Assembly (NCBI GenBank): GCA_011369465.1
Contig: DRQG01000153.1
Span: 1-46,177 of the forward strand
Reading direction: 5' to 3'
From: Caldithrix abyssi
Lineage (GTDB): Bacteria > Calditrichota > Calditrichia > Calditrichales > Calditrichaceae
DNA: 46,177 bases
Shown here one piece after another: positions 1 through 46,177 of the stretch. A program made the translations under genes and the position numbers. How positions within the stretch are numbered: the first letter of the stretch is position 1; the number at the start of each line of letters is the position of its first letter. A model generated the notes under the pieces. That model saw only the letters and a list, made by a program, of their open reading frames with translations. It was not told the origin of the DNA and did no database searches.

Positions 1-1
1 G

Positions 2-154
2 CATAAATGTCAATATTGCAAATACAGACGTACCTACATTAAAGCTTCATTAAATGATGAAAGTGATGATTTCTATTATCGCTGTTATCTGCAAAACAGA
101 TCGGTTTCTTTGGATCATTCCTGCGAAAAATTCGAATTTGAATCCAGCCTCTAA
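2..154 (+). CDS. C-terminal end of an unknown Cys-rich protein (partial)
   Basis: An open frame enters from the left edge and ends at TAA 152-154, giving 50 residues. The visible tail starts H-K-C-Q-Y-C and has four cysteines: one CxxC pair near the start, then single Cys residues about 25 and 39 positions later. The spacing suggests a small metal-binding (zinc-ribbon-like) fold, but this is only inferred from the Cys pattern. The rest of the gene lies outside the window, so no family can be named. It runs in the same direction as the DUF58 gene, about 55 bases upstream of it. Confidence 0.5.
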   Translation, partial: HKCQYCKYRRTYIKASLNDESDDFYYRCYLQNRSVSLDHSCEKFEFESSL

Positions 155-210
155 TCTCTTCTTCTTTGCAATTGATTTGATTTAAATTGCTTCAATCCTT
201 AAAATGGCCC

Positions 211-1128
211 ATGGCTAAAACAGTTGCACACAGATCGCAAGACCTGCGCCGCTATTTGTTGCCGGAAGTAGCAGCCACCCTAAGCAATCTGGAACTGATT
301 GCCCGATTGGTTGTGGAAGGGTTTATGACCGGTCTGCATAAGAGCCCCTATCACGGTTTCAGTATCGAATTTTCTCAGCATCGGCCTTATATGGCCGGGG
401 ACAGCCTGCGTTTTGTGGACTGGAAGGTGTACGGTCGCACAGACCGTTTTTATATTAAACAATTTGAAGAAGAAACCAACTTACGCAGCTATTTACTGTT
501 GGATACATCCGCTTCCATGCAATACGGGAGCGGGCAGGTAAAAAAGAGCGACTACGCGGCCTTTTTAACCGCTGCCTTAGCATATCTATTTATTAAACAA
601 AGAGACGCAGCCGGTCTGGTGCTGTTTGATGATCAGGTGCGGGAAATTTTACCGCCGCGTTCGGTGCCGTCCTATCTCAGTCATATTCTACACGCCATCG
701 GGCAGGCCGAATTTGGTAAGGATACGCAAATCAATCGCGTTCTGCATCAGGTGGCCGAACGACTGAAACGACGCGGGCTGATTGTGCTTATTTCCGACCT
801 GATGGATGAACCGGAAAAAGTTTTAGCCGGTTTAAAACATTTTCGGCACGATAAACATGAAGTGCTGGTATTCCATATCATGGATCGTAGCGAAGCCGAT
901 TTTGCCTTTGGCGGGGAAATACAGTTTGAAGATCTGGAAAGCGGAGAACGGGTAAAAACCCAGCCGCGATATATTCGCGGCGCATATAGGGAACAAATCC
1001 AAAAATTTATGAATTATTATAAACTGAATTTCAGCAATAATCGTATTGACTATCAACTATTGTTTACAGATACGCCCTTTGACGTGGCGATTAACGAATA
1101 TCTGTTAAAGAGGAAGAGGTTGTATTAG
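211..1128 (+). CDS. DUF58 / VWA-like domain protein
   Basis: This protein of about 305 residues belongs to the DUF58 family, whose members have a von Willebrand factor A-like fold and usually work next to MoxR-type ATPases. The family core is plain: HRPYMAGDSLRFVDWKVYGR corresponds to the conserved GD-x-x-R-x-(I/V)DWK-x-x-(A/G)R signature, followed by a metal-site-like LLDTSASM (DxSxS). No signal peptide or membrane segment is seen, so it is probably cytoplasmic. No moxR gene is visible, although the left side is cut off. The start is uncertain: the ATG at 211 is used, but an in-frame TTG at 187 would add eight residues, and neither has a good ribosome site. selD starts one base after its stop, so the two are probably co-transcribed. 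Molecular function is unknown. Confidence 0.85.
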   Translation: MAKTVAHRSQDLRRYLLPEVAATLSNLELIARLVVEGFMTGLHKSPYHGFSIEFSQHRPYMAGDSLRFVDWKVYGRTDRFYIKQFEEETNLRSYLLLDTSASMQYGSGQVKKSDYAAFLTAALAYLFIKQRDAAGLVLFDDQVREILPPRSVPSYLSHILHAIGQAEFGKDTQINRVLHQVAERLKRRGLIVLISDLMDEPEKVLAGLKHFRHDKHEVLVFHIMDRSEADFAFGGEIQFEDLESGERVKTQPRYIRGAYREQIQKFMNYYKLNFSNNRIDYQLLFTDTPFDVAINEYLLKRKRLY

Positions 1129-1129
1129 A

Positions 1130-2185
1130 ATGCAAGAGATCAAGCTGACGGCCATGGTGGCCTGCGCCGGTTGAGCCAGCAAAATTGATCCGGAGGTTCT
1201 GGACAGGATAACAGCGCATTTGCCTAAAGCCGAAAACAGGCGGCTATTGGTGGATCAACATTCGGCCGATGACGCCAGCGTATATCTGGTGCGTGAAAAT
1301 CTGGCCGTTATCAACACCGTGGATTTCTTTACGCCAATTGTGGATGATCCTTACCTCTACGGCAGCATTGCGGCGGCTAACGCTCTCAGCGATGTTTACG
1401 CCATGGGCGGCAGGCCGATTACGGCCCTGAATATTCTCGGTTTTCCTCAGGGAAAACTACCGGAAGAAATTGTGGCCGAAATTATGCGCGGCGGCGCCGA
1501 GAAAGCGGCTGAGGCAGAATGTGTTATTGCAGGCGGTCATTCCATACAGGATAAGGAAATCAAATATGGGCTGGCCGTCACGGGAATCGTACACCCGAAT
1601 AAAATATGGCGTAATAATACCGTCCGGGAAGGTGATATTCTCATACTCACCAAGCCGCTGGGAACGGGTGCGGTAAGTACGGCACTTAAGCAGGGTAAAG
1701 CATCCCGGGAAGCCGTGGACGAAATTGTACGGAGCATGAGCGCCCTGAATCGCATTCCGGCTGAGATTTTGCAAAAAAACAATGTTGATGTACACGCCTG
1801 TACCGATATTACCGGTTACGGACTGGCCGGCCATTTGCTGGAAATGACCGGCGAATCCGGGTTGTCTGTTCAAATCGAACTGGAAGAGCTGCCCATATTT
1901 GACGAAGCAAAATCCTATTTAAAAAATCCTTCTTTTTTACCCGGTGGCTTCTATAATAATCGCTCGTATAGCGGCAGATATATCAGCGCTCCCGATTCAA
2001 TAGAGAACGAACTCTATAATGTCTTATTTGATCCTCAAACCAGCGGCGGACTTGTTATCGCCCTACCCGAATTGGAAGTAGAACGTTTTCTGCAACAGCT
2101 GGAAGAATCATATTTATACAGGGGTTGGGTAATCGGGCAGGTAGTGCCGCGCGAAGTGAATAAAAAGCCGTTATTGATTGTTTAG
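1130..2185 (+). CDS. selD: Selenide, water dikinase (SelD), probable selenoprotein with in-frame TGA at 1172
   Basis: SelD makes selenophosphate from selenide and ATP, the selenium donor for selenocysteine-tRNA and 2-selenouridine. The frame opens at ATG 1130 and reads ...C-A-G-(TGA)-A-S-K-I-D-P, then stays open to 2185. Three residues upstream of Lys18, where other SelD proteins carry the catalytic Cys or Sec (Cys17 of E. coli), there is a TGA. Counting it as Sec15 gives 351 residues, the normal family length. Downstream motifs fit SelD: DDASVY, FFTPIVDDPYLYGSIAAANA, SDVYAMGG, an IAGGHSIQ segment and FDPQTSGG near the C-terminus. A purine-rich AGGAAGAGG at 1111-1119 could serve as ribosome site. 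A naive gene caller would start at TTG 1220 and lose the active site. It sits one base after the DUF58 gene and overlaps the convergent dipeptidase gene by four bases. Confidence 0.93.
1172..1204 (+). promoter_or_regulatory. Sec codon (TGA) and candidate bacterial SECIS hairpin
   Basis: TGA 1172-1174 is the presumed selenocysteine codon of selD. Bacterial SECIS hairpins lie directly 3' of the codon, within the coding sequence. Here CCAG 1176-1179 can pair with CTGG 1199-1202, and ATCC 1188-1191 with GGTT 1195-1198 (one U-U mismatch), leaving a three-base GGA apical loop 18-20 bases after the TGA. The fold has an eight-base bulge and is weak, so the hairpin is tentative. The Sec codon itself is much better supported by protein alignment. 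Confidence 0.45.
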
Positions 2186-3774
2186 AATTTTTCATCGTAT
2201 TTTGTCCATAAAAAATCACCCAATTTCCAGGCTTCTTTTACAACCGTATCACCCCATTTCAGGCCGTAATCGGTGAGGAATCGTTTCGCCGCTGCTTTAT
2301 CTTTTTTATAGAGCTGCAATGCCTTTTGTTCAATATTGTTCTGTTCATTAAACAATTTATTTTGAATGGGCTTCCAAATATTCTCGATATCGTGCCGCAT
2401 ATCTCCCCAGCGCTGAGCGGCCAATGTACCAAGGCGGTTAAAGGCCCACCAGGCGGAATCGCGTGTATATCCGTTTACCCGTCCGGGTGTTTTATAGGAT
2501 TGCGGCACATCGGAGATCCCTGCATAAAAAGGTACGTAAACCGAAGTGGCCACATTATCCCAGGCCAGCCAGACCACGCCGCCAATTTCGTTAGGCAGCC
2601 AATCACGTGATTGCGAAATGAACGCATAAATCGTGTACCAGCGGGCAATGGTGCGTTCGCCGCGCCAGCCCCATCCGCCGTTAATTTTGAACAGGGGCAG
2701 CATATCGTAAGGCATAAACGGATTGGCCAGCGGCGAAATTTCCGTTTTACCCTGCCGGTTTACCCAGGTTATGTTTTTAACCGGATTAAAATCCGTCCCT
2801 TCGTAATAATCCTGAAAAATACGCACCATCTTTTGCAGCGTAACCAGACTGTCCGGTTTAACGGAAAATGGATAGTTTTCCGCATTGGGCGGTAATTTGA
2901 GGGAGGGCGCCATCAGCGAGAGCACCCGCCATTCACGCCGGCGGCTGGCAAAAGAATTACGGCCGTCCGGATCATAAGCGTAGCAGAACTCAAAAGGACC
3001 CTTCTGCGGATTCCACCAGCCGCTGTCCTGAGCGACCTGAAAGACATTGGCCGAGGCCATAAAATAGTCGGTATTGTCCAAATCAATCTGACGGATGCGG
3101 CTGGCGTTGGCGTTAACGGACACCTCGTCATCGGGTACGCGTTGCGCGGCCCATACGGCTCCCTTGTTGCCTTTGCCCGGGCCCACGATTTCCAGCATCC
3201 AAATTTCTTTGGTATCGGCAATGGTCAGGCATTCGCCGGTATCAATCCAGCCGTATTCTTTCAGTAGTTCGCCGGCCAGTTGAATCGCTTCCCTTGCCGT
3301 TGAACAGCGCTCCAAAAGCAGCTCGGTAAGTTGTTCCACCATAATCATTCCGTTATCCGAGCGCAGTGCGCTTCGGCCGCCGAAGGTGGACTCGCCGATG
3401 GATAACTGCTGATCATTCATACAACGCATATCGGTGTTGATATACCCGTGGGTATGTGTTACCTGCGGAATCTCGCCAACGTAAACATGCTTATAAAGCG
3501 GCATAGCTTTATCGTTATCATTAACACGTTTGAGCAGGGTTTTTTTGCTGCCTTTTTTATATGTTTTTGCCGGAACAATATCAAACCAGGTACGATAGCG
3601 GTGGCCGTCCAGCGTATGCGAGTTGATTACCGAACCGTCAAAGCTGGCCTTTTTGCCCACCAGCACAGTGGTGCAGGCATCGGAGCGGAGATTTGTATTA
3701 TTACTGTTTTTCGAAAAAGCTGCATCTGTTTGCAGAGTCAGAATAAAAATCGCGATCATAAACCATTTTGCCAT
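2182..3774 (-). CDS. Secreted peptidase family C69 (PepD-like) dipeptidase
   Basis: This 530-residue protein resembles the C69 dipeptidases (PepD/secernin type), N-terminal-nucleophile hydrolases whose nucleophile is a Cys exposed after removal of a leader. The segment D-A-C-T-T-V-L-V-G follows a hydrophobic leader (MAKWFMIAIFILTLQTDAAFS) and a short linker, so this Cys (residue 34) is the expected nucleophile. The following S-F-D-G-S-V-I-N-S-H-T is the usual family continuation. It probably hydrolyses dipeptides outside the cytoplasm. I chose the ATG at 3774 over one seven codons upstream (3795), because GGAG lies nine bases before it and a clean signal peptide follows. The 3' end overlaps the selD stop by four bases, tail to tail. 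A gap of about 240 bases upstream suggests its own promoter. Confidence 0.85.
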   Translation of the reverse strand: MAKWFMIAIFILTLQTDAAFSKNSNNTNLRSDACTTVLVGKKASFDGSVINSHTLDGHRYRTWFDIVPAKTYKKGSKKTLLKRVNDNDKAMPLYKHVYVGEIPQVTHTHGYINTDMRCMNDQQLSIGESTFGGRSALRSDNGMIMVEQLTELLLERCSTAREAIQLAGELLKEYGWIDTGECLTIADTKEIWMLEIVGPGKGNKGAVWAAQRVPDDEVSVNANASRIRQIDLDNTDYFMASANVFQVAQDSGWWNPQKGPFEFCYAYDPDGRNSFASRRREWRVLSLMAPSLKLPPNAENYPFSVKPDSLVTLQKMVRIFQDYYEGTDFNPVKNITWVNRQGKTEISPLANPFMPYDMLPLFKINGGWGWRGERTIARWYTIYAFISQSRDWLPNEIGGVVWLAWDNVATSVYVPFYAGISDVPQSYKTPGRVNGYTRDSAWWAFNRLGTLAAQRWGDMRHDIENIWKPIQNKLFNEQNNIEQKALQLYKKDKAAAKRFLTDYGLKWGDTVVKEAWKLGDFLWTKYDEKF

Positions 3775-4017
3775 CACAAGAAGCTCCTTTTCCATTGAAC
3801 ATTAAAATCTAAAGGAAAGATTACACGGTTTTGAGTTTCCATTTATTGCAATAGACCGATATTGCGGTTGGAATGTATCGTAAAATCATCCTTTTTTGTA
3901 TCACTGCAAAACCACCGGAATAAAGCCTGCTCTTTCATTGTACCGAAGTTTTTCTTAGCGGAGCAGTCACTATCCATATTTATATACAATTATCTGATCA
4001 TGAAAAATATTTCCGGG

Positions 4018-5802
4018 TTAGGTATTATTTTTAATCAGTTCTTCTAATCGAGTTAATTGCTTGCGAATTTCGGTTATTACTTCCGTATTAGGTATGCGCC
4101 ATAACGTACCGGGCATCATGGTAACAATTGTTTTTTTATCGAATATTTGATAATGTAAACCGAAATATTTTACATAGGGTAACCGTACGCCGGGTCTTCC
4201 GGGTATGGGAACTTCCGGATAAATTGCCGGATGCGAAATCAATATTTCTCTCGGAGGTAACCGGAAAATTCCCGGACGATTTAAAAATTTACTGGTTAGG
4301 TTAATTAAAAAAATGACAAACCAGCCATGTATTTTCTTTCTTGAGTTTACGAAGAATGAAAACAGATAATGAAAGGGTAGCGTACGTCTCATTTTACGCG
4401 TATGCTCACTAATAGAATGCACCGCTTTTTTTAACAGATGCATCGTCCGTTTTTTATCCGATGGATTGCCGATATAATGTTCCACGAATTCTTTCACCTC
4501 GGACGTGGTTACAACCGCTGTAATTAATCCCATATAACGGTATTTGGACATAGACAGAAACTGAGTGACCCGGGCCACTGTCCCGGTAAGACGATAAGCG
4601 GCCAATTCCAAAGCAATAATAAATATGTTGACCGGTTGGAATCCATAAGCTGAAAAATTGTTTCTGCCGATACCTTCAATCTCGAAGGTTGCCTGCTGGG
4701 TATCCAGAATCATTTGGACGTCCCGCCAGGCCGCACGAAGGAAGTTGCCGGGAAGGCGCCAGATCAGTTTTTGATAGGAAAGTTTTGGGCTTTCGATGTT
4801 TTTGCTGTCAAGCGGTTCGGATTGTGCTCTTTTTTGGATTTCCGCAGCGCCGCGCATCATTACATTACCATCGATATATGTTCCGAAATTGCCGATAACG
4901 CAGGCGCGGGCATTTCCGAATACAACCAGTTGCAAACTGGAATGAAACCATCGGTTGGCCATGTTATCGGCATGAGAGCGATAAACAGCTTCGGAATAAC
5001 TGAGCGGAGCGCTTTCCAAATCCAGACAAACGGTTATAAAAATATGACGCAGCCGCTCCAGGTTTTGCCTGTCGGGTTTATTTTTGTGTAACCAGCGGAA
5101 TGCTTTAAATTGCGTCCCGGATGTGGATGCTGTTATAATGCCAATTGCAGTTTCGTTATTTTTAAGCGGATTGTTATACGCTTCCTCACTGATCTGTTCC
5201 AAAATATCCCGAATTTGTTGAACTGAAACGAGACTTGCCTCTTGCTCTATCCTCAAAATGAATTGACGGCGATTTACCATAATCAATACATCTTGTACTT
5301 GCGTGCTTTTTAATACTGCTGCCCTGTTATTGATAATGGTCGTGCAGGTGGAAAAAAGATTGGGATACTGACCCATTTCCAAAACATGATCTTTATATTT
5401 GTCCGGCGTAAGTGTGCCCGATGAAATGTCCTTGTGCAGGGAATAAGCGCCTTTTATGAGTGTCGCTGCCCGTTCAAAAGGGTCGGAAATCCGAGGGTCG
5501 TCTTTCAATGCCAAAGATGCAGAGATAACCGGCATGAACAATCCGCCAACGCGCAAATTGGTCTTACGCATTAACGATTCCAGATTATCCGGAAGTTCGC
5601 GGCTAAATTTCTTAAATCCGCTGATAAGCAGGATGAATTTTATGAATCGGAAAGTCCCAACTTTATTTGCGGGAATAATATCTTTTAAAAATTCAAAATG
5701 TTCCAAATTCGGCAATGGCGCCAATGGAGGAAGAGGGTAGTTGGGATGGTGTTCATAAATGTCCCGGCTTCGTATTTGGGAATCGGAAAAGAAACTTTTC
5801 AT
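4018..5802 (-). CDS. Divergent choline/carnitine O-acyltransferase family protein, probably catalytically inactive
   Basis: The 594 residues align by eye with the choline/carnitine acyltransferase family along most of their length. The start has a LPPLAPLPNLEHFEFLKDIIP stretch like the family's L-P-x-L-P-V-P-x-L opening. At 246-262 it has NLERLRHIFITVCLDLE, like the family's L-x-x-I-x-x-x-x-F-x-V-C-L-D. At 285-312 it has WFHSSLQLVVFGN...GNFGTYIDG, and near 410-435 ALELAAYRLTG followed by SMSKYRYMG, where enzymes have Q-L-A-x-Y-R-x-x-G and a S-T-R-x-F-x-x-G-R-T-E motif. In the enzymes the catalytic His sits in N-(F/Y)-E-H-(S/A)-x-x-(D/E)-G. The ungapped counterpart here is Gly307, and no His is close by. 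The GRTE substrate-binding motif is also lost (GLIT). So it is a family member by fold, but acyl transfer is doubtful. It lies 48 bases downstream of the YkgJ-like gene on the same strand, and GGGAT precedes its ATG. Confidence 0.75.
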   Translation of the reverse strand: MKSFFSDSQIRSRDIYEHHPNYPLPPLAPLPNLEHFEFLKDIIPANKVGTFRFIKFILLISGFKKFSRELPDNLESLMRKTNLRVGGLFMPVISASLALKDDPRISDPFERAATLIKGAYSLHKDISSGTLTPDKYKDHVLEMGQYPNLFSTCTTIINNRAAVLKSTQVQDVLIMVNRRQFILRIEQEASLVSVQQIRDILEQISEEAYNNPLKNNETAIGIITASTSGTQFKAFRWLHKNKPDRQNLERLRHIFITVCLDLESAPLSYSEAVYRSHADNMANRWFHSSLQLVVFGNARACVIGNFGTYIDGNVMMRGAAEIQKRAQSEPLDSKNIESPKLSYQKLIWRLPGNFLRAAWRDVQMILDTQQATFEIEGIGRNNFSAYGFQPVNIFIIALELAAYRLTGTVARVTQFLSMSKYRYMGLITAVVTTSEVKEFVEHYIGNPSDKKRTMHLLKKAVHSISEHTRKMRRTLPFHYLFSFFVNSRKKIHGWFVIFLINLTSKFLNRPGIFRLPPREILISHPAIYPEVPIPGRPGVRLPYVKYFGLHYQIFDKKTIVTMMPGTLWRIPNTEVITEIRKQLTRLEELIKNNT

Positions 5803-5850
5803 AATATCCCTTGCATTCTGTTGAGTAAGAATATTTTGATATATTTCTTA

Positions 5851-6342
5851 TCAGATAAATAGGGAACGCAAATCCACACGCTGTAGATTATTGTAATATT
5901 TCATTTGCATTTCGGCTAATTTTTGTTCGTACGCGCCTATGCTCCAACATTGTTCCGGGGGAAGATTTTCTACGGGAGTACCTTCATCATTCAAAGGACA
6001 AATATCACGCAACTCAACCCAACCCGATTCCGTTTCTTCCAGCCAGCGCAGGGGCAGGCCTTGTGTACGGCAGACATAGGGCCGATGAGAGTAAATGCGG
6101 CAAGCGCCTTTTTCATCCAAAAAAGCGCAGGCGCCGGGGGCGTGCGGCGGCTCGGTGTTTAAAAGTTCACTAAAGTGAAGACGGATATTATCGGCTTCAA
6201 TCATAAAAACGGTTATATCATCCACACAGCAGTCTTTGCAACCAACAGCACAATGTAGCCGATCTTTATGTATGGTTTCAATCGCTGCCGCGAATTTATC
6301 CACCTGCCGGTAGAAGGCGCCTAACTCATCGGTTTGTTCCAT
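5851..6342 (-). CDS. YkgJ-family cysteine-cluster protein
   Basis: This is a 163-residue member of the YkgJ/UPF0153 family, thought to bind zinc or iron through a Cys cluster. The N-terminal C-x3-G-C-x2-CC (CAVGCKDCC, residues 31-39) and the later C-A-F-L-D...G-A-C-R-I-Y-x-x-R-P-x-x-C-R motif are typical. Further Cys residues occur in ICPLN and EQCWS. The biochemical role of the family is not settled. The gene starts from its own upstream region and is followed after 48 bases by the acyltransferase-like gene, suggesting a two-gene transcript. No clear ribosome site precedes ATG 6342; instead a perfect 12-base palindrome overlaps the start codon. Confidence 0.85.
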   Translation of the reverse strand: MEQTDELGAFYRQVDKFAAAIETIHKDRLHCAVGCKDCCVDDITVFMIEADNIRLHFSELLNTEPPHAPGACAFLDEKGACRIYSHRPYVCRTQGLPLRWLEETESGWVELRDICPLNDEGTPVENLPPEQCWSIGAYEQKLAEMQMKYYNNLQRVDLRSLFI

Positions 6343-6352
6343 ACTTAAGTAT
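6341..6352. promoter_or_regulatory. Perfect 12-base palindrome over the YkgJ start codon
   Basis: ATACTTAAGTAT is its own reverse complement and covers the first bases of the minus-strand YkgJ-like gene. Its position could suit a dimeric repressor or an mRNA hairpin over the start. No other copy was noticed nearby, and it may be chance. Confidence 0.25.
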
Positions 6353-6781
6353 AAGGCAAGGAAAGCAGACAGGCAAGTGTCAACGACTGATTGTCACAAA
6401 ATCGTAACATTTTTGTTCCATTTTATATTTGCTGTAAGAAAAACAAAAATGTTGTGTTTCTTGAATGTGGATGGAAAGGTAAGTACGCGCAAACTACAAC
6501 TCATTCGTTAAAAGCTGTCCATTCGTTTTCTTCTCTCCTTGTAAAAGTACGTAAACGATGGAACAGCCGAAATCCCCCATCCTGCGCCTTTCACATATCA
6601 AAAGCGAAGGAACGGGGGATTTTTCGTACAAAAAGAATGCCCGGCTGTGTATAAGAAAATCACAGGCTGGTTACGTCTTTTTTCGCTGTTTATATGCACT
6701 GCTTTTATTGCTTTCCACCAGCAAAGTCCCTAAATTACAAAGTTTAAATTTAACATACTGATTTAGGAGGAAAAACATCGG
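6343..6781. other. Divergent intergenic region upstream of tig
   Basis: This 439-base gap separates the divergent YkgJ-like and tig genes and must hold both promoters. The left third is AT-rich (TTGTCACAAAATCG, then TTTTATATTT), but no spacing-perfect promoter could be named. A long hairpin lies at 6568-6626. At its right end AGGAGG (6765-6770) is the ribosome site of tig. The short open frames across it have no recognisable protein features. Confidence 0.4.
6568..6626 (+). terminator. Terminator-like hairpin in the tig leader region
   Basis: AAATCCCCC (6570-6578) pairs with GGGGGATTT (6614-6622) across a 35-base loop that itself has a CCTT/AAGG pairing, and the right arm runs into TTTTT. 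A U-tract follows only on the plus strand. There is no plus-strand gene upstream in this gap, so it could be an attenuator in the tig leader, the end of a small RNA, or a mobile palindromic repeat. Confidence 0.4.
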
Positions 6782-8041
6782 ATGATCACAACGGAAATAA
6801 AAAATTTGTCCACCTGTCGTAAGGAATTAAACATCACTCTGCCTAAGGAAGAACTGGAACCGATTCGTGAACAACAGATAAAACGCATCCAGAAAGAAAT
6901 CCAGATACCGGGATTCCGTAAAGGAAAAGCTCCCAAACAATTCATAAAAAAACAATACGGTCAGCTTATTGAAGCCTACATGTTGGAGGCGGCGGCCGAA
7001 GAAAGTTTTAAACAGGCCCTGGCCGAACACGACATCGCCGTTGTGGATCAACCCGAAGCTAAAAAAATTGAGTTTAACGAGGATGGCGATCTGGTTTCGG
7101 TGATTGAAGTGGACACCTATCCGGATATCGAATTGAAAAAAATTACCGGTCTGGAACTAACCCGTGATAAATATGTTATCACAGACAAGATAGTGGATGA
7201 GACCATTGAGCGCATGCGCCGTGAGAAAGCGGAAATCCGCACTGTGGACGGGCAGGTGGAAGAAAACCATCTGGTTTATTTTGACATGCAGCAGCTGGAT
7301 GAAAGCGGTGTGCCCATAGTCGGGAAAAAATACAACGATCTGAAAGTAAAGGTAGGGGAAGGCCGTTTTGATCCGGAACTTGAAAAACAACTGATCGGTT
7401 TAAAAACAGGCGATGAAAAGCAAATCGTAAAGGAATATCCGGCCGACTTTCCGCAAAAAGAATTTGCCGGGAAAAAAGAATATTTCAAAGTAAGTATAAA
7501 AAAGATACAGGAAGAGATTCTTCCGGAACTGAACGACGAATTCGTTGCCGAAGTAGATGAAAATCTGAAAACCGTGGATGAACTCAAAGCCGAAGTCCGC
7601 AAACGGCTGGAACTGGAATACAAAATGGAATCGGAAAACCGTTTTGCGGCCGATCTGACTCAGGCTTTGCTGGAAGCGAACCCTTTCGATGTCCCGGAGG
7701 CGCTGATCCAGAACTATCTGAATCACATTGTTGAGGATGTTAAACGACGTGATCCCAAATTAAAGGAAGAAGATATTCGGCAACACTATCGTCACGAAGC
7801 GGAATTCAACGTAAAATGGTTCTATCTGAAAGATAAAATTGCCCGGGAACAGAACATCAAAGTGGAAGATGAAGACGTCAATAAATTCCTAAACGAGCTT
7901 AAGGACGAAAAGGTTAGGGAATTATATGAAAAAAATCCCGTTTTGCTGGATCGTGTGAAGGAAGACATTTTGAATCGTAAAATCGTCGATTATATTGTCA
8001 ATAATTCAAAAGTTAAAGAGAATGAAATAAAACTCGATTAA
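6782..8041 (+). CDS. tig: Trigger factor (ribosome-associated chaperone, peptidyl-prolyl isomerase)
   Basis: Trigger factor docks at the ribosome exit tunnel and shields nascent chains. The protein has 419 residues, close to the family norm. The ribosome-docking signature GFRKGKAP lies at residues 44-51, followed by the N-terminal core, a central FKBP-like region (about 150-245) and a charged, helical C-terminal substrate-binding domain ending in basic and acidic residues. AGGAGG lies 11 bases before the ATG. It heads the run tig-clpP-clpX, a conserved quality-control order. The gap to clpP is 42 bases without an obvious terminator, so read-through is likely. Confidence 0.95.
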   Translation: MITTEIKNLSTCRKELNITLPKEELEPIREQQIKRIQKEIQIPGFRKGKAPKQFIKKQYGQLIEAYMLEAAAEESFKQALAEHDIAVVDQPEAKKIEFNEDGDLVSVIEVDTYPDIELKKITGLELTRDKYVITDKIVDETIERMRREKAEIRTVDGQVEENHLVYFDMQQLDESGVPIVGKKYNDLKVKVGEGRFDPELEKQLIGLKTGDEKQIVKEYPADFPQKEFAGKKEYFKVSIKKIQEEILPELNDEFVAEVDENLKTVDELKAEVRKRLELEYKMESENRFAADLTQALLEANPFDVPEALIQNYLNHIVEDVKRRDPKLKEEDIRQHYRHEAEFNVKWFYLKDKIAREQNIKVEDEDVNKFLNELKDEKVRELYEKNPVLLDRVKEDILNRKIVDYIVNNSKVKENEIKLD

Positions 8042-8083
8042 TGATACATTCGGGTTGGTTGATATAGAGAAAGGAAACGTTGT

Positions 8084-8701
8084 ATGACACTTGTCCCCAT
8101 GGTCATCGAACAGACCGGGCGCGGAGAACGAGCCTATGATATTTACTCGCGTTTACTAAAAGAACGCATCATCTTTCTTGGTACACCCATTGATGATAAT
8201 ATTTCCAGTTTGATCATTTCCCAGTTGTTGTTCCTTGAAGCGGAAGACCCGGAAAAAGATATCTTTTTGTATATCAACTCGCCGGGCGGTATAGTGTCTT
8301 CCGGGTTGGCGATTTATGATACCATTCAGTACATCAAACCGGATGTGGTAACGACCTGTATGGGGCAGGCGGCCAGTATGGGCGCCATTCTGCTGGCGGC
8401 CGGAAGCAAAGGCAAACGATACGCTCTGCCGCACAGCCGCATCATGATCCATCAGCCTCTGGGCGGAGCCGAAGGGCAGGCCACGGATATCAAAATTGCC
8501 GCCAATGAGATTTTACGCACCAAAGAAGTGCTGAACAAAATCCTGTCCGATGCAACCGGCAAAACGATCCAGCAAATTGAAAAGGATACGGATCGTAATT
8601 TTTTTATGTCCGCTCAGGAAGCCCTTGATTACGGTATCATAGATAAGGTGCTTCAGCCGCGCGCCAAAGACGCCAAAGAAAAAGAAAAGAAGGATAAATA
8701 A
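8084..8701 (+). CDS. clpP: ATP-dependent Clp protease proteolytic subunit ClpP
   Basis: ClpP is the self-compartmentalised serine protease that degrades substrates unfolded by ClpX. The 205 residues cover the normal mature length and begin almost at the conserved LVPMVIEQ, so there is hardly any propeptide. Ser98 (GQAASMGA) and His123 (MIHQPLGG) are the nucleophile and base. The third triad position, Asp in E. coli (E-R-D-R-F), is Asn172 here (D-T-D-R-N-F-F-M-S). AAAGGA precedes the ATG, and clpX starts three bases after the stop. Recognition as ClpP is firm; the Asn-containing triad is unusual and may give slower or context-dependent activity. Confidence 0.95.
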
Positions 8702-8704
8702 CGT

Positions 8705-9952
8705 ATGAGCAAAAAAGTGTTTCGTAATCAGGTGTATCGTTGCTCGTTTTGCGGGCGCTCGGCGGACGAAGTAGAAAGCCTGATTTCCGGTCCGGACGTA
8801 CATATTTGTAATGAGTGTGTACAGTCGGCTACGGAAATCATTCAGCGCCATAAAAAACAGGATCAGCTAAGCGGCCTGCCACGGATGATTGCCCCGGAAA
8901 AAATAAAAGAGGAACTGGATAAATATGTCATCGGGCAGGATCAGGCCAAGCGCATTCTTTCCGTGGCGGTGTATAATCATTACAAACGGATTAACCACAT
9001 CCATTCCGCCGAAGAGGTGGAAATCGAAAAAAGTAATATTTTGCTTTTGGGACCTACGGGAACAGGAAAAACGCTGCTTGCCCAAACGCTGGCGCGGGTG
9101 CTTAACGTGCCTTTCACCATTGCCGACGCTACGGTGCTTACCGAAGCCGGCTATGTGGGCGAGGATGTGGAAAATATTCTCGTGCGTCTGTATCAGGCTT
9201 CCAACTATAATTTGGAGCAAACCCAGCGCGGTATCGTTTATATCGATGAGATCGATAAAATTTCCCGTAAAGACGGCAATCCGTCCATTACCCGCGATGT
9301 CTCGGGCGAAGGCGTTCAGCAGGCCATCCTCAAAATGCTGGAAGGTACCGTATCCAGTATTCCGCCCAAAGGAGGCCGCAAGCATCCGGAACAGAACCTG
9401 ATTAATGTAAACACGAAAAATATCTTGTTTATCTGCGGCGGTGCTTTTGAGGGGCTGGACGATATCATCCGTCGTCGTATAGGTGAAAAAAATATCGGAT
9501 TCGAAAAAACCATCAACAATCAGAACCTGTTGAGCCGTAGCGAGTTGTATGCCCAGGTGGAACCGGAAGACCTGTTGAAATACGGCCTTATTCCGGAGCT
9601 GATCGGCCGTTTGCCGGTAATCGGCGCCCTGGGAGAACTGGACAAAGATGCTTTGATGTCCATTTTAACCGAACCGCGCAACGCCCTGGTAAAGCAGTAT
9701 AAACGTCTTCTTGAAATGGAAGGGGTTAAGCTGCATTTTGAAACCGAAGCGTTGGAAGCCATTGTTTCCATAGCCATGAAGCGCAAAACCGGCGCCCGTT
9801 CTCTGCGCGCTATTATGGAAAATTTGATGTTGGACATCATGTTTGAAGTCCCGTCGAGAGCAAATATTGCTTCCATTACCATTACTACGGACACGGTGTT
9901 GAATAACGGCGAACCTAAATATACCTATAAAAAGGGTAAACAAATCGCCTGA
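8705..9952 (+). CDS. clpX: ATP-dependent Clp protease ATP-binding subunit ClpX
   Basis: ClpX is the AAA+ unfoldase that feeds ClpP. The 415 residues contain the N-terminal zinc finger (C13, C16, C35, C38), Walker A GPTGTGKT at 116-123, the GYVG pore loop at 149-152, Walker B with YIDEID near 179-184, the IGF ClpP-docking loop at 264-266, and sensor 2 in TGARSLRA. All key residues are intact. It follows clpP after three bases and is surely co-translated. A repeat-rich spacer and a hairpin terminator separate it from lon. Confidence 0.97.
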
Positions 9953-9975
9953 TGGTTTAGGCCGGCGTGCTGCAC

Positions 9976-10169
9976 ATTCCCTTCAGCCCCGATAAGTCGG
10001 GTTCGAACCCGATCCCTGAGCCTGTCGAAGGGATCGGCTTCGACGGGCTCAGCCTCCGAACCCTGAGCCTGTCGAAGGGTAAACCATGCCTGTCCTGATG
10101 AAATCGGGGCCTGTACCGGTTTGTCGTGGCCTGTCCCGATTTATGGGGCCTGCTCCGGTTTATTCGGTT
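9976..10169. repeat. Intergenic repeat of the CCTGAGCCTGTCGAAGG family with 20-base tandem tail
   Basis: The clpX-lon gap (9953-10309) holds several copies of CCTGAGCCTGTCGAAGG and its inverse (CTTCGACGGGCTCAG), so arms can pair over much of 10010-10080. After this, 10086-10169 is a degenerate tandem of about 20 bases, four times, built on GGCCTGTCCCGATTTAT. Related sequences lie downstream of lon and of menH. The family is common as dispersed intergenic repeats in environmental genomes, with no agreed function. Confidence 0.75.
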
Positions 10170-10253
10170 GATGGCTATGAAAGGATAGCTTAGTAATATT
10201 CCGACAGGCAATGATAAAGGCATAAAACTAAGCAAGGACGAAACTAAAAAGAC

Positions 10254-10277
10254 AAGCGGAGCGCGGCTCCGCTTTTT
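10254..10277 (+). terminator. Intrinsic terminator after clpX
   Basis: AGCGGAGC (10255-10262) pairs perfectly with GCTCCGCT (10266-10273) over a three-base loop and runs into TTTTT. It lies about 300 bases after clpX and only 33 bases before lon, so it ends clpX transcripts or attenuates entry into lon. Confidence 0.75.
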
Positions 10278-10309
10278 GATTTATGACAGAAATCAGGAAA
10301 TTCTCCTAA

Positions 10310-12643
10310 ATGAAAAAGAAACAAAGCGAAGAAACAAAAGAATTTATTCTGCCCGTATTGCCGCTGAAGGATCTGGTTTTTTTCCCGCACATGGTTGTAC
10401 CCCTTATTGTGGGACGGCCGCAATCCATCAATGCCATACAGTTGAGCACGGAAGAAGACCAGCCCTTATTTTTGGTTACTCAGCATGATCCGGGAAAAGA
10501 AGATATAAGCTCACGGGATTTGTTCCGGCAGGGCGTAGTGGCGCATATTCTGCAAACGGTAAAACTACCCAACGGCTTGATGAAAATTTTAGTGGAAGGA
10601 TTAGCACGCGGTAAAGTGATACGCTTCCGTAACAAAAAAGAATTTCTAATGGCTGAAGTTCTGATTCCGGAGGAAAGCACAGAATATGACGATCGTCTGG
10701 AAGCCAAAGTGCGTCACGTGCTCTCTTTGTTTAAAGACTATATAAAAATGAATGAAAATATCCCGGAAGAAATTCTTTTATCCTTAAACCAATTGGAAGA
10801 GCCGGAAAAAATTTGCGATTTTGTTGCCACGCACCTGGATGTATCGATCAAGCAGAAACAAAAAATTCTGGCCGGTTGGAAATTGCAGGATCGCCTGGAT
10901 ATCCTTTTACGCATTCTGAATAAAGAGAATAGCGTACTTTCGATCAAGTCCGAGCTGGAAGTGAAGGTACGTGATCAGATGGTTAAATCCCAGCGCAATT
11001 ATTATCTACAGGAGCAGTTGAGAGTAATCCGCGAGGAATTGGGCGAGGATGAAATGGGCGGTAACGAAGCCAGCCTGCTACTGAATCGCATCAAAGATGC
11101 CGGAATGAGTTTAACCGCCACGAATAAGGCCTTAGAGGAAGTTCAGCGTTTGCAGCGTATCCCTCCCCTTTCACCGGAGTACAATGTAATCCGTACTTTT
11201 TTGGACTGGCTGCTGGATCTGCCCTGGAAGACAGGAACCGAAGACGAGACCAATCTTGAAAAGGCCAAAAAAATGCTGGATGAAGATCACTACGGTCTGG
11301 AAAAACCTAAAAAACGTATTTTGGAATACATTGCCGTACTGCAGCGGGTTAAAAAGGTACAGGGACCGATTCTTTGCCTTGCCGGCCCGCCGGGTGTGGG
11401 GAAGACGTCACTGGGTAAATCCATCGCCCGGGCGCTGGGACGTAAATTTACGCGCATATCGCTGGGCGGCGTACACGACGAAGCGGAAATCCGCGGCCAC
11501 CGTCGTACTTATATCGGCTCCATGCCGGGTAAAATTATTCAGGGTATGAAAAAAGCCGGTTCGGTTAATCCGGTGTTTTTGCTGGATGAAGTGGATAAAT
11601 TGGGCAGTGATTTTCATGGCGATCCGGCCAGCGCATTATTGGAAGTGCTCGATCCCGAACAAAACCACACCTTTGTTGATCACTATCTGGAAGTCGAATA
11701 CGATCTATCCGGCGTGATGTTCATTGTTACGGCCAATAATCCCAACGATATACCCGACGCACTGTATGACCGAATGGAAATCATCGAATTGCCGGGTTAT
11801 CTGGATCACGAAAAATTACAAATTGCCAAACGCCATTTGATCGGTAAGCAAAGAGATTTCAATGGATTAAAGGCAAAAGAACTGCAAATAAGCGATAAGG
11901 CCATTCAGGAAATTATTCAGAACTACACTATGGAAGCCGGCGTGCGTAACCTGGAACGGGAAATCAGCCGCATTTGCCGCCGAGCAGTGATCGAACTGGG
12001 AACCTCGCCCAAGAAGAAAAAAATCAGCGTAACCGAAAAGAACATTACCAAATATCTGGGTGAGCGGAAATATCCGATCAATAAAATGTTAATCCGCGGC
12101 GAAACCGGTGTGGCCAACGGTCTGGCCTGGACCCCCTACGGTGGCGATCTGCTGCGGGTGGAAGTAAACCTGATGCCCGGAAAAGATAAACTAACCTTAA
12201 CCGGTAAACTGGGTGAAGTGATGCAGGAATCGGCTATGATTGCCATGGCCTATATTCGTTCACGCTATCGTAAATTCGGCATCGACCGTAATTTTACCGA
12301 AAAGCACGAGGTGCATATCCATTTGCCGGAAGGTGCTGTGGCCAAAGACGGACCTTCCGCCGGGATTACGTTAACCACCGCTGTTCTCTCGGCCTTAAAA
12401 AAAGCCAAATACCCCGGACATATCGCCATGACCGGCGAAATAACCCTGCGTGGCAAAGTATTGCCCGTGGGCGGCTTGAATGAGAAACTGCTGGCCGCCA
12501 AGCGGCACGGTATTAAGGAAGTTATCCTGCCCTGGCAAAACCGCAGCGATATTAAGGAAATGGACAAAGAACTGTACACCGATATGACGCTTCATTACGT
12601 GAAGGACTACGAGGAAGTGTTTAAATTAATTTTTGACAATTAA
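10310..12643 (+). CDS. lon: ATP-dependent Lon protease (LonA type)
   Basis: Lon degrades misfolded and regulatory proteins in the cytoplasm. The 777 residues give the full LonA layout: an N-terminal substrate domain (about 14-205), a coiled linker, AAA+ with Walker A GPPGVGKT at 359-366 and an FLLDEVDKLG Walker B, and a C-terminal protease domain. The catalytic dyad is Ser683 (DGPSAG) and Lys726 (NEKLLAAK), 43 residues apart as in E. coli. The start is the ATG at 10310; an AGGA lies upstream at slightly long spacing. It follows the tig-clpP-clpX block but is separated by a terminator, so it probably has its own promoter. No CIRCE-like inverted repeat was seen. Confidence 0.97.
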   Translation: MKKKQSEETKEFILPVLPLKDLVFFPHMVVPLIVGRPQSINAIQLSTEEDQPLFLVTQHDPGKEDISSRDLFRQGVVAHILQTVKLPNGLMKILVEGLARGKVIRFRNKKEFLMAEVLIPEESTEYDDRLEAKVRHVLSLFKDYIKMNENIPEEILLSLNQLEEPEKICDFVATHLDVSIKQKQKILAGWKLQDRLDILLRILNKENSVLSIKSELEVKVRDQMVKSQRNYYLQEQLRVIREELGEDEMGGNEASLLLNRIKDAGMSLTATNKALEEVQRLQRIPPLSPEYNVIRTFLDWLLDLPWKTGTEDETNLEKAKKMLDEDHYGLEKPKKRILEYIAVLQRVKKVQGPILCLAGPPGVGKTSLGKSIARALGRKFTRISLGGVHDEAEIRGHRRTYIGSMPGKIIQGMKKAGSVNPVFLLDEVDKLGSDFHGDPASALLEVLDPEQNHTFVDHYLEVEYDLSGVMFIVTANNPNDIPDALYDRMEIIELPGYLDHEKLQIAKRHLIGKQRDFNGLKAKELQISDKAIQEIIQNYTMEAGVRNLEREISRICRRAVIELGTSPKKKKISVTEKNITKYLGERKYPINKMLIRGETGVANGLAWTPYGGDLLRVEVNLMPGKDKLTLTGKLGEVMQESAMIAMAYIRSRYRKFGIDRNFTEKHEVHIHLPEGAVAKDGPSAGITLTTAVLSALKKAKYPGHIAMTGEITLRGKVLPVGGLNEKLLAAKRHGIKEVILPWQNRSDIKEMDKELYTDMTLHYVKDYEEVFKLIFDN

Positions 12644-12691
12644 GCTCGCGGAAAGATTATAGAGCCGGATTTCCCCAAAGCCGCTGTAAAA

Positions 12692-12934
12692 GCGTCACCC
12701 TGAGCAAGGTCGAAGGGCGACGCGTTGTTCCTTGCTTATGATTTATCCGAAGCTGTTGGAAATAGCTATGTTGAGGAACGGGGAATGTCATCCTTCGACC
12801 CCGACAAGTCGGGACAGGCAGAGCTCAGGGAACGTAGGCTGAGCATTTCGGCAAACTCAATACATCGCCTGTCGAAGCCGATCCCCTTCAAAAGCTCACC
12901 CTTCGACAAGCTCAGGGCTCGACAAGGTCGGGGC
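12692..12934. repeat. Intergenic repeat of the CCTGAGC/GTCGAAGG family downstream of lon
   Basis: The lon-rpsT gap carries an inverted pair around CCCTGAGC...TCGAAGGG (12692-12722). CCTTCGACCCCGACAAGTCG (12801-12820 region) continues into GGGACAGGCAGAGCTCAGGG, and CCCTTCGACAAGCTCAGGG lies near 12899-12917. The CCCCGACAAGTCGGGACAGGCAG block is nearly identical to the one after menH. No coding function is seen; the frame across 12725-12946 is repeat sequence. Confidence 0.7.
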
Positions 12935-13001
12935 TTGATAGACTAGGGGGTGTTTGGAAGAATGCGCAGGTTGAGGCTTTGGTGTTTGTACGGACGGGGA
13001 T

Positions 13002-13033
13002 AAAAAAAATCCGCCTTGCGGGGCGGATTTTTT
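13002..13033. terminator. Bidirectional intrinsic terminator between lon and rpsT
   Basis: AAAAAATCCGCC (13004-13015) pairs perfectly with GGCGGATTTTTT (13022-13033) around a six-base loop. The A-tract and T-tract make it work on both strands, so it can end both lon (plus) and rpsT (minus). Confidence 0.85.
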
Positions 13034-13060
13034 GTATTTAAAACTATGTCAAAAGAATAT

Positions 13061-13315
13061 TTAAGACAGCTTGCTTACAAAGCGGGTTAAGCGGGCTTTT
13101 TTATTCGCTGCCTTATTACGGTGAATGATATTTTTAAGAGCCAGCTTGTCCAACAAGGAATAAACGGTTTTCAGCTTCGGCTCGGCCTCGGATTTCGTTT
13201 CGCTGGCCAGCAACTCTTTGATAGCTATTTTCAATTTTCTTTTATAATGCCGGTTCATACCGCGCGCTTTTTCAGACGTCCGGATACGTTTAATTGCGGA
13301 TTTATGATGCGCCAT
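13061..13315 (-). CDS. rpsT: 30S ribosomal protein S20
   Basis: S20 is a primary 16S rRNA-binding protein of the small subunit. With the start at ATG 13315 the protein is 84 residues, the normal size, beginning MAHHKSAIKRIRTSEKAR and continuing as a Lys/Arg-rich helical protein with HRNKAANKKARL near the end. I chose this start over the in-frame ATG-like site seven codons upstream because AAGGAG lies ten bases before it and family members start M-A-x-x-K-S-A. It is a single-gene unit ending at a shared bidirectional terminator. Confidence 0.96.
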   Translation of the reverse strand: MAHHKSAIKRIRTSEKARGMNRHYKRKLKIAIKELLASETKSEAEPKLKTVYSLLDKLALKNIIHRNKAANKKARLTRFVSKLS

Positions 13316-13412
13316 AGGAAAAACACTCCTTAACAAATTTTATTAATTGATTTTCAAAAGTCAATAAATATAAAAAGATAATTAGTGTAAGTCAATTTAT
13401 CCTGATAGGATT

Positions 13413-15647
13413 TTATCGCAAAAGCAGCATTTTTCCATGCAACATCCGGTTATCAAACTGCAAACGATAGACATACATCCCGCTGGCAGCGGAAACCCCG
13501 GCGTTGTTCCTGCCGTCCCACTGCACCCGGTGGCTTCCGGCATTCAGAAAACCCTCTTTAAGAGTTTTGATCAACCGCCCCCGGATATCAAAAACCGCCA
13601 GGCGTACCCGGCCGGCTTGCGGCAGGCTGAAACGAATCGTGGTGCTGGGGTTAAACGGATTGGGATAATTGGGCAGCAAGGCAAAACGCCCGGCTACCGA
13701 CGGATTTTCAGCGCCGTCAATGGCGGTGGCGTCAAAGAAAAAAGAAGCGATTCTGCCCATCACTTTGACGCGGTTTTCGGCGCTATCGATGGTTTCAAAG
13801 GGAAAGGCCAGATAGACCAGTTTGCCGGCGGCGCTGCTTTGACCGAACGTGCCTTCGTACTGCACGGCGGCTATTTTGCCGCTGCCCTTGTATATCAGCG
13901 CGGCTTGTGAACCGCCGTAGGCGTTCAGCGCATCGGGATAGTCTTCCGTGTATGGCTGACTTCCGTAGGTAAATTCCAATCCCTGGAAAATACCGCCTTC
14001 GCTGCCGCTTACCGAGTAAATGCCGGCGTCGTCCGCGGCGTAATCGGCTTTTAAATAATTGTGTAAAAAGGTTTCATCTTCGACCGTGGAACCTGATGAA
14101 CTGTTATCGGTATCCAAATCCCAGGCAATTTCCGAGCCGCTGACCATCAGATTGCCGCCCGCTTCCAGATAGGCGCGCACCAGCGCCTGTTCCCGGTCGC
14201 TAAAGGTCTCGTCGTGAGTGGACTCATCGCCTAACAGCCAGATAACGGCATCATAATCGGATAAAGAAACGCTGCCGTCCAGCAAAGCCTCGTTGGCCGT
14301 GCAGTCAAAACCATATCCGTTGGCGGCCAAAGCCATGCCGTGCACGGCGGCAAACCAGTGCGCCGCTTCATGCCAGCTTCCGCTGCTCTCGGTGCGGTCA
14401 AACCCGTCAACGATAAGGATACGCTGACCCGGTTGGGCCTGCATGGCACCGTACACGTCGGAAAAACCGCTCTCGTTGGGCGGGTAGGTCTCATCTACCG
14501 CCGATATACGGAAATATCGGGCTGTAGGCAGTTGAGCGTTAAAGGTGGTATCGGTCATGCCGGCCGGAAGATTGTTTTCATCGGAATGCAGGGTCCAGTT
14601 TTCGGCGTCTGTGCTAAAATAAAAGCGGTAGCCTTTCAAATCGGCGTCGGAAACGGGATACCAGCCGATCGGTATGCCGCTCTCGTCGTTGCCGGTGAAG
14701 CGCAAAACCGGTGTGGCCGGCGGCAAAACATCGTTACCGCTTATCACTACCGGGGTGTACATGGTATCGGCATTGCCCCTGGTATCTTCGGCAAAGACCA
14801 TGACCACATATTGACCGGAATCCAGAAGGGTTGTATTCCAGTAGTTGTCCTTCTCTATGTTGTTGGTAACAATGTACACATGGCTGGTGGTGCTGGACAA
14901 TTGGTCAAAAAAGACGTTATGCACATAGTCATTGCTTGGTTTGTTGTCAAACCGGAAACGCAGCCCGTTGTTAGGCGGTTCGTAAACAACGCTGCCGGTG
15001 TCTGCTGACAAAATTTTATACCCGATTTTATAAATCCCGTTATTGCGGCGCGAAAGATAAGTTGTCGGCGGCCCGTTCTGCTCGTCCACTTTTACTACGA
15101 TATCTACCGCGCCGCTGATCTGTTCGGAAGGAAATTTACTGGTGCTTTTATTGACATAAAAATGAGTGTAACGAATAATGGGCGCCCAGGGATCATCTAA
15201 AGGGGTCAGTCCGCTGTTAGGCAGCATGGCGTTTTTCTCCGAACCCACATACCCGTAAGTAAAATGGACATGTCCCATGCCGGGATAAATAGTCCCCAAT
15301 ACGGTCTGTTGAGCCACCACATTATCGCCTACGGAAAGGTTGGGATTGGGTTGGATGTGCACATAGGCGATGTCATTCACGCGCACATAAGCATTGGAAC
15401 CGCTGGTGGCCATACTGGTTATGGTACCGCTTTTTACCGCATACACCGGTTCGCCGTCCGCTTTGGGGATATCGGTGCCGTTGTGAAAATGGTCGGAACT
15501 GCCCGTATCACGGAATTCGCAAAAAGTACCCGTAATTTCGTGGCTTTGGTCAAACGGCGTTACCGGCCAGGGGAATTGCTCGCCGGCCTGTAACAGGGTA
15601 GAAAAACCCGCAAGGATGATAATCAGGGGATACATTTTGTTTTTCAT
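13413..15647 (-). CDS. Secreted M23 peptidase-domain protein with type IX sorting tail
   Basis: The 744 residues form a mosaic. A signal peptide (1-21) is followed by an M23/LytM-like metallopeptidase domain with the full zinc and active-site set: HNGTD (H55, D59), the YVHI His97, and GHVHF (H126, H128). A beta-rich region with a fibronectin III-like segment follows (about 295-400). Next comes a flavodoxin/glutamine-amidotransferase-like domain (about 405-520) with ILIVDGFDR, VIWLLGDEST and GGNLMVSGSEIAWDLD. The last 85 residues are a NYPNPFNPSTT type IX sorting domain ending in a MLLLR tail. It probably acts at the cell surface on peptidoglycan or protein. Its ATG overlaps the stop of the upstream gene (ATGA), so the two are translationally coupled. 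Confidence 0.83.
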   Translation of the reverse strand: MKNKMYPLIIILAGFSTLLQAGEQFPWPVTPFDQSHEITGTFCEFRDTGSSDHFHNGTDIPKADGEPVYAVKSGTITSMATSGSNAYVRVNDIAYVHIQPNPNLSVGDNVVAQQTVLGTIYPGMGHVHFTYGYVGSEKNAMLPNSGLTPLDDPWAPIIRYTHFYVNKSTSKFPSEQISGAVDIVVKVDEQNGPPTTYLSRRNNGIYKIGYKILSADTGSVVYEPPNNGLRFRFDNKPSNDYVHNVFFDQLSSTTSHVYIVTNNIEKDNYWNTTLLDSGQYVVMVFAEDTRGNADTMYTPVVISGNDVLPPATPVLRFTGNDESGIPIGWYPVSDADLKGYRFYFSTDAENWTLHSDENNLPAGMTDTTFNAQLPTARYFRISAVDETYPPNESGFSDVYGAMQAQPGQRILIVDGFDRTESSGSWHEAAHWFAAVHGMALAANGYGFDCTANEALLDGSVSLSDYDAVIWLLGDESTHDETFSDREQALVRAYLEAGGNLMVSGSEIAWDLDTDNSSSGSTVEDETFLHNYLKADYAADDAGIYSVSGSEGGIFQGLEFTYGSQPYTEDYPDALNAYGGSQAALIYKGSGKIAAVQYEGTFGQSSAAGKLVYLAFPFETIDSAENRVKVMGRIASFFFDATAIDGAENPSVAGRFALLPNYPNPFNPSTTIRFSLPQAGRVRLAVFDIRGRLIKTLKEGFLNAGSHRVQWDGRNNAGVSAASGMYVYRLQFDNRMLHGKMLLLR

Positions 15648-16888
15648 CTCGTTTTCTCAATTTTGTATAGATGATGCGTAAAACCGATAAACACCCGGTC
15701 GTTGTCAATCTGCAAAGCCGGTTCGAGGAAAGTTTCGTCGGGGAAGGGCAGCGTCTGAACGGTTGTTCCCTCAGGCGTCAGAATGTGCAGCGCCGGCTGC
15801 TTAAAAATAAACCGACCTTCATCAAATCGGTTTACAGCGGTTAGTACGAGGATACGGTCTCCCGTCGTATTAAAACGAACAGCGTTTATCAGGCCTTGTT
15901 CAGGCGGGAAAGGTTTTTTCGCGGTCATTTGTCCGCTGCCGGTATCGATCACATAGACGTTCGAACGATCCGCCAAAAGCGCGTTTCCCGTCGCGGGCGA
16001 AAAATCGGCTGTACGAAACAAGACCGGCCAGGATTGCACAACAGCGCCGTTATCGCGGAACAACCGGGTCATTTTCTCAATACGCCCGTCCTGATAAGCG
16101 GAAAAACCGGCGGTAAAAATAGAGCGCCCATCCGGTGAGAACGCCACATTTTGCGGCGTGTCTTTGGCTAATCGCTTTTGCCATTGTTTAACGCCCTGGC
16201 CGTCAAAAAGAAACAGATACGGTTCGGCGGAAGGATGAGGTGCGTCGGAATCCATTGGAGAAGCGCCGCGTTTTCCCGCGCAAACGGCTAATCTGTTCCC
16301 GTCGAGGGATATGGCCATTTTTAACCAGCGTTCCAGATCATATTCGCCATCCCCAAACAACACCGCCTCGCCCGCAAGTTGTCCCTCTGCGCTATAAAAG
16401 AGAAGCCGGCCCTCTGCGCTCCGGCCCAAAATCAAGGTGCCGCCGTTATCGGAAACAATGATTTGAGGAACGGGATCATCATAGTGGTGCAGACGCTGGA
16501 CTGTATACAAACCATCACCCTCACTGGAGTACACATCAATCCGCAAGTGTTTATCGCTCGGCCGGTATTTCTCTTGCGGAATGAGCTCGGCCACGGCAAA
16601 ATAGGCGCCGCCGCGGGAAGGGTATAGCCCGATAAAATATTCGGGAAGAGCAATTTGCTTTTCAACGCTTCCGGAGCGGATGATGATATTTTTGTCATTT
16701 ACTTCCAAAAACATGGCGTTCGTTTTTTCGTGTCCTGTTCCGATCGCATACAGTTTCGTCTCATTCTGATACAGATGTTTTTGAACGGTTTTATACGTCG
16801 CTTGTTTATTTATCCCTTTTTGAGCGGGCAGTATGCCGACAGCAAAAAAAAGAAATACAAAAAAAGTAATGAAGCTGGCGTTTTTCAT
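15644..16888 (-). CDS. Exported beta-propeller-like protein of unknown function
   Basis: The 414 residues start with a signal peptide (MKNASFITFFVFLFFAVGILPAQ). The rest shows repeating blades of the WD40/YVTN kind, for example PQIIVSDNGGTLILGRSAEGRLLFYS, KMAISLDGNRLAVCAG, NVAFSPDGRSIFTAGFSAY and AVRFNTTGDRILVLTAVNR. I recognise no enzyme motif. AAGGACG precedes the start. It is the first gene of a minus-strand pair and overlaps the M23 gene by four bases, so the two proteins probably act together in the envelope. There is no type IX tail, so it is likely periplasmic. Confidence 0.7.
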   Translation of the reverse strand: MKNASFITFFVFLFFAVGILPAQKGINKQATYKTVQKHLYQNETKLYAIGTGHEKTNAMFLEVNDKNIIIRSGSVEKQIALPEYFIGLYPSRGGAYFAVAELIPQEKYRPSDKHLRIDVYSSEGDGLYTVQRLHHYDDPVPQIIVSDNGGTLILGRSAEGRLLFYSAEGQLAGEAVLFGDGEYDLERWLKMAISLDGNRLAVCAGKRGASPMDSDAPHPSAEPYLFLFDGQGVKQWQKRLAKDTPQNVAFSPDGRSIFTAGFSAYQDGRIEKMTRLFRDNGAVVQSWPVLFRTADFSPATGNALLADRSNVYVIDTGSGQMTAKKPFPPEQGLINAVRFNTTGDRILVLTAVNRFDEGRFIFKQPALHILTPEGTTVQTLPFPDETFLEPALQIDNDRVFIGFTHHLYKIEKTR

Positions 16889-17413
16889 TGAATTGCGTCC
16901 TTAGTTGGGTTTGTTCGCTTTCTAAATTAATTAAAAAATTCGGCAAACTAAAATTTAATTTCGGGTTGGATGACCATTGCTATCCAAAATAATCTATTAT
17001 GATAAAAGCAGACATCGTTTTTTAAGGAGTTACAACAATAATTATCTCCATTGTCAAATCTGCTCCTCCGCCAACTCTCCCCCTTGGTCCCCCTCTCTTT
17101 TCGAAAGAGAGGGGGAATTAAAGGGGGTGAGTTGCCATTTTCTGTAAGCAAGGATAATGTTTAATTTCTATTTTGGACAAGTATATTGGATGACATTATT
17201 TAAAAAAAGTTGGATATCTCATCGGAAAACCGACGGCAGAATTTGACAAACACCTGTTCCGCAGGAACATAAAGGGGGATTCACAAAAAGGAAAGGTAAG
17301 CGTTCCATAGGCGATTTTTTATGAACATTCTTCTCTGTTCTTTACTTGAAGCGTGCCTACTTATTTCTTAATTTAACATTTTTATTGAATTAACTTCGAT
17401 CGACGGAGTAGGT
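16889..17413. other. Divergent intergenic region between the propeller gene and menF
   Basis: This 525-base gap separates two divergent genes. It holds the nested palindromic element at 17072-17134, a small hairpin TGTTCC-GCA-GGAACA (17255-17269), and an AT-rich stretch (17345-17400) that probably carries the men promoter. CGGAG at 17404-17408 is the ribosome site of menF. A minus-strand frame of 67 codons (16948-17151) reads through the palindrome and is not taken as a gene. Confidence 0.5.
17072..17134. repeat. Nested palindromic element with C/G runs (MITE- or REP-like)
   Basis: An inner perfect 12-base arm pair, CCCCCTCTCTTT (17089-17100) and AAAGAGAGGGGG (17104-17115), has a TCG loop. 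An outer pair, CAACTCTCCCCCTT and AAGGGGGTGAGTTG, matches 13 of 14 bases. The whole 63 bases can fold into a two-step cruciform, typical of small non-autonomous palindromic repeats in intergenic DNA. No transposase is near. Confidence 0.75.
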
Positions 17414-18799
17414 ATGGCTGACGCGAGTGCGACACCGCTAACGGAAATGGAAATTTCACGGAACGAAATCCGCAAACATCTTCAGGATGCGCTGAACAAT
17501 TTAGCAGGAAAGCAATCGGTTGTTCGTATAGAGTTTAAAGTGGATGCGACCGATATCTTGTGCTGGCTTCATAACCAGCGGAGCACCAACCGCTTGTACT
17601 GGAGCGACCGTGAACGCCGCTTCGAAATGGCCGGCATCGGTACGGAACGGATTATAAGCGGCAAAAATATGTCCGGGCTGAACGGGGCGCTGTTGGAAAT
17701 GAAGCAAATCACCCGGATGGATAAACGTCTGCGTTTTTTTGGCGGATTGCGTTTCAGCGAAGCGGATCATCGGGATAACAGCTGGACCGATTTCGGTTTT
17801 TTCCGCTTTCATCTGCCCACCTTTGAACTGGGGCGAAGGGAAGATGAATACTACTTTGCCTGCAACGTGAAAAAAGACGATGAAGCCGATATAAATGCGT
17901 TGCGGAATAAATATCTGTCCGAGTTTGATCGTCTCAATTTCGCTGCCGGAGGCCACCCGGCGCAGGATTTCCGGTTTATTAGCCGCAGCGACAACCCCGA
18001 TAAAACCGGGTGGAAAGCCAACGTCCAAAAGGCTCTGGATTATCTACGGGCTAATGGTCTCAAAAAAGTGGTGTTAGCCCGCAATTCCCGTCTGGAATTC
18101 CGGCAGGCGCCTCAGCCGGAAGCCATTCTGGACGCCCTGCGCGTCAGCAATCCCAATTCCTTCCTGTTTCTGTTTGAAGGTGGCCCCAACCATTTTTTTA
18201 TCGGCAGTACGCCGGAGCGCCTGTATTATCGTACCGGGCGTCAGCTGCTCACCGAAGCCGTGGCCGGCACCCGTCGCCGCGGCAGCACACCGGCCGAAGA
18301 CCAGCGCCTGAAACAGGACCTGCTGACCTGTGAGAAAGATTTACGCGAGCATGATTACGTGGTGCAGACCATCGAACAGGTTTTACGGAAATTTAGTTTG
18401 GATATCGAAAAAGACGAGCAGGTGGGCATTCTGGAAAATGTGCGTGTTCAGCATTTACTGGTGCGGTTCAAAGCGCGTTTGCAAAACGATGTGAACGACA
18501 CGCACATCTTGCCGGCATTGCATCCCACACCGGCCGTGGGCGGTTTTCCCACCGGCGCGGCTCTGCATAAAATCAGCGAGTTCGAGCAATTTGACCGCGG
18601 CTGGTATGCCGGGCCCGTGGGCTGGATCGGGCAGGACGAAGCCGAATTTGCCGTGGCTATCCGCTCGGCATTACTGCAGGCCAATACCATTAATCTGTTC
18701 AGCGGCGCCGGACTGGTGGACGGCTCCGATCCCGAAGCCGAGTGGCAGGAACTGGAAAACAAAATTGCCAACTACCTAAAAATATTGCAAGCCGAATGA
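17414..18799 (+). CDS. menF: Isochorismate synthase MenF
   Basis: MenF converts chorismate to isochorismate, the committed step of classical menaquinone synthesis. The 461-residue protein carries the chorismate-binding domain in its C-terminal two thirds: KKVVLARNS (the general-base Lys), FFIGSTPERLYYR, EAVAGTRRRG, LHPTPAVGGFPT and GWYAGPVGWIG, all characteristic of isochorismate synthases. The N-terminal 180 residues are the more variable domain. It heads the men cluster and overlaps menD by four bases (ATGA). Salicylate or enterobactin isochorismate synthases share the domain, but the adjacent menD settles the role. Confidence 0.95.
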   Translation: MADASATPLTEMEISRNEIRKHLQDALNNLAGKQSVVRIEFKVDATDILCWLHNQRSTNRLYWSDRERRFEMAGIGTERIISGKNMSGLNGALLEMKQITRMDKRLRFFGGLRFSEADHRDNSWTDFGFFRFHLPTFELGRREDEYYFACNVKKDDEADINALRNKYLSEFDRLNFAAGGHPAQDFRFISRSDNPDKTGWKANVQKALDYLRANGLKKVVLARNSRLEFRQAPQPEAILDALRVSNPNSFLFLFEGGPNHFFIGSTPERLYYRTGRQLLTEAVAGTRRRGSTPAEDQRLKQDLLTCEKDLREHDYVVQTIEQVLRKFSLDIEKDEQVGILENVRVQHLLVRFKARLQNDVNDTHILPALHPTPAVGGFPTGAALHKISEFEQFDRGWYAGPVGWIGQDEAEFAVAIRSALLQANTINLFSGAGLVDGSDPEAEWQELENKIANYLKILQAE

Positions 18800-20526
18800 C
18801 CTCCGCCGATGCAAATTGGAATCATTTCTGGAGTCGTTTAATCATCAGCGAACTTGTCCGTCAGGGTGTCCGCTATTTTTGTATCTCTCCCGGCTCGCGT
18901 TCCACACCTTTAACCGTCGCCGCGGCGCAGCATCCTCAGGCCAGGTCCGCTATTTTTTATGATGAACGGGCCGCCGCCTTCCATGCTTTGGGTTACGCCC
19001 GGGCCTGCGGAAAACCGGCCGCGTTAATCTGCACTTCCGGAACGGCCGCGGCCAATTACTATCCGGCCGTTATCGAAGCGGCCCAGGAAAATATTCCGCT
19101 TGTCATCCTCAGCGCCGACCGCCCGCCGGAACTGCGCGACAGCGGCGCCAATCAAACCATCGATCAAGTCAAACTATTCGGCGCGTATGTACGCTGGTTC
19201 TTCGATCTGCCTGCACCGGACGGGCAAATGGATCCGGCCTTTGTGCTGCGCACGGTAGATCGGCTTCTGGCCCATTCCGACAGTGGGCCGGTGCATCTTA
19301 ACTGTATGTTCCGTGAACCGCTGGCGCCGGAGGATATCCGCTTACCCGAAGGTTACAATCAAAGCATTCAACGCTGGGAAGAAAGCGCCCGGCCCTGGAC
19401 GCGGTACGAAAAAGGCCGGACAATCTTAAACGAAGAAACGTTGAACGCCGTTATTCGTCGTATCAATCAGGCCGAAAACGGACTTGTGCTGCTGGGGCGG
19501 TTGAACCCAAATCAGGATAACGAGGCCGTTGTTCAGTTCTGCGAACGCCTGGGCTGGCCGGTTTTTGCCGATATCACTTCGGGATGGCGTCTTTCAAAAG
19601 ATTTACCCCATGCTATCCCGTATTACGATTGGCTTCTATCCGCCGAACAACCGCATTTTGATACGGTAGTGCATCTGGGCGGACGGTACGTATCCAAACG
19701 GCTGATGCAGCTATTGGAAAAAAACAAACCACAGCTCTATTATCACATTGATGATACCGGCCAAACGATTGACCCGGTTTCCGTGGTTACCGCCCGGCTG
19801 TTGGTCGCGCCGGATCAATTCTGCAGGCAGGCGCTGCCATTGATGGCGGATAGGAAACCGGCGCAGGCAACGCTGCATCTTAAAAACCGTTCCGAGAAGG
19901 TCGGGCGTATTTTGGACGAAACGCTGCACGAAACCGATGCACTGAACCAGCCGCTGCTCAGCCGCATCGTGTCGGAGTTGTTGCCCGCTGACGGCGCGTT
20001 GTTTTTGGCATCCAGTCTGCCGGTGCGCGAAATGAACTGGTTTGGAAGCGCGGGAAAAAATTGGTTGCCCGTAGCCGCCAATCGCGGCGCCAGCGGTATT
20101 GACGGTACCGTAGCCTCCGCTGCCGGATTTGCCGCCGGGCTGGAACAAACCGTCACTTTGTTAATAGGCGATCTGGCTCTTCTGCACGATCTGAATTCTT
20201 TATTGATCCTGAAAAATAACGAGCAGCCGGTGATTGTTATTGTGGAAAATAATCACGGCGGCGGCATTTTTCATTTTTTACCCATCGTGGAATATGATGC
20301 CGTATTTGAATCGTTTTTTGCCACGCCACACCAACTCAATTTTGAACACGCAGCAAAAATGTTTGATCTGCCTTATTTCACGGCGCGAACCCCTGCCGAA
20401 TTGCGGGATGTCTATCAACAGACATTGAAAACACGGCGTTCGGCGCTGATCGAAGTGACAACCGACCGCAGTGAAAACGCCAAACTGCATAAAACCATTC
20501 TACAGCGGATTAAAGAACGACTATGA
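18796..20526 (+). CDS. menD: 2-succinyl-5-enolpyruvyl-6-hydroxy-3-cyclohexene-1-carboxylate synthase MenD
   Basis: MenD is a thiamine-diphosphate enzyme that joins isochorismate with 2-oxoglutarate. With the start at ATG 18796 (overlapping the menF stop) it has 576 residues; an in-frame ATG at 18742 lies inside menF and is rejected. Diagnostic motifs are ISPGSRSTPLT near the N-terminus, YDERAAAFHALG with the cofactor-activating Glu, CTSGTAAANYYPAVIEA, SADRPPELRDSGANQTIDQ, and the ThDP/Mg site GDLALLHDLNSL...NNHGGGIFHFLP. It also overlaps menH by four bases. Confidence 0.96.
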   Translation: MTSADANWNHFWSRLIISELVRQGVRYFCISPGSRSTPLTVAAAQHPQARSAIFYDERAAAFHALGYARACGKPAALICTSGTAAANYYPAVIEAAQENIPLVILSADRPPELRDSGANQTIDQVKLFGAYVRWFFDLPAPDGQMDPAFVLRTVDRLLAHSDSGPVHLNCMFREPLAPEDIRLPEGYNQSIQRWEESARPWTRYEKGRTILNEETLNAVIRRINQAENGLVLLGRLNPNQDNEAVVQFCERLGWPVFADITSGWRLSKDLPHAIPYYDWLLSAEQPHFDTVVHLGGRYVSKRLMQLLEKNKPQLYYHIDDTGQTIDPVSVVTARLLVAPDQFCRQALPLMADRKPAQATLHLKNRSEKVGRILDETLHETDALNQPLLSRIVSELLPADGALFLASSLPVREMNWFGSAGKNWLPVAANRGASGIDGTVASAAGFAAGLEQTVTLLIGDLALLHDLNSLLILKNNEQPVIVIVENNHGGGIFHFLPIVEYDAVFESFFATPHQLNFEHAAKMFDLPYFTARTPAELRDVYQQTLKTRRSALIEVTTDRSENAKLHKTILQRIKERL

Positions 20527-21308
20527 ACCTCAACGCCCAATGGACGGACAACGGCGTCGCGCAAACCCTCGTGTATCTGCACGGTTTTATGGGCAGCGCG
20601 GCGGACTGGGAACAGATTGAGGCGCGATTAGGAACAGATTTTAATCATTTGCGGATCGATTTGCCCGGACATGGGAAATCGCCGTTGCAAGAAAATACGG
20701 ATTTCCCGCGGACAGCCCGGCAGATAATCGACTTGCTGAATGAACGCGGCATCCAAAAGGCCCATTGGGTCGGTTACTCTATGGGCGGACGCATTTTGCT
20801 CTATTTTGCTTTGCAGTATCCCCGGCCGGTGCTGTCGCTGGTACTGGAATCGGCGTCGCCCGGGCTGGAAAGCCGTAAGGACAGGGAAAAACGAAAAACG
20901 GCGGATGTTCAGACGGCGCAAAAGCTGCGGCAGGATTTAAAGGCTTTTTTGGCGGATTGGTACCGCCAACCGCTCTTTGGTTACATTACGGACAATGAAC
21001 GTTATGCGGAATTGATTCAACGGCGGCTGAAGAATGATCCGGACAGGCTGGCTAAAGCAATGATAAATTTAAGCGTCGCGGAACAACCCGATTTATGGCC
21101 GCGTTTGGGGGAAATATCCTGTCCGGTACTGCTCATCTGTGGCGGACTGGATCAAAAATATGTGGAAATCACAAGACGCATACAGGAAAAACAGCCCGGT
21201 TTTTTACGCCGCGTAGTGCCTGAGTGTGGACACAATACACATTTTGAGCAGCCGGAAAGATTTGCGGAAATTTTAAGGGAGTTTATAATAAGTCTAATTA
21301 CGAATTAG
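20523..21308 (+). CDS. menH: MenH-type alpha/beta hydrolase (SHCHC synthase)
   Basis: MenH eliminates pyruvate from SEPHCHC to give SHCHC. The 261-residue protein is an alpha/beta hydrolase with oxyanion-loop motif LHGFMGSAADW at 19-29, nucleophile elbow GYSMGGR (Ser86), a later Asp in CGGLDQKY and His in CGHNTHFEQPERF. Size, spacing and the position straight after menD (ATGA overlap) fit MenH well. Alpha/beta hydrolases are hard to tell apart by sequence alone, so the specific name rests partly on context. Repeat DNA follows for about 340 bases before menB. Confidence 0.88.
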   Translation: MNLNAQWTDNGVAQTLVYLHGFMGSAADWEQIEARLGTDFNHLRIDLPGHGKSPLQENTDFPRTARQIIDLLNERGIQKAHWVGYSMGGRILLYFALQYPRPVLSLVLESASPGLESRKDREKRKTADVQTAQKLRQDLKAFLADWYRQPLFGYITDNERYAELIQRRLKNDPDRLAKAMINLSVAEQPDLWPRLGEISCPVLLICGGLDQKYVEITRRIQEKQPGFLRRVVPECGHNTHFEQPERFAEILREFIISLITN

Positions 21309-21331
21309 TTAATTACGAATTACAAATGTAT

Positions 21332-21349
21332 CGCAAGATTTATCTTGCG
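21332..21349. repeat. 18-base palindrome, copy 1
   Basis: CGCAAGAT-TT-ATCTTGCG, two perfect 8-base arms around two bases, lies just after menH. Further copies at 26082-26099 (same loop) and 45942-45959 (loop GA) make it a dispersed family. Confidence 0.8.
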
Positions 21350-21360
21350 CTCAGAAAGCC

Positions 21361-21512
21361 GACCCTTCGACCCCGACAAGTCGGGACAGGCAGGGCTTAC
21401 CCTTCGACAGGCTCAGGGTACGGAGGCTGAGCCTGTCGAAGCCTCCTGGTTCCCTTCGACGAGCTCAGGGAACGGAGGCTGAACTTTCGACTACACTCAG
21501 GGCAGGCAACTA
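21361..21512. repeat. Intergenic repeat of the CCTGAGCCTGTCGAAGG family downstream of menH
   Basis: The stretch has CCTTCGACCCCGACAAGTCG, then CCCTTCGACAGGCTCAGGGT, then GGAGGCTGAGCCTGTCGAAG and CCCTTCGACGAGCTCAGGGA, so it can fold on itself several times. The first block is shared almost exactly with the gap after lon. Confidence 0.75.
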
Positions 21513-21606
21513 AAAGCCAATAGCCAACAGCTAAAAGCCCAATAACTTAATAACTAAAAACTGATAACTAATAACTAATAACTAATAACTAATAACTGAC
21601 AACTAT
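21511..21606. repeat. Heptamer-like AACTAAT tract upstream of menB
   Basis: From about 21511 the sequence passes through AGCTAAAAGCC-like units into AATAACT heptamers, repeated at 21561-21595, and ends about 40 bases before menB. A very similar tract lies before menG. These low-complexity tracts are not coding. Confidence 0.7.
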
Positions 21607-21648
21607 TAAATCCAATACTGCATTTATTCAAACAAACGGGAGGCCTGT

Positions 21649-22470
21649 ATGATTTCCGTAAACTGGCAGCAAGCCGGTAAATACACCGACATCAAATATC
21701 ATAAAGCCGAGGGTATCGCCAAAATAACCATTAACCGGCCGGAAGTGCGCAATGCTTTTCGTCCGCTCACCGTAAAAGAGATGAGCCACGCCCTGGAAGA
21801 CGCCCGGGAAGACCAAACCATCGGTGTGATTATTCTGACCGGAGAAGGGGACAAAGCCTTCTGCTCCGGAGGCGATCAAAAGATTCGCGGCGACAGCGGC
21901 TATGTGGATGAGCAGGGCGTGCACCGCCTTAATGTGCTCGATTTTCAGCGGCAAATTCGCACCTGCCCCAAACCGGTTATTGCCATGGTTGCCGGTTATG
22001 CCATCGGCGGCGGCCATGTGCTGCATGTGGTCTGCGATTTAACCATTGCCGCGGATAACGCCATTTTCGGGCAGACCGGGCCCAAGGTCGGCTCATTCGA
22101 CGGCGGGTACGGTGCCAGCTATCTGGCGCGTATCGTCGGGCAGAAAAAAGCGCGGGAAATCTGGTATCTGTGCCGGCAGTACAACGCGCAAGAGGCGCTG
22201 GATATGGGATTGGTCAATGCTGTTGTACCGCTGGAAAAGCTGGAAGAAGAAACCGTGCAGTGGGCGCGGGAAATCCTGGCCAACTCGCCGCTGGCCATTC
22301 GCCTGCTCAAATCGGCCTTCAATGCTGACGTGGACGGGCAGACCGGTTTGCAGGAACTGGCCGGCAACGCCACGCTGCTTTATTATATGAGCGAAGAAGC
22401 CCAGGAAGGCCGCGACGCCTTTGTGCAAAAACGCAAACCCGATTTTTCGAAATTTCCGAAGAGACCATAA
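21649..22470 (+). CDS. menB: 1,4-dihydroxy-2-naphthoyl-CoA synthase MenB
   Basis: MenB, a crotonase-fold enzyme, closes the second ring of the naphthoquinone from o-succinylbenzoyl-CoA. The 273 residues carry [16 protein letters not shown], the oxyanion and CoA region [25 protein letters not shown] and the MenB-specific [20 protein letters not shown] followed by [21 protein letters not shown]. The QTG motif marks the bicarbonate-dependent subtype. GGGAGG lies about ten bases before the ATG, so translation is independent of menH across the repeat-filled gap. Confidence 0.97.
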
Positions 22471-22477
22471 AAGTGTA

Positions 22478-22582
22478 AATAACAAATTCCAAAATACAAA
22501 TGATAATTATATTGGAAATTTATAAGCCCTGTTGTAAATTCAGTTAATATTGAGATTTGTTGTTTGTTATTTGGATTTTTGA
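22478..22582. repeat. AT-rich imperfect inverted repeat between menB and menA
   Basis: AATAACAAATTCCAAAATAC (22478-22497) is roughly the inverse of TTTGTTATTTGGATTTTT (about 22563-22580). It fills nearly all of the 120-base gap and resembles the small AT-rich palindromic elements common in such genomes. Arms are imperfect, so this is tentative. Confidence 0.45.
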
Positions 22583-22590
22583 GAACTGTA

Positions 22591-23481
22591 ATGACTACAC
22601 AACTTGATAAATTAAAACATTGGCTCCTGGCGGCGCGGCCGAAAACCCTATGGGCGGCGGTGGCGCCGGTTCTTATCGGTACGGCCATGGCCTATGCCGA
22701 CGGCGTGTTCCATTGGCCTTCGGCAACGGTAGCCCTGGTGCTCTCGCTGCTCATTCAGATCGGCACCAATTTTGCCAATGACTATTTTGATTACATCCAC
22801 GGCGCCGATACGGAGGAACGTACCGGTCCTATGCGCCTTACTCAGGCCGGGCTCATATCGCCGCAACAGATGAAAAAAGCCTTTATACTGATCTTTGCGC
22901 TTACCTTTATCGGCGGAATGTATCTGGTGTGGCGCGGCGGCTGGCCCATATTATTGGTGGGCTTGTTATCCATTTTATTCGGCATACTTTACACCGGCGG
23001 CCCCTTTCCGTTGGGTTACAAGGGTTTGGGCGATGTGCTGGTGCTTGTATTCTTCGGCCCGGTTGCGGTGGGCGGCACGTACTACGTGCAGGCTTTGCAG
23101 ATCAACGGCATTGTCCTGCTAGCCGGTCTGTCGCCGGGAATGATTGCCACTTCCATTCTGGTGGCTAATAATCTGCGCGATATTGCCACGGATCGAAAAG
23201 CGGGCAAACGCACGCTGGCGGTACGCTTCGGCAAAACCTTTTCCCGGCTGGAATATCTGTTTATGCTGGTTTCCGCGGCCCTGATTCCCGTTATGCTCTA
23301 TGTGTACACCCGCGAACATCCCTACGCTATGGCGGCTGTTTTGACTATCCTGTTTTCACTGCCCACGGTCACGACGGTTTTTCGCGAATCCGAAGGCGTC
23401 ACCCTCAATCGGGTTCTGGCCGATACGGGTAAAATTCTTTTATTGTACAGCGTTCTGTTCTCACTGGGATGGATTTTGTGA
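22591..23481 (+). CDS. menA: 1,4-dihydroxy-2-naphthoate polyprenyltransferase MenA
   Basis: MenA attaches the isoprenoid side chain to dihydroxynaphthoate in the membrane and decarboxylates it. The 296-residue protein is strongly hydrophobic, with about eight or nine membrane segments. It has the prenyl-diphosphate motifs NDYFDYIHGADTEERTGP (NDxxDxxxD) and NNLRDIATDRKAGKRTLAVR. I chose ATG 22591 (MTTQLDKLKHWLLAARPKTL) over a TTG nine codons upstream, because the longer form reaches into the repeat. A strong ribosome site is not obvious. menC starts inside its last codons. Confidence 0.95.
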   Translation: MTTQLDKLKHWLLAARPKTLWAAVAPVLIGTAMAYADGVFHWPSATVALVLSLLIQIGTNFANDYFDYIHGADTEERTGPMRLTQAGLISPQQMKKAFILIFALTFIGGMYLVWRGGWPILLVGLLSILFGILYTGGPFPLGYKGLGDVLVLVFFGPVAVGGTYYVQALQINGIVLLAGLSPGMIATSILVANNLRDIATDRKAGKRTLAVRFGKTFSRLEYLFMLVSAALIPVMLYVYTREHPYAMAAVLTILFSLPTVTTVFRESEGVTLNRVLADTGKILLLYSVLFSLGWIL

Positions 23482-24593
23482 AGCCGGTTTCGTTCAAAAT
23501 ATATGCCTTTAATTTACCTCTAAAATATCCCGTAATCGTAGCCGGAAAAAAATTATCGCACCGCTCAGGTCTGCTGCTGGAATTAGGCGATGAAAAGGGC
23601 AGCTCAGGATGGGGTGAAGTAAGTCCTCTGCCGGGTTTGCATCGGCAAACAGCGCAGGAATGCCTTAATGAACTGGTTTCGGCTTTCGAAAAAGATTATT
23701 TGGGCAATATTGATATTGATGCAAATTCACCTTTGGATAGTGTTGCCAAATTATCGTCTTTGCTAACCTCCCCGGCCTCGCGCTTTGGACTGGAAAGCGC
23801 CTTCTTAAATTTACTGGCTACCGCGCAGAATACAAACCCGGCCGCTCTTCTCAACACAAATTATGCCCGTGCGGTTTACATCAACGGGCTGCTTATCGAC
23901 AGTGGGGAAGACGCTGTGTGGGAAATTGCCCGTTTGTACGCTTTGGGTTACCGTTCAGTAAAAATAAAAACGGGCCGGCATAATTTAAATGAAGAACTGG
24001 AAAATCTGCGGCGCATCCTTGCCGAAACGCCTGCCGATATGCGCTTCCGGCTGGACGCCAACCGCCGTTGGACTTTGGATGAAGCCCTTCATTTTGTGAA
24101 AGGCCTGCCGGCCGGAAAAATTGAATATGTGGAAGAACCGCTGAAAAATCCGCAGGACCTGCCCCGGTTTTGCGCAGAATCGCCCTTTCCGGTAGCTTTA
24201 GACGAAACGCTGCGGCAGCCGGACTACAGGGAATATCTCTCGTTACCCGGCGTTGGCACAGCGATATTGAAACCGGCTGTGCTGGGCGGTATAAGGACAG
24301 TGATGGAACGGACTAAAGAAGCCCGTCGGGAAGGCTGTTCCGTGGTTATCAGCGACACCTTTAGCGGCGGAGTGGGTTTGGCGACGCATTTGGCTCTGGC
24401 CGCCGCCTTATCCGAAAATACCGCCGCCGGACTGGACACATACCGTTATTTGCGACAAGACCTGCTGGCACGTCCGCTTACCGTATCGAGCGGCCGGATG
24501 GACGTGGATGAAAATATGAACAGAGCCCGGCAGGTAAATAGGGCCCTGCTTAGCCATAGGATTACCGTGTATGAAAATCCCCTTTCTCATTAA
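23469..24593 (+). CDS. menC: o-Succinylbenzoate synthase MenC
   Basis: MenC, an enolase-superfamily dehydratase, turns SHCHC into o-succinylbenzoate. The 374 residues show the barrel residues of the family: VKIKTGR (the Lys acid/base), FRLDANRRW (metal Asp), VEEPL (metal Glu), ALDET (metal Asp) and ILKPAVLGG (second Lys). The ATG at 23469 overlaps menA by 13 bases; GTG 23478, which overlaps the menA stop exactly, is an alternative three codons in. It overlaps menE by 23 bases. Confidence 0.95.
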   Translation: MDFVKPVSFKIYAFNLPLKYPVIVAGKKLSHRSGLLLELGDEKGSSGWGEVSPLPGLHRQTAQECLNELVSAFEKDYLGNIDIDANSPLDSVAKLSSLLTSPASRFGLESAFLNLLATAQNTNPAALLNTNYARAVYINGLLIDSGEDAVWEIARLYALGYRSVKIKTGRHNLNEELENLRRILAETPADMRFRLDANRRWTLDEALHFVKGLPAGKIEYVEEPLKNPQDLPRFCAESPFPVALDETLRQPDYREYLSLPGVGTAILKPAVLGGIRTVMERTKEARREGCSVVISDTFSGGVGLATHLALAAALSENTAAGLDTYRYLRQDLLARPLTVSSGRMDVDENMNRARQVNRALLSHRITVYENPLSH

Positions 24594-25986
24594 CCGGGCA
24601 GCCCGGCAATTTGGGGAGCGGCCCGCGCTTATATCTGGCGGCGAGACGGTATCCTATGCCGAATATGAACGCAATGTGGCCCGGGCGGCAAAGATTTTAT
24701 CGGATCTGGGCTTACGCCCGCACGAACGAGCGGCGCTTTACGGTAAACCCGCGGCGAAATATGTTTACGCCTTTTGGGCGGCTATGGCCCTTAAATCCAT
24801 GGTCGTTCCGCTCAATACCCGGCTGCCTCTGGACGGCCTGAAAGCTCAGTTGCGCCAAACCGGCTGTTCTTTTTTGGTTGCTGACCACTGGCCGGAAAAT
24901 GCGACGCGTAATGCTCTTTTTTTCCCGATGAACGATCTTGTCCGGATGGACGAAAAAAGAGGAACAATCCCCGCGCAGATAGATGAACGCCAACCGGCGA
25001 CTATCGTCTTTACCTCCGGCAGTTCAGGGGAACCCAGTCCGGCCGTGCTGACGTATGGCAACCACTATTACAACGCCTTAGGTTCCAACGAAAATATCAG
25101 GCTGAATCCTGGCGACCGCTGGCTGCTGTCTTTACCATTGTATCACGTGGCGGGAATTTCTATTTTATTCCGCGCGGCATTGGCCGGCGCCGCGGTAATT
25201 GTGCCCGATGCGAACAATCGGTTGGCCGAACAGATATTGGAAAGCCGGCCGACGCATATCTCTCTGGTTGCGGCGCAATTGGCCGAACTGCTGGAAATAC
25301 AGGATATCCGTTCCGTAATGAAAAATATGCGCGCCATTCTGCTGGGCGGCAGCGCCATTTCGCATAAATTGATCAAACGCGCTTTTGAGGCCGGCTGGCC
25401 GCTGTTTGTTAGTTACGGCAGCACACAGATGGCCTCGCAGATTACCACAACCACGCCGGCGGCCGGTTTGGAAGAGTTGTTCACTTCCGGTTTTGTGCTG
25501 CCGTATCGTGAAGTGCGCATTGGGGAAAATGCTGAGATATTGGTGAAAGGCCAAACGCTTTTTTCCGGGTATTGGGAAAAGGGCAAAATCGTTCCGGCTG
25601 CGGTCGATGATGGCTGGTTCCGTACCGGCGATGCCGGTTTTTTCGACGTCCAAAACCGACTTGTGGTTCAGGGTCGGCTGGATCGTATGTTTATTTCCGG
25701 CGGCGAAAATATCCATCCCGAAGAAATTGAACGGGAGCTGCTCAAAATAGAGGGCGTTCGTCAGGCCGTTGTGGTGGCCTATGACGACGATCGTTTCGGG
25801 CAGCGGCCGGCAGCCTTTGTAAAAGGAATTGACTGGAATGAACAGACGGTGGAAAAAATAAAAGCCCTTTTACGTCGTTCCTTACCCGCATACAAAATTC
25901 CCGACCGCTTCCTGCCCTGGCCGGACGACGCTCCGCAGGGAATGAAAACACCGTGGAAATGGTTTGAGAAGGCAATTAAGAATTAA
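24571..25986 (+). CDS. menE: o-Succinylbenzoate-CoA ligase MenE
   Basis: MenE activates o-succinylbenzoate to its CoA thioester through an acyl-adenylate. The 471 residues cover the acyl-adenylating fold: P-loop FTSGSSGEPSPAV at about 149-161, LPLYHVAG, the A5 motif YGSTQMAS, DDGWFRTGDAGFFD and the hinge VQGRLDRMFISGGENIHPEEIE, with a C-terminal Lys motif in QGMKTPWKW. The usual P-loop Lys (T-G-x-P-K) is replaced by Ser, which is odd but outside the strictly essential residues. Its last codons (I-K-N-stop) lie in an AATTAAG heptamer tract, so repeat DNA supplies its stop codon. Confidence 0.94.
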   Translation: MKIPFLINRAARQFGERPALISGGETVSYAEYERNVARAAKILSDLGLRPHERAALYGKPAAKYVYAFWAAMALKSMVVPLNTRLPLDGLKAQLRQTGCSFLVADHWPENATRNALFFPMNDLVRMDEKRGTIPAQIDERQPATIVFTSGSSGEPSPAVLTYGNHYYNALGSNENIRLNPGDRWLLSLPLYHVAGISILFRAALAGAAVIVPDANNRLAEQILESRPTHISLVAAQLAELLEIQDIRSVMKNMRAILLGGSAISHKLIKRAFEAGWPLFVSYGSTQMASQITTTTPAAGLEELFTSGFVLPYREVRIGENAEILVKGQTLFSGYWEKGKIVPAAVDDGWFRTGDAGFFDVQNRLVVQGRLDRMFISGGENIHPEEIERELLKIEGVRQAVVVAYDDDRFGQRPAAFVKGIDWNEQTVEKIKALLRRSLPAYKIPDRFLPWPDDAPQGMKTPWKWFEKAIKN

Positions 25987-26080
25987 GAATTAAGAATGAA
26001 GAATAAAAAAAACTCTGTGTTCCCCGTGTTCTCTGTGGTTGGACAAGCACAAAGGGGCAAAGGCACAGAGGCACAAAGTA
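25974..26080. repeat. Heptamer tract plus inverted CACAGAG/TTTGCCCC repeat module
   Basis: AATTAAG heptamers begin in the last codons of menE (25974) and run to about 26005. Then AACTCTGTGTTCC...TGTTCTCTGTGGTT (26011-26040) and AAGCACAAAGGGGCAAAGGC with CACAGAGGCACAAAG (26045-26078) follow. This is the reverse complement of the module pair found three times at 45728-46050. Confidence 0.75.
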
Positions 26081-26081
26081 G

Positions 26082-26099
26082 CGCAAGATTTATCTTGCG
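26082..26099. repeat. 18-base palindrome, copy 2
   Basis: CGCAAGAT-TT-ATCTTGCG is identical to the copy after menH at 21332. Confidence 0.8.
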
Positions 26100-26102
26100 G
26101 GA

Positions 26103-26137
26103 AGTACATAGTACATAGTACATAGTACTTAGTACAA
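26103..26137. repeat. Seven-base tandem repeat AGTACAT
   Basis: Five tandem heptamers, three AGTACAT followed by AGTACTT and AGTACAA, lie directly after the palindrome. Such units can vary in number between strains. Confidence 0.75.
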
Positions 26138-26189
26138 AGGAGTAGTGACGCGTAGTTAGAAAATAGAAATTGGGAACTGGGAATTAATT

Positions 26190-26280
26190 ACGAATTAAAA
26201 GCTGATAGCTGAAAGCCGATAGCCGAAAGCTGATAGCTAATAACTGAAAACTTATAACTAATAACTGATAACTATCAACT
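26190..26280. repeat. AGCTGATAGCTGAAAGC / AATAACT tract abutting the menG start
   Basis: Units of AGCTGATAGCT and AGCCGATAGCC pass into AATAACT, AAAACTT, ATAACTA and ATCAACT heptamers that end exactly at the menG ATG. No ribosome site is visible in this stretch. The pattern matches the tract upstream of menB. Confidence 0.7.
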
Positions 26281-27006
26281 ATGACAAAAAAACTAAAACT
26301 TACCCAGGGCGAAGAACGCAAATTTTATGTAAAACGTATGTTTAACGCCATTGCCCGGCGATATGATTTGCTCAATCATCTGTTGAGCTTTGGTATTGAT
26401 ATTTTATGGCGTAAGAAAGCCATCCGTAAATTAAACGTAGCCGCAGATGGGCTGGTGCTCGATCTGGCCTGCGGCACGGGCGATTTTGCTCTTGAAACTA
26501 TTCGACAGAAAAAATGCCGGGTTGTGGGCGTTGATATTGCCGCGCAAATGCTGGTATTCGGCAACCGTAAAAAACAAATAAAAAAAGAGGGTAAACGTCT
26601 CTGTTTTGCCAACGGCGACGGCGAACGGCTTCCTTTTGCCGATAACACCTTCGACGGCGCTACCATTGCCTTCGGCATCCGCAATATGGGCGATATGGAT
26701 CAGGCCCTCCGCGAGTTTGCACGCGTGCTTAAATCTGGCGCTGCGCTGGTTGTGCTGGAATTTTCGCTGCCCCAGTTCAAACCTTTTCGGGCGGTTTATC
26801 TGTTTTATTTTAAACACATCCTGCCGCATATCGGCGCATTAATCAGCGGCGACCGGGAAGCCTATTCCTATCTGCCGCTTTCCGTGGGCGAGTTTCCTTC
26901 TGTTCCGGATTTTCGCCGTAAAATGGAACAGGCCGGTTTTACGAACATAAATCATTGGCGGCTATTAAACGGAGTCGCGGTTATCTATCGCGGCAGATCG
27001 ATTTAG
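26281..27006 (+). CDS. menG: Demethylmenaquinone methyltransferase MenG/UbiE
   Basis: MenG methylates demethylmenaquinone with S-adenosylmethionine, the last step to menaquinone. The 241 residues open with VKRMFNAIARRYDLLNHLLSFG, carry SAM motif I VLDLACGTGDFAL and motif II region GERLPFADNTFDGATIAFGIRN, and end with the UbiE signature ISGDREAYSYLPLSVGEFP and GVAVIYRG. In a menaquinone-only organism menG is the fitting name. The ATG abuts a repeat tract with no Shine-Dalgarno sequence; the next in-frame ATG (MFNAIARRYD) is 20 codons on and would cut a conserved region, so the first is kept. Confidence 0.94.
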   Translation: MTKKLKLTQGEERKFYVKRMFNAIARRYDLLNHLLSFGIDILWRKKAIRKLNVAADGLVLDLACGTGDFALETIRQKKCRVVGVDIAAQMLVFGNRKKQIKKEGKRLCFANGDGERLPFADNTFDGATIAFGIRNMGDMDQALREFARVLKSGAALVVLEFSLPQFKPFRAVYLFYFKHILPHIGALISGDREAYSYLPLSVGEFPSVPDFRRKMEQAGFTNINHWRLLNGVAVIYRGRSI

Positions 27007-27074
27007 AATATTTTCTATACATTAATGATGTTATAAAACTTTACTTTTATGTTATAATATGTTATAATACTACT

Positions 27075-27335
27075 GTGAATGAAATTCAATGACATAATAG
27101 AGCAAGAAAACAGCTCCTTAAAATTGAATTGAAAAGCAGGTTGGCTATTATAAGTGGAATAGAAATCCTGAAAGATTTTCCAGATTCTTTTCCACAAAAT
27201 GTTAAAAAATTAAAAAATCATCAAGACGATTATCGGATCCGGATAGGAAGATATCGTGTTCTGTTTAATTATGACAGGAATATTAAAATAGTATTCATAG
27301 AGGAGGTGAAAAAGAGAGATGAACGTACATACTAA
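27075..27335 (+). pseudogene. RelE/HigB-type toxin gene interrupted by in-frame TGA
   Basis: The frame reads GTG 27075, V-N-E-I-Q, then TGA at 27090-27092, then H-N-R-A-R-K-Q-L-L-K-I and an open run to 27335. The part after the TGA matches RelE/HigB toxins to the C-terminus: ARKQLLKI, QNVKKLKNHQDDYRIRIGRYRVLFNYD and IVFIEEVKKRDERTY. Only the first beta strand lies before the stop, and the expected residue there is a hydrophobic one (family pattern I-x-F-x-x-x-A). So the gene has probably been silenced by a point mutation, unless translation starts late at TTG 27129. A strong AGGAGGTG near its end belongs to the antitoxin gene, which overlaps it by 17 bases. Confidence 0.7.
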
Positions 27336-27660
27336 ACCGCAAATAATTAAACAGGGTGGTAAACCTCTTTTCGCGGTTATCCCCTGGGAAGAATATGAAA
27401 GATTAATTAATGAACAAAATTCCTCTGCTGAAGATATTTATTTTCCTCACGAAGTGGTAAAATACAACGCCTCGGGAGATACATTAATTAAAGCCTGGCG
27501 CAAATATCTTGGGTTAACGCAAACAAAACTTGCCGAAATGGCGGGGATGAAACAGTCGGCGTTGGCCCGCATCGAAGCCGGTAAAAACCGCCCCAAAAGC
27601 GAAACGATTAAACGGCTGGCCCGGGCTATGGATATTTCCCCGGCCCAATTGATTGATTAA
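27319..27660 (+). CDS. Antitoxin with Phd-like N-terminus and XRE-type HTH
   Basis: The 113 residues join two parts. Residues 1-32 (PQIIKQGGKPLFAVIPWEEYERLI) resemble the start of Phd/YefM antitoxins. Residues 53-113 are a helix-turn-helix of the XRE/HigA kind, with LTQTKLAEMAGMKQSALARIEAGKNRPKSE, which binds DNA. Toxin-first order with a short overlap is the HigBA layout. Expected roles are neutralising the RelE-like toxin and repressing the operon. AGGAGGTG ten bases before ATG 27319 is the best ribosome site of this pair. The antitoxin looks intact although the toxin is broken. Its stop overlaps the convergent M1 gene by four bases. Confidence 0.85.
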   Translation: MNVHTKPQIIKQGGKPLFAVIPWEEYERLINEQNSSAEDIYFPHEVVKYNASGDTLIKAWRKYLGLTQTKLAEMAGMKQSALARIEAGKNRPKSETIKRLARAMDISPAQLID

Positions 27661-29990
27661 GGCTGCTCCGTATTTTGATCAGCCTGTTCTGATAAAAAGT
27701 CTTCTTTGAAGGAATCCCAATCTATCTCCTCTGTTCTGGCCAAAACCGATTCGAAGGCGTTAAAGCGAATTTCCTCCGGTTCCATGGGCAGGGAAATCTC
27801 AAATTTGGTCAGCGGCGCTTTGATCCAGCGGGAGGTGCGCGCTTTGTAACCGTTGCTGAGTTCAATCTCTATGATAACCGGCATAATAAAGCCGTCGGAT
27901 ACGTTTTTGGTATGCACGCCAAAATAGACCTTGTAACCCGTATCACCCCATTTAACGGGATGAACGGCATATTCGAATACCGGCATCTCATTGCCGTAAA
28001 CCCATTGATCGAAAAACCAGTCCATATCCTGTTTTAGATGGCGTTCCACGATGGCTTTAAAATCTTCCGTACCCGCTTTTTTACCCAAATAGCTATTGTA
28101 GAAATCGCGCATAATCGCTACAAAAATCTCTTCATCCATAGTCTGCAAATCGATGAGCATATTGCGCAGCATGTGCAGAATCCAGGCTCCCTTGTTGTAG
28201 ATCACCCATTGGTAATCCGCAGGTCTCACGCCTTCGGCGATCCGTGTGCCCAAATAAAGGGGCGGTAACGATTCCCTTTGGAAGAGGGTTTCTTTCCACT
28301 GCCGGAGGGTATTCAGATAAATAGTATTATCCCTCAACGCTTTTTGCACATACCACAAGCCGAAAAACTGAGCAAATCCTTCGGCAAGCCATTTATCCCG
28401 ATAGGTGCGGTAATCCACACCGATGCCCCACCACTGGTGCGCCGTTTCGTGCGACCGAAACAGTTCCTCGAAGCCGCCGGGATTGTAAAAAAGAAAGGTA
28501 AGCATAGATAGACGGATCAGTCCGGGATAAGCCAAACCGTGTCTGGATGGCGCTTCGCTGATATACAGCGTATGGATGGGCGGCCAACCCAAAAGATGGG
28601 TAAAAAAACGCAGACTGTTGATTACGTCGTCGAGGACTTCCTCTTCGGTGTTGCGACGGCTGGTAAGACCGTATTTTTCCGTTTTCAGAACAACCGCTTT
28701 TGGCAGATTGGCTTCCTGTATCTCTATCGATTTAAATGAGCCGATGTTAAAAGAGGCATTGGCGATGGGGATGGGAGTGCTCCAGGAAGCGGTGATCATA
28801 TCGTCGGTCTGCTCTCTGGATACCCGTTCACCTACGGAAACCAGTTCGAATTTGGACGGATAGGTATAAGTAAAGTTAAAAAAGGCCTTTTCCCGGCTGC
28901 CGTATCGCGGATACCAGGTAGATTCATCGCGCATACTAATCCAACCGAAAACCGTTCGGTTTAAAAAATCTTCGCTATGATAAAAGAAGCGCAGGCGCAG
29001 GGTGTCTCCTTTGTCCAATGTCCTGCCGGCATCCACAAACATATAATCGAATTTATCGTCTTTCACAAAATTCAGTTTTTGACCGGCGGCGTTTAATACG
29101 CTGTCCACAAGAATCTCTTGATTCAGATAAAAATACAACCAGCACTGATTGGGCCTGAGCATCACGGTAGTGAGATTTGTTTGGCCCTTGTAGTCCAATT
29201 GATCGGACAAAACGGAATGGAAAGGCATTTCCGTCGTAATGTCATAATTCAGAACCTTCATATAAGGGCCGTTTTCTCTGTTCGGTTTGCGTACCGGAAA
29301 TCGGCAGATTTCGGCCTGCTTTCTGTAAAGATGGCTGCTCGATTCGGACCAGCGTCGAAAACTAACGTTTTCCTCATTGTACGGTGAAATTAAAAAGAAA
29401 TAGGGCTCAAAACGGTCATCGTTGTAGAAATGGGCATAAAAGAGGCTGTTCTCCTCTGCGTCCAGCAAAACTTTGGCGATATCCCGGTCCAGCATGGTGT
29501 CGTAGTGGATCAGATAATCCCGTACGTCGGCAAGTATATCCTTTGTTTTATCTCGGAGCGGTTTGGCCTTAAGCAGTTGGGCATGTGCCGTGATTTGAGT
29601 AAATGTGGTGTCATTAAACAAGAGGAATAGAACACGGAAATTATACCGGAATTCGCTTTGTCCGGTAAGCCTTTTCAACTCAGCCTCTTCGATGGGTAAA
29701 GAGGGACGCATACGGAAAGACCCGTCCCCTAAAAAGAGCGCCGCCCTTAACCGGTCGTCGATAGGGGACAGGGGATAAATCCGTCCCTTTTTCAGATAAA
29801 ATTTCCCGCTATCCCGTTCAAACGGGACGTTTTCCATGGCAAAACATTCCCGCCCCGTTTGCAGCTCTACAATATCGTTGAGTATTTTTTGATAGCGGGT
29901 CTCATCGGATTTGTCTGTTGGATAGGCAAAAACCGGTTGGAACAACCCCATCAAAATGAAAACACAATATAAACGAATCGGGGCTGGCAT
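27657..29990 (-). CDS. Exported M1-family (gluzincin) metallopeptidase
   Basis: The 777-residue protein has a signal peptide (1-22, ending VFA) and a C-terminal half with the gluzincin zinc motif HETAH at 514-518 and the third ligand Glu537 (LAEGFAQFFG), HExxH-x18-E as in M1 aminopeptidases. The first 340 residues are family-specific beta-rich domains. The usual G-x-M-E-N exopeptidase motif is not evident, so aminopeptidase activity is not certain; a broader peptidase role in the periplasm or outer membrane is possible. AAGGAGGTG directly before the ATG is a strong ribosome site. It lies 68 bases downstream of the M1-M28-PDZ gene. Confidence 0.83.
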   Translation of the reverse strand: MPAPIRLYCVFILMGLFQPVFAYPTDKSDETRYQKILNDIVELQTGRECFAMENVPFERDSGKFYLKKGRIYPLSPIDDRLRAALFLGDGSFRMRPSLPIEEAELKRLTGQSEFRYNFRVLFLLFNDTTFTQITAHAQLLKAKPLRDKTKDILADVRDYLIHYDTMLDRDIAKVLLDAEENSLFYAHFYNDDRFEPYFFLISPYNEENVSFRRWSESSSHLYRKQAEICRFPVRKPNRENGPYMKVLNYDITTEMPFHSVLSDQLDYKGQTNLTTVMLRPNQCWLYFYLNQEILVDSVLNAAGQKLNFVKDDKFDYMFVDAGRTLDKGDTLRLRFFYHSEDFLNRTVFGWISMRDESTWYPRYGSREKAFFNFTYTYPSKFELVSVGERVSREQTDDMITASWSTPIPIANASFNIGSFKSIEIQEANLPKAVVLKTEKYGLTSRRNTEEEVLDDVINSLRFFTHLLGWPPIHTLYISEAPSRHGLAYPGLIRLSMLTFLFYNPGGFEELFRSHETAHQWWGIGVDYRTYRDKWLAEGFAQFFGLWYVQKALRDNTIYLNTLRQWKETLFQRESLPPLYLGTRIAEGVRPADYQWVIYNKGAWILHMLRNMLIDLQTMDEEIFVAIMRDFYNSYLGKKAGTEDFKAIVERHLKQDMDWFFDQWVYGNEMPVFEYAVHPVKWGDTGYKVYFGVHTKNVSDGFIMPVIIEIELSNGYKARTSRWIKAPLTKFEISLPMEPEEIRFNAFESVLARTEEIDWDSFKEDFLSEQADQNTEQP

Positions 29991-30058
29991 AAACCACCTC
30001 CTTGTGTTCTCTGTAAAATATTGGCGTCAACAACCGCTTTCCCCCGATGGAACAGGTT

Positions 30059-33000
30059 TTATCGTTCTCCCAAAGTGATGTTCGTTTTGTATGTTTTACC
30101 GTCGCGCAGATATTCCACTTCAACGGTATCGTTCGGCTGAAAGTTTTTTAAAGCATTGGAGTACTCGCGCAGGTTAGCGATCTCATACTTCCCGAATTTT
30201 ACGATGATGTCTCCCGCTTTAAGTCCGGCTTTTTCCGCCGGTGAATTGGAAGCCACGCTTTGCAAAAGTACACCCTTACCGGAATAAGCGAAATCGGGCA
30301 TGCTGCCTGTGGAAGCCCGCCGCCCGCCGCTGTGGGCCGGTTTGCTTTTTACAGAAATTGGCGCACCGGCTTTGCCTGTAAAAGTAAGTGGTTCTTCCCG
30401 ATCCGTAAGATATACCAGAGCTTCCCGTACAAAGGCGGCAACCTTTACCAGCCCCGCGGCATCGATTTTATCGGCGGTATCGCCGGGGCTGTGATAGTCG
30501 CGATGGGCGCCGGAGAAAAACTGCACACCCGGTATGCCGGCGCGGATAAAAGAAACCTGATCGCTGGCATCCAGTTCCTGGGTGACCAGCTCGGCCTCAA
30601 CGCCGGTTACGTATCCGACTCCCATAAAGATATGTTTCCATTCTCTGGCGCTGTTGGCACCCAGAATAAGCAGCTTGTTTTTACCCAACCGGCCCACTGT
30701 ATCCAGATTGAGCACGCCGATGATTTTTTCCGGAGGATACGTTTTCATCGCTTTAATATAGTGCTGTGAACCTTTTAGCCCGCTCTCTTCGGCGGTAAAG
30801 GCGACAAATATGATCGTGCGATTCGGTTTAAGTGATTTGCCCAGCGTGCGCGCCAGTTCCAGCATAACGGCCACACCGCTGGCATTGTCATCTGCGCCGT
30901 AGTGGATTTTACCCTTGTTACCCGCCTTGGCGTCCGGCCAGCCGAGTCCCAGGTGGTCGTAGTGTGCGGTTACCAGCACGGACTGCCCGGCAAAGGCCGG
31001 ATTGACCCCGGGCAGAACGCCGATGATATTGCGCACGGTCGCTTTGTTTCCTTCATCATCAACCACTTCCTGCCATCCCTGAAAATAGCCGCCGTTTTCG
31101 CCGCCGGGTTTCAATCCCGCCTTTTTAAACTGCTCCACAATATATTCGGCGGCCTTATCCAGCCCCTGTGAACCCAGTCCGCGTCCCTGCAATGCTTCGG
31201 ATGCCAGAAAACGCACATCCTGCATCATGCGTTCTGCGGAAAATACCGGCGCCAGTTTGGCCAGCGGCGGACGCACCGGCAGAGCGGCATTGATCTGAGC
31301 GCTGCTTTTACCGTTCACCTGCGGGATAGATGCGATCAGCGGGGAATTAACCGCGGGCCATTGCCCTTTGGCAATATTGGTTGGCTCGTCGCCTTCAAAG
31401 GCCAGATAGCTGTACTTTCCGTAATGCGGTAATTTTCGGGCTAGACCCGGCAAAGCATTCACACTGTGCAAGGTCAGCCAAACAGCCACGGTACGCGGGT
31501 TTTTGGGGTTGCGAACCGTAACGATCACGCTTTTGTCCGAGGCATCCAAACTGCTTTTACCGAAACGAATGGTTGTATCCTTTATTTCCGCATCATAGTC
31601 CTTCATTCCTTCTTCAATGATATACTTAAAGGCGTTGGTCCGGCCGAATATCCAAACCGGCTTATCCGTCGGTAATTCGGAAATATCCGTATCGTTTACG
31701 ATTTCAATTTTTTTGCTGCTGTCTTTGGCCCATATTTCAGCCAGCTTGCGATACAGGCTGCCGTTTTCGTCCCGGCCGGAGGCAGGGAGCACGATGAGCA
31801 GTTTATCGGCGCCAAAAATTTTGGACAGGGCAGGGGGAATTTCGCTGTAGTACAGGCGCCGGAATACATCGAATCGGGGATCGACCTGTATGCGCAGGGG
31901 ATTGCTTTTGTAAACCAGACGGTAGGTCTGCTTTTTGGAATTCAGCGTAATTTTTTCCAGTTGGATTTTATCCGAAAAATATACCGCGATAGGGATTTCG
32001 AGCAGGTAGGGTTCTCCGGACTGGACTTGCGAAAGAGTAAACATGAGCTGATATTCGTCGTCGGTTTTGTTGATGCGGACTTCCGAAAGGCGCAGTTCCG
32101 GCGCGCCGGTGCGGTTTACCCATTGATCAAAAAACGGTTTCAGGTCCAATCCGCTCACTGTTTCAAAAGAGCTGCGGATATCATCAAATCCGGCTTTTTT
32201 AAATTTGTAGTGGCGATAAAAGGTTTGAAATCCTTTGACGAACAGATCATCGCCTACCTTTTCGCGCAGCATATCCCACACCATAAGGCATTTGCCATAT
32301 CCCACAGCTTCGGTTGCCGCGTTGTAGCGCGAATGGAATTGATTGAGCGGGAAATCGTTTTCCGCGTTTACATAATCGGTATAACGCTGCAAAGAAGAAC
32401 GCCGGTAGTCGGCGCCTTTCCCGCGCTGCTCGGCGATCAAATGATCGGCCATATAGGCGGTTAATCCTTCGCACCAGTTGCCGGTTTTAAAATCCACGTA
32501 CACGCTGTTGCCCCACCAGTTGTGCAGCAATTCGTGCGGGTAGGACGAATGCAGAATAAAAGGAAAACGAATGATTTGCGGACCCAATAAAGTAAATGAG
32601 GGCATACCGTAGCCGGTTTCCCAGAAATTTTCCACTAAAGCGAATTTGGCAAACGGATATGGGCCGATCAGTTGACGGTACATTTCCAGATATTGGGCGG
32701 TTGTTTCCAGATATTTGTTGGCCAGGTTTTCATCCGGGGTGCGTAAAAAAGCCATGGCTTCCACTGCGCCGATGGAATAGCTGTACTCGTGAAATGGTGC
32801 GGCGATAAGAAAAACTTCTTCCATGCGTTCCGGTGATTCCCAGCGGGTAACGCGCCGATTGCTCTTTAGTTTATGTATTGTTCGTTTGCCCTGACTAACC
32901 ACATCCCATTCTGCCGGCAAAGAACAGGTGAGGTTGAACGTAATCAGTTGGTCGTTAAACCAGGGTATCCAGTAACTGGAACCGGCTAAATACACACCCT

Positions 33001-33448
33001 GTTCGGATATGATGCCTGGGGAAGTGCTGAAACCACGGGCGTATTCCTCGGACAATTGTTTAACGGGATGGTGGATTTCCCCGCTAAAGCGCAGCTTGAT
33101 GATTTGCTGGCCGCTGGCGTTTTCGGGCAATAGGAGGGCATATTTTTTTTGCGATATGTCCGAAGAGAGAGAAAAATCTTCTTTATCCATTCCAAAATCG
33201 CCGGCACGAATTTCATCCTCACGCAGTTCCACTGTTATCCCGGGCGTTAAGGCTTCTACTTGTAAGTTGCTGTGCAGCAAGAAAAAAATCTGCTGTTTTA
33301 CCATCTCGCCGGGTAGAGTAATTTCATCTTCGGCGGAAAAAGAATGCTTGTCCGGATGAACGGTAACAAGCAATTCGTGATGGATGGCCGCCGGTTGGGC
33401 CCATATTGAAGAAAAAATGAAAAGGGAAAGAACGATATGCTTTATCAT
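30059..33448 (-). CDS. Exported M1-M28-PDZ fusion peptidase
   Basis: Three modules lie in one 1129-residue chain. A signal peptide (1-17) is followed by an M1-like gluzincin unit with HELLH at 305-309, NWWG and third ligand Glu327 (NWCEGLTAYMAD). Residues about 545-700 form a linker domain. An M28 zinc aminopeptidase domain spans about 735-1015, with the full ligand set: AHYDHLG (H829), GADDNASG (D853), AEESGLKGS (E887/E888), NLDTVG (D916) and DYHSPGDT (H986). A PDZ domain fills about 1035-1129, with SPAEKAGLKAGDIIVKFGK. Two independent catalytic centres are predicted. The protein is probably periplasmic. Neighbours on the same strand are M16 (upstream, 43 bases) and M1 (downstream). AGAGG lies before the ATG. 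Confidence 0.87.
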   Translation of the reverse strand: MIKHIVLSLFIFSSIWAQPAAIHHELLVTVHPDKHSFSAEDEITLPGEMVKQQIFFLLHSNLQVEALTPGITVELREDEIRAGDFGMDKEDFSLSSDISQKKYALLLPENASGQQIIKLRFSGEIHHPVKQLSEEYARGFSTSPGIISEQGVYLAGSSYWIPWFNDQLITFNLTCSLPAEWDVVSQGKRTIHKLKSNRRVTRWESPERMEEVFLIAAPFHEYSYSIGAVEAMAFLRTPDENLANKYLETTAQYLEMYRQLIGPYPFAKFALVENFWETGYGMPSFTLLGPQIIRFPFILHSSYPHELLHNWWGNSVYVDFKTGNWCEGLTAYMADHLIAEQRGKGADYRRSSLQRYTDYVNAENDFPLNQFHSRYNAATEAVGYGKCLMVWDMLREKVGDDLFVKGFQTFYRHYKFKKAGFDDIRSSFETVSGLDLKPFFDQWVNRTGAPELRLSEVRINKTDDEYQLMFTLSQVQSGEPYLLEIPIAVYFSDKIQLEKITLNSKKQTYRLVYKSNPLRIQVDPRFDVFRRLYYSEIPPALSKIFGADKLLIVLPASGRDENGSLYRKLAEIWAKDSSKKIEIVNDTDISELPTDKPVWIFGRTNAFKYIIEEGMKDYDAEIKDTTIRFGKSSLDASDKSVIVTVRNPKNPRTVAVWLTLHSVNALPGLARKLPHYGKYSYLAFEGDEPTNIAKGQWPAVNSPLIASIPQVNGKSSAQINAALPVRPPLAKLAPVFSAERMMQDVRFLASEALQGRGLGSQGLDKAAEYIVEQFKKAGLKPGGENGGYFQGWQEVVDDEGNKATVRNIIGVLPGVNPAFAGQSVLVTAHYDHLGLGWPDAKAGNKGKIHYGADDNASGVAVMLELARTLGKSLKPNRTIIFVAFTAEESGLKGSQHYIKAMKTYPPEKIIGVLNLDTVGRLGKNKLLILGANSAREWKHIFMGVGYVTGVEAELVTQELDASDQVSFIRAGIPGVQFFSGAHRDYHSPGDTADKIDAAGLVKVAAFVREALVYLTDREEPLTFTGKAGAPISVKSKPAHSGGRRASTGSMPDFAYSGKGVLLQSVASNSPAEKAGLKAGDIIVKFGKYEIANLREYSNALKNFQPNDTVEVEYLRDGKTYKTNITLGER

Positions 33449-33491
33449 GATAACCTCTTGTATGATTAAACTGAAATAATCTTTGTATCCT

Positions 33492-36062
33492 CTATCTGAA
33501 AACGACTAAAACCGGATTGTCCGCTTTGAGATATTTTCTGGCGGCTGCCTTAACGGCATCTACATCCACCTCTTTAAGGGCGTCGAGAAATTTTTTATCA
33601 TAAAATATATCGTTATGAAAATACAGAGAATGTCCCAGATAGTAAGCGCGGTTAATGCTGGATAATCGGCGGAACATCATTCGGCCAAGATACATATTAA
33701 TCGTTTTTTCCAATTCTTCGGCGCTCAAATCGGCGATGTAAGATTCTTTGAAGAATTTAGGGTATTGAGGGATCAGTTTATCCGCATTCTGCGGACGAGT
33801 TCCCATATTTACATAAAAAAGGGCCCGCTTATCTTTGATTTCGATGCCGGCGCTCATGCGGTAAGCCATACCCTGCTTTTCACGGATGTCGAAAACAATA
33901 CGATCGGCCAGTACCCTTGATAGAGCCGTAAGAGCGGGTTTGTCCTGCGGGTCGATATCGCGCACAAATCCCCAGAACAGATAAGCCTGTTCTCCGCCGC
34001 CGTTCTCATCTTTGGTAACAGGCTCTTGCGGTTTTTTAAGGGTGAGCCGGTAAACAGGTTCATTAATTTCCGTTCCGCCTGCGAAGTTGCTGAAAAATGC
34101 GGCGGTTTTTTCAACATCCGTGGGGGAAACCACAGAAATAATCATATTGGACGGTTGAAAGTAGGCCCTGGCAAAAGCAACCAGATTATCATACGTTAAT
34201 TCCCCGGCCGACTGATAAGGAGAATCTTCATAAACAATGGCTTTGTATGTTTTTTGAAACTGCTTTTTCACTTTCTTCCCACCCATCATCATGGGGGCAA
34301 AACGCCGGAGCTTGTTTTGTGCCCGGGTAAATTCTTCTTCGCTGGGTACAAAACCATTGAGTTGTTCGGTTAAAAAGGCGATGGCCTCGGGCATTTCATC
34401 GGCCAAACCCTCCACCCGGATATAACCGAAATCGGGGTGCAGATAAATATCATCCATGGGGATGAAGGGATTGTCATTCACTACATAGGTCAGCCCGAAT
34501 CGATTGCTGATTTTCTGATTTTCATCCGACATCAGGCGTATTTTGATGCATTCATGTAACACTTTGGCCGCATCTTTACCGAATTGGGATTCGTAATAGG
34601 CTTTATGTTTTACCAAAAAATGAATGGCCAGAAGATTGCTGGCCGGGTTCTGCACGGCAATGATATCTGCCGTACCGTTTTTTGCAGGGAAGTATTTGGT
34701 TACGACTTCCTGCTGCTTCTTTCCACCGGTGCGTTTTTCCGGTTTTTGGACGATGACAACCGGTGCCCGGGTCTCTGAAAAATCGGATAATTCTTTGGCC
34801 GCTTTGAGATACCCGCTTTTATCGTACGAACGCAACACGGCTTCGATGCCGTTAACGGCAAATTTGTGCGCATTATAAATGCCGAACATGTGTGGTTTTT
34901 CAATGTTTCTCAGGAATGCGGTTCGTTTTTTATTGATTTCCGCTATTAAGGCTTCCTGCGAAAGAGAAAATTTGAATGATCTGAGTTTTTTATCCAGAAA
35001 ATCGGTAATAGCGTTAATATCGGCATTGGGATCTACCAGACAGGACAATTCAATATAGCTGCGTAAAGGCGATACTCTTGTAGATGCTTGTAAACTTTGA
35101 ATCTGTTCCGAAAATTGTTTTTTGAGCGCGCTTTCCCAATCCTCATTTGCCTTTTTAAGAATAACATCCATTAAATCGTAGTGTGCTTCGTTAAAGGAAG
35201 AGGGAAGCGGAAATAATAATTGTAAACGGATATTTTTACCGTCATAAAAACGGTAATAAGCATAGCCGCTTTGTGGCGTTTTTAAACCGTTTGTATCAAA
35301 ACCGGTCTTCAGTTCCTCCGACTGTTCGCGTTTAACAACACCGGGTGCGACTTTTCCGTATATTTCTTCGATCCAGCCCCGCATCTTAGCGGAATCAAAA
35401 TTACCAATGACGCTTAAAATCATATTATTGGGAACATAATTGTTTTTATAGAAGCTGTACACATCATCGCGTTTCATCCCTTCTATAGTGGCATAAGTAC
35501 CCAGTGTGGGCAGAGAGAGCGCATGGCCCTGGTATAAGATAGAAATGGTGTTTCGTTCCTGCTGCTCACGCGGATCAGCCAAACTCTTGGCAATTTCTTC
35601 CAGCACGATGCCTTTTTCTTTATCAAATTTTTCTTCAGGCAGGGTGGAATGGAACAGCATATCGGCCTGGATTTCCATACCGGTTTTGATCTGATCGGCA
35701 GGGGTTACCATCATATAGTTGGTATAATAGCGATCGGTGTTGGCGTTATTATATCCTCCGATTCGATCCACATCGTCATACAGCTCTTTTTGCGTGCGGC
35801 TGGTTGTGCCGTTAAATAACAGATGCTCCAGCATGTGACTCATCCCGCTGCTGGCAAAACTTTCATAGGCCGAACCCACCTTTACTACCACGTTCACCCC
35901 TACCATAGGCAGAGCAGGATTTTCGATAAGTAAAACCTGCATGCCGTTATCCAGCTGGAATATGGAAACGGCGGGGGGTAATGCCGGGAGCGAAGACTTT
36001 TCTGCGGCAAATGAAAATCCGCTTATCAGAAATATAAGTGCTGAAAGAAATGCTTTGTACAT
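33492..36062 (-). CDS. Exported M16-family zinc peptidase (two M16 units)
   Basis: M16 peptidases (pitrilysin/insulinase type) enclose short unfolded peptides in a clamshell. After a signal peptide (1-19) the inverted zinc motif HMLEH is at 76-80 (SSGMSHMLEHLLFNGT), with a third ligand Glu at about 155-156 (VLEEIAKS). The C-terminal half (about 450-856) is the second M16 unit and lacks the zinc motif, as usual for the partner half. The 856-residue length fits a fused pair. CAGGAG precedes the ATG. It is followed within 43 bases by the M1-M28-PDZ gene, in line with shared transcription. Confidence 0.9.
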   Translation of the reverse strand: MYKAFLSALIFLISGFSFAAEKSSLPALPPAVSIFQLDNGMQVLLIENPALPMVGVNVVVKVGSAYESFASSGMSHMLEHLLFNGTTSRTQKELYDDVDRIGGYNNANTDRYYTNYMMVTPADQIKTGMEIQADMLFHSTLPEEKFDKEKGIVLEEIAKSLADPREQQERNTISILYQGHALSLPTLGTYATIEGMKRDDVYSFYKNNYVPNNMILSVIGNFDSAKMRGWIEEIYGKVAPGVVKREQSEELKTGFDTNGLKTPQSGYAYYRFYDGKNIRLQLLFPLPSSFNEAHYDLMDVILKKANEDWESALKKQFSEQIQSLQASTRVSPLRSYIELSCLVDPNADINAITDFLDKKLRSFKFSLSQEALIAEINKKRTAFLRNIEKPHMFGIYNAHKFAVNGIEAVLRSYDKSGYLKAAKELSDFSETRAPVVIVQKPEKRTGGKKQQEVVTKYFPAKNGTADIIAVQNPASNLLAIHFLVKHKAYYESQFGKDAAKVLHECIKIRLMSDENQKISNRFGLTYVVNDNPFIPMDDIYLHPDFGYIRVEGLADEMPEAIAFLTEQLNGFVPSEEEFTRAQNKLRRFAPMMMGGKKVKKQFQKTYKAIVYEDSPYQSAGELTYDNLVAFARAYFQPSNMIISVVSPTDVEKTAAFFSNFAGGTEINEPVYRLTLKKPQEPVTKDENGGGEQAYLFWGFVRDIDPQDKPALTALSRVLADRIVFDIREKQGMAYRMSAGIEIKDKRALFYVNMGTRPQNADKLIPQYPKFFKESYIADLSAEELEKTINMYLGRMMFRRLSSINRAYYLGHSLYFHNDIFYDKKFLDALKEVDVDAVKAAARKYLKADNPVLVVFR

Positions 36063-36166
36063 GATATAGCTCCTGAAAAGGTTTGTTCTATCGTCTTAAA
36101 AATCTATTCGGTTTGCACAATTACGCAATTTTTAGGCGGTTGTTCCTTCCCGATCGATTTAGTGTT

Positions 36167-36859
36167 CTATTTAGCCATTGTGTCGAGGATATTGATCATA
36201 ACCCGGTTAATCGTGGAGAAACGGATAGTACTTCCCAGTATTTGTCCGGCAGATTGTATATAGGGTGGTTGATTGAGCTTATCCGGGCTATGACTGATAT
36301 ACAAACGTGCCGTTTCTTCGTTAACTTCCGGGTGGAATTGCAATCCGACAACCCGGTCATCAATCGAAAAAGCCTGATTGTGACATACATCGCTGGAAGC
36401 CAGTAAAACAGCACCTTCGGGCAGGTCAAAAGTGTCTCCATGCCAGTGGAACATGTCGATCTTAGCCGGTAAAACCCGGCCTACAGCCGATCGTTCAGCG
36501 CTACTTTGCTTAAAAATCGGAAACCAGCCGATTTCGGGATGCGTGTTTTTGTAAACCCGGGCGCCGAGAGAGGCGGCGATGAGCTGCGCGCCCAGACAGA
36601 TGCCCAAAACCGTTTTACCCGCTTCAATGGATTCTTTGATGAATCGCTTTTCCTCACTCAGCCACGGAAAATCGGCTTCATCATGTACGCTCATATACCC
36701 GCCCATGATAATCAACCAGTCAAACTCGGATAGGGTGGGTATGGATTCGTTATTATAAAACCGTGTAAAGGAGAAACTATGGCCTTTTTGTCTTAAATAT
36801 GTCTCTATAGTGGCCGGTTGTTCATACTGAATATGCTGCAAAACATGAATTTTGGACAT
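36167..36859 (-). CDS. Class I glutamine amidotransferase-like protein
   Basis: The 230-residue protein has the class I amidotransferase triad: nucleophile Cys88 in GICLGAQ, and His176 and Glu178 in LQFHPEV. It starts SKIHVLQHIQYEQPATIETY, in the style of the GMP-synthase-like free-standing group that includes gamma-glutamyl hydrolases of unknown substrate. No synthetase partner domain is attached or next door. It lies 104 bases before the M16 gene on the same strand and may lead that transcript, though a functional link is not evident. The upstream gap to the divergent gene is 230 bases with no named element. Confidence 0.85.
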   Translation of the reverse strand: MSKIHVLQHIQYEQPATIETYLRQKGHSFSFTRFYNNESIPTLSEFDWLIIMGGYMSVHDEADFPWLSEEKRFIKESIEAGKTVLGICLGAQLIAASLGARVYKNTHPEIGWFPIFKQSSAERSAVGRVLPAKIDMFHWHGDTFDLPEGAVLLASSDVCHNQAFSIDDRVVGLQFHPEVNEETARLYISHSPDKLNQPPYIQSAGQILGSTIRFSTINRVMINILDTMAK

Positions 36860-37089
36860 TTATCTCTCACGTTGTATTTTAAACGATATTTTACAACGAA
36901 TTTTACTAAGTTGCAAAACAGAAAAAAATCAGCTCTGTATCATTCAGTTTAAAAGAATATAAAAAATTGAATAATCTGTGACAGACCGCATAGGAAAAAA
37001 CAGGAATTTTTCTTAAATCGATACAAATTATTCCGAATACAAATAATATATAAACCCACTTTTAACCCGAAGTTTAGGAGAATACAAAT

Positions 37090-38844
37090 ATGAAAAATAT
37101 AATTTTCATTATTCTGCTGTTTTTTTTGAGTACTCTGTATGCTCAGGATCCTTTTAACGGACCGAATAAAATAATCGATGGAGACAATAATGTAAGCGTT
37201 GGCGCGGCCTGGGCGGATTACGACAATGACGGCGATCAGGATTTGTTTTTTTCCAACGGATCAGACGGCCTTGCTTTCGAAAACTACCTCTATCGTAATA
37301 ATGGTGATGGTACCTTTACTAAAATTACCAATAGCCCTGTAGTAAAGGACACTTCTATTAGCGGCGGCAGCGCATGGGGCGATTTTGATAACGACGGCGA
37401 TTTGGACCTATATGTGGCCCGGGCTAATCAGGGGCTTAGCGGATTACCGGATAAACTGTATTCAAACAACGGAGACGGCACTTTTACCGATGCCAGCGCT
37501 GGAGACCTAACCAGTACGGCCTTACCCACGGCAACAGGCGGCTGGGCTGATTACGATAATGACGGTTATATTGATATGGTGACGAGTAATGTGAGCAACT
37601 TTGGCAGTCCAACCAATCACAAACAATATCATAACAATCAAAACGGCACTTTTACATCGGTGAGCAGCAACCTCACCGGCGGCACCTCCGATCTCGGCGG
37701 GGTGGCCTGGTGCGATTATGATAACGACGGTGATATGGATGTTGTAATGGTGGCCGGCAGTACTTCCGAGAATACAGTGCTATGGACAAATACGGGTACG
37801 GATTTTACCAGCACCACACTTGCTTCCGGCCCCGGCGCCAAAGCGGCCAGTTGGGGTGATTATGATAATGACGGTGATTTTGATTTGTATATAACCGCTT
37901 ATTCACAAGGATCAAATAACCCGGATAAGAATCTGTTTTTTAGAAATGATAACGGAACTCTGGTTCAGGTGACCAGCGGTACAATCGTAAATGATGCCGA
38001 TTATTCTTATGGCAGTGCCTGGGGCGATTACGACAACGACGGCGATCTGGATCTTTATGTGGCCAATGACGGTGATACTTTGAAATGCAGGCTGTATATA
38101 AACAACGGGGATGGAACATTTTCCAGTCTGCAGAACAGCAACATTGTTGACAGCGTCTTTTATGCCAGAGGATGCGCCTGGGCTGATTATGATAACGACG
38201 GCGACCTGGATATGGTAATTGCCCGTGACGGCCCCAATTATCTGTTTAAGAATCTGGAAAGCGGTAACAACTGGATCAATATCAAATTGACGGGAACGGA
38301 CGCCAATAAGGCTGCCATCGGCGCCGTAGTAAAAGTAAAAGCAACCATCAACGGTTCTGCCGTTTGGCAGATGCGCCAGGTATCCAGTCAAACCGGTTAT
38401 GGCGGTCATGACAGCTTCCGTTTACATTTTGGTCTGGGAGATGCCACTCTGGTGGACTCGGTAGAAATTATCTGGCCCGGCAGCGGTAATGTTGAGTATT
38501 ACACCAATTTACTGACCAATTCCTTTTACAGTTTTACGGAACAAACAGCCAGTGCTATTAAAAACGAAACGGGTGTGGTTAAACACTTCGAATTAGGGCA
38601 AAACTATCCTAATCCTTTCAACCCCTCAACCACCATTGTTTATGATGTTCCTAAAAACAGCGTTGTTCGGATTGAGGTTTATAATATTCTCGGTCAAAAA
38701 GTGGCCACCCCGCTCAACGCGCCGGTAACGGCCGGTCGGCATACGCTCAAATTTAATGCTTCACAATTACCGGCAGGAATTTATCTCTATCGTATGTCTG
38801 CGAGTAATTTCACTCAAACAAGAAAAATGATTCTGACCAAATAA
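37090..38844 (+). CDS. Secreted FG-GAP/ASPIC repeat protein with type IX sorting tail
   Basis: The 584-residue protein has a signal peptide (MKNIIFIILLFFLSTLYAQ) and seven calcium-binding FG-GAP/VCBS-like repeats, each centred on WADYDNDGDxDLY or a close variant (first near residue 42, last near residue 365), which form a beta-propeller. An ASPIC/UnbV-like domain follows (about 395-490), then the NYPNPFNPSTTIVYDV type IX sorting domain and a RKMILTK end. It belongs with CRTAC1-like surface proteins. GGAG lies nine bases before the ATG. A terminator follows, so it is probably a single-gene unit. Ligand unknown. Confidence 0.88.
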   Translation: MKNIIFIILLFFLSTLYAQDPFNGPNKIIDGDNNVSVGAAWADYDNDGDQDLFFSNGSDGLAFENYLYRNNGDGTFTKITNSPVVKDTSISGGSAWGDFDNDGDLDLYVARANQGLSGLPDKLYSNNGDGTFTDASAGDLTSTALPTATGGWADYDNDGYIDMVTSNVSNFGSPTNHKQYHNNQNGTFTSVSSNLTGGTSDLGGVAWCDYDNDGDMDVVMVAGSTSENTVLWTNTGTDFTSTTLASGPGAKAASWGDYDNDGDFDLYITAYSQGSNNPDKNLFFRNDNGTLVQVTSGTIVNDADYSYGSAWGDYDNDGDLDLYVANDGDTLKCRLYINNGDGTFSSLQNSNIVDSVFYARGCAWADYDNDGDLDMVIARDGPNYLFKNLESGNNWINIKLTGTDANKAAIGAVVKVKATINGSAVWQMRQVSSQTGYGGHDSFRLHFGLGDATLVDSVEIIWPGSGNVEYYTNLLTNSFYSFTEQTASAIKNETGVVKHFELGQNYPNPFNPSTTIVYDVPKNSVVRIEVYNILGQKVATPLNAPVTAGRHTLKFNASQLPAGIYLYRMSASNFTQTRKMILTK

Positions 38845-38874
38845 AACGATCGAAATACGCGTTTAGAAATATTT

Positions 38875-38909
38875 AAAGGCTTTCTCTTTGGGAAAGCCTT
38901 TTTTTTTTG
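38875..38909 (+). terminator. Intrinsic terminator after the FG-GAP gene
   Basis: AAAGGCTTTC (38875-38884) pairs perfectly with GAAAGCCTTT (38892-38901) over a seven-base loop and runs into a tract of nine or more T. Confidence 0.9.
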
Positions 38910-39017
38910 ACCACCTTTCTTGCCAACCCGACTCTGTTTTTAATCTATACATTTTCCGGTCGAATATTTATTGTAATGTCAAATGTTCGGAACAAAATAA
39001 AATCCGGAGGATGTATA

Positions 39018-42000
39018 ATGCACAAAATTATCGCTATTCTCAATATTTTACTCGTATTAACCAGCCTTTCTACAGCCGATGTCTGGATTGCGGGACGAAT
39101 ATCAAGTGATACGACCTGGGTAAAAAACAACGGCACAGGGGACGGAGTATATGTAATCGATCTGGACACGGACAGTTTGGTGATTGATCCGGGTGTTACA
39201 TTGACCATAGAACCGGGCGTACAGGTCCGTTTTTATGATGACGTCTATTTTTTTGTTAAAGGTACGCTGATTGCCCAGGGAACGGCCAGCGATTCAATCG
39301 TATTTACCACGGATAAGACCGCGGGAAGCGCCGGCGAGTGGGGAGGTATTAAGCTTATTGGCGATAGTACAACAGCCAATAAGCTGATTTACTGCCGTAT
39401 TGAATATGGAGATGCCGACAGTACGGATCACTCGGCTCCTCAGGAATTTAATAACGGCGGCGGAGTTTTCTGCAGCGAGGGTATTACTTCATCCACGGAA
39501 ATCAAACATTCTACATTTCAGTACAACAATGCTTACGAAGCTGGAGGCGCTATTTTTACCATGGGGTCTCCTGCAATTGAAAGTAACCGCATCCGTTTCA
39601 ATACGGCCGGGCAGTTTGCCGGCGGTATCGGTATTCAGGGGCCTAATCCGTTCGAGCCGGCAGGACCTCTGGTGCAAAATTGTCTGATCTATCAAAACAG
39701 CGCCGACGCGAACGGCGGTGGCGGCATCGGTTTGCTCGGTTATGCTTCCGCATCAGTGATGAATACGTTAATTTATGGAAACAGCTCTGCGCAGGGAACG
39801 GGCGGCGGTGTTCATGTGTATGGACAGACCAATTTTGGCACTTACTTCACGAATAGCGTTATTTGGAATAATTCGGCCAACAGCAGCGATCAGGTGTTTG
39901 GAACGATTAATATCACGTATTCGGATGTTCAGGGCGGGATGTCCGGGGAAGGCAATCTGGACGCCGACCCTCAATTCAATGATCCCTCCGGAGAAGATTT
40001 TCATGTGGAAGCCACATCCCCGATTGTGGACAGCGGAACCGGCAGCGGCGCGCCGACGGAAGATTTTGACGGCGTAACCCGTCCTTTTGACGGGGATCGC
40101 GACGATACGGCAACGGTCGATATGGGCCCGTATGAATATGTAAACACGCCGCCGGTCATCACTTCACAGCCGGATACAACCGCTCTGGAAGACGAAACCT
40201 ATTCATATGCTGTTGTGGCGGAAGACCCCGACGCGGCCGAGCAGCTTACCTACGAACTGTTGCAGGGGCCGTATTTTCTTTCCATTAACGATTCTACCGG
40301 TGAAATATCCGGTATGCCCACCACCGATAGCGATGCGGGCAGTTATCCGGTATCCGTCCGGGTATATGATTTGAACGCCGCAGCCGATACCCAATCGTAC
40401 ACACTAACGGTTACGGCCGTGAATGACGCCCCGCAGGTGAGCGATATTCCGGATCAGACCATTGACGAAGGTGGGGATTTTGTAACAATACATCTTGATG
40501 ATTATGTAAGCGACGAGGACGACAGCGACGCGGAAATGACCTGGACATACAATGGCAACAATGAACTCAGCGTTTCTATCGTAAACCGCGTGGCTACAAT
40601 AAGCGTACCGGATTCCGACTGGTACGGCAGCGAGACTATCACCTTTACGGCTACAGATCCAGGCGGTCTATCCGACGCTGACAGCGCTGTCTTTACGGTC
40701 TTAAATATAAATGATGCGCCGGTTGTCAGCGATATCCCGGACCAGACGATTGAGGAAGGAACATCGTTCACGCAGATTATTCTGGATGATTACGTGAGCG
40801 ATGTGGACAATGCCGACAGCGTTATAGTCTGGACGTATTCCGGGAATAACGAACTGCTGGTAACTATAGACGACAACCGGGTGGCAACCATACAAACGCC
40901 CGATGCGGACTGGAACGGCAGTGAAACCGTCACCTTTACGGCCACCGACCCGGGCGGCCTTTCCGACAGCGATAACGCCGTTTTTACCGTTACGGCCGTT
41001 AACGATGCCCCGGTAGTGAGCGATATCCCCGATCAAACCATTGATGAAGGGCAGAGCTTTCTGGCTGTTTTTCTGGATGATTATGTGGCGGATGTTGACA
41101 ACCCCGACAGCAGTTTAACCTGGACTTACAGCGGTAATGCGCAATTAATCGTTACCATTTCCGCGGATCGGATTGCCACCATTGCCGTACCCGATTCCAA
41201 CTGGTACGGAGCGGAAACCATCACGTTTACGGCCACCGATCCGGCCGGGCTTTCGGATAGCGATCCGGCCCTCTTTACCGTTTTAAACGTTAACGATCCA
41301 CCCGTGGCCGCGGATGATTCTGCCGCAACAAACGAAGACGCTGAAGTTGCCGTTTATGTTTTGAATAATGACAGCGATATCGATAATTCTGCTTTAACCG
41401 TCGCTTCGATTGGCGTGCCGCAGCACGGTACGGCGACCATAGAACAAGGCCAGTATGTGCGGTATCTGCCGGACAACGATTGGTTTGGAACCGATAGCTT
41501 TACCTATGTTGTGGACGACGGAAGCGGCGGCAGCGATGAAGCCCTGGTTACGGTTTCCGTAACCGCGGTGAATGATACACCGGTTGTTGCGGATATTCCC
41601 GATCAGACCATAGAAGAGGGCGGCAGCTTTATATCCATTACTCTGGACGATTATGTGTCCGATGTGGATAACGCGGACAGCACGTTGAATTGGACGTACA
41701 GCGGCAACAGCGCGCTTGCCGTGCAAATTGATGAGAACCGTGTTGCGACCATAAGCATACCGGACAGCAATTGGAATGGCAGCGAATGGATTACTTTTAC
41801 AGCCAGCGATCCTGATAGCGCTTCTTCTTCAGACAGCGTTTTGTTCACCGTACAGCCGACTAACGACGCGCCGGTGGTAAGCGATATCCCGGATCAGGTA
41901 ACAGCGGAAGGTACGGCCTTTGCCGCTGTTGAACTGGATTTGTATGTGGATGACATCGACAATACTAATGAAGAAATACAATGGACGGTCAGCGGAAATA

Positions 42001-43328
42001 TTCATCTTGAAGTACAGATAGACAGCCTGACCCATCAGGCTAGTGTTTCGGCGATCGATTCCAATTGGTTTGGCAGTGAAACGCTGGTTTTTACAGCCAC
42101 CGATCCGGGCGGTTTAAGCGACAGCGACAGCTCAGTTTTTACGGTAACGCCGGTGAATGACGCTCCGATCGTTTTGAGTATTCCCGATCAAACCATTCAG
42201 GAAGACAGCGTCTTCGCAACTATTTCACTTGACGACTATGTAACCGATATTGACGATGCCGACAGCGCCATTGTCTGGGTCGTTAAGGGGAATAAGGATT
42301 TGCAGATACAGATTGATAACAACCGAATTGTTACCATCAGCGTTCCTTATGAGGAATGGAACGGCAGCGAAACGGTATGGTTCAGCGCTACCGATACCAG
42401 CGGATTAAGCGACAGTACCTCGGCGACCTTTACGGTACTTGCCGTGAACGACGCGCCTCAAATTACTGCGCCATTACCGGAATTAAGCTTCCCGGAAGAT
42501 GATTCTCTTTATTATGCCGCTGCCAATTGGTACGCCTATGTGCAGGATAATGATAATGCCGACAGCACGCTGAATTACGCGGTGAGCGGAGGCAGTTGGG
42601 TTGTTGCTTCTTCGGATAGCGGCGGTTACCTGTTCAATGCGCCGGAAAACTGGTTTGGCAGCGATACTCTGCTGCTCAAAGTCTCGGATGGAAGCCTGAG
42701 CGATTCGGCCTTTTTTATCGTTACGGTACGTTCCGTAAACGATGCGCCGGTTATTGTGGATTTGCCCGATTCGCTCTCTTTTCGTAACGATTCTTCCCTT
42801 GTGCTGGTGATGAAGAACTATGGTGTGGATATCGAAACAGCGGACAGCCTGCTTGGCTGGGAATTTACTTCCGACAATGATTCATTGCTGTACGTTTATG
42901 ATCCCGCCACAACGAAGCTGACTCTGGAAGCACCCGGTTTTAGCGGAATGGTGTCATTGATTTGCACCGTACAGGATGACAGCGCCGCGACGGCGACAGA
43001 TACGATTTTTATTACCGTATCTTCGGCAACGGCAATAACGAATGCAGATGCGTTTACCCTGCCGAAAACCTATCAACTCGGTCAGAATTATCCGAATCCG
43101 TTCAATCCGACTACGCGGATAAAATATGCCTTACCCAAAGCCGGTAAGGTACGTATTGAAGTATATAATATTGCCGGTCAGCGTGTGGCGGTGCTGGTGG
43201 ATGAATTTAAACAGGCCGGCAGGTACGAGACGGTGTTTAAAGCGGGTAATCTGTCCAGCGGTATGTATTTCTACCGTATCCAGAGCGGCTCATTTAGTAA
43301 AGTAAAACGGATGATTCTGTTGAAGTAG
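39018..43328 (+). CDS. Giant surface adhesin: beta-helix, nine cadherin/Ig-like repeats, type IX tail
   Basis: Starting at ATG 39018 (GGAGG seven bases upstream; an open frame 37 codons further up begins in the terminator and is rejected) the protein has 1436 residues. After a signal peptide, residues about 20-350 look like a right-handed beta-helix (GVTLTIEPGVQVRFYDD, GEWGGIKLIGDSTTANKLIYCRI). An Ig-like module follows. Residues about 467-1345 hold nine tandem units beginning N-D-(A/P/T)-P, six or seven of one kind (DIPDQTI-EEG ... DDYVSDVDNADS ... ATDPGGLSDSD) and one of tandem-95 type (NEDAEVAVYVLNNDSDID). The last 75 residues are the QNYPNPFNPTTRIKY type IX tail. Asp-rich loops suggest calcium binding. 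Probable role is adhesion or matrix contact; no catalytic residues seen. Confidence 0.88.
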   Translation: MHKIIAILNILLVLTSLSTADVWIAGRISSDTTWVKNNGTGDGVYVIDLDTDSLVIDPGVTLTIEPGVQVRFYDDVYFFVKGTLIAQGTASDSIVFTTDKTAGSAGEWGGIKLIGDSTTANKLIYCRIEYGDADSTDHSAPQEFNNGGGVFCSEGITSSTEIKHSTFQYNNAYEAGGAIFTMGSPAIESNRIRFNTAGQFAGGIGIQGPNPFEPAGPLVQNCLIYQNSADANGGGGIGLLGYASASVMNTLIYGNSSAQGTGGGVHVYGQTNFGTYFTNSVIWNNSANSSDQVFGTINITYSDVQGGMSGEGNLDADPQFNDPSGEDFHVEATSPIVDSGTGSGAPTEDFDGVTRPFDGDRDDTATVDMGPYEYVNTPPVITSQPDTTALEDETYSYAVVAEDPDAAEQLTYELLQGPYFLSINDSTGEISGMPTTDSDAGSYPVSVRVYDLNAAADTQSYTLTVTAVNDAPQVSDIPDQTIDEGGDFVTIHLDDYVSDEDDSDAEMTWTYNGNNELSVSIVNRVATISVPDSDWYGSETITFTATDPGGLSDADSAVFTVLNINDAPVVSDIPDQTIEEGTSFTQIILDDYVSDVDNADSVIVWTYSGNNELLVTIDDNRVATIQTPDADWNGSETVTFTATDPGGLSDSDNAVFTVTAVNDAPVVSDIPDQTIDEGQSFLAVFLDDYVADVDNPDSSLTWTYSGNAQLIVTISADRIATIAVPDSNWYGAETITFTATDPAGLSDSDPALFTVLNVNDPPVAADDSAATNEDAEVAVYVLNNDSDIDNSALTVASIGVPQHGTATIEQGQYVRYLPDNDWFGTDSFTYVVDDGSGGSDEALVTVSVTAVNDTPVVADIPDQTIEEGGSFISITLDDYVSDVDNADSTLNWTYSGNSALAVQIDENRVATISIPDSNWNGSEWITFTASDPDSASSSDSVLFTVQPTNDAPVVSDIPDQVTAEGTAFAAVELDLYVDDIDNTNEEIQWTVSGNIHLEVQIDSLTHQASVSAIDSNWFGSETLVFTATDPGGLSDSDSSVFTVTPVNDAPIVLSIPDQTIQEDSVFATISLDDYVTDIDDADSAIVWVVKGNKDLQIQIDNNRIVTISVPYEEWNGSETVWFSATDTSGLSDSTSATFTVLAVNDAPQITAPLPELSFPEDDSLYYAAANWYAYVQDNDNADSTLNYAVSGGSWVVASSDSGGYLFNAPENWFGSDTLLLKVSDGSLSDSAFFIVTVRSVNDAPVIVDLPDSLSFRNDSSLVLVMKNYGVDIETADSLLGWEFTSDNDSLLYVYDPATTKLTLEAPGFSGMVSLICTVQDDSAATATDTIFITVSSATAITNADAFTLPKTYQLGQNYPNPFNPTTRIKYALPKAGKVRIEVYNIAGQRVAVLVDEFKQAGRYETVFKAGNLSSGMYFYRIQSGSFSKVKRMILLK
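40419..43050 (+). repeat. Tandem coding repeats of about 288 bases in the adhesin gene
   Basis: GATATHCCSGATCARAC-like segments recur at about 40443, 40730, 41018, 41592 and 41881, with a weaker one near 42179, spaced close to 288 bases (one double gap where a tandem-95 unit sits). DNA similarity between units is moderate, with synonymous drift, so the array is old rather than freshly amplified. Confidence 0.75.
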
Positions 43329-43403
43329 ATAGCAGGAAAACAACAGGGATATGGTATCCCTGTCGAATTGGAATAATCTGCTGCGGAACCTTTTGCAAAA
43401 ATG

Positions 43404-43436
43404 CGCCATCCCTGTATATGATGGGATGGCGTTTTT
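43404..43436 (+). terminator. Intrinsic terminator after the adhesin gene
   Basis: CGCCATCCC (43404-43412) pairs perfectly with GGGATGGCG (43423-43431) over a ten-base loop, followed by TTTTT. It may also act for the convergent TSUP gene. Confidence 0.85.
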
Positions 43437-43443
43437 ATATTCA

Positions 43444-44160
43444 TTAAAAGAGAAAAGGCCAGATAAGAATACCGGCCGCTGCAGCGGACATGGTGAGCAG
43501 TAAAGGGCGCATCAAACCTTTATCCACAATGGGCGTAATATAACGAGACAGAAAAAAGCCCAATAGTAATCCGGGCAGTAAAAGCAAGGCCAAATGTAGT
43601 TCTGTAAGACCGAATTTTCCAATGAGGAACAGTGAAAACAGAGCAACGGTGCCGCCAATGCTGAAAATTGCTGAAAGTGTAGCCCTGATTTGCGGCCCAT
43701 CCCTATGTTGAAATACCAAAGCCAGCGGGGGACCGCCAATGGATACGGCGGTTCCCATAAATCCGGAAAGCGTTCCCGCCGCCAGTAAGCGCTTCCCCGA
43801 ATAATTTGCTTTAAACTTAAGCAAACTGATGAATACGGCCGCCAGCACCAGCACTCCAAAAAACAATTTCAAATGATGACGCGGTACAAATACCAGCGCG
43901 ACCGCAGCCAGTCCGGATCCCAGAATTCGGCCGACAATAGTCCATTTCAGAACGGTTTTATCCAAAGCGTAAAATTCACGCCGGGACATAAGCAGCGTTA
44001 AGATCAGCGCGTCGAACAGCAGAGGCCCGGGAACAAGCCGGGGATCGATCATAACCAGCAAAGGTACTGCAAACGGCCCGAGGCCGAAACCGATACCGCT
44101 TTGCAAAATGGCGCCCACGCAGACGATACCCTCGGCAATGAGTAAATGATTCATATCCAT
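43444..44160 (-). CDS. TSUP (TauE/SafE) family membrane permease
   Basis: The 238 residues form seven or eight hydrophobic segments with the family hallmarks: an N-terminal G-x-G-F-G-x-G-P-(F)-A-V-P-L (QSGIGFGLGPFAVPLL) and its repeat in the second half (GTLSGFMGTAVSIGGPPLAL). TSUP proteins export sulfite, organosulfonates or related anions, but the substrate cannot be read from the sequence. The start is ATG 44160; a second Met two codons on is possible. A weak GAAGG lies before it. It is convergent with the adhesin gene and divergent from the manganese-exporter-like gene. Confidence 0.88.
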   Translation of the reverse strand: MDMNHLLIAEGIVCVGAILQSGIGFGLGPFAVPLLVMIDPRLVPGPLLFDALILTLLMSRREFYALDKTVLKWTIVGRILGSGLAAVALVFVPRHHLKLFFGVLVLAAVFISLLKFKANYSGKRLLAAGTLSGFMGTAVSIGGPPLALVFQHRDGPQIRATLSAIFSIGGTVALFSLFLIGKFGLTELHLALLLLPGLLLGFFLSRYITPIVDKGLMRPLLLTMSAAAAGILIWPFLF

Positions 44161-44648
44161 AAGCCTTCAATATACGATGATGTCTTATCGGGCGCAAACC
44201 GCCGCGCCGGTTTATGATTTCTAAAGTTAAAATTAGTGGTAGATTTCTTTTCCAATTAAACTTTGTTTTTTTAAATTCTTTCACAGCTATCCTAAATAAT
44301 TTGCTACATTAATATGTAACCAAATTAGTTAAAGCAAATACAAAATTCCCCCTTAAAAAAGGGGGGTAGGGGGTTGTAAAAAAAGGTAAGAACAATAACT
44401 TCTACTTCTGCAAAAAACACCCCCTTAGTCCCCACGCCACGGCGTACAAGCCTTATTAGGGGGAAACGCGTAAATGCTAATGTTTTACGAAGACTTTTCT
44501 ATCTATTTAGGACGGATGTGAAATTCTTTCGTATTCGGCGCAAATTACGGAATTAAATAGTTCTATTTCGAGTTGAGTAATAGATCGTCACACGTTTTTA
44601 ATCCTAAATATCAATGAGCGCCAGGGCGGATGATTTCTGGAGTAAGCT
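44161..44648. other. Divergent intergenic region between the two transporter genes
   Basis: The 488-base gap has an AT-rich left part (44220-44340), C/G-run palindromes at 44343-44470 and a right part before the exporter-like gene ending in GGAG. I looked for a manganese-responsive (yybP-ykoY type) riboswitch and did not recognise one. Confidence 0.45.
44343..44470. repeat. C/G-run palindromic repeat pair
   Basis: AATTCCCCCTTAAAAAAGGG (44345-44364) continues into GGGTAGGGGGTTGT. About 40 bases on, ACACCCCCTTAGTCCCC (44418-44434) is a near inverse of GGGGGGTAGGGGGTTGT, and a CTTATTAGGGGG arm ends the element. It resembles the element at 17072-17134 in style but not in exact sequence. Confidence 0.6.
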
Positions 44649-45671
44649 ATGTGGCTTGACATACTGAATCATACACTTATGATCACCGGCTTCGTTTTTA
44701 TTATGATGCTGCTCATCGAGTATGTGAATGTGCAAACCAGAGGAAGCTGGCAGGAAAAGCTGAAAAACAATCGCTGGGGCCAGTATCTGTTTTCCGCTTT
44801 TCTCGGAGCCGTACCGGGTTGTTTAGGATCGTTTACTGTTGTCTCTTTGTATTCGCATCGTATCCTTTCCATAGGGGCGCTTACCGCGGCCATGATCGCC
44901 ACCAGCGGCGATGAAGCTTATGTGATGTTCTCTATGTTTCCCTTAAGAGCGGCGGGTTTAACCATCCTTCTCTTCCTGATTGGTATAGTTACGGGTTATC
45001 TCATCGATCGCTTGTTTAAAGCAGATCGACTGCCTCAAGATGAGGATGTACATGAACTGGAATTGCATACGGATGAGTACTGTGCTTGTTTCTCATGGCA
45101 GCGGTTTTTTGAGCAGCTAAAGCATCTCCATTTACCACGGGCCCTGCTGCTCGCAATGATGCTGTTTCTTTCCATTGCTTTTACCACAGGTTTGATCGGT
45201 GAAGATGGTTGGGGCTGGGTGCGCATTACATTGCTGGTCAGCAGTCTGTTTGCGCTTTTTGTGGTGGCCACGGTTCCCGACCATTTTTTGGAGGAACATT
45301 TGTGGGAACATGTGGTAAAAAAACATCTTCTGCGGATTTTTTTGTGGACGCTGGCCGCATTAGTGATTATCCACTGGCTGGAACATTATATCGATATCGA
45401 CGCCTGGGTTGCGGACAATATGTGGGTGGTGTTGTTCCTGGCCGTACTAATCGGCGTTATTCCGGAATCGGGGCCGCATCTGGTGTTTGTTACCCTTTTT
45501 GCTCAGGGAACCATTCCCTTCAGTATTTTGCTAGCCAGTTCCATCGTGCAGGACGGGCACGGTATGCTGCCTCTGCTGGCCGTTTCCCGGCGCAGTTTTG
45601 TGCTGGTGAAATTAATCAATGTAATCGTCGGACTGCTGATTGGTATCATTCTACTGCAACTGGGCGGGTGA
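44649..45671 (+). CDS. Putative manganese/heavy-metal exporter, DUF2899 (ArsP_2) type
   Basis: The 340 residues form about ten membrane segments. They carry the paired signature of the family: FLGAVPGCLGSFTVVSLYSH in the first half and GVIPESGPHLVFVTLFAQG in the second, with ATSGDEAYVMF and QDGHGMLPLL. The family is annotated as a 10-TM putative manganese transporter or heavy-metal exporter, and acidic and His residues in the loops (HELELHTDEY, HFLEEHLWEH) could bind metal. GGAG precedes the ATG. Substrate is not proven. Confidence 0.82.
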   Translation: MWLDILNHTLMITGFVFIMMLLIEYVNVQTRGSWQEKLKNNRWGQYLFSAFLGAVPGCLGSFTVVSLYSHRILSIGALTAAMIATSGDEAYVMFSMFPLRAAGLTILLFLIGIVTGYLIDRLFKADRLPQDEDVHELELHTDEYCACFSWQRFFEQLKHLHLPRALLLAMMLFLSIAFTTGLIGEDGWGWVRITLLVSSLFALFVVATVPDHFLEEHLWEHVVKKHLLRIFLWTLAALVIIHWLEHYIDIDAWVADNMWVVLFLAVLIGVIPESGPHLVFVTLFAQGTIPFSILLASSIVQDGHGMLPLLAVSRRSFVLVKLINVIVGLLIGIILLQLGG

Positions 45672-45727
45672 TTATCGATAAAGAAATTCCGAATAAAAAA
45701 GTGGCCCTGAGACCGCCTTTTTTGGTT

Positions 45728-46050
45728 GAACCACAGAGCGCACAGAAAACACAGAGGTTTTTTTATTCTTACTTTAATTCTCTGTCACTTGTTACGCGTT
45801 ACTTTGTGCCTGTGTGCCTTTGCCCCTTTGTGCCTGTTGGGTTAACCACAGAGCACGCTGAGAACACGGAGGTTTTTATATTCTTAATTTTTCATTCTTA
45901 ATTCTTAATTAATCTTGTGCCTTTTGCCTTTGCCTTCCGGGCGCAAGATGAATCTTGCGTTACTCTATGCCTGTGTGCCTTTGCCCCTTTGTGCCTGTAT
46001 AGGTTAACCACAGAGAGCACAGGGAACACAGAGGTCTTTTATTCTTAATT
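45728..46050. repeat. Three tandem CACAGAG modules alternating with TTTGCCCC modules
   Basis: Module A, TTAACCACAGAG...GAACACAGAGG followed by TTTTTATTCTTAAT, occurs at 45729-45770, 45842-45885 and 46013-46050. Module B, TGCCTGTGTGCCTTTGCCCC continuing TTTGTGCCTGT, occurs at about 45799-45836 and 45968-46000. The 18-base palindrome copy 3 (45942-45959, loop GA) lies inside. The inverted A-B pair sits at 26011-26078. No ORF in this stretch looks real; the region from the exporter gene to 46110 is otherwise empty. Confidence 0.8.
45942..45959. repeat. 18-base palindrome, copy 3
   Basis: CGCAAGAT-GA-ATCTTGCG has both arms identical to copies 1 and 2, and only the two loop bases differ. Confidence 0.8.
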
Positions 46051-46123
46051 CAGTATTATGTCATTTGGCATCTACTCGAAATACCCATTAATTTGGATTA
46101 TTTATCAAAGTGGAGGCCATGAC

Positions 46124-46177
46124 ATGATTGTTCATTATTCCTTTCAAAAACATAAGATGCAAGAACGTATTTCTCAA
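46124..46177 (+). CDS. Start of an unidentified protein (partial)
   Basis: ATG 46124 is preceded at seven bases by GGAGG (46112-46116) and opens a frame of 18 codons to the window edge, beginning M-I-V-H-Y-S-F-Q-K-H-K. The strong ribosome site after 450 bases of repeats suggests a real gene, but the part seen is too short to name. A nearer ATG at 46119 runs straight into a stop. Confidence 0.5.
   Translation, partial: MIVHYSFQKHKMQERISQ

Follow-up and report, generated by a model that had tools for sequence, protein, structure and literature searches.

The window analyzed here, a 46,177-nt stretch of Caldithrix abyssi DNA (GCA_011369465.1, contig DRQG01000153.1, numbered on the forward strand), encodes a protein with the fold of the carnitine/choline acyltransferases in which the catalytic histidine is missing. 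A single histidine defines the carnitine acyltransferases, a textbook family, and a branch without it would be a test case for how active sites come to be rebuilt or converted into scaffolds. The His-less family is probably an enzyme or helper protein of NRPS/PKS pathways. We would regard it as a new variant within a known fold family, with a chemistry that is proposed below.

Gene, fold, and family membership

The gene begins with ATG and encodes 594 amino acids. The features of the gene and its protein are as follows.

4018..5802, minus strand, stop included: gene for the carnitine/choline acyltransferase-fold protein (open reading frame, Pfam, AlphaFold2, Foldseek)
5808-5812: ribosome-binding-like AAGGG, 5 nt upstream of the start
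5713..5772, minus strand: N-terminal family signature R-x-x-D-I-Y-E-x-x-P-x-Y-P-x-P-P-L-x-P-L, residues 11 to 30 (alignments)
4927..4956, minus strand: NRWFHSSLQL, residues 283 to 292, a kept family motif (NRW-x-x-x-x-LQ in CrAT and ChAT; alignments)
4852..4914, minus strand: equivalent of the catalytic EH loop, N297...N305-F306-G307-T-Y309-I-D-G312-N313-V-M-M-R317 (profile alignment, conservation ranking)
4504..4572, minus strand: equivalent of YES...GRTD/E-T, residues 411 to 433, QFLSMSKYRYMGLITAVVTT (alignments)
4282..4335, minus strand: predicted helix, residues 490 to 507, just before SHP (AlphaFold2 model)
4144..4245, minus strand: C-domain signature, residues 520 to 553, ILISHPAIYPEVPIPGRPGVRLPYVKYFGLHYQI (alignments)

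The Pfam family PF00755 was matched over residues 95 to 472 with an E value of 1e-40 (140 bits against a cutoff of 22.3). A single-sequence phmmer comparison with carnitine acetyltransferase gave 2e-13, and a profile of 18 relatives reached rat ChAT at 1.8e-34 and mouse CrAT at 4.9e-33. The AlphaFold2 model was of high confidence (mean pLDDT 90.5, pTM 0.91), and in a Foldseek comparison with the PDB, matches 1 to 28 were all to CrAT, ChAT, CPT2, or COT, with TM values of 0.71 to 0.78. The next fold class in that list, the NRPS epimerization and condensation domains, followed at a TM of ~0.35 and an E value of about 1e-6. By homology and by fold, membership in the carnitine/choline acyltransferase family is settled. 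The preliminary description of this DNA had recognized the family fold, correctly, and had allowed that an unrelated fold might prove the better structural match; the best match is the carnitine/choline acyltransferase family itself. An NCBIfam search with the protein returned no match, so there is no curated NCBIfam family for it, and a PADLOC search likewise returned none, which leaves the gene with no defense link. The viral contigs searched yielded one short match only, of 47 residues over DNMANRWF, and no relative of note.

The His-less family is rare. The gene was found in 9 of the 40 Calditrichota genomes examined, some of which have two copies, and scattered other carriers are MAGs of Chloroflexota, Acidobacteriota (Bryobacterales), and Bacteroidota. 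Even samples of 400 Chloroflexota and 396 Bacteroidota genomes each held a single PF00755 member, in both cases the seed genome itself, and no canonical His-bearing member was seen in them; within the class of genome G062, the gene occurred in 4 of 396 genomes. The window copy groups with three other sequences, L012, L023, and L027, termed clade B (bootstrap 90, SH-aLRT 88). The records holding L023 and L028 are titled "Caldisericaceae bacterium AUK261" and correspond to a genome (G012) of the window genome's own family; the title seems to be mislabeled.

Loss of the catalytic histidine and of the substrate and CoA motifs

The family alignment comprised 20 sequences from different genomes, drawn from Calditrichota, Chloroflexota, Acidobacteriota, and Bacteroidota MAGs; most of the relatives come from MAG contigs. 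The catalytic histidine of the E-H-x-x-x-D/E-G loop is absent from all 20. The loop reads CEHSPF-DG in ChAT and YEHAAA-EG in CrAT, and CNFSTYLDG in the window family. Both HMMER and hhalign place the canonical histidine opposite Phe306, which is invariant (20/20), with a one-residue insertion following before the DG, and counting back from the following helix places it at residue 307, so that the column is ambiguous by one. The preliminary description, which had the histidine replaced by Gly307, was right about the loss, although the alignments favor Phe306; its expectation that close homologs would share the glycine failed, the glycine being found in the window copy only, with Ser, Thr, or Asn at that position in other family members. 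It had also asked whether another histidine might take the catalytic place, and within the EH-equivalent loop there is none in any of the 20 sequences. A histidine from elsewhere in the three-dimensional structure, H524 or H550, may fill the site. A distant Acidobacteriota homolog, L090 (G1483:C153), has the loop VFSLFAGVEG, likewise without histidine. A literature search found no study of a His-less carnitine acyltransferase family.

The other functional motifs of the family are altered as well. In canonical enzymes, S-T-S supplies the oxyanion/substrate serine, R-T-E/D-T forms the carnitine or choline site, and basic residues contact the CoA phosphate. The GRTE motif is gone, as had been described, and reads GLIT in the window protein (residues 425 to 428); the relatives vary here and none has RTE. 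Within the surrounding stretch (residues 411 to 433), Q414 is invariant and T433 is present in 19 of 20 sequences. No STS motif was found in the C-terminal signature, where S-H-P is invariant. The block corresponding to the CoA contacts, residues 378 to 394, is of average conservation (rank 61%), and its basic residues are variable.

A new conserved signature at the old active site

In a pseudoenzyme that is merely decaying, the active site tends to become less conserved. In this family, the block equivalent to the EH loop (residues 297 to 317) is placed by its conservation in the top 0.35% of windows of the same length, and it carries a signature of its own, N297 and F306-x-x-Y309-x-D-G-N313-x-M-M-R, of which N297, F306, G312, N313, and M315 are invariant across the 20 sequences. 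This argues against simple pseudoenzyme decay and for a kept but changed function. The preliminary description had taken the retained residues to be structural and had proposed a bacterial pseudoenzyme or an enzyme with a new mechanism. The family motifs are indeed retained and the protein is a bacterial His-less homolog, but the EH-loop equivalent is itself among the most conserved regions, which speaks against the plainest form of the pseudoenzyme proposal.

A second conserved block lies in the C-terminal domain (residues 520 to 553, top 4.3% of windows). S523-H524-P525 and H550-Y551-Q552 are present in 19 of 19 sequences, the missing row being a cut contig, and R536-P-G is invariant. From order and spacing, SHP appears to replace the STS strand and LHYQ the GYGxCY strand. 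A profile of the C terminus alone did not reach the canonical C terminus, and the full-length hhalign alignment, which is unreliable in this region, sets SHP opposite LVSMP of CrAT; since the C terminus does not align by profile, the SHP-STS register is the one suggested by that order and spacing. Read by eye, L090 keeps C-H-Y at the H550 position and is without SHP, so H524 is not universal. The predicted helix that precedes SHP (residues 490 to 507) is hydrophobic in most members and is preceded by basic residues, and it is a possible membrane-associating helix.

Gene context and linkage to NRPS/PKS clusters

Of the 20 gene copies, nine are located within or next to NRPS/PKS clusters, one of them (L018) counted by its thioesterase and PPTase neighbors only, and 11, including the window copy, are outside such clusters over the extent of their contigs. 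Cluster domains were mapped with single-sequence phmmer seeds. In a Calditrichota clade (L006, L020, L021, L022, L025, and L028), the gene belongs to a large NRPS-PKS cluster, where it is flanked by an NRPS/PKS gene, a KS-AT-KR(-ACP) gene, or both, some of these contigs showing one flank only. The order in a Chloroflexota locus (L019) is NRPS, MFS exporter, the gene, thioesterase, and phosphopantetheinyl transferase. Two further arrangements are each known from a single contig. At L031, an NRPS and a sulfotransferase are accompanied by one open reading frame (L031:3265-6810) that joins an MFS exporter (residues 24 to 417) to the carnitine acyltransferase-like protein, and at L018, a 1,196-residue frame (L018:106-3693) holds two His-less units in tandem, followed by the thioesterase and PPTase. 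Among the unlinked copies, those of clade B adjoin an SNF-family symporter, and the copy in genome G920 has a his/ilv-like neighborhood, as read from open reading frame starts.

The neighbors of the gene in the window are the following.

5851..6342, minus strand: upstream gene, CxxCxxCC putative metal-binding protein, PF03692, 48 bp away (Pfam)
2182..3795, minus strand: downstream gene, peptidase family C69, PF03577 (Pfam)

The PF03692 gene is a possible operon partner; neither neighbor is conserved at the loci of relatives. Elsewhere in the window, a PKS link suggested by the gene at 24571-25983 was rejected, that gene being MenE-like and part of a menaquinone operon. The operon spans 17414-25986 and encodes a chorismate-binding enzyme, a MenD-like TPP enzyme, a hydrolase, a MenB-like protein, UbiA, MenC, and the MenE-like protein.

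Across the phylum, condensation domains are present in every one of the nine Calditrichota genomes that carry the gene, compared with 16 of the 31 that lack it (Fisher P of 0.015, with kinship ignored). The window genome (G000) has 20 condensation-domain matches, and the gap between its contigs C49 and C50 falls at the expected site of a cluster copy; it may have a second, cluster-borne copy in that gap. Genome G006 has a homologous cluster without the gene, which makes the gene optional to the cluster, and its position varies among clusters.

The Calditrichota clusters form a subject of their own. Condensation domains occur in 25 of the 40 genomes, with a maximum of about 20 in any one. An NRPS-PKS cluster of very large size extends over G005:C1 at about 1620000-1695400 (L066 to L069) and recurs at G006:C52 85001-164223 (L071 to L074) and on contigs C49, C50, and C86 of the window genome. 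The G005 and G006 clusters have a similar gene order, in which one end carries the MFS, thioesterase, PPTase, and sulfotransferase genes. A literature search found no paper on Caldithrix nonribosomal peptides.

Proposed function and alternatives

The conservation peak at the old active site, the linkage to NRPS/PKS genes, and the weak conservation of the CoA site together lead us to favor a rebuilt site for a pantetheine-borne substrate. We propose, tentatively and at somewhat less than even confidence, that the family is a stand-alone protein with a rebuilt active site that acts in trans on carrier-bound chains or products of NRPS/PKS-type pathways. The canonical EH histidine, STS, RTE, and CoA-phosphate contacts would have given way to another conserved active-site set in a protein that most likely still works, probably as a transferase or hydrolase. 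Its substrate would be an acyl or peptidyl chain borne on phosphopantetheine, supplied by a carrier rather than by CoA, or the product released from it. H524 and/or H550 of the C-terminal domain, if they line the cleft, could serve as acid-base residues, and the protein would be membrane associated. The window copy, itself unlinked to NRPS/PKS genes, might do the same job, which is the least certain part of the proposal. A narrower form, in which the catalytic base has moved from the EH loop of the N domain to the histidine of S-H-P and/or LHYQ in the C domain and the enzyme transfers or releases carrier-bound chains in trans, is rather unlikely.

A close rival, which we consider possible but short of probable, is that the protein is a noncatalytic pseudoenzyme, a platform whose retained fold binds or recruits a carrier protein, a tailoring enzyme, or a ligand. 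The loss of the catalytic histidine and the STS serine in every member would be expected of such a platform, as would an optional gene in a variable cluster position, and there is a precedent in the X domains of glycopeptide NRPSs, which have a related fold without HHxxxDG and recruit P450s (PMC8949500). A surface recruiter would not, however, need new polar invariants at the old active site, and it is there that conservation peaks, with N297, N313, S523, H524, H550, and Q552. A housekeeping role outside NRPS/PKS pathways, for example in amine, lipid, or amino acid acyl exchange, with the NRPS linkage reflecting recruitment in one or two clades, is improbable in our judgment. It draws on the 11 unlinked copies, clade B by its symporter, the G920 copy in its his/ilv-like setting, and the window copy by a C69 peptidase, and on the grouping of the window copy with clade B; yet the NRPS-linked copies come from two phyla or more, in differing gene orders, and their signature residues are those of the unlinked copies. 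An ordinary CoA:carnitine/choline acyltransferase whose losses are only apparent, through misalignment or sequencing error, would agree with the significant Pfam match but can be very nearly dismissed, given the absence of the histidine from 20 of 20 sequences in different genomes, the accompanying absence of STS and RTE, and the confident fold model.

If the rebuilt-site proposal is true, a textbook enzyme fold has had its active site reinvented and acts in trans. In the large biosynthetic clusters of Calditrichota and Chloroflexota, the family would be a tailoring or release component that has apparently escaped study, and labels of the "carnitine acyltransferase" kind in databases would misdescribe its members.

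Comparison with known systems

With CrAT, ChAT, CPT2, and COT, the window family has in common the whole two-domain fold, P-x-P-P-L, NRW-x4-LQ, VCLD, and ALQLAYYRxxG. It differs from them in being without the catalytic histidine, STS, and RTE, in the lack of conservation along the CoA-contact stretch, and in the new C-terminal SHP/HYQ signature and hydrophobic helix.

Two systems from assembly lines invite comparison. The X domains of glycopeptide NRPSs have a related fold, have likewise lost their catalytic motif, and work in an NRPS setting (PMC8949500). X and condensation domains differ from the window protein in structure (TM of about 0.35), the X domains are fused in cis, and PF00668, the condensation domain family, was without a match in the window protein at E values up to 10. 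The C-terminal cAT domains of fungal highly reducing PKSs (Tv6-931, LtbA, and MaPKS17a), which off-load carrier-bound chains and retain the catalytic histidine and serine (PMC10901484), belong to the same fold family as the window protein and work with assembly lines; they set a precedent for the release of carrier-bound chains by this fold. Whereas the fungal domains are fused to the PKS and keep both catalytic residues, the bacterial proteins are separate and His-less and, in the linked loci, found with NRPS-PKS hybrids.
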